This document shows, piece after piece, positions 1-20,569 of a stretch of 20,569 nt of DNA. Source of the stretch: a virus; the IMG/VR virus record IMGVR_UViG_3300034283_000973, positions 1-20,569 of that record. One strand, 5' to 3'. The notes below the pieces were generated by a model. It worked only from the letters and a program-made list of their open reading frames with translations. It did no database searches and was not told where the DNA came from. Both the position numbers and the translations under genes were made by a program. Position 1 is the first letter of the stretch; each line of letters starts with the position of its first letter.

Positions 1-218
1 GTAAGATTAAAGAGCTAGAAAAGGAACGCGAGTCCTTGAAAGAATCTTTACAAGGCTCTACTGGTGTTACTGCTAGTGGCGTAGAAATCAGTTGGACAAC
101 AGTCAAAGGTCGTGAGACAGTTGATGCAAAAGAAGTTGAGAAACTTCTGGGGTTTGTACCGAAGGTTGTCGGTAACGAATCTGTAAGACTCAATATCAAA
201 ACAAGTGGAGGAAAGTAA
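1..218 (+). CDS. C-terminal part of an unidentified early phage protein (5' end outside window)
   Basis: The frame is open from base 3 to a TAA at 216-218, so this is the last 71 codons of a gene that begins upstream. The visible part starts with a charged helix (KELEKERESLKESL), likely the end of a coiled coil, then a compact segment with VEISWTTVKGRETVD and ends VRLNIKTSGGK. A helix followed by a W-K-T/V-D-K segment resembles the tail of some phage YqaJ-type exonucleases, but the catalytic part is not in the window, so this is only a guess. The TTG at 36 is not needed as a start because the frame continues upstream. It leads into the next gene through GGAGGAAAG, which lies at the end of this ORF. 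Confidence 0.7.
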   Translation, partial: KIKELEKERESLKESLQGSTGVTASGVEISWTTVKGRETVDAKEVEKLLGFVPKVVGNESVRLNIKTSGGK

Positions 219-602
219 ATGGCTGCAAACGAAAACACAAAGTTCCAGATTAACTATAAGTTACAAGATGGAACTCTTATCAATCTTTATGCTGCAGATA
301 TCAAAGACTTAGAGACAGGTCTTACTGACCTATCAATGGTCGCAGCACTCATCAAGTCAACATCATCTGAACTATCAGGTGGTAGCGCACTAGCAACAGC
401 TAACGCTGTTATTGCACAGCAGTTCAATGCAACACCAGTTGCTGCACCAGTAGAAGCACCAGCACAGCCTGGAGCAAAGGTTTGTAAGCACGGAGTAATG
501 GCCTATAAGACAGGTACATCAGCCAAGGGACCTTGGCAGGGTTATATGTGCGCCTCACCAAAGGGTGCGCCAGATAAGTGCGAGACTATCTGGGTTCGTT
601 AA
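219..602 (+). CDS. Phage hypothetical protein with C-terminal Cys/His motif
   Basis: 127 aa, starting at ATG 219 behind a strong ribosome site (GGAGGAAAG, ending in the stop of the upstream gene). The N-terminal half is a mixed alpha/beta domain (FQINYKLQDGTLINLYA); residues about 73-87 form an Ala/Pro linker; the C-terminal 40 residues carry CKHG, GPWQGYMC and a final Cys (DKCETIW). Spaced Cys/His of this kind suggests a small metal-binding module. This arrangement, a linker followed by a Cys-rich tail, occurs in actinophage proteins next to recombination and replication genes, and the position between the truncated ORF and WhiB fits. I cannot assign a function; a DNA-binding or accessory recombination role is possible. 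Confidence 0.8.
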   Translation: MAANENTKFQINYKLQDGTLINLYAADIKDLETGLTDLSMVAALIKSTSSELSGGSALATANAVIAQQFNATPVAAPVEAPAQPGAKVCKHGVMAYKTGTSAKGPWQGYMCASPKGAPDKCETIWVR

Positions 603-605
603 TGT

Positions 606-869
606 ATGCGAGGACCCTGGGAGTTTGAGGATCCAAGTTGTAGAGGCATAGATACAGAGATGTACTACCCAGTAGAACAGAGTAGTTCGTTTCCCGAAAA
701 GAAACTTATTACTTCTATCTGCGGTAGTTGTGTACATCAAGCTGAGTGTGCAGACTGGGGCGTTCGACACGAACGCTTTGGTATTTGGGGCGGTCTAACC
801 GAGTACCAAAGAAAAGAAGTACGCCGACAAAAGAATATTAGCCTTCCGTTTGGAGAGTTCTGTGCTTGA
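606..869 (+). CDS. whiB: WhiB-family iron-sulfur transcription factor
   Basis: 87 aa. Cysteines at 12, 39, 42 and 48 give C-X26-C-X2-C-X5-C, the WhiB arrangement that binds a [4Fe-4S] cluster. The turn GIWGG is at 59-63 and a basic tail (EYQRKEVRRQK) at about 66-76 would contact DNA. Known WhiB proteins bind region 4 of the primary sigma factor and redirect RNA polymerase; phage copies can down-regulate host genes or block superinfection. The start ATG 606 follows the stop of the previous gene by three bases and has no good Shine-Dalgarno, so translation is probably coupled. The end overlaps the next gene by 8 bases. WhiB is confined to Actinobacteria and their phages, so this gene is the best host indicator in the window. 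Confidence 0.95.
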   Translation: MRGPWEFEDPSCRGIDTEMYYPVEQSSSFPEKKLITSICGSCVHQAECADWGVRHERFGIWGGLTEYQRKEVRRQKNISLPFGEFCA

Positions 870-1737
870 TTTACAGCGTGCGTGGGGAACTGTCCTTACC
901 AAAGCGACACCACTTCCTGACGTATGGGATGCACTAGCTGTAAAGCAAATTAAGTTTAGACGTGGACAAGTCTGTATGGTTGCAGCTGCACCCAATGCAG
1001 GCAAGTCTATGTTTGCTTTAATCTATGCAGTCAAGGCAGCAGTACCAACACTGTTCTTCTCAGCAGATACAGATACAACAACTGTAATGATGAGAGCAGC
1101 AGCGCATACATCTGGTCATAACCAGGTGAACGTGGAGCAGAACTTATCTTCTGACTCCCATTACTACGACACACACTTTGATAAGTTAAAGCACATCAAG
1201 TGGGTCTTTGACTCCAGTCCGTCACTCGATGATATCGAGTTGGAGATTAAGGCTTATGTCGAGTTGTACGGCCTAGCCCCTGAGTTGATCATCATAGATA
1301 ACCTTATGAATGTAGCTGCTGAGACAGACAACGAATGGGCGGGGCTTCGTGCAATTATGATGGAGCTGCACGATATGGCACGTAAGACTGAGGCTTGCGT
1401 ACTTGTGCTACACCACGTATCTGAACAGTCTGAGTATGGCAGTCCTACTGAACCACCAGCACGCCGTGCGGTGCACGGGAAAGTGAGTCAACTCCCAGCG
1501 TTGATACTTACACTTGGGTATAACCCAACCAATGCTGAGTTAAAGATTGCAGCGGTAAAGAATCGCTTCGGTCCACACGCAGCAGATGGTAAGGATTATG
1601 CAACCTTGCTGGTTAACTATGGAGCCTGCCAGATATCAGATAGAAACGCATACGGTGCGATGCTCGCTCGTGATGCTCGCTATGGTTATACTGGTAACTA
1701 TATCGTAGATGAATATGGAAATGAGATAGAACAATGA
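862..1737 (+). CDS. RecA/DnaB-type ATPase, probable replicative helicase
   Basis: About 291 aa using GTG 862, which has GGAGAG four bases upstream; an in-frame TTG at 850 lacks a ribosome site. Walker A reads APNAGKS (residues 43-49), Walker B is LIIID (142-146), and VLVLHH after it is a typical RecA-fold strand 4. The downstream SQLPALILTL and AAVKNRFGPHA segments match the C-terminal core of DnaB/RepA-like helicases, where the strand carries a sensor and an arginine finger. There is no N-terminal primase-binding domain; the length fits the single-domain phage RepA/DnaB-like type. It lies upstream of the primase halves, so a role in fork unwinding is likely. A recombination ATPase (Sak4-like) is the main alternative. 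Confidence 0.87.
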   Translation: MLDLQRAWGTVLTKATPLPDVWDALAVKQIKFRRGQVCMVAAAPNAGKSMFALIYAVKAAVPTLFFSADTDTTTVMMRAAAHTSGHNQVNVEQNLSSDSHYYDTHFDKLKHIKWVFDSSPSLDDIELEIKAYVELYGLAPELIIIDNLMNVAAETDNEWAGLRAIMMELHDMARKTEACVLVLHHVSEQSEYGSPTEPPARRAVHGKVSQLPALILTLGYNPTNAELKIAAVKNRFGPHAADGKDYATLLVNYGACQISDRNAYGAMLARDARYGYTGNYIVDEYGNEIEQ

Positions 1738-1901
1738 GTGATTTAGATAGAGAAGTAGCTATCCTTAAGGTTGATCTTGCTAACTTCTTCAATGCTTTGA
1801 TTCAGTCAGGTGTTGTAGAGATAGTCAAGGATGAAGAAGGACAAATGGTTTACAAAACTAACAAGGTTGTACTTGTAGATGAGTCAGTACAACAAGACTA
1901 A
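1734..1901 (+). CDS. Small hypothetical protein
   Basis: 55 aa, found by translating the gap between the ATPase and the nuclease. ATG 1734 overlaps the ATPase stop (ATGA), and the ORF runs 23 bases into the nuclease gene in another frame. The sequence is an amphipathic helix (DREVAILKVDLANFFNALI) followed by a short beta-like segment (VEIVKDEEGQMVYKTNKVVL). No recognisable domain, membrane segment or cysteine. The start/stop coupling and filling of the gap support it as a real gene. Function unknown. Confidence 0.75.
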   Translation: MSDLDREVAILKVDLANFFNALIQSGVVEIVKDEEGQMVYKTNKVVLVDESVQQD

Positions 1902-2229
1902 GGGCGCTATCTTTGAGACAGATGTTATGAAGTGGCTCCGCAAGATGGGCGCCAATGCAGAACGTCTTACCAAAGCAGGTGCCAAGGACGAAGGAGATTT
2001 AGTATGTGTGGTTGCGGGACAGACATACATACTAGAACTCAAGAACAGGGCAACGCTTTCCTTGCCCCAGTTCTGGAGAGAAGCCGAAGTTGAGGCGCTT
2101 AACTACGCTAAGGCACGTGGTATCGGAGAAGTTCCACTGCACTATGTTGTAGTTAAGCGTCGCAACGCTGGCATAGAGAAGGCTTGGGTGGTCCAAGACT
2201 TAGAACAATGGCTAAAGGAGAAACAATAA
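1879..2229 (+). CDS. PD-(D/E)XK endonuclease, Holliday junction resolvase-like
   Basis: 116 aa from ATG 1879. The catalytic pattern is E13, then D40 in KDEGD and E53-L-K55 in ILELKNR, the arrangement of PD-(D/E)XK nucleases of the Hjc/VRR-NUC type, which cut branched DNA. Helical residues 61-80 (LSLPQFWREAEVEALNYA) follow, then VPLHYVVVKRR as the last core strand and a C-terminal helix. Length matches single-domain resolvases. Its position between the helicase-like ATPase and the primase suggests it processes replication or recombination intermediates before packaging. It could also be a general nuclease; the motif does not tell which substrate. Confidence 0.82.
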   Translation: MSQYNKTKGAIFETDVMKWLRKMGANAERLTKAGAKDEGDLVCVVAGQTYILELKNRATLSLPQFWREAEVEALNYAKARGIGEVPLHYVVVKRRNAGIEKAWVVQDLEQWLKEKQ

Positions 2230-2333
2230 TGGCAGTACCAGAAGGCATCATCACAACATCAGACATCTTAGTACCAGAAGAAGTAGAAGTTATTGAAGAG
2301 CTATCACCGGAAGAAGAACTGGATCAAGCGTGA
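2229..2333 (+). CDS. Small acidic hypothetical protein
   Basis: 34 aa. ATG 2229 overlaps the nuclease stop as TAATG, and the TGA stop overlaps the next gene's start as GTGA. The product is strongly acidic in its second half (PEEVEVIEELSPEEELD) with no hydrophobic stretch or cysteine. Coupled junctions at both ends are the main support; composition alone would not justify the call. Function unknown; short acidic phage peptides are sometimes inhibitors or DNA mimics, which is speculation here. Confidence 0.6.
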   Translation: MAVPEGIITTSDILVPEEVEVIEELSPEEELDQA

Positions 2334-2503
2334 TTTGCGAGCCTTGTATAAATGCAGGTGAATACAATCGGTTGAGTCAGTACAAGCTCAGCGAAGCACA
2401 TCACGAACAATGCGAGGGGTGCGTATGCCAGCACAAGACTGGTCAAGGTTGGGTTCTAAGAAAAGGTTCAAAGGCTCCGTTGATGCGAACTCAATCCCCA
2501 TAG
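2330..2503 (+). CDS. Small Cys/His-rich zinc-binding-like protein
   Basis: 57 aa from GTG 2330, overlapping the previous stop as GTGA. Cys3-X2-Cys6 and Cys28-X2-Cys31-X-Cys33-X-His35 make a treble-clef or zinc-knuckle-like set. The order MICEPC, then a charged helix, then HHEQCEGCVCQHKTG, is one I recognise from small actinophage proteins beside the primase. It overlaps the start of the CHC2 ORF by 79 bases in a different frame; residues after about 45 may be constrained by the primase frame. A nucleic-acid or protein-binding role is likely but unproven. Confidence 0.72.
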   Translation: MICEPCINAGEYNRLSQYKLSEAHHEQCEGCVCQHKTGQGWVLRKGSKAPLMRTQSP

Positions 2504-2802
2504 CACCAATCATTCGTCACTTTGGTGGTGAGGTAAGAGAAGGTAAGGACGCATCCGTTCGTTGTCTAATGCACAATGACAGCAGACGCTCTGCATCTAT
2601 GAATACCTATGACAACCTGTATTTCTGTTTCACCTGCGGTAAGGGTGGCAATGCAGTTAATATCGTGTGCATAATAGAGAACTTGGAGTTCAACGATGGC
2701 CTCAAACGCGCAGTCGAAATTGCTACTGGAAGCGGCGCAGAGATACGCCCAACAAATAAGTCCAGAGGCAATCGTGGCGCTAGAAGAACGTGGGATATCT
2801 GA
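2425..2802 (+). CDS. DnaG-type primase, N-terminal CHC2 zinc-finger part
   Basis: 125 aa from ATG 2425, which has GAGGGG five bases upstream; ATG 2410 is in frame but has no ribosome site. Cys47-X2-His50 and Cys68-X2-Cys71 (RCLMH ... FCFTCGKGGNAV) form the CHC2 zinc ribbon that binds template DNA in bacterial primases. The usual helix NIVCIIENLEF follows. The catalytic Toprim domain is absent from this ORF and is supplied by the next one, which starts 107 bases before this stop in another frame. The last 35 residues here lie in that overlap and look less constrained. Either two polypeptides form the primase, or a frameshift fuses them. Confidence 0.88.
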   Translation: MPAQDWSRLGSKKRFKGSVDANSIPIAPIIRHFGGEVREGKDASVRCLMHNDSRRSASMNTYDNLYFCFTCGKGGNAVNIVCIIENLEFNDGLKRAVEIATGSGAEIRPTNKSRGNRGARRTWDI

Positions 2803-3346
2803 AGAGGTAGCTGCGCTCTATTCTTTGGGGACCATCGTTGAACCAATGAACGGTCACGAACTCTATGATGGATGGATATCCATTCCATACATTACTGCAA
2901 TGGGCCACTGCGTAGGCTTTAAGTTTCGCAGGTTAGATGATGGCAAACCTAAGTACGGATCACCTACTGGGCAGAAGGCTCATCTCTATAATGTAGTTGA
3001 TACTACTGTTCTTAGCAGACACATAGTGGTCTGCGAAGGAGAGTTAGATACAGTCATAGTCTCTGGCGTCCTTGGTATACCAGCAGTAGGTATCCCTGGA
3101 GTGCAAGCGTGGAAGCCACACTTTGCTAAGTTGTTATCAGGTTATGACTCGGTATATATCGTTGGTGATAATGATGTAAAGGAAGATGGCTCCAACCCTG
3201 GAGCTGACTTCTCCAAGCGCGTGTCACAAGAAGTATTAAACGGTACAATAGTACACTTACCACCTAATATGGACATCAATGACTACTACTTAGCCTATGG
3301 AGCAGACGCTACAAAGACTTTGCTAGTAGGTGAAACGATTGGATAA
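2696..3346 (+). CDS. DnaG-type primase, Toprim catalytic part
   Basis: 216 aa from ATG 2696 with GGAG seven bases upstream. The Toprim signature is complete: Glu114 in VVCEGELD, then Asp158-x-Asp160 in VYIVGDND; these bind the metal ions for primer synthesis. Residues 60-100 (GWISIPYI ... GFKFRRL ... PKYGSP) match the N-terminal subdomain of phage/bacterial primases, and DINDYYL near 193-199 is the usual end of the module. No helicase-binding domain follows. With the overlapping CHC2 ORF it makes one complete primase core. It has its own ribosome site, which favours independent translation over an obligatory frameshift. Confidence 0.9.
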   Translation: MASNAQSKLLLEAAQRYAQQISPEAIVALEERGISEEVAALYSLGTIVEPMNGHELYDGWISIPYITAMGHCVGFKFRRLDDGKPKYGSPTGQKAHLYNVVDTTVLSRHIVVCEGELDTVIVSGVLGIPAVGIPGVQAWKPHFAKLLSGYDSVYIVGDNDVKEDGSNPGADFSKRVSQEVLNGTIVHLPPNMDINDYYLAYGADATKTLLVGETIG

Positions 3347-3455
3347 GAGCGAATGGCAGCAGATGGTACAGATTTTGCATACTATGGGCTTCCAGATCCT
3401 GGAGATACATACAGAAGAGGAAACTCTGTTGATACGCCCAGTCCAAACCCGTTAG
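3339..3455 (+). CDS. Possible 38-aa overlapping ORF
   Basis: A TTG at 3339 with AGGTG seven bases upstream opens a 38-codon frame that overlaps the Toprim stop by 8 bases and then covers the first third of the MazG-like gene. The product is an amphipathic helix (WQQMVQILHTMGFQILEI) followed by an acidic turn and a short strand (TLLIRPVQTR), which looks more protein-like than the corresponding N-terminus of the ORF it overlaps. It could be a real small gene or a chance frame. No similarity is known to me. Confidence 0.35.
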   Translation: MDKSEWQQMVQILHTMGFQILEIHTEEETLLIRPVQTR

Positions 3456-3742
3456 TAGACCATCTAGCAGTAGTTGGTTATCGAGCAGATGGTGTATCAA
3501 CTGAAGACTTAACATCATTCATTGAATCCTTTGCATCCCTACGTGCTTCACGTGTACGTGGAGTGGGAGCAGACCAGTATGCCATAGCACAAGGGCAGAA
3601 GTTCGAGTCCTTTACTACATCAGATACCATCAGAGAATTGATTGAAGAGCTAGCAGATGCTAGCAATTACATAGACTTCCTCGCTATCAAGCTGCTGAAC
3701 ATTCAGCACACTATAGATTTGGTGCTACCTGACTGTGACTGA
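3353..3742 (+). CDS. MazG-like / phage nucleotide pyrophosphohydrolase-like protein
   Basis: 129 aa from ATG 3353, the only start codon in this frame before the conserved part. The C-terminal half is helical: LTSFIESFASLRASR, then GQKFESF, then ELIEELADASNYIDFLAIKL (95-114). The E-E-L-x-D-A-x-N-Y pattern is the metal-binding helix of all-alpha NTP pyrophosphohydrolases of the MazG type as found in phages. The N-terminal 50 residues are poor in structure and overlap a 38-aa ORF, so the start is uncertain. A nucleotide-pool clean-up or (p)ppGpp/dNTP hydrolysis role would follow from the family, but the second acidic motif is weak. The start of the next gene overlaps this stop. Confidence 0.62.
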   Translation: MAADGTDFAYYGLPDPGDTYRRGNSVDTPSPNPLVDHLAVVGYRADGVSTEDLTSFIESFASLRASRVRGVGADQYAIAQGQKFESFTTSDTIRELIEELADASNYIDFLAIKLLNIQHTIDLVLPDCD

Positions 3743-4367
3743 ACTGCACAAGAACATCTATGACATCGTATACACCGTAGCCCAGACCATCCACCGTAGG
3801 TATAACACCTTCATTGAACGTGATGATGTCAAGCAAGAGTGTGTCAAGTGGGCCCTTACTCGTGCTGATTATATCAACGAGCAGTTATCAGAGCCGGAAG
3901 TTAAGAAGCGCCAGCATAACGAGCACCGTATAGCGTGGCAGATGCTACGTGTAGCAGAGCGATACGCACGCAAAGAGAAAGCAGTTAAGTCTGGCTATCA
4001 CATTACAGATGAGGCTTACTACGAGGGCGCTACGCTCACTCAGTTACTACCCTTTGTTATTGCCTCAGTACTCGACGGCAGCGTGTTAGAGCAGGCACAA
4101 GAGATGATCCGTGATGGGCAACCTAAAGGTTCATCATCTCCAGCAGAAGGTGGCAACCTGCTAGCAGTCCTCATTGATATCAAGAAGGCTTACCTCGGAC
4201 TGGATGCTAAGTCACAGCAGGTACTCACACTGCGCCATCACGAGAACTTTACCTTGGCACAGATAGCTGGCGTACTTGATTGTGCTACAAGTACAGCAGA
4301 ACGCAGGTGCTTAAATGCAGTGCGTAAACTGCAAGATGAACTCGGTGGGGTTAGTCCATACCGGTGA
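3735..4367 (+). CDS. Sigma-70-like factor
   Basis: 210 aa from GTG 3735, overlapping the previous gene by 8 bases. The N-terminal helices (DIVYTVAQTIHRRYN, DDVKQECVKWAL) resemble sigma region 2, though a clear -10 recognition helix is not visible. Residues about 153-202 are a standard region 4 helix-turn-helix: LDAKSQQVLTLRHHENFTLAQIAGVLDC then STAERRCLNAVRKL, which reads -35 elements. The middle (about 90-140) is a variable linker ending in a Gly/Ser/Pro stretch. It may direct host polymerase to late promoters together with WhiB, which in bacteria binds region 4. Some actinophage proteins of this type are annotated only as HTH proteins, so function is inferred. Confidence 0.75.
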   Translation: MTELHKNIYDIVYTVAQTIHRRYNTFIERDDVKQECVKWALTRADYINEQLSEPEVKKRQHNEHRIAWQMLRVAERYARKEKAVKSGYHITDEAYYEGATLTQLLPFVIASVLDGSVLEQAQEMIRDGQPKGSSSPAEGGNLLAVLIDIKKAYLGLDAKSQQVLTLRHHENFTLAQIAGVLDCATSTAERRCLNAVRKLQDELGGVSPYR

Positions 4368-4747
4368 ACGAGATTATCCTGTATGACTTTCTTAAACTTA
4401 ATCTCTACCCAGACTTACAGCGTGCACCTGGTATCTATGATGCCTTCGACTGCACCAGTGCCAAGGCCGGTCACTTCATTGAATTGAAGTGTCGCCAAAC
4501 CCATTATTCTACGCTACTTATAGAGCAGATGAAGTATCGCAAGCTGATAGAGCAGGCCTATCACCGTGACCTACTGCCCTTCTATATCAACAGCACGCCG
4601 CTTGGTATCTATTCTTTTGATCTTACAGAGATTGATGAACCTGAATGGTTCGTCCACCCTATGCCAGCGACAACAGAGTTTGAAAACAATACTAAGGTAG
4701 AGAAGGTAGTTGGTTACCTAGATGTAGAGGAAGCGGTGAAGCTATGA
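4364..4747 (+). CDS. PD-(D/E)XK-like nuclease-fold protein
   Basis: 127 aa from GTG 4364, coupled to the sigma-like gene as GTGA. The core has YDAFDC (Asp26, Asp29), then FIELKCRQ with Glu40-x-Lys42, then a helix (LLIEQMKYRKLIEQAY) and the strand LPFYINSTPLGIYSFDL. D-(X)n-E-X-K followed by a helix containing Q is the RecB-like PD-(D/E)XK arrangement. The usual Gly-Asp before the strand is absent, so activity is less certain than for the nuclease at 1879-2229. The C-terminal 30 residues are acidic and probably flexible. It may trim DNA ends or be an inactive relative that binds DNA. Confidence 0.6.
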   Translation: MNEIILYDFLKLNLYPDLQRAPGIYDAFDCTSAKAGHFIELKCRQTHYSTLLIEQMKYRKLIEQAYHRDLLPFYINSTPLGIYSFDLTEIDEPEWFVHPMPATTEFENNTKVEKVVGYLDVEEAVKL

Positions 4748-4923
4748 CATACGAGTACGAGTGTCCAGGGTGCGGTGATGTGCGCCTTATTGAACGCAGT
4801 ATCAATGCACCGGAGGAGACATACATCTGTACCAACTGTGACTGTACCTTCCAGCGCAAGTGGTCCTCGCCTGCTGTTACCTTTAAGGGCACTGGCTTTT
4901 ATACCACCGATAACAAGCACTAA
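4744..4923 (+). CDS. FmdB-type zinc-ribbon protein
   Basis: 59 aa from ATG 4744, overlapping the upstream stop as ATGA and preceded by GGTGAAG. It begins MTYEYECPGCGDV; Cys7-X2-Cys10 and Cys29-X2-Cys32 (with Cys34 close by) form a zinc ribbon, and the closing SPAVTFKGTGFYTTD is the hallmark end of the FmdB/CxxC_CXXC_SSSS regulatory family. Members are small and usually near replication or regulatory genes in actinophages; a binding target is not known. It is the last gene of the rightward early arm and is followed directly by a hairpin. Confidence 0.85.
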   Translation: MTYEYECPGCGDVRLIERSINAPEETYICTNCDCTFQRKWSSPAVTFKGTGFYTTDNKH

Positions 4924-4952
4924 CCCCCACCGGAAAGAGGTAACGGTGAGGG
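4924..4952. terminator. Hairpin between convergent operons
   Basis: CCCCCACCG (4924-4932) and CGGTGAGGG (4944-4952) can pair over nine positions with one mismatch around an 11-base loop. It starts right after the FmdB-like stop and lies in the 61-base gap between converging gene sets. There is no clear T-run on either strand, so it would be a weak intrinsic terminator, possibly for both directions. Confidence 0.55.
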
Positions 4953-4984
4953 CTAGTTGTGCTTGCGAAAGAGGCGCGTCTAAA

Positions 4985-5620
4985 CTATATCATAAGTATC
5001 AGTTGCTTACCTATCTCGTATGTATAGCGTGGCGGGATAGCCTCGACTAAGTCACCCCACAACATCCAATCAATTCCCATAGCTTCTCTCGCTTCCTCGA
5101 TTGACTTGGCAGTATGACCGCCTTTGGGAATCTCATCACGCATAGAACCATAGATACCTACTGGTTTACCTTGTGTCTTATGATCACATACCGAACCGAT
5201 TAGTTTTAAGTTGGACTCAAAGAGTCTATGTCTACGTACCTTCAATCCAAAAGATGAACCACAAAACCGTACTGGCTCAATCAATGGCGCTCCTGGTACG
5301 TTTTCTATTACGTATGGTTTGCCACTGGCTATAAGCCCCCCCCTAGTCTGAGGTATGAGGTCTACTTTATCAGTGCTCTTGCCCTGCGCTACTCGTAAAT
5401 GCTTAGTTGCTGAATGAGTTTGGCAAGGTGGACTAGCTGTTATGACATCAAAAGAACGCAAAAAGTCTAGGTCTTGCATAATTTCTAAGCAGTCTGCTTG
5501 TATAAAGGTATATGGATATCGCTTCTGCTTCTTAATATCAATACCAGTTACTTCAAAACCTGCGTCTGCATAACCCTTGCTTGCTCCCCCTGCCTTGCAG
5601 TAGAGATCAAGTAGTCTCAT
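4985..5620 (-). CDS. Compact C5 cytosine DNA methyltransferase
   Basis: 211 aa from ATG 5620. SAM-binding motif I is LDLYCKAGGASKGYADAGF (4-22), motif IV has the catalytic Cys66 in ASPPCQTHS, motif VI is ENVPG (106-110), motif VIII is VRRHRLFES (128-136), and EAIPPRYTYEIGKQL (193-207) is motif X. All chemistry motifs are present but there is very little sequence between VIII and X, so the target recognition domain is minimal; typical members exceed 300 aa. No partner restriction enzyme was seen, so the likely role is protecting phage DNA from host restriction. Last gene of the leftward operon; its start overlaps the upstream gene by 14 bases. Confidence 0.93.
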   Translation of the reverse strand: MRLLDLYCKAGGASKGYADAGFEVTGIDIKKQKRYPYTFIQADCLEIMQDLDFLRSFDVITASPPCQTHSATKHLRVAQGKSTDKVDLIPQTRGGLIASGKPYVIENVPGAPLIEPVRFCGSSFGLKVRRHRLFESNLKLIGSVCDHKTQGKPVGIYGSMRDEIPKGGHTAKSIEEAREAMGIDWMLWGDLVEAIPPRYTYEIGKQLILMI

Positions 5621-5972
5621 CAGTACCAGCCTCTTCTATTGTGGTGTGTGAGAGCGCGACACGCGCTTCCTCGATAGCGGTGTATTTCCCAGCAGCTATA
5701 TTCATAGCGTGGGTATAGCAAGAAGCGTAACGTTTATCTTCCAAGGCCATATCTTCAATCCCATTCTGCATCCAGTAATCTGAACGATTCAGCATAGTCT
5801 GACGGCCTACTTCAATCTCTTTCGCTATGCGCTCACGCCAATACCTTTCAAGGATATCCATAACATCTCTTGTCGAGAACGATACATAAATCTGTCCGTA
5901 ATACTCAAATCCACCTTGTAAATCTCTATAAGATTTAAGTAGGTTATAAATATCTGGTTCTTTATTATCCAT
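5607..5972 (-). CDS. Hypothetical phage protein
   Basis: 121 aa from ATG 5972, preceded by AAGGAG at ideal spacing, the best classical ribosome site nearby. It overlaps the HNH gene stop by 8 bases and the methyltransferase start by 14. The sequence is mainly helical and charged: DIYNLLKSYRDL, a segment with YGQIYVSFSTRDVMDILERYW, then ERIAKEIEVGRQTML. No catalytic motif, membrane segment or cysteine pair. Between an HNH endonuclease and a methyltransferase it could be an accessory to DNA handling, but nothing in the sequence shows it. Confidence 0.8.
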   Translation of the reverse strand: MDNKEPDIYNLLKSYRDLQGGFEYYGQIYVSFSTRDVMDILERYWRERIAKEIEVGRQTMLNRSDYWMQNGIEDMALEDKRYASCYTHAMNIAAGKYTAIEEARVALSHTTIEEAGTDETT

Positions 5973-6357
5973 TCCATCTCCTTAAATAGTCTTCTGCCTT
6001 CTCTTTCCATTCAGACTCTAGCACTCCAAGCCGAACGTTACACTGGCTACAAAGAAGCCCTCTTACACACTTGCCACAAGTCTTTTCGGTAGAGCAACAA
6101 GAATGGTTGTGATCTACGTGGAATCTACCTTTCCCGCCTGAGTCTAAAGAGCCACATACAGCGCAACCACCGCCTTGCTCTTCAAGCATACGGTCATAGT
6201 CTTCAAGTGTAATCTTGTACTTGTATTTAAGAGTTGCACTCTTCTGCTTCTCAGGATTAGAAGCATACTTAGCACGAGCAGCTTCCCTATCCTTTGCCCT
6301 GTATCTTTGCTTCTGCTCCTCAGTACGAGGGTGATCTTTAGGATTCTTATATGGCAT
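5965..6357 (-). CDS. HNH endonuclease, recombination endonuclease VII type
   Basis: 130 aa from ATG 6357, whose codon overlaps the TGA of the transglycosylase-like gene (TGATG); GGGTGG lies about six bases upstream. Basic helices fill residues 11-45. Then Cys65-X2-Cys68, FHVDHNH (79-85), GKCVRGLLCSQCN (95-107) with Cys103-X2-Cys106, and RLGVLES follow. This is the zinc-binding beta-beta-alpha fold of T4 endonuclease VII, which resolves branched DNA or nicks at termini. In actinophages HNH proteins often assist terminase, but this copy is among early leftward genes and far from terminase, so repair/resolution or host DNA attack are equally possible. Confidence 0.9.
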   Translation of the reverse strand: MPYKNPKDHPRTEEQKQRYRAKDREAARAKYASNPEKQKSATLKYKYKITLEDYDRMLEEQGGGCAVCGSLDSGGKGRFHVDHNHSCCSTEKTCGKCVRGLLCSQCNVRLGVLESEWKEKAEDYLRRWNG

Positions 6358-6634
6358 CAGTACCACCCGTGTCTGTCGTGCCATCGTAAAGCACTGCACG
6401 CAGATCCTCCAAAACGGTGTTCAATGTATCGTAGGCCGTGTAGGACTTGGATACGAGGGTCGCTACTGCGCTCTCTAAGGAGCTGAGCAATTCCATAAGC
6501 CGAGCTTCCTCGTTGATTCTTGGCAAGGTGGTCAAACCTGCTCTCACGGGTCCATAAGGTGACAAGGCACGTGACTTCTCTCGGCGTATATCCGAGAGCT
6601 TTACTATATTCCCTTGCGATTCGTTTGTTCTCAC
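6347..6634 (-). CDS. 95-aa ORF nested opposite-frame inside the transglycosylase-like gene
   Basis: GTG 6634 overlaps the stop of the 94-aa gene upstream (GTGA) and has GGAGGAG four bases before it; the ORF ends 11 bases inside the HNH gene. It shares almost its whole length with the transglycosylase-like ORF in another frame. The second half is convincingly protein-like: EEARLMELLSSLESAVATL then a helical YDTLNTVLEDLRAVL. An internal ATG at 6496 could give a 49-aa product of just this part. No cysteine or membrane segment; probably soluble and helical. Start signals argue for it, but only conservation could show whether both frames are used. Confidence 0.55.
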   Translation of the reverse strand: MRTNESQGNIVKLSDIRREKSRALSPYGPVRAGLTTLPRINEEARLMELLSSLESAVATLVSKSYTAYDTLNTVLEDLRAVLYDGTTDTGGTDAI

Positions 6635-6773
6635 GCTTCTCCTCCATTGTAGCCTTCGTTCTCTCCTTCATTACCGGCTTGGCCGGTAGGTGTAACGGTG
6701 GCAACGGTTCGTATATCCACGCCAATAGTATTACCATCAATATCAATCCACTTATGACCCTGAGCTTCGTCAA
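6357..6773 (-). CDS. Membrane-anchored lytic transglycosylase-like protein
   Basis: 138 aa. The first 22 residues (VISGLILMVILLAWIY) are a membrane helix or signal anchor, followed by a Pro-rich spacer. The catalytic part is VTLWTRESRFDHLAKN with Glu77, then SSAYGIAQLL (90-99) and RYIEHRFGG, closing WHDRHGWY. This matches the short goose-lysozyme/Slt-type transglycosylases of actinobacteria and their phages, which cleave peptidoglycan between MurNAc and GlcNAc. The annotated start is TTG 6773 with GGGAG at good spacing; ATG 6671 or 6647 would remove the membrane helix. It lies 143 bases inside the upstream gene and nearly wholly overlaps another ORF. Probable lysis function, or wall opening on entry. 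Confidence 0.82.
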   Translation of the reverse strand: MTKLRVISGLILMVILLAWIYEPLPPLHLPAKPVMKERTKATMEEKRENKRIAREYSKALGYTPREVTCLVTLWTRESRFDHLAKNQRGSSAYGIAQLLRERSSDPRIQVLHGLRYIEHRFGGSACSALRWHDRHGWY

Positions 6774-6915
6774 TCGCTTTCTCCCTCTCCAGTAAATCCT
6801 TGTAAGTATCTGGATATAGTTGTGCTAGTTTGACAAGCGCACGATCTCTCGCCCGTCTATAGTTACGCTGGCGTACGGCCATATTCTTTGCTGCTGCTAT
6901 CCTTCTCTCCCTCAT
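6631..6915 (-). CDS. Basic helical hypothetical protein of actinophage type
   Basis: 94 aa from ATG 6915, joined to the micropeptide gene upstream as ATGA and preceded by GAGAGG. Residues 1-35 are strongly basic and helical (VRQRNYRRARDRALVKLA), then YPDTYKDLLEREK and HKWIDIDGNT; the last 25 residues are Gly/Glu/Asn-rich. Basic helical stretch plus this Y-P-x-x-Y-x-x-L pattern recur in small actinophage proteins of unknown function; RNA or DNA binding is plausible. The C-terminal 47 codons overlap the start of the transglycosylase-like gene, and its stop forms GTGA with the nested ORF. Confidence 0.78.
   Translation of the reverse strand: MRERRIAAAKNMAVRQRNYRRARDRALVKLAQLYPDTYKDLLEREKAIDEAQGHKWIDIDGNTIGVDIRTVATVTPTGQAGNEGENEGYNGGEA
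6672..6688 (-). promoter_or_regulatory. Perfect 7-bp hairpin with triloop inside coding sequence
   Basis: TACCGGC, three bases, GCCGGTA form a perfect stem within the end of the 94-aa gene. On the reverse strand it ends directly before an ATG (6671) that is in frame with the transglycosylase-like ORF (its Met35). A stem at this point could pause ribosomes or control an internal start; it may also be a chance product of the CCGG-rich composition. Confidence 0.35.
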
Positions 6916-6983
6916 CCTCGCCCTCTCTTAATCATAAGGTAGCCTACCGCAAGGATAGCTGCCATTACTAGCCAGTAGGTCAT
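6912..6983 (-). CDS. 23-aa single-pass membrane micropeptide
   Basis: ATG 6983 overlaps the upstream stop as ATGA, and its own TGA overlaps the next start as ATGA, so it fills the gap exactly. The product begins MTYWLVMAAILAVGYLM and ends IKRGRG: one hydrophobic helix of about 17 residues with a basic cytoplasmic-type tail (positive-inside rule). It is far below the usual length of holins. Its place two genes upstream of the transglycosylase-like protein suggests a lysis or membrane accessory role, which is inference. Confidence 0.72.
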   Translation of the reverse strand: MTYWLVMAAILAVGYLMIKRGRG

Positions 6984-7222
6984 CTACTAGCCTCCCTGAC
7001 TATCGCCGTTATATCTAAGGGTTGACCTACCAGGTGAGCATCCTCTTCGTCGCTCTCCCACCCCGATACCAGAATTCTAGTGGCCGTTGGTGAACTGGCT
7101 ATCCACGCGAGAGCTTCTCTCTCGCTATTGCCTCCCCATTCAGCGTTACCGCCCTCATCCACTACCTCATAAAGCAGCACGAGGGCAGACTTAGGCGGGT
7201 GAAAGCTGATTACTTCTCCCAT
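6980..7222 (-). CDS. Hypothetical phage protein
   Basis: 80 aa from ATG 7222, which overlaps the previous stop as TAATG and has AGAGAG upstream; an upstream in-frame start at 7267 would be inside the preceding gene and is not preferred. The sequence starts MGEVISFHPPKSALVLLYEVVDEGG, continues SEREALAWIASSPTATRILVSGWES and ends in a strand-helix (DITAIVREASR). It looks like a small alpha/beta domain. I do not recognise the family. No metal site or membrane segment. Confidence 0.75.
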   Translation of the reverse strand: MGEVISFHPPKSALVLLYEVVDEGGNAEWGGNSEREALAWIASSPTATRILVSGWESDEEDAHLVGQPLDITAIVREASR

Positions 7223-7371
7223 TAGTAACTCTCTTTCTGTCCTGGTAAACACGATACGCAATAGCAATATAGCGGGTTACTTATATTCCCCTTACTATCT
7301 GCCCACACACTATCGTCTATATCTATCTCGTTATGGCATACATAACAGGGTATTATATCTAAGTTACTCAT
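7222..7371 (-). CDS. Small Cys-rich (zinc-ribbon-like) protein
   Basis: 49 aa from ATG 7371, just after GGAGGAGGGAG. Cysteines occur as CYVC near the N-terminus and as CYCVSC near residues 36-41, a two-knuckle set suited to one zinc ion. The middle (DSVWADSKGNIS) is a beta hairpin. The stop makes TAATG with the next gene and the start overlaps the upstream ORF by 8 bases. One of four Cys-rich mini-proteins in this operon; likely a binding module, target unknown. Confidence 0.75.
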   Translation of the reverse strand: MSNLDIIPCYVCHNEIDIDDSVWADSKGNISNPLYCYCVSCLPGQKESY

Positions 7372-7516
7372 CTCCCTCCTCCCAGCTCCAACGTACTTTG
7401 TACCCGTCTCTTTCATACGCTTCTACAGTTGATCCGATAGGGATAGTAAGCGGTAGCGTAGCTAGCTTCTGCCCTGTCTCGCTGTTATAGATATTAAACC
7501 CTCTTACTTTATTCAT
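7364..7516 (-). CDS. Small hypothetical protein
   Basis: 50 aa from ATG 7516, preceded by a GA-rich ribosome site (GAGGGAGAGGGAG). The sequence reads as an all-beta mini-domain: VRGFNIYNSETGQKLATLPL, then IGSTVEAYERDGYKV, ending in acidic WSWEEGDE. No cysteine or membrane segment. It overlaps its neighbours by 8 bases on both sides. Function unknown. Confidence 0.72.
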   Translation of the reverse strand: MNKVRGFNIYNSETGQKLATLPLTIPIGSTVEAYERDGYKVRWSWEEGDE

Positions 7517-7640
7517 CTTCTCCCTCTCCCTCTTCCACGTTAAATATGCGCGATAGCGCATTGTTAGCCCTATTAAGGGTGGCGATAGCCTCGTTTAGTT
7601 CTTGATTCATTAGGTCTTTCATAGTCTCTTCCTTACTCAT
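7509..7640 (-). CDS. Small helical hypothetical protein
   Basis: 43 aa from ATG 7640, overlapping the upstream stop as ATGA; the stop at 7509 lies 8 bases inside the next gene. The product is one long amphipathic helix (MKDLMNQELNEAIATLNRA) with an acidic tail (VEEGEGEDE). The GA-rich tail codons double as the ribosome site of the downstream gene. Function unknown; possibly a coiled-coil partner of another small protein. Confidence 0.68.
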   Translation of the reverse strand: MSKEETMKDLMNQELNEAIATLNRANNALSRIFNVEEGEGEDE

Positions 7641-7807
7641 AGTAAGCACCCACAACCATTCTTTAATGGCACTAAGTGATCCCCGCACATCTGTAGCGCA
7701 TTAGCGCATTTTCCAGGGTTTAGCCCACAGTCTCGCACATAACAGTAGTGGCAGAGTTCTGCCCCGTCATTCACTTCCACCTCTAACTTGCAGCATTTGC
7801 AGCTCAT
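7637..7807 (-). CDS. Cys-rich zinc-binding-like mini-protein
   Basis: 56 aa from ATG 7807, with GAGGGAGAGAGA directly upstream and ATGA overlaps at both ends. It contains eleven cysteines, among them CKCC (3-6), CHYC (19-22), CGLNPGKC (27-34), Cys41 and CGC near the end, plus histidines. This density can hold two or three zinc ions or an iron-sulfur cluster. It resembles short phage zinc-ribbon proteins that bind nucleic acid or host polymerase. No specific family is recognised. Confidence 0.76.
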   Translation of the reverse strand: MSCKCCKLEVEVNDGAELCHYCYVRDCGLNPGKCANALQMCGDHLVPLKNGCGCLL

Positions 7808-7947
7808 TCTCTCTCTCCCTCTTTCTCTATACAGGCGGGGCAGATATTGCCCTCTCCCTCTTGATCGTCGAACTTCTCTTCACACTCAGCACACTTCACT
7901 TCATTTAACACGTGGCTAGACCAGGGGTCGCCGTCATAATAGCTCAT
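7804..7947 (-). CDS. Small zinc-ribbon protein
   Basis: 47 aa from ATG 7947 (start overlaps the upstream stop as ATGA; an in-frame ATG at 7989 lies inside that gene). The motif is KCAECEEKF ... ICPACIEKE: two CxxC pairs separated by 15 residues, a rubredoxin-like zinc ribbon. The N-terminus SYYDGDPWSSHV is acidic and aromatic. Small proteins with this ribbon are frequent in actinophage early operons; the partner is unknown. Confidence 0.78.
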   Translation of the reverse strand: MSYYDGDPWSSHVLNEVKCAECEEKFDDQEGEGNICPACIEKEGERE

Positions 7948-8171
7948 AGGTAGATACTCTCCCCGTCTAGTACTAAAGCAACTAGGCAAGAGTGTGCAAA
8001 ATTAAGCGGGTCTATACCTAATTCACCGGTGATAGCCTCACTCGCTTGCTCTTCCGCTTTATTCCTAGCCTCATCACTCATATTACCGGTAACGTCATCT
8101 AACTCCACCGATACTTTCGTAGTGAGCACCCAATAATTCCCCACGAATTCCACGTTATAGTCATATTCCAT
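7944..8171 (-). CDS. Hypothetical phage protein
   Basis: 75 aa from ATG 8171, joined as TAATG to the upstream gene and with GGAGAGG seven bases before the start. Strands (YNVEFVGNYWVLTTKVSVEL) are followed by a helix (SDEARNKAEEQASEAIT) and a final strand (CLVALVLDGESI). The alpha/beta pattern and repeated occurrence of this type beside zinc-ribbon genes in actinophages suggest a conserved small domain of unknown role. Confidence 0.8.
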   Translation of the reverse strand: MEYDYNVEFVGNYWVLTTKVSVELDDVTGNMSDEARNKAEEQASEAITGELGIDPLNFAHSCLVALVLDGESIYL

Positions 8172-8320
8172 TATGCAACCTCTCCCTCTCTAATATATTG
8201 ACGGAATAGGCGTACACTCTCGCGCTTACTGTAGCCATAATAGCTGCGGGTTATTAGGTAACCCTCTCTCCCTAGCGCATAGATAACCCACGCACCCTCT
8301 CTATTCTTTTCGATAGTCAT
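8171..8320 (-). CDS. Small basic hypothetical protein
   Basis: 49 aa from ATG 8320, behind GAGGGCGAG. Starts with MTIEKNREGAWVIYALGREG, then the beta-helix part YLITRSYYGYSKRESVRLFR, ending REGEVA. The pattern Y-x-G-Y-(S/T)-K-x-E-(S/A)-x-x-x-F is one I associate with small, widespread actinophage proteins of unknown function. It is the first gene after the hairpin that follows the clamp gene. The stop forms TAATG with the next start. Confidence 0.75.
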   Translation of the reverse strand: MTIEKNREGAWVIYALGREGYLITRSYYGYSKRESVRLFRQYIREGEVA

Positions 8321-8366
8321 ACTCTCGCCCTCTTTCTCTATTAGTTACCGGCTAGACACCGGCCAC

Positions 8367-8391
8367 CGCGCACGGCCTAACACCGTGCGCG
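8367..8391 (-). terminator. Hairpin downstream of the clamp gene
   Basis: CGCGCACGG (8367-8375) pairs perfectly with CCGTGCGCG (8383-8391) around a 7-base loop. It lies between the clamp stop at 8410 and the next gene start at 8320, in the only real gap in this part of the operon. On the reverse strand it is not followed by a long T-run, so termination would be partial, or the stem may stabilise or process the clamp mRNA. Confidence 0.6.
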
Positions 8392-8409
8392 ATAGTCTCG
8401 CGCCTAGAC

Positions 8410-9024
8410 TTAGTCCGTGTACTTCATAGGCATAAGCAACGCTCTCCACGTAATCTTATCGCCGGTAATGCGTACTCTCATAGGCTTATTCTCGCCATTA
8501 AAATATACCTTAATAGCTGCACCCTTACCGGCTATTTTCGCGTAATCGGCCATAAATGCAGGGTTAAAGGCCATACCGTCTACCGCTACAGGCTCGCCCT
8601 CACTCTTAGTAAAGAGCTCTTCTATAGGTGGAAAGGTACCGTCTAGCAGGGTAAAGGTAATCGCGTCACCTAGTGAGCTGACGGTAAGCGCGTCACCGAT
8701 ACGGGTAAAACTTACACGGTGCAGCTTATGAGCCTTTAATAGGGTGAGCACCTTTTTGATATCGTCTAGCGATATAAGAGAGGCCTCTAAGTCTCCCTCT
8801 AAATAGCGTGCTGCGCCCTCTATTAGACGATATCGATCCGTAGCGCGTGCGATTAAGTCACCGCCTGCGCCCTCTATCTGCACCGCATAAAGCGTACGTA
8901 AGCTCTTATCCTTAGACGCGTGCGTACTCACTCCCTCTAATAGAGATAGCAGGCTCTCGCCCTCTATCTCTACAGAATTAAGCCCTTGCACCGCGCTCTC
9001 TTTCTCTTTCTGTAGTGTGCTCAT
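8410..9024 (-). CDS. DNA polymerase III beta-like sliding clamp (short form)
   Basis: 204 aa from ATG 9024; the in-frame start at 9072 is in the upstream hairpin zone and lacks support. Recognisable clamp elements, in order: LIARATDRYRLIEG (57-70), equivalent to the ATDxHRL signature; DGTFPPIEELF (128-138), equivalent to the FPDY segment; FNPAFMADYAKI (153-164); KPMRVRI (180-186); and the terminal LLMPMK (197-201), equivalent to VMPMRL. Bacterial clamps have about 370 aa and three domains; this has about the length of two and shows only the second- and third-domain signatures. It would tether a DNA polymerase, but no polymerase gene is in the window. Confidence 0.86.
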   Translation of the reverse strand: MSTLQKEKESAVQGLNSVEIEGESLLSLLEGVSTHASKDKSLRTLYAVQIEGAGGDLIARATDRYRLIEGAARYLEGDLEASLISLDDIKKVLTLLKAHKLHRVSFTRIGDALTVSSLGDAITFTLLDGTFPPIEELFTKSEGEPVAVDGMAFNPAFMADYAKIAGKGAAIKVYFNGENKPMRVRITGDKITWRALLMPMKYTD

Positions 9025-9072
9025 ATTCTTAGCTCTCTTTCTCTCTTTTCTGCCTGCATAGTTGCAGGCCAC

Positions 9073-9097
9073 CGGCTAGGGAATTACGCCCTAGCCG
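9073..9097 (-). terminator. Hairpin upstream of the clamp gene
   Basis: CGGCTAGGG (9073-9081) and CCCTAGCCG (9089-9097) form a perfect 9-bp stem with a 7-base loop, 48 bases before the clamp start and 11 bases after the stop of the small membrane protein. Its geometry matches the hairpin behind the clamp. It lacks a T-run. It may end part of the upstream transcripts or act in the 5' leader of the clamp. Confidence 0.55.
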
Positions 9098-9108
9098 ATA
9101 GCACGCCT

Positions 9109-9240
9109 CTAGTACTCTCGCCCTGTAGCTTTACAGTAAACCCAATAGACGCCCTCTACCGCTGCCCATAATGCCACCGCTGCCACCGCGTAAGCTGCTA
9201 GCGATAAGAGCACGCTGCTTAGGTATATGAGCTCACTCAC
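9109..9240 (-). CDS. Small membrane protein
   Basis: 43 aa from GTG 9240, overlapping the zinc-ribbon gene by 8 bases and preceded by AAGAGA. Residues 4-28 are hydrophobic (IYLSSVLLSLAAYAVAA then VALWA), one membrane helix or a tight hairpin, with aromatic YWVY and a basic CKATGREY tail. It could be a small holin-like or membrane accessory protein; there is no adjacent endolysin, so the role is open. Confidence 0.66.
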   Translation of the reverse strand: MSELIYLSSVLLSLAAYAVAAVALWAAVEGVYWVYCKATGREY

Positions 9241-9391
9241 TCTCTTCACCGCACTTTACGCACGCGCCTAGGTCAATATGTCCACCGCACTCAGCGCACC
9301 ACTCTCCCGCCGGTACGTATTCAATAGAGCCGGCGCCCTCACTGTTTAGGCGCACGGTGTAGGCGTGGCGTAGGTCTAGGCTCTCACTCAT
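9233..9391 (-). CDS. Small zinc-ribbon protein
   Basis: 52 aa from ATG 9391, joined as TAATG to the gene upstream. An N-terminal strand region (LRHAYTVRLNSEGAGSIEYV) is followed by WCAECGGHIDLGACVKCGE, two CxxC pairs with a short 9-residue gap: a zinc ribbon. Fits the pattern of Cys-rich mini-proteins through this operon. Function unknown. Confidence 0.75.
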   Translation of the reverse strand: MSESLDLRHAYTVRLNSEGAGSIEYVPAGEWCAECGGHIDLGACVKCGEESE

Positions 9392-9771
9392 TAGAGCCAC
9401 GCCTGCGCGAGCTTATAGCCTGCGTCACCGTCTACGGTGCCACGATAGAGCACGCTAGAGAGCGTGTAGACGGTATGAAAGCCCATATCCATACCGCACC
9501 CGCTAACGCGCACCGCTCTATTTCCGCTCTTCTCACTTAGTGGCCACCCTAACGCTAGAGCTGCGCTGTAGGTGATGTTGGTGAGGCCTGCGCTGTTAGC
9601 GTATATGAGAGAGATATCTCTAGTCATACCGGAAGAGCTGACGTGGCGGGTGATGGTGTGGATTACCGGCTTTTCATCACCGGCGAAAAGAGTGCGTAAT
9701 CTTTCAATGCTTTCCCTGCGCTCTAATTCTGCTAGAGCTTTCTTAGATAGTGGCTTAGTTATTGTGCTCAT
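9391..9771 (-). CDS. Conserved actinophage hypothetical protein (GCGMDMGFH motif)
   Basis: 126 aa from ATG 9771, which forms TAATG with the upstream stop and has GAGGAG nearby. After a charged helix (KKALAELERRESIERLRTLF) come ITRHVSSSGMTRDISLI (40-56), GWPLS (75-79), VSGCGMDMGFHTVYTLS (89-105) and DAGYKLAQAWL. This order of SSGM(T/S)R, a GW or similar turn, GCGMDMGFH and DAGY is typical of a family common in actinophages. The Cys, Asp and His in the middle motif suggest a catalytic or metal site, but no activity is known to me. Confidence 0.83.
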   Translation of the reverse strand: MSTITKPLSKKALAELERRESIERLRTLFAGDEKPVIHTITRHVSSSGMTRDISLIYANSAGLTNITYSAALALGWPLSEKSGNRAVRVSGCGMDMGFHTVYTLSSVLYRGTVDGDAGYKLAQAWL

Positions 9772-9938
9772 TAGTTGCTCTCCTCTTCCATATATTCTGC
9801 CCATATATCGGTATCTTCAATGCCTGCGCCGTAGACTTCTCTTAGCTCACTTAGAGCACTTACTACGCCGTCATTATATGACGCTAGTTTAATCTGTTCT
9901 AATATCGCGTCACTCATAGAATTATTTAATGTACTCAT
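9771..9938 (-). CDS. Small acidic hypothetical protein, first gene of leftward operon
   Basis: 55 aa from ATG 9938, with AGAGAG four bases upstream. Helical: SDAILEQIKLASYNDGVVSAL then SELREVYGAG, ending in acidic IWAEYMEEESN. The stop forms TAATG with the next gene. Being first, it marks the start of the leftward transcription unit; the promoter should lie between 9940 and about 10200. Function unknown. Confidence 0.7.
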   Translation of the reverse strand: MSTLNNSMSDAILEQIKLASYNDGVVSALSELREVYGAGIEDTDIWAEYMEEESN

Positions 9939-9952
9939 TTTCTCTCTCTTTT

Positions 9953-9985
9953 CTAGTGTGCCGGTGTTAGGTATCGGCTCACTAG
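9953..9985. repeat. Imperfect long inverted repeat
   Basis: CTAGTGTGCCG and CGGCTCACTAG pair over 11 positions with one mismatch around an 11-base loop, just upstream of the first leftward gene. On the transcript it would be a 5'-leader hairpin ending about 15 bases before the start codon, so it may affect ribosome access, or it may be a protein-binding dyad. Confidence 0.55.
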
Positions 9986-10006
9986 GTAGAGAGTAACAGA
10001 AAAATA

Positions 10007-10020
10007 GGGGTGTCTACCCC
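10007..10020 (-). terminator. Short hairpin followed by T-run on the reverse strand
   Basis: GGGGT, four bases, ACCCC, then on the reverse strand TATTTTT. This is the form of an intrinsic terminator reading leftward, placed ahead of the leftward operon. It would stop transcripts entering from the right, or attenuate the operon if the promoter is upstream of it. Confidence 0.4.
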
Positions 10021-10040
10021 ATTTACAGGGAATTCTTTAC

Positions 10041-10080
10041 CTATTTTTACGGCCTATTTTCCACGTGTCGCAGCTATTTT
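10041..10080. repeat. CTATTTT direct repeats in AT-rich block
   Basis: CTATTTT occurs at 10041, 10054 and 10074, with an inverted copy AAAATAG at 10001-10007. The block is clearly richer in A/T than the GC-rich repeats that follow. Such a pairing of AT-rich and iterated GC-rich parts is common in replication origins, but no DnaA-type box was found. Confidence 0.45.
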
Positions 10081-10138
10081 GGGAAAAGATCCGTTCCCCA
10101 AAAAGAGCCGGTGGCCTATCGTCTAGGGCTATCGGTAA

Positions 10139-10194
10139 GAGCTGAGCCGGTAGAGCTGCACCGGTGCACGGCCTACCGATTAGGGGAAGAGCTG
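10139..10194. repeat. GAGCTG direct repeats around a 12-bp perfect palindrome
   Basis: GAGCTG starts at 10139, 10153 and 10189; the first two sit in the longer repeat CGGTA(A)GAGCTG. Between them and overlapping the second is the palindrome TGCACCGGTGCA (10157-10168), which is itself flanked by CGGTAG (10148-10153) and CTACCG (10173-10178). The result is a nested dyad of 31 bases, a good candidate protein-binding site. Confidence 0.55.
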
Positions 10195-10210
10195 CACGGT
10201 GGAGGATAAG

Positions 10211-10279
10211 GGTGCAGGGTGGCGCAGGGTGGAGAGTGTGCCGGTGCTATTGATTAGGTCTGCCGTGTTATTGATTAGG
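10211..10279. repeat. GCAGGGTGG and TATTGATTAGG direct repeats
   Basis: GCAGGGTGG is at 10214 and 10224, ten bases apart (one helical turn). TATTGATTAGG followed by a GCCG-type end occurs twice, with the ATTGATTAGG cores at 10249 and 10270, 21 bases apart (two turns). Helical phasing suggests cooperative protein binding. GGTGCAGGGT at 10211-10220 also has an exact inverted partner, ACCCTGCACC, at 10367-10376, and three CCCTG units lie at 10395-10409. Confidence 0.5.
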
Positions 10280-10414
10280 GAGTGCCGGAGATGTAGTAAG
10301 CCCGTACCGATTTACTCACCGCACCGCCACGCCTTAACACTTATGCCCTGCAATTCTGCACCGTTTACCCTGCACCGCACCGCTTTACCGTACGCCCTGC
10401 CCTGCCCTGTACCG

Positions 10415-10429
10415 TCTCACGGAGTGAGA
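10415..10429. promoter_or_regulatory. Operator-like dyad, copy 1 (TCTCA-N5-TGAGA)
   Basis: Perfect dyad, extending to GTCTCAC-GGA-GTGAGAC over 17 bases. The same arrangement with the same spacing recurs at 10778-10792. Two equally spaced copies in one divergent region point to a dimeric repressor or activator. Confidence 0.55.
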
Positions 10430-10537
10430 CAGACCCCCCGTTGCTTAATTCTGAGCGCAGGAGGTATATACTCCCCAACAAAAAATATTTGCTAAAGTGA
10501 GATCCGTAATGTGGCTCTGACCTGCGGTTATACTGTA

Positions 10538-10553
10538 TGTGATGAACGTCACA
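10538..10553. promoter_or_regulatory. CRP/GlxR-type binding site (exact TGTGA-N6-TCACA)
   Basis: The 16 bases are TGTGATGAACGTCACA, an exact match to the TGTGA-N6-TCACA consensus of cAMP-receptor-family regulators (Crp in mycobacteria, GlxR in corynebacteria). A TATACT that could serve as a -10 element is at 10529-10534, immediately upstream. Binding itself is not shown. Confidence 0.5.
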
Positions 10554-10654
10554 ATAACAAAACGGGAATTGGTCTAAATTTCCTGCCTTATATATAGTAG
10601 GGGAGTAAAGCGGGGAAAGGTCCGGTTTACGACCCTACACGCTACGGGTTACCC

Positions 10655-10746
10655 CTTCGCGTAGGCCCCTAGGCCGAAGCGATATTTACCCCTCACTGCG
10701 CTGTAGCTTGTTCGGGCGCTAAGCCCGATACAGTACCTAACGGTAC
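10655..10746 (+). other. Predicted structured RNA segment in the terminase leader
   Basis: Several stems follow each other: CTTC/GAAG enclosing GGCC/GGCC (10655-10679); CTGTA (10701) with TACAG (10729) enclosing TCGGGC-5-GCCCGA (10712-10728); GTACC-4-GGTAC (10733-10746). No tRNA pattern was found. It could be a regulatory leader or part of a packaging or origin site. Confidence 0.4.
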
Positions 10747-10777
10747 GATAGTAGGGATAGATCTACTCGTTAGATAA

Positions 10778-10792
10778 TCTCATTATGTGAGA
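10778..10792. promoter_or_regulatory. Operator-like dyad, copy 2 (TCTCA-N5-TGAGA)
   Basis: Same half-sites and spacing as the copy at 10415-10429. It lies 8 bases before the first TTGGTATAAA element, where a bound protein would cover the -35 zone of the presumed terminase promoter. Confidence 0.55.
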
Positions 10793-10800
10793 CACCTAGC

Positions 10801-10833
10801 TTGGTATAAAACTCATACCCAACTTGGTATAAA
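10801..10833 (+). promoter_or_regulatory. Tandem extended -10 promoter elements
   Basis: TTGGTATAAA occurs at 10801-10810 and 10824-10833, 23 bases apart. Each contains TGG directly before TATAAA, the TGn-TATAAT form of an extended -10, which needs no -35 box; none is visible. The ATACC between them is the inverse of GGTAT, making overlapping dyads. These are the best candidates for the late rightward promoter. Confidence 0.55.
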
Positions 10834-10836
10834 TGA

Positions 10837-10872
10837 AAAGGGATTCCGGCCCTTTGAATATTCCGGCCCTTT
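10837..10872 (+). repeat. 13-bp direct repeat with competing hairpins in terminase leader
   Basis: ATTCCGGCCCTTT is present at 10843-10855 and 10860-10872. AAAGGG at 10837-10842 can pair with the CCCTTT of either copy; the second is followed by ATTTTA. The two folds exclude each other. The ribosome site of the terminase (AGGAG at 10878) follows six bases later. Confidence 0.5.
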
Positions 10873-10887
10873 ATTTTAGGAGATTAC

Positions 10888-12750
10888 GTGGCTGATAACT
10901 CAGCAGATATTGCCAAGCGTATTATCCTTGGATGTGTAGCAGAAGGTATTACTATCGAGGCCGCTTGCGGTTCCGCCGGTAAGTCTATTAAGACTTATGA
11001 GTACTACCGTCGCACAGATAAAATTTTTGCAGATAAGGTTGATCGAACCCGCCTTGGACTTAAGGATAAACAGTTCCAAGACGGCGATGTTCACGACCTA
11101 TCCTTTGCAGACTTTAGACAGAAGTTCCTGCACTCTAGGACATTTCCTCATCAGCAGAACTTGGTAGATGTCATCGAAGGTAGAGATCCTTCTTGGCTAC
11201 ACCCCAGTATGAAATTTGAACCAGGCCTTGCCTCAAACCGCGTACTGATAAATATTCCGCCAAACCACGCCAAGTCAATTACGATTACCGTTGACTACGT
11301 CACCTGGCAGGTAGCACGTAACCCCAACTTCCGAGTGCTGATAGTCTCACAGACACAGCAACTCGCAGCTGACTTTCTCTACGCCATCAAGCAAAGACTA
11401 ACGCATCCTATGTATGCAGACCTCCAAAGTGCTTATGCTGCTGGCGTAGGGTTTAACTCTAAATCCGCATCGTGGCAGGCAACCCGTGTCACCTTCGGTG
11501 ATGAACTCCGTGAGTCATCTGAAAAGGACCCGAACATCGAAGCCGTTGGTATCGGCGGTCAGATTTACGGTAAGCGTGCCGATATGATTATCGTAGATGA
11601 CGCCGTTACCTTGAAGAACGCTAATGAGTTTGAGAAGCAAATCCGGTGGCTAACCCAAGACGTGCGTTCCCGTCTTAACCCTACCGGTAAGTTAATTATT
11701 ATTGGAACACGAGTAGCCTCGGTAGACCTATACCGCGAGCTACGCCAAGAAGATAGATACCCAGGTGGCCAAGTCCCTTGGAAGTATCTAGCGATGCCAG
11801 CCCTGCTTACAGCAGATGAAGACCCTGACAAGTGGGAGACTTTGTGGCCAGCATCCGATGCCCCCTTTGATGGACAAGAAGAAGCTGATAAGAACGAAGA
11901 CGGCTTATACCCTCGTTGGTCTGGTCGTAACTTATATAACGAACGCCAAGCGATGGATGCTAGTACGTGGGCTTTGGTCTATCAGCAACAGGATGTATCT
12001 GAAAACGCTGCCTTTGACCCCGTCTGTGTAAAAGGTTCTATTGATGGAATGCGTAAGGCTGGCAACTTAACTGCAGGCCACCCAGGACATCCACGAGACT
12101 TAAACGGCTTTACCTACATCTGCGGCCTAGACCCTGCGATGATTGGCGATACGGCAGCTATCTGTTACGCCATTGATAGATCAACGAGCAAGAGGTATAT
12201 AGTAGATGCTATCAAGATTAGCCGTCCGTCTCCAGCCGATATCCGTAATCTTATTTTTGATTGGACAGCCCTTTACTCTCCGTCAGAGTGGATTATCGAA
12301 AAGAACGCCTTCCAGTCTTTCTTAACACAGGACGAAGGTATTCGTATGCACCTAGCATCACGCGGCGTGCAGTTTAAGGAACACCATACAGGTTCTAATA
12401 AATGGGATGCCGGTTTCGGTGTGGCATCTATGGCTACCCTTTTTGGTACTAAGCAGTTTGACGGTAAGCACCATCGAGATAACTTGATACACCTTCCATC
12501 AGATCAGACTGAGAACATCAAGGCTCTGATAGAGCAGTTAATTACCTGGACTCCAACGACTAAGGGTAAGACCGATATGGTTATGGCTCTCTGGTTCTGT
12601 GAGATTAGAGCACGTGAGATGCTCAACTACGGCAAGTACGCAACCCACCATATGAAGAATCCTTTCCTCTCTCGTCACGAGATAGGCAAAAGAACAGTGA
12701 TTAACCTAGAAGAAGCATTCGCAGAGCAAAACAAAATCAGAGTCGTATAG
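10888..12750 (+). CDS. terL: Terminase large subunit
   Basis: 620 aa from GTG 10888, with AGGAG five bases upstream. ATPase part: Walker A-like PPNHAKS (124-130), a form seen in phage terminases, Walker B MIIVDD (233-238), coupling motif IIGTR (271-275). Nuclease part: GLDPAMIGDTAA with Asp415 begins an RNase H-like fold, followed by YIVDAIKIS and WIIEKNAFQSF and ending in a stretch before the C-terminus. Residues about 8-55 (AKRIILGCVAEGITIEAACG ... TYEYYRR) read like a helix-turn-helix, as in small terminase subunits, and no separate small-subunit gene is seen. It drives DNA packaging and cuts concatemers. First gene of the late arm. Confidence 0.95.
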   Translation: MADNSADIAKRIILGCVAEGITIEAACGSAGKSIKTYEYYRRTDKIFADKVDRTRLGLKDKQFQDGDVHDLSFADFRQKFLHSRTFPHQQNLVDVIEGRDPSWLHPSMKFEPGLASNRVLINIPPNHAKSITITVDYVTWQVARNPNFRVLIVSQTQQLAADFLYAIKQRLTHPMYADLQSAYAAGVGFNSKSASWQATRVTFGDELRESSEKDPNIEAVGIGGQIYGKRADMIIVDDAVTLKNANEFEKQIRWLTQDVRSRLNPTGKLIIIGTRVASVDLYRELRQEDRYPGGQVPWKYLAMPALLTADEDPDKWETLWPASDAPFDGQEEADKNEDGLYPRWSGRNLYNERQAMDASTWALVYQQQDVSENAAFDPVCVKGSIDGMRKAGNLTAGHPGHPRDLNGFTYICGLDPAMIGDTAAICYAIDRSTSKRYIVDAIKISRPSPADIRNLIFDWTALYSPSEWIIEKNAFQSFLTQDEGIRMHLASRGVQFKEHHTGSNKWDAGFGVASMATLFGTKQFDGKHHRDNLIHLPSDQTENIKALIEQLITWTPTTKGKTDMVMALWFCEIRAREMLNYGKYATHHMKNPFLSRHEIGKRTVINLEEAFAEQNKIRVV

Positions 12751-12759
12751 GAGATAACA

Positions 12760-12906
12760 ATGGCACAGATGAAGAAGCCCACACCAAAGCCAACAGTCAA
12801 GGCTAAGAAGCCACTTACAAAGTCTGAAAAAGATTTTATCTCTGGTCAGAAGATGAAGGCAAAGACTACTAAGAAGACCGGCGTTTACCCAAACACAGCT
12901 AATTAA
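12760..12906 (+). CDS. Small Lys/Pro-rich protein
   Basis: 48 aa from ATG 12760, ten bases after the terminase stop with GGAG nearby. About a third of residues are Lys (KKPTPKPTVKAKKPLTK, MKAKTTKKT). It is probably disordered and nucleic-acid binding. Basic peptides between terminase and portal in actinophages may be virion or packaging accessories; no homology is recognisable. Similar composition to the 46-aa protein at 14692. Confidence 0.65.
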   Translation: MAQMKKPTPKPTVKAKKPLTKSEKDFISGQKMKAKTTKKTGVYPNTAN

Positions 12907-12916
12907 GGACCCCACA

Positions 12917-14674
12917 TTGCTATCAGTCAAAGAAGTTGACGCGAAACTATCGCGGCTACGCACACGGTCAGCATCACGCGACCAGCGTATGCGCGACGTG
13001 CTTTCAGTACGTCAAGGAGATATCTCAAAGGTATTTCCATCTATGTTCTCCGAGGACTATCCTAAGCCTCTCGTTGCCAACTTCATTGACGTAGCAGCAC
13101 GTGACCTAGCAGAAGCGATGGCACCACTGCCATCCTTTAACTGCTCAGCAACTAATATGGTTTCCGATGCTGCACGTAAAGCTGCAGATACTCGTACCCG
13201 CATTGCAAACTTCTATGTTTCAAACTCTGACCTACAACTCCAGATGTACACCGCAGCCGATTGGTATAACACCTACGGTATGTGTGTTGGTATGGTTGAG
13301 ATGGATTACGATGATAACAACCCACGTATCCGTATGCTCAACCCATTTGGTGTCTACCCAGAGTTAGACCGATACGGCAGAACTTTATCTCTTACTCAGG
13401 TCATCATTACAGATGCAGAGTCTTTAGCCTCACAGTACCCAGAGTTCTATGAGCAGATTTTAGGACGCAATCAGTACCAATTATCTTCACCGTATGTATC
13501 AATGGTGCGCTATCACGACAAGGATCAGGATCTGCTCTACTTACCAGAGCGTAAGAACCTAGTCCTATCTTCAACACCGAACATTCTTGGCAAGTGTATG
13601 GCACGTACCGTAATGCGTTCATCCCTAGATGGAGAAGCACGCGGTCAGTTTGATGATGTGCTCTCAGTACAACTCGCTCGTGCTCGCTTTGCTATTTTGC
13701 AGATTCAGGCAGCTGAGAAATCTATCCAAGCACCTATTGCTATCCCGCAAGATGTACAGGAACTTGCACTTGGACCAGATGCGATTATGCGTTCTGCTAA
13801 CCCACAAGGCATTCGTCGTGTACCACTAGAACTTCCACCTGGAGTCTTTACTGAATCCGGTGTCCTAGAACGTGAACTTCGACTCGGTGCTCGTTACCCA
13901 GAATCTCGCTCAGGTAACATTGACGCTTCCGTTGTTACTGGTCGTGGTGTGCAAGCGCTACAGGCTGGATTTGATACACAGATTAAGGCAGCACAAGCAC
14001 AGTTTGCTCGACTATTTACAGAACTTGCATCACTCTGCTTTGAAGCAGATGAGAAAGTATTTGGCGGTATCCCAAAGACTATTAAGGGAACCGACGACGG
14101 AACACCGTATGTACTTAAATACATCCCATCACGCGACATCAAGGGCGAGTACGGCGTAGATGTCCGTTACGGCATTATGTCCGGTATGGATCCTAACCGT
14201 GCCATCATTGCTTTACTACAAATGCGTTCAGATAAACTCGTCTCACGTGACTATGTACGCCGTGAGATTCCAATGGACCTTAACGTTACACAAGAGGAAC
14301 AACGTGTTGATATTGAAGAGATGCGCGACTCTTTGCGGGTTGCTGTTGCTCAGTACGCTCAGGCGATACCGGCACTCGCGGCGCAAGGCCAAGACCCTTC
14401 ACAGATTATCGGGCGTATCGCAGCTGTTATCCAAGGTCGCCAAAAGGGACAAGCGCTAGAGAACATTATCGAAAAGGCATTTATGCCAGAACCAGCCCCA
14501 ACCCCAGAGATGCCACCTATGGCACCAGGTATGGAGCAACAGATTCCAGCAGCAGGTGTGGCCCCCGCTCCTGCCTCGCAGCAACCTCCACAAGAACAAG
14601 CTGGTCAGGCCCCTGCTGCTGGTCAACGTCCAGATATAGCCCAACTACTAGCCGGTATTTCCGGCGCAGCTTAA
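12917..14674 (+). CDS. Portal protein
   Basis: 585 aa from TTG 12917, behind AAGGA. The order of features fits an actinophage portal: N-terminal helical part with VFPSMFSEDYPKPLVANFID, then RIANFYV, the wing/stem region with YNTYGMCVGMVEMDYDDNN and PRIRMLNPFGVYPELDRYGR, and a later helical part with IDASVVTGRGVQALQAGFDT. The last 75 residues are Pro/Ala/Gln-rich (PAPTPEMPPMAPGME) and likely flexible, extending from the clip or crown. Position directly after terminase supports the call. The portal forms the dodecameric DNA gate at one capsid vertex. Confidence 0.88.
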   Translation: MLSVKEVDAKLSRLRTRSASRDQRMRDVLSVRQGDISKVFPSMFSEDYPKPLVANFIDVAARDLAEAMAPLPSFNCSATNMVSDAARKAADTRTRIANFYVSNSDLQLQMYTAADWYNTYGMCVGMVEMDYDDNNPRIRMLNPFGVYPELDRYGRTLSLTQVIITDAESLASQYPEFYEQILGRNQYQLSSPYVSMVRYHDKDQDLLYLPERKNLVLSSTPNILGKCMARTVMRSSLDGEARGQFDDVLSVQLARARFAILQIQAAEKSIQAPIAIPQDVQELALGPDAIMRSANPQGIRRVPLELPPGVFTESGVLERELRLGARYPESRSGNIDASVVTGRGVQALQAGFDTQIKAAQAQFARLFTELASLCFEADEKVFGGIPKTIKGTDDGTPYVLKYIPSRDIKGEYGVDVRYGIMSGMDPNRAIIALLQMRSDKLVSRDYVRREIPMDLNVTQEEQRVDIEEMRDSLRVAVAQYAQAIPALAAQGQDPSQIIGRIAAVIQGRQKGQALENIIEKAFMPEPAPTPEMPPMAPGMEQQIPAAGVAPAPASQQPPQEQAGQAPAAGQRPDIAQLLAGISGAA

Positions 14675-14691
14675 GCGAGGGAGGTGTAAAT

Positions 14692-14832
14692 ATGAACAAA
14701 GGATCACGCGCAGCCGCACCAATGGCAAAGCCAAAGGAAGGCAAGATGGACCATTCCAAGCCAGCAGGTGGCAAGGTAATGGCATCAATGATGCCAGCAG
14801 GTCGCCCAGGCAAGAAGACAAAAAAGGGTTAA
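14692..14832 (+). CDS. Small basic Ala/Gly/Lys-rich protein
   Basis: 46 aa from ATG 14692, with a very strong ribosome site (GAGGGAGGTG). The product is basic and low-complexity (GSRAAAPMAKPKEGK ... PGKKTKKG), probably disordered. The strong ribosome site suggests it is made in quantity, as expected for a virion or DNA-binding accessory. No family recognised. Confidence 0.68.
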   Translation: MNKGSRAAAPMAKPKEGKMDHSKPAGGKVMASMMPAGRPGKKTKKG

Positions 14833-14859
14833 TAAATTTAGTGGAAGGTGTATGGGACG

Positions 14860-15069
14860 ATGGACAATAATAAGATTCGTCGTCCTATACGCTCTTCTGA
14901 CTTTGTTGTAGTACTTGCAGAAACTGCGTATAATTTATCGCAGGTTGTATCAGGATTTTTTGAATCATTATTAGAAATAAGTATTTACCATTCTAACCAC
15001 AAGACTGAAACTAATCAGGCGTGGGAAGAGATGGCGCAAGACCTAGAGACTTTAGAGGAGGACCGATGA
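14860..15069 (+). CDS. Hypothetical protein
   Basis: 69 aa from ATG 14860; GTG 14848 in the same frame is an alternative and would add four residues. Starts MDNNKIRRPIRSSDF, then a moderately hydrophobic helix (VVVLAETAYNLSQVVSGFF), and an acidic end (AWEEMAQDLETLEEDR). The stop overlaps the next start as ATGA. It may be a small virion or scaffold-related protein; nothing specific is visible. Confidence 0.7.
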   Translation: MDNNKIRRPIRSSDFVVVLAETAYNLSQVVSGFFESLLEISIYHSNHKTETNQAWEEMAQDLETLEEDR

Positions 15070-15470
15070 CAACAGCACCAATGAATCCATTGGCTGGCCC
15101 TGCAGGTCCTGGCAAATATTCAACACGTACAGATAACCTAGATATGGGTTCAATCGCATACGGAGAAGGTGTAGAGACAGCCGCTATTAAAGCAGGCGCT
15201 CCACTTGCAAAGACTGGCGAAGTACGAGGTATGCCAGCATCCGAAGTACGTGCTGTTGCAGAAGAAGTTATTCCATTGTTTGCAGAAACGCAACGTCCTA
15301 ACGAAGTTATTTCATCGGGTATTGATATTGGACCAGGCGTTGGATCTCAAGCACTAATGATGTCTAAGTCAGTTACAAAGACTTCAGATACTTTAGCAAA
15401 GATGTTACCTTTTGATACAGATGGCTCTATTGCTATCTTGTATTCAGAAGCCGTTGCGCGAGGTGATTAG
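15066..15470 (+). CDS. Hypothetical virion-associated protein
   Basis: 134 aa from ATG 15066, overlapping the previous stop as ATGA, with GAGGA upstream; the in-frame extension to 15021 lies inside the preceding gene and is not coding-like. N-terminal 35 residues are Gly/Pro/Ala-rich, followed by GEGVETAAIKAGAPLAKT, a helix (SEVRAVAEEVIPLFAET) and the C-terminal VTKTSDTLAKMLPFD. The stop TAG overlaps the next start (TAGTG). Location between portal and the giant virion gene suggests a structural or scaffold role. Confidence 0.72.
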   Translation: MTTAPMNPLAGPAGPGKYSTRTDNLDMGSIAYGEGVETAAIKAGAPLAKTGEVRGMPASEVRAVAEEVIPLFAETQRPNEVISSGIDIGPGVGSQALMMSKSVTKTSDTLAKMLPFDTDGSIAILYSEAVARGD

Positions 15471-18400
15471 TGCCTGATAATCTAAAAGCAGCAGCTGCTG
15501 CTGCGGGTTTAAGCGAACAAGAACAAAGAGAAATGGAAGCGTTATCTAAGACGCTTTCAGTACATCGTGAACTTTCTAACCTGCCAAAAAAAACTGCAGA
15601 ACAAGCATACGCCTCTAAGTCACCTCAACAGCAAGAGGCTCTTAAGCGTGTAGCTGGAACAGAAAATCCTGCAGCTAAACCACAACGTGGTTTCTTTGGG
15701 ACTGCTTGGCACTATACAGGTGGAGCGCTTCTAGCAGGTCTTACCGAAGTTTCTGACTTAACAACTCGCGCCTATCGTACCGGTGCTATCTCTCTTTTAG
15801 AAAAAAAGAATCTTGCAGATGCTTGGACTCGTGCAAACGATAAAGGCGACAAAGTATTTAACCCAGGTCGTATTGAAAAGGCTGTATCTAGGTTTGGTCA
15901 AGACCGTGTAAACGTAGCAATGCGTGTTGCAGCTGGAGAAAAACTTAGCGCTATTGCATCATCTGGTACTGAAGAAGAACGTAACATTGCCGCCCTCGCA
16001 GCTCAGAATAAAGATGATTTATTTCAAGATGCGCTTGATGCTGCACAAGCAGCTAAGTACTCACCTGGACGTCAAGTTGCAAACCTTATTACCCCAGAAG
16101 AATTAGAAGGATCAGGCTTTTTCTACAAAGCGGTATCTGGAGCAGTAGATGCCCTTTACAGAATCCGTACTGATCCATTTATTGTTGCTGGTAAAATAAA
16201 GCGTGCGATTGATATATCTCGTTACTCGCTTGATGTTGTTATTGGTGGCGGTAAAGTTGATGAAGTATTTGCTAGACCTCAAGTGCAAAACTTTTGGAAC
16301 CAATACGGTGCAGAACTTGGTAACTATAAAAAGGCTATTGACTCAGGAGCTACACAAGAAGCAGTAGACATTAAAAAACGTCTGAATATTCTTGCTCCAG
16401 AGTTTGGTGATCCAGTAATTAAATCATTTATTGATATCAATGTACCTATCACTAATGCTGAAACTGCTAAGGCTTTTTTTCAAAATGCTGACCAAGTAAC
16501 AGAAATGATGAAAGGCCAAATTGGTCGCAAGCGTGTGATGATTCCACGTATGGATGCTTTGCGTCAGGCCCGTGTTAATACAGTAACTACAGCAAACCGT
16601 GTCTTTGATATGGATAAAATTGCCCCACGTTTTATTGATGATCTTTATTTTGGTGGGGCTGCAACAGATGATGGTATTGCTAAGGCAATTATTGATGGCA
16701 AAGAAACTATTATTACAAATGTAAAAGCACAAGCAGATGCCAGAAAAACAGCGCGTTTTTCAATGGCACAGGTTCAATATAGAATTGATAAGTTTAAGGC
16801 TAAGTTTAGCCTAGTACCTTTCTTTGAAGACAGCCTATTTGATGTTACATCTGCAGACGGTGCTCAGAAGGTATATCGCTACGCACGTTTAGTTTTACCA
16901 GCAAACGATTCTAAACTTATTGCTCAAGCATTTGACAGTGCTGAAGTAGGACGCAAGAAGGAAATTTTCTACGGACTGCAATCTACTATTGCAGATATTC
17001 GTGGACTTAATATTACTAAAGAAGGCAAAGCTATTGCTGACCCTTTACGTATGGGTCCTAATAAAGTTTTTGCTTCAACAGTTGATGGATATAATCCAGC
17101 TGCGCTACCAGATGGTGAGCAGGTTGGTCTTATTCTATCTGACCTTTCAGACTATGTGACCACACTCAGTGTACGTGACATTGATAGAGCAGCAGCGCGA
17201 TCTGGAATTATCCAACGTGTATTTGGGTTAGCGCACTCTAACTGGGTAGAGAAGATGACTACAGGTTGGTCATTCCTTACACTTGCAGGTCCTCGTTATG
17301 CGGTACGTAATGCAACAGAAGATTTAATGGTTCACCTTGCAATCGGTGAGTCACCATTTGGCTTAGTAAAAGCACGTGCTCTTTCAACACGCCTACGCAC
17401 AGCACGTCAAATGGAAAAAGGTTTAACGGATTTCGATAAGATATCAGCTAACCCACTAGGTGGAGTTATGCGTTTTGTTAATAAAAAAGAATCTAAGCGC
17501 TATGGTGCTGAGATTGAAGCAGCAGATGGCGATATTAAACTAATTCGTGAAATTACTGCACGTGCTTTGAACGAAGGCAAGTTGACTCGTTTCTATGAGA
17601 AAACAGGTCTTGGTAAATTCACAGATGCTGACCGTGCTGCACTTGCTGAACAAATTAAATATGGCGATTTAGACAATGCCCTTATGGATGTTGTCGAAGG
17701 TGGAAAGAATGCCTTTACTGGACTTGATTCATATACACGTACTATAAACTTTACTCGCAAAAACAAAGTACGCACTGCTGAGTTAGCATACGACCTTGAA
17801 AAAGGTAGAGTAGCGCTTGGCAGAGGCAAGGGTGGCTATAAGCAAATGGCCCCTCTTGCAGATGAAGCATCTCAAGTTGCTTGGATTATGCGTATTGGTT
17901 ATTACTCAAATGACAGATTAGGTCGCATTGCAGTTGCTAATCTTGCAGATGATGCTTTGGGTGAAACAGCAGCTATATCAAAGATTACAACGTGGCTTAA
18001 TGATCCAAAGAATGCCAAGTTGGTATCAGCATTTCGTATGGAAGAGCGAGGCATCTCTACAGATGAGCACGCTAAACGCATCTATGATGCAGCAAAGCAA
18101 CTCTTTGTTAAGAAAGACGGCAAGATTAACCAAGAACTTCTTGGCAAAGTGCGTGCATTTGACGATGAACTCGGTGAATACCGCATTACTGGTAAGTTAG
18201 GTTTAGATGATCTGCCTAAATCAGAGGCAGATGTCCCAACATATATCGTTGGCCCACAGTTAGTTCCTATTACTGATACCGGTAACTACGCTTCATCCTT
18301 TATGGAGTGGGGTTGGGACTGGCTAGGCAACGCTAACGCACGCTTCTCGCGTGAACCTATGGTTCTAGCTGAAATGATTAAGATTCGTAATCAGTTTAAG

Positions 18401-20134
18401 AGCACTGGCTTTGAAGATGCTTTCATTGCATCCCACACAAAAGGTATTACAGCACCAAAGGCACTTGAACGCGCTACAGAAAATGCTAAGTACAAACTTG
18501 CAGAGATTGCAGAAGACCGAGCACGTCTTCAAACACTTGCTTATGTAGATAATCCTGCAGTGCAAAGCCAATTAGCATTTGGCGTTCGTAACTTTGCACG
18601 TTTTTATCGTGCTACTGAAGACTTTTATCGTCGTGTTTATCGCGTTGTACGCTACAACCCAGAGGCTATTGTTAAAGCAAGCCTTACTTATGAGGGCGTA
18701 ACTCACTCAGGTTGGGTCCAATACGATGATCAAGGTGAACCGTACTTTCTATACCCAGGAACTCAGTACGTTTACAAAGCAGTACAGACAGCGATGACCG
18801 CATTGGGTGTACCAGCAGAGTTTAAGGTGCCATTCCCAGTAGAGTTTGGTGCTAAGTTAAAGATGATTACTCCATCTCTTAACCCAGAATCTGCTATACC
18901 TACACTTGCAGGTCCACTATCAGGATTTTCAATCAAAGTAGCTACAAACCTAGTTGATATTTTCAATCCAGGTGCAGCAGACCGTATTACAACTACACTT
19001 CTTGGTAAGTATGCAGAAGACCAACCAATGGTTTCAGCATTCTTGCCAGCGCACGTTAACCGTATCTATTCAGCAATGGGTAAAGACGAGCGAGACGGAC
19101 AATACGCATCAGCAATGCGTAAGGCTATGACTTATCTTGAGGCATCAGGTAATGGTATTGAACAGAAGTATGATGAACAAGGTAATCCAATTCCATTAAG
19201 CGCAGCTGAGTTAGAAAAGTACCGCTTAAAACTTAAGAATACAACAATGAGTATTTTAGGAATGCGTGTTGTTTATGGATTTACAGCACCTGCTACAGCA
19301 CAAGTATTACTAAAGTCTGAAATGGCTGACTGGGTACGCGACAATGGTGAAGCGTCATTTAAGCAGACTTGGTATGGAATACTAGATAAAGCTGGTGACT
19401 ACGACAAGGCTATGGCTGAGTGGGTAAAGCGTTATCCAGATCAGATGCCTTTTACTATTTCGGAGTCAGACCGTTCAACCGTTGCATACTTCCGTTATGC
19501 ACAAGAGTCCGGTGATTTTGTAGACGGTAATGAGAAGCTGTTTAAGGAATATCCGCAGGCAGCAGCATTCCTTATACCTCATAAGGGCGGATATTCTTGG
19601 GATGCCTACAAAACTATGACCGATATGGGTCTACGCCAGAACAAGCGCGTAGAAGACTTCCTTCGTGAAGTACAGACTGCAGCAGATATGCAGACTTACT
19701 ATACGAAGAAGAACGAATACGAGACAAACCTTGAAGCTGTAGGAACGGACTTTGAGCGTTCACAGCTTCGTAAAGAGTTTACAGACTGGTCAACTCTCTT
19801 TAAGGCAGGACGTCCTCTGGTTCAAGAAGAACTTTCACAAGGTGGCAAGAAGGCCATTGAACGTATGAAGGCTCTTAATGACCTTGAGAAGATGCTTGGC
19901 GAGAAGTCAGCATTTGCGGCTTCGCCAAAAGTTGCTGGTAAATTACGTGAGATGTTAAAACTTTACAATGATTACAAGACAACAAAGGATCAATTAGATA
20001 ACTTTGGTGGTAGCCAATTCCTTTCAAATATGAACAAGGAAGAAACAATTATTAAAATGAGAGAACTTGCTGCATATAACCAAAATACACAGAGTGCATA
20101 CGACGTACTCTTTGGTAGATTGTTAGGAGACTAA
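15470..20134 (+). CDS. Very large virion protein, probably internal/ejected
   Basis: 1554 aa from GTG 15470 (TAGTG junction). N-terminus helical and Ala-rich; near residues 74-104 there is GFFGTAWHYTGGALLAGL. Residues about 586-625 hold SNWVEKMTTGWSFLTLAGPR then YAVRNATEDLMVHLAIG. Residues about 1035-1080 have VRNFARFYRATEDFYRRVYR and YNPEAIVK, patterns typical of giant phage internal or polyvalent proteins. The last 150 residues are charged helices likely to form a coiled coil. There are no obvious protease, lysozyme or Mu-F motifs. A tape measure is less likely, being so close to portal and lacking long heptad repeats. Codons in the first 2.5 kb are clearly richer in A/T than the rest. Confidence 0.78.
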   Translation: MPDNLKAAAAAAGLSEQEQREMEALSKTLSVHRELSNLPKKTAEQAYASKSPQQQEALKRVAGTENPAAKPQRGFFGTAWHYTGGALLAGLTEVSDLTTRAYRTGAISLLEKKNLADAWTRANDKGDKVFNPGRIEKAVSRFGQDRVNVAMRVAAGEKLSAIASSGTEEERNIAALAAQNKDDLFQDALDAAQAAKYSPGRQVANLITPEELEGSGFFYKAVSGAVDALYRIRTDPFIVAGKIKRAIDISRYSLDVVIGGGKVDEVFARPQVQNFWNQYGAELGNYKKAIDSGATQEAVDIKKRLNILAPEFGDPVIKSFIDINVPITNAETAKAFFQNADQVTEMMKGQIGRKRVMIPRMDALRQARVNTVTTANRVFDMDKIAPRFIDDLYFGGAATDDGIAKAIIDGKETIITNVKAQADARKTARFSMAQVQYRIDKFKAKFSLVPFFEDSLFDVTSADGAQKVYRYARLVLPANDSKLIAQAFDSAEVGRKKEIFYGLQSTIADIRGLNITKEGKAIADPLRMGPNKVFASTVDGYNPAALPDGEQVGLILSDLSDYVTTLSVRDIDRAAARSGIIQRVFGLAHSNWVEKMTTGWSFLTLAGPRYAVRNATEDLMVHLAIGESPFGLVKARALSTRLRTARQMEKGLTDFDKISANPLGGVMRFVNKKESKRYGAEIEAADGDIKLIREITARALNEGKLTRFYEKTGLGKFTDADRAALAEQIKYGDLDNALMDVVEGGKNAFTGLDSYTRTINFTRKNKVRTAELAYDLEKGRVALGRGKGGYKQMAPLADEASQVAWIMRIGYYSNDRLGRIAVANLADDALGETAAISKITTWLNDPKNAKLVSAFRMEERGISTDEHAKRIYDAAKQLFVKKDGKINQELLGKVRAFDDELGEYRITGKLGLDDLPKSEADVPTYIVGPQLVPITDTGNYASSFMEWGWDWLGNANARFSREPMVLAEMIKIRNQFKSTGFEDAFIASHTKGITAPKALERATENAKYKLAEIAEDRARLQTLAYVDNPAVQSQLAFGVRNFARFYRATEDFYRRVYRVVRYNPEAIVKASLTYEGVTHSGWVQYDDQGEPYFLYPGTQYVYKAVQTAMTALGVPAEFKVPFPVEFGAKLKMITPSLNPESAIPTLAGPLSGFSIKVATNLVDIFNPGAADRITTTLLGKYAEDQPMVSAFLPAHVNRIYSAMGKDERDGQYASAMRKAMTYLEASGNGIEQKYDEQGNPIPLSAAELEKYRLKLKNTTMSILGMRVVYGFTAPATAQVLLKSEMADWVRDNGEASFKQTWYGILDKAGDYDKAMAEWVKRYPDQMPFTISESDRSTVAYFRYAQESGDFVDGNEKLFKEYPQAAAFLIPHKGGYSWDAYKTMTDMGLRQNKRVEDFLREVQTAADMQTYYTKKNEYETNLEAVGTDFERSQLRKEFTDWSTLFKAGRPLVQEELSQGGKKAIERMKALNDLEKMLGEKSAFAASPKVAGKLREMLKLYNDYKTTKDQLDNFGGSQFLSNMNKEETIIKMRELAAYNQNTQSAYDVLFGRLLGD

Positions 20135-20135
20135 A

Positions 20136-20569
20136 GTGGCTGGCACAATTAAAGGCAGGGCTAAAGCTAAGGCCCAAGAAGAAGCTGCGGCACAAGGTTC
20201 ATCTAATGTAACATCTTTAACTGAATATACAGAATTTAAGAAGGCTATTGCAAACAGCCCTATTCTTATTAGCGCCTATTCTAAACTCTTAAAGTCTACT
20301 CCTTACTATAAAGGCCCAATAACCGATAAGTACACACCAGCACTTCAGAAGGCTCTTGATAGAGCTGAAGAAGATCGCCTTTCTATTGCTGCTATTCGTC
20401 CTATTGGTAGAGATGAATTTATTAAAGAATCAATAAACCTTGGCGGTGGCGATGGTAAAGCAAGAACTGCAACTCAAACTTACATTGCTAACGACACAGA
20501 TATCGAAGCCCTTGTAACAAAGATTTATCAAAACGCTACTGGCTACGGTGCTACAGCAAAGCAAATGGA
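20136..20569 (+). CDS. Start of a further virion protein (3' end outside window)
   Basis: Open from GTG 20136 to the end of the window (144 codons seen), with AGGAG at the end of the preceding gene. Starts MAGTIKGRAKAKAQEEAAAQ, a basic helical lead, then SLTEYTEFKKAIANSPIL and LLKSTPYYKGP, then DRLSIAAIRPIGRDEFIKE. The mixture resembles internal virion or DNA-ejection proteins that may carry a later enzymatic domain; none is visible in this part. Likely cotranscribed with the giant gene. Confidence 0.75.
   Translation, partial: MAGTIKGRAKAKAQEEAAAQGSSNVTSLTEYTEFKKAIANSPILISAYSKLLKSTPYYKGPITDKYTPALQKALDRAEEDRLSIAAIRPIGRDEFIKESINLGGGDGKARTATQTYIANDTDIEALVTKIYQNATGYGATAKQM

Follow-up and report, generated by a model that had tools for sequence, protein, structure and literature searches.

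The locus analyzed here is, as judged from sequence comparison, very probably a true dual-coding gene pair composed of an older gene for a lytic transglycosylase (TG) and a younger gene, g3, that lies in the +1 frame of TG. Both frames are conserved, as is the g3 start site. The window, by which we mean the whole stretch of DNA analyzed, is a 20,569-base IMG/VR virus record that encodes a WhiB-like factor, a sigma-70 region-4 protein, a DnaB-like helicase and a large terminase, a gene content that matches the one described for phages of freshwater Ca. Nanopelagicales (PMC10202952). The nearest TG-like enzymes in the phage collection were those of OX376641 (LanE43-AprF5) and OX376640 (LanE43-AprE7), which are two cultured Planktophila phages (PMC10202952). 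Given this gene content and these relatives, we infer an actinobacterial host for the window phage, and the hosts of this large freshwater virus group are probably actinobacteria.

Layout of the locus

Direct reading of the sequence confirmed that three ORFs overlap in three different frames of the minus strand: g1 (6631..6915), which encodes a 94-aa basic protein and in the alignment has its tail over the TG N-terminus, TG (6357..6773), an LT_GEWL-like lytic transglycosylase frame of 138 aa with a TTG start, and g3 (6347..6634), which has 95 aa, a GTG start and the +1 frame relative to TG. The sequence-only reading had put the DNA read in two frames at about 275 bases, which is too low. The overlap of TG with g3 is 278 nt and that of g1 with TG is 143 nt and hence the entire 417-nt TG frame is read twice. 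The g1/g3 junction is GTGA, as had been described, with the GTG start of g3 overlapping the g1 stop, and the GGAGGAG reported ahead of the g3 start is present at 6639..6645 (minus strand), where this Shine-Dalgarno-like motif falls within the TG codons for MEEK. TG has a Shine-Dalgarno-like motif of its own, GGAGAGGGAG (6781..6790, minus strand), which lies within g1 codons and precedes the TTG or ATG start of TG in the window and in close relatives. The TGATG joint between TG and the next gene also stood, but the HNH label given to that gene did not, as its product matched endonuclease VII (PF02945, E 1.8e-18); this gene (5965..6357, minus strand) starts inside the 3' end of g3.

Start-stop overlaps of the form RTGA form a chain that runs from an ORF at 7267-6980 through a 23-aa hydrophobic peptide ORF (6912..6983, minus strand), which has ATGA joints to both the preceding gene and g1, to g1 and then g3. 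The small genes of 6912-7267 (minus strand) chained by ATGA overlaps thus include a peptide of 23 aa with a single helix. Downstream, the TG/g3 3' end was seen again at 5604-5690 (minus strand), where this second copy closes a 121-aa ORF (5607-5972) just before the start of a methyltransferase gene. Similar second copies were present 400-900 nt downstream of TG in other loci (L054, L153, L094/L221 and L271), and in one locus (L093) the methyltransferase gene directly follows TG/g3. The TG/g3 3' end may be a recombination joint for cassette swapping.

The enzyme and the g3 product

By sequence and by structure model TG is a lytic transglycosylase of the LT_GEWL/SLT family. In PHROGs its profile matched phrog_15428 and phrog_12661 (2.7e-13), and about half of the TG relatives matched Pfam SLT or Phage_lysozyme2; the Pfam scores of the window TG were below the gathering cut-offs. 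The structure model consists of a hydrophobic N-terminal helix followed by a helical domain and resembles phage LT_GEWL proteins, with LT_GEWL matches near 1e-4 in BFVD, and a Foldseek search of the PDB gave no significant match. The catalytic motif proposed for this frame was upheld, in that glutamate E77 lies in the family motif and is invariant in the 57 sequences aligned, as are C69 and C126. That these cysteines form a disulphide outside the membrane is a guess. Fold, motif and family suggest that the product of the older gene, a small enzyme anchored in the membrane, should cleave peptidoglycan outside it. A scan of the genome contigs with TG found no relative.

The earlier framing of the locus in terms of lysis was weakened by the genome setting, although its enzyme assignment held: TG lies amid early-region genes, and a different pair of proteins ends the late genes. 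In a near-complete relative (G001) these are a protein of 67 aa with a single helix and an M15-like protein of 150 aa, encoded at L301 19676-20000 and L302 1-328 (G001:C1:39676-40328). The 150-aa protein, whose His/Asp motifs are patterned as in M15 peptidases, falls in phrog_32486 (unknown function), was given no Pfam name and was present in 9 of 12 genomes spanning all three of the TG clades (A, B and C) described below. Position and motif make the holin-like 67-aa protein and the M15-motif protein the candidate main lysis pair. Given this separate pair in the late genes, TG is probably not the main endolysin but would be a second, early-region wall enzyme.

The window g3 had no homologue in Pfam, PHROGs, PDB sequences or a phage tblastn search, and the members of its family gave only scattered weak matches of a chance-like nature in the same searches. 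A fold search with the g3 model found nothing. On these comparisons g3 is a conserved orphan gene. The g3 structure model is essentially one long helix, which has limited meaning as the alignment is shaped by TG, and the g3 sequence contains neither a cysteine lipobox nor a transmembrane segment. The predicted product is most likely a small cytoplasmic helical protein of coiled-coil type. A spanin-like reading of g3 as a lysis partner was rejected on the lack of a lipobox and of a transmembrane segment and because TG is an enzyme. In five loci (L070, L071, L072, L076 and L078) the N-terminal half of g3 is completely different; their TG is similar in kind and the frame is open.

Dual coding could be real and g3 could be a partner or inhibitor of TG, the two proteins being kept in balance by translation from the same RNA. 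The two genes share their DNA and presumably their transcript and, among the genomes searched, g3 was found only over TG, but we consider this role unlikely given that Streptomyces phages and clades C and O have TG but no g3 and that g3 has no transmembrane segment whereas the predicted site of TG action is outside the membrane. For g3 we tentatively prefer an accessory function during the early phase of infection.

Conservation of the g3 frame and its start site

The +1 frame was open in 80/80 of the first related loci collected, in nearly all of which the start of g3 shares bases with the g1 stop, and in 59/59 of the non-redundant relatives of this first set. Among all loci with an intact TG, which are related and so are not independent counts, the frame was open in 161/161 loci of clade A, 70/72 of clade B (231/233 for A and B combined) and 0/44 of clade C. 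The two clade B exceptions have stops in the last few codons only. The stops expected per locus were 3.0 (A), 2.5 (B) and 3.1 (C), and those observed were 0, 0.03 and 3.95. Clade B is open despite TG proteins only about 50% identical to the window TG. Given the TG protein and phage codon usage, the chance of an open +1 frame is about 2.5% (2-4% per sequence), and hence the openness seen in 59/59 and 231/233 loci is not due to chance. A null made by permuting codons within each sequence was weak (median P 0.18), and thus the case for g3 draws instead on the codon-usage null, on the sister clade with the closed frame and on the classes of substitution. The outcome that the sequence-only reading had set against g3, an intact TG beside a 95-aa frame interrupted by stops, was confined to sister clades in which the g3 start site is missing too. 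In clade C, which includes the cultured phage F5 and has the same short enzyme at a similar GC content, most loci contain 2-6 stops; the start site is absent from 17/19 rows and the other two rows have stops after the site. Two of the three high-GC Streptomyces TG genes read have an open +1 frame, which we put down to GC content, and these genes were left out of the open-frame count.

A g3 start codon is present in every non-redundant row checked. The TG codon over the g3 start ends in T in 96/96 non-redundant sequences, although the residue encoded varies (R, N, S, G, Y, D or V), and where it is arginine the codon is CGT in 39/39 cases versus 135/920 for arginine elsewhere. In one exceptional locus (L165) this TG codon is AGA and a new ATGAGA is found slightly downstream. 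The start codons of g3 are exchanged among ATG, GTG and TTG. GGAGG precedes the g3 start in 41/59 clade A loci, with a weaker motif in the remainder, and in clade A the conserved MEEK codons of TG supply GGAGGAG. In clades A and B, the younger gene would then lie within TG in the +1 frame, with its ribosome-binding site and start codon inside the conserved KATMEEKRE stretch of TG. We infer that g3 is translated by its own initiation, probably helped in clade A by reinitiation at the g1 stop (RTGA).

Substitutions were classed by their effects in both frames using pairs above 85% identity, and the rate of TG-silent, g3-changing substitutions was taken relative to the doubly silent rate (dSN/dSS), doubly synonymous sites being few in the TG/g3 overlap. 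For g3 the ratio was 0.25 (0.18-0.34) in clade A and 0.37 (0.24-0.61) in clade B, and in the closed clade C, our control, it was 1.13 (0.77-4.71). Hence, the test of synonymous variation proposed from the sequence came out in favor of two coding frames, the open clades showing a deficit of about 3-4-fold in changes that are silent in TG but alter g3, and the closed clade showing none. For the other forward frame dSN/dSS was above 1 in both A and B. The dNN/dNS of g3 was 0.67 (0.50-0.90) in clade A and 1.19 (0.78-2.00), not below 1, in clade B, and thus by this measure g3 is less constrained as a protein in B. The TG dNN/dSN was 0.40 (A) and 0.41 (B). Third-position differences in TG were about threefold lower than those of non-overlapped g1 in the same pairs (0.14 versus 0.46), and windowed synonymous change at matched TG divergence was 0.26 in A, 0.24 in B and 0.38 in C. 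Conservation of g3 residues proves little alone, as the invariant positions coincide with the TG catalytic motifs. Synonymous suppression together with the open frames supports the true dual coding that had been proposed.

Constraints on RNA structure or on a regulatory element exist in viruses and could suppress synonymous variation without a second protein. This explanation is very improbable, since the pattern is specific to a frame (stop avoidance, dNN/dNS below 1 in A and the exchange of ATG, GTG and TTG) and the constraint runs through the whole domain. Marginally less credible still is that g3 is no gene and its open frame a by-product of TG amino acids and codon bias. The TG motifs WTRESRF and GIAQLL do force parts of g3, and the permutation null is higher than the 2-4% chance per sequence, but clade C has the same motifs and similar GC yet carries its stops, the synonymous suppression is frame-specific and the start codon of g3 is retained whichever of seven residues TG has there. 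That g1 and g3 are the only genes and TG an accidental frame is hardly credible, for although the g1/g3 RTGA joint resembles those of the preceding small ORFs and gene callers would prefer that layout, TG has transglycosylase family matches, a known fold and the invariant E77, stands without overlap in clade C and Streptomyces phages, and has a frame that, given the g3 protein, would hardly ever be open.

The 94-aa ORF g1 was upheld as a gene, its conserved part, RNYRRARDRAL, lying upstream of TG in the alignment. Its overlapping tail as a selected protein was rejected, since the tail over TG has a dNN/dNS of 0.91 (0.65-1.26) and so shows no amino-acid constraint. Changes to stops in the tail are rare in clade A. 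In clade B the g1 frame stops well upstream of the g3 start, and hence the coupling of g1 to g3 is a clade A feature. A tblastn search of phage records with g1 gave no match. In some loci other small ORFs replace g1; three (L035, L046 and L057) have a different short ORF in this slot joined to an open tail of the same kind, and in four (L034, L053, L058 and L067) the g1 C-terminal tail over TG is rich in lysine and arginine, unlike the others.

Origin of g3 and comparison with known overlaps

In the tree, good support was obtained for each of clades A, B and C. The best tree groups C with A, and A plus B as a single clade is not rejected (p-AU 0.36), so either g3 was gained once in A plus B or one gain was followed by loss in C. 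No g3 accompanies TG in clade C, in clade O or in the Streptomyces phages, and, as clade C shows, g3 is not needed for TG to exist. The clade C genomes searched contain no separate copy of g3; the weak g3 matches there are the TG domain read in the +1 frame, with two stop codons. TG has an old fold and g3 belongs to no known family and thus overprinting of TG is the likely direction. Most likely, g3 was born by overprinting inside TG. A related clade that has TG without g3 and includes cultured members should allow the steps by which an overprinted gene is born or lost to be traced.

Overprinting is known in phages. To our knowledge, the textbook cases of long same-strand phage overlaps involve small membrane or envelope proteins. 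What is unusual here is dual coding across the catalytic site of an enzyme at such depth, the active-site region itself carrying a second gene. We think it somewhat probable that an orphan gene overprints a complete enzyme frame, catalytic site included, draws its ribosome-binding site from conserved codons of the enzyme and has been kept across two clades at about 50% TG identity. We found no earlier report of the TG/g3 overlap in the open-access literature. Gene callers avoid long overlaps and, across hundreds of genomes of freshwater phages, are likely to omit either TG or g3.

The arrangement is like that of lambda Rz/Rz1, in which a second gene on the same strand has its own start in the +1 frame (PMC6139136), and embedded genes of the Rz1 type are often missed by gene callers (PMC6139136). 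However, Rz and Rz1 are partner envelope proteins that disrupt the outer membrane (PMC6139136), whereas here a wall-cutting enzyme is paired with a predicted soluble helical protein in hosts that probably lack an outer membrane; as to two-component spanins, g3 has no lipoprotein signal and TG is an enzyme. The phiX174 D/E pair is similar in that a new gene arose within an older one in a different frame (PMC8227390), but E is a hydrophobic lysis peptide of a small ssDNA phage (PMC8227390), whereas g3 lacks hydrophobic character and lies in an older gene that codes for an enzyme, in a tailed phage of some 40 kb. In Ms6 lysA/Lysin241, an inner start and ribosome-binding site likewise lie within an actinophage wall-hydrolase gene (PMC3111421), but the Ms6 inner start is in-frame and gives a shorter form of the same enzyme (PMC3111421), whereas g3 is in another frame. 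The Streptomyces phage Endor1 protein QMP84520.1 is of the same LT_GEWL/SLT family as TG by sequence and predicted fold and, unlike TG, is encoded by an ordinary gene with no overlapping gene annotated. The Planktophila phages LanE43AprE7 and LanE43AprF5 (PMC10202952) encode the same short anchored transglycosylase, 44% identical to TG, and in F5, a member of the closed clade C, the +1 frame has stops, there is no g3 start and g3 is found nowhere else in the genome.
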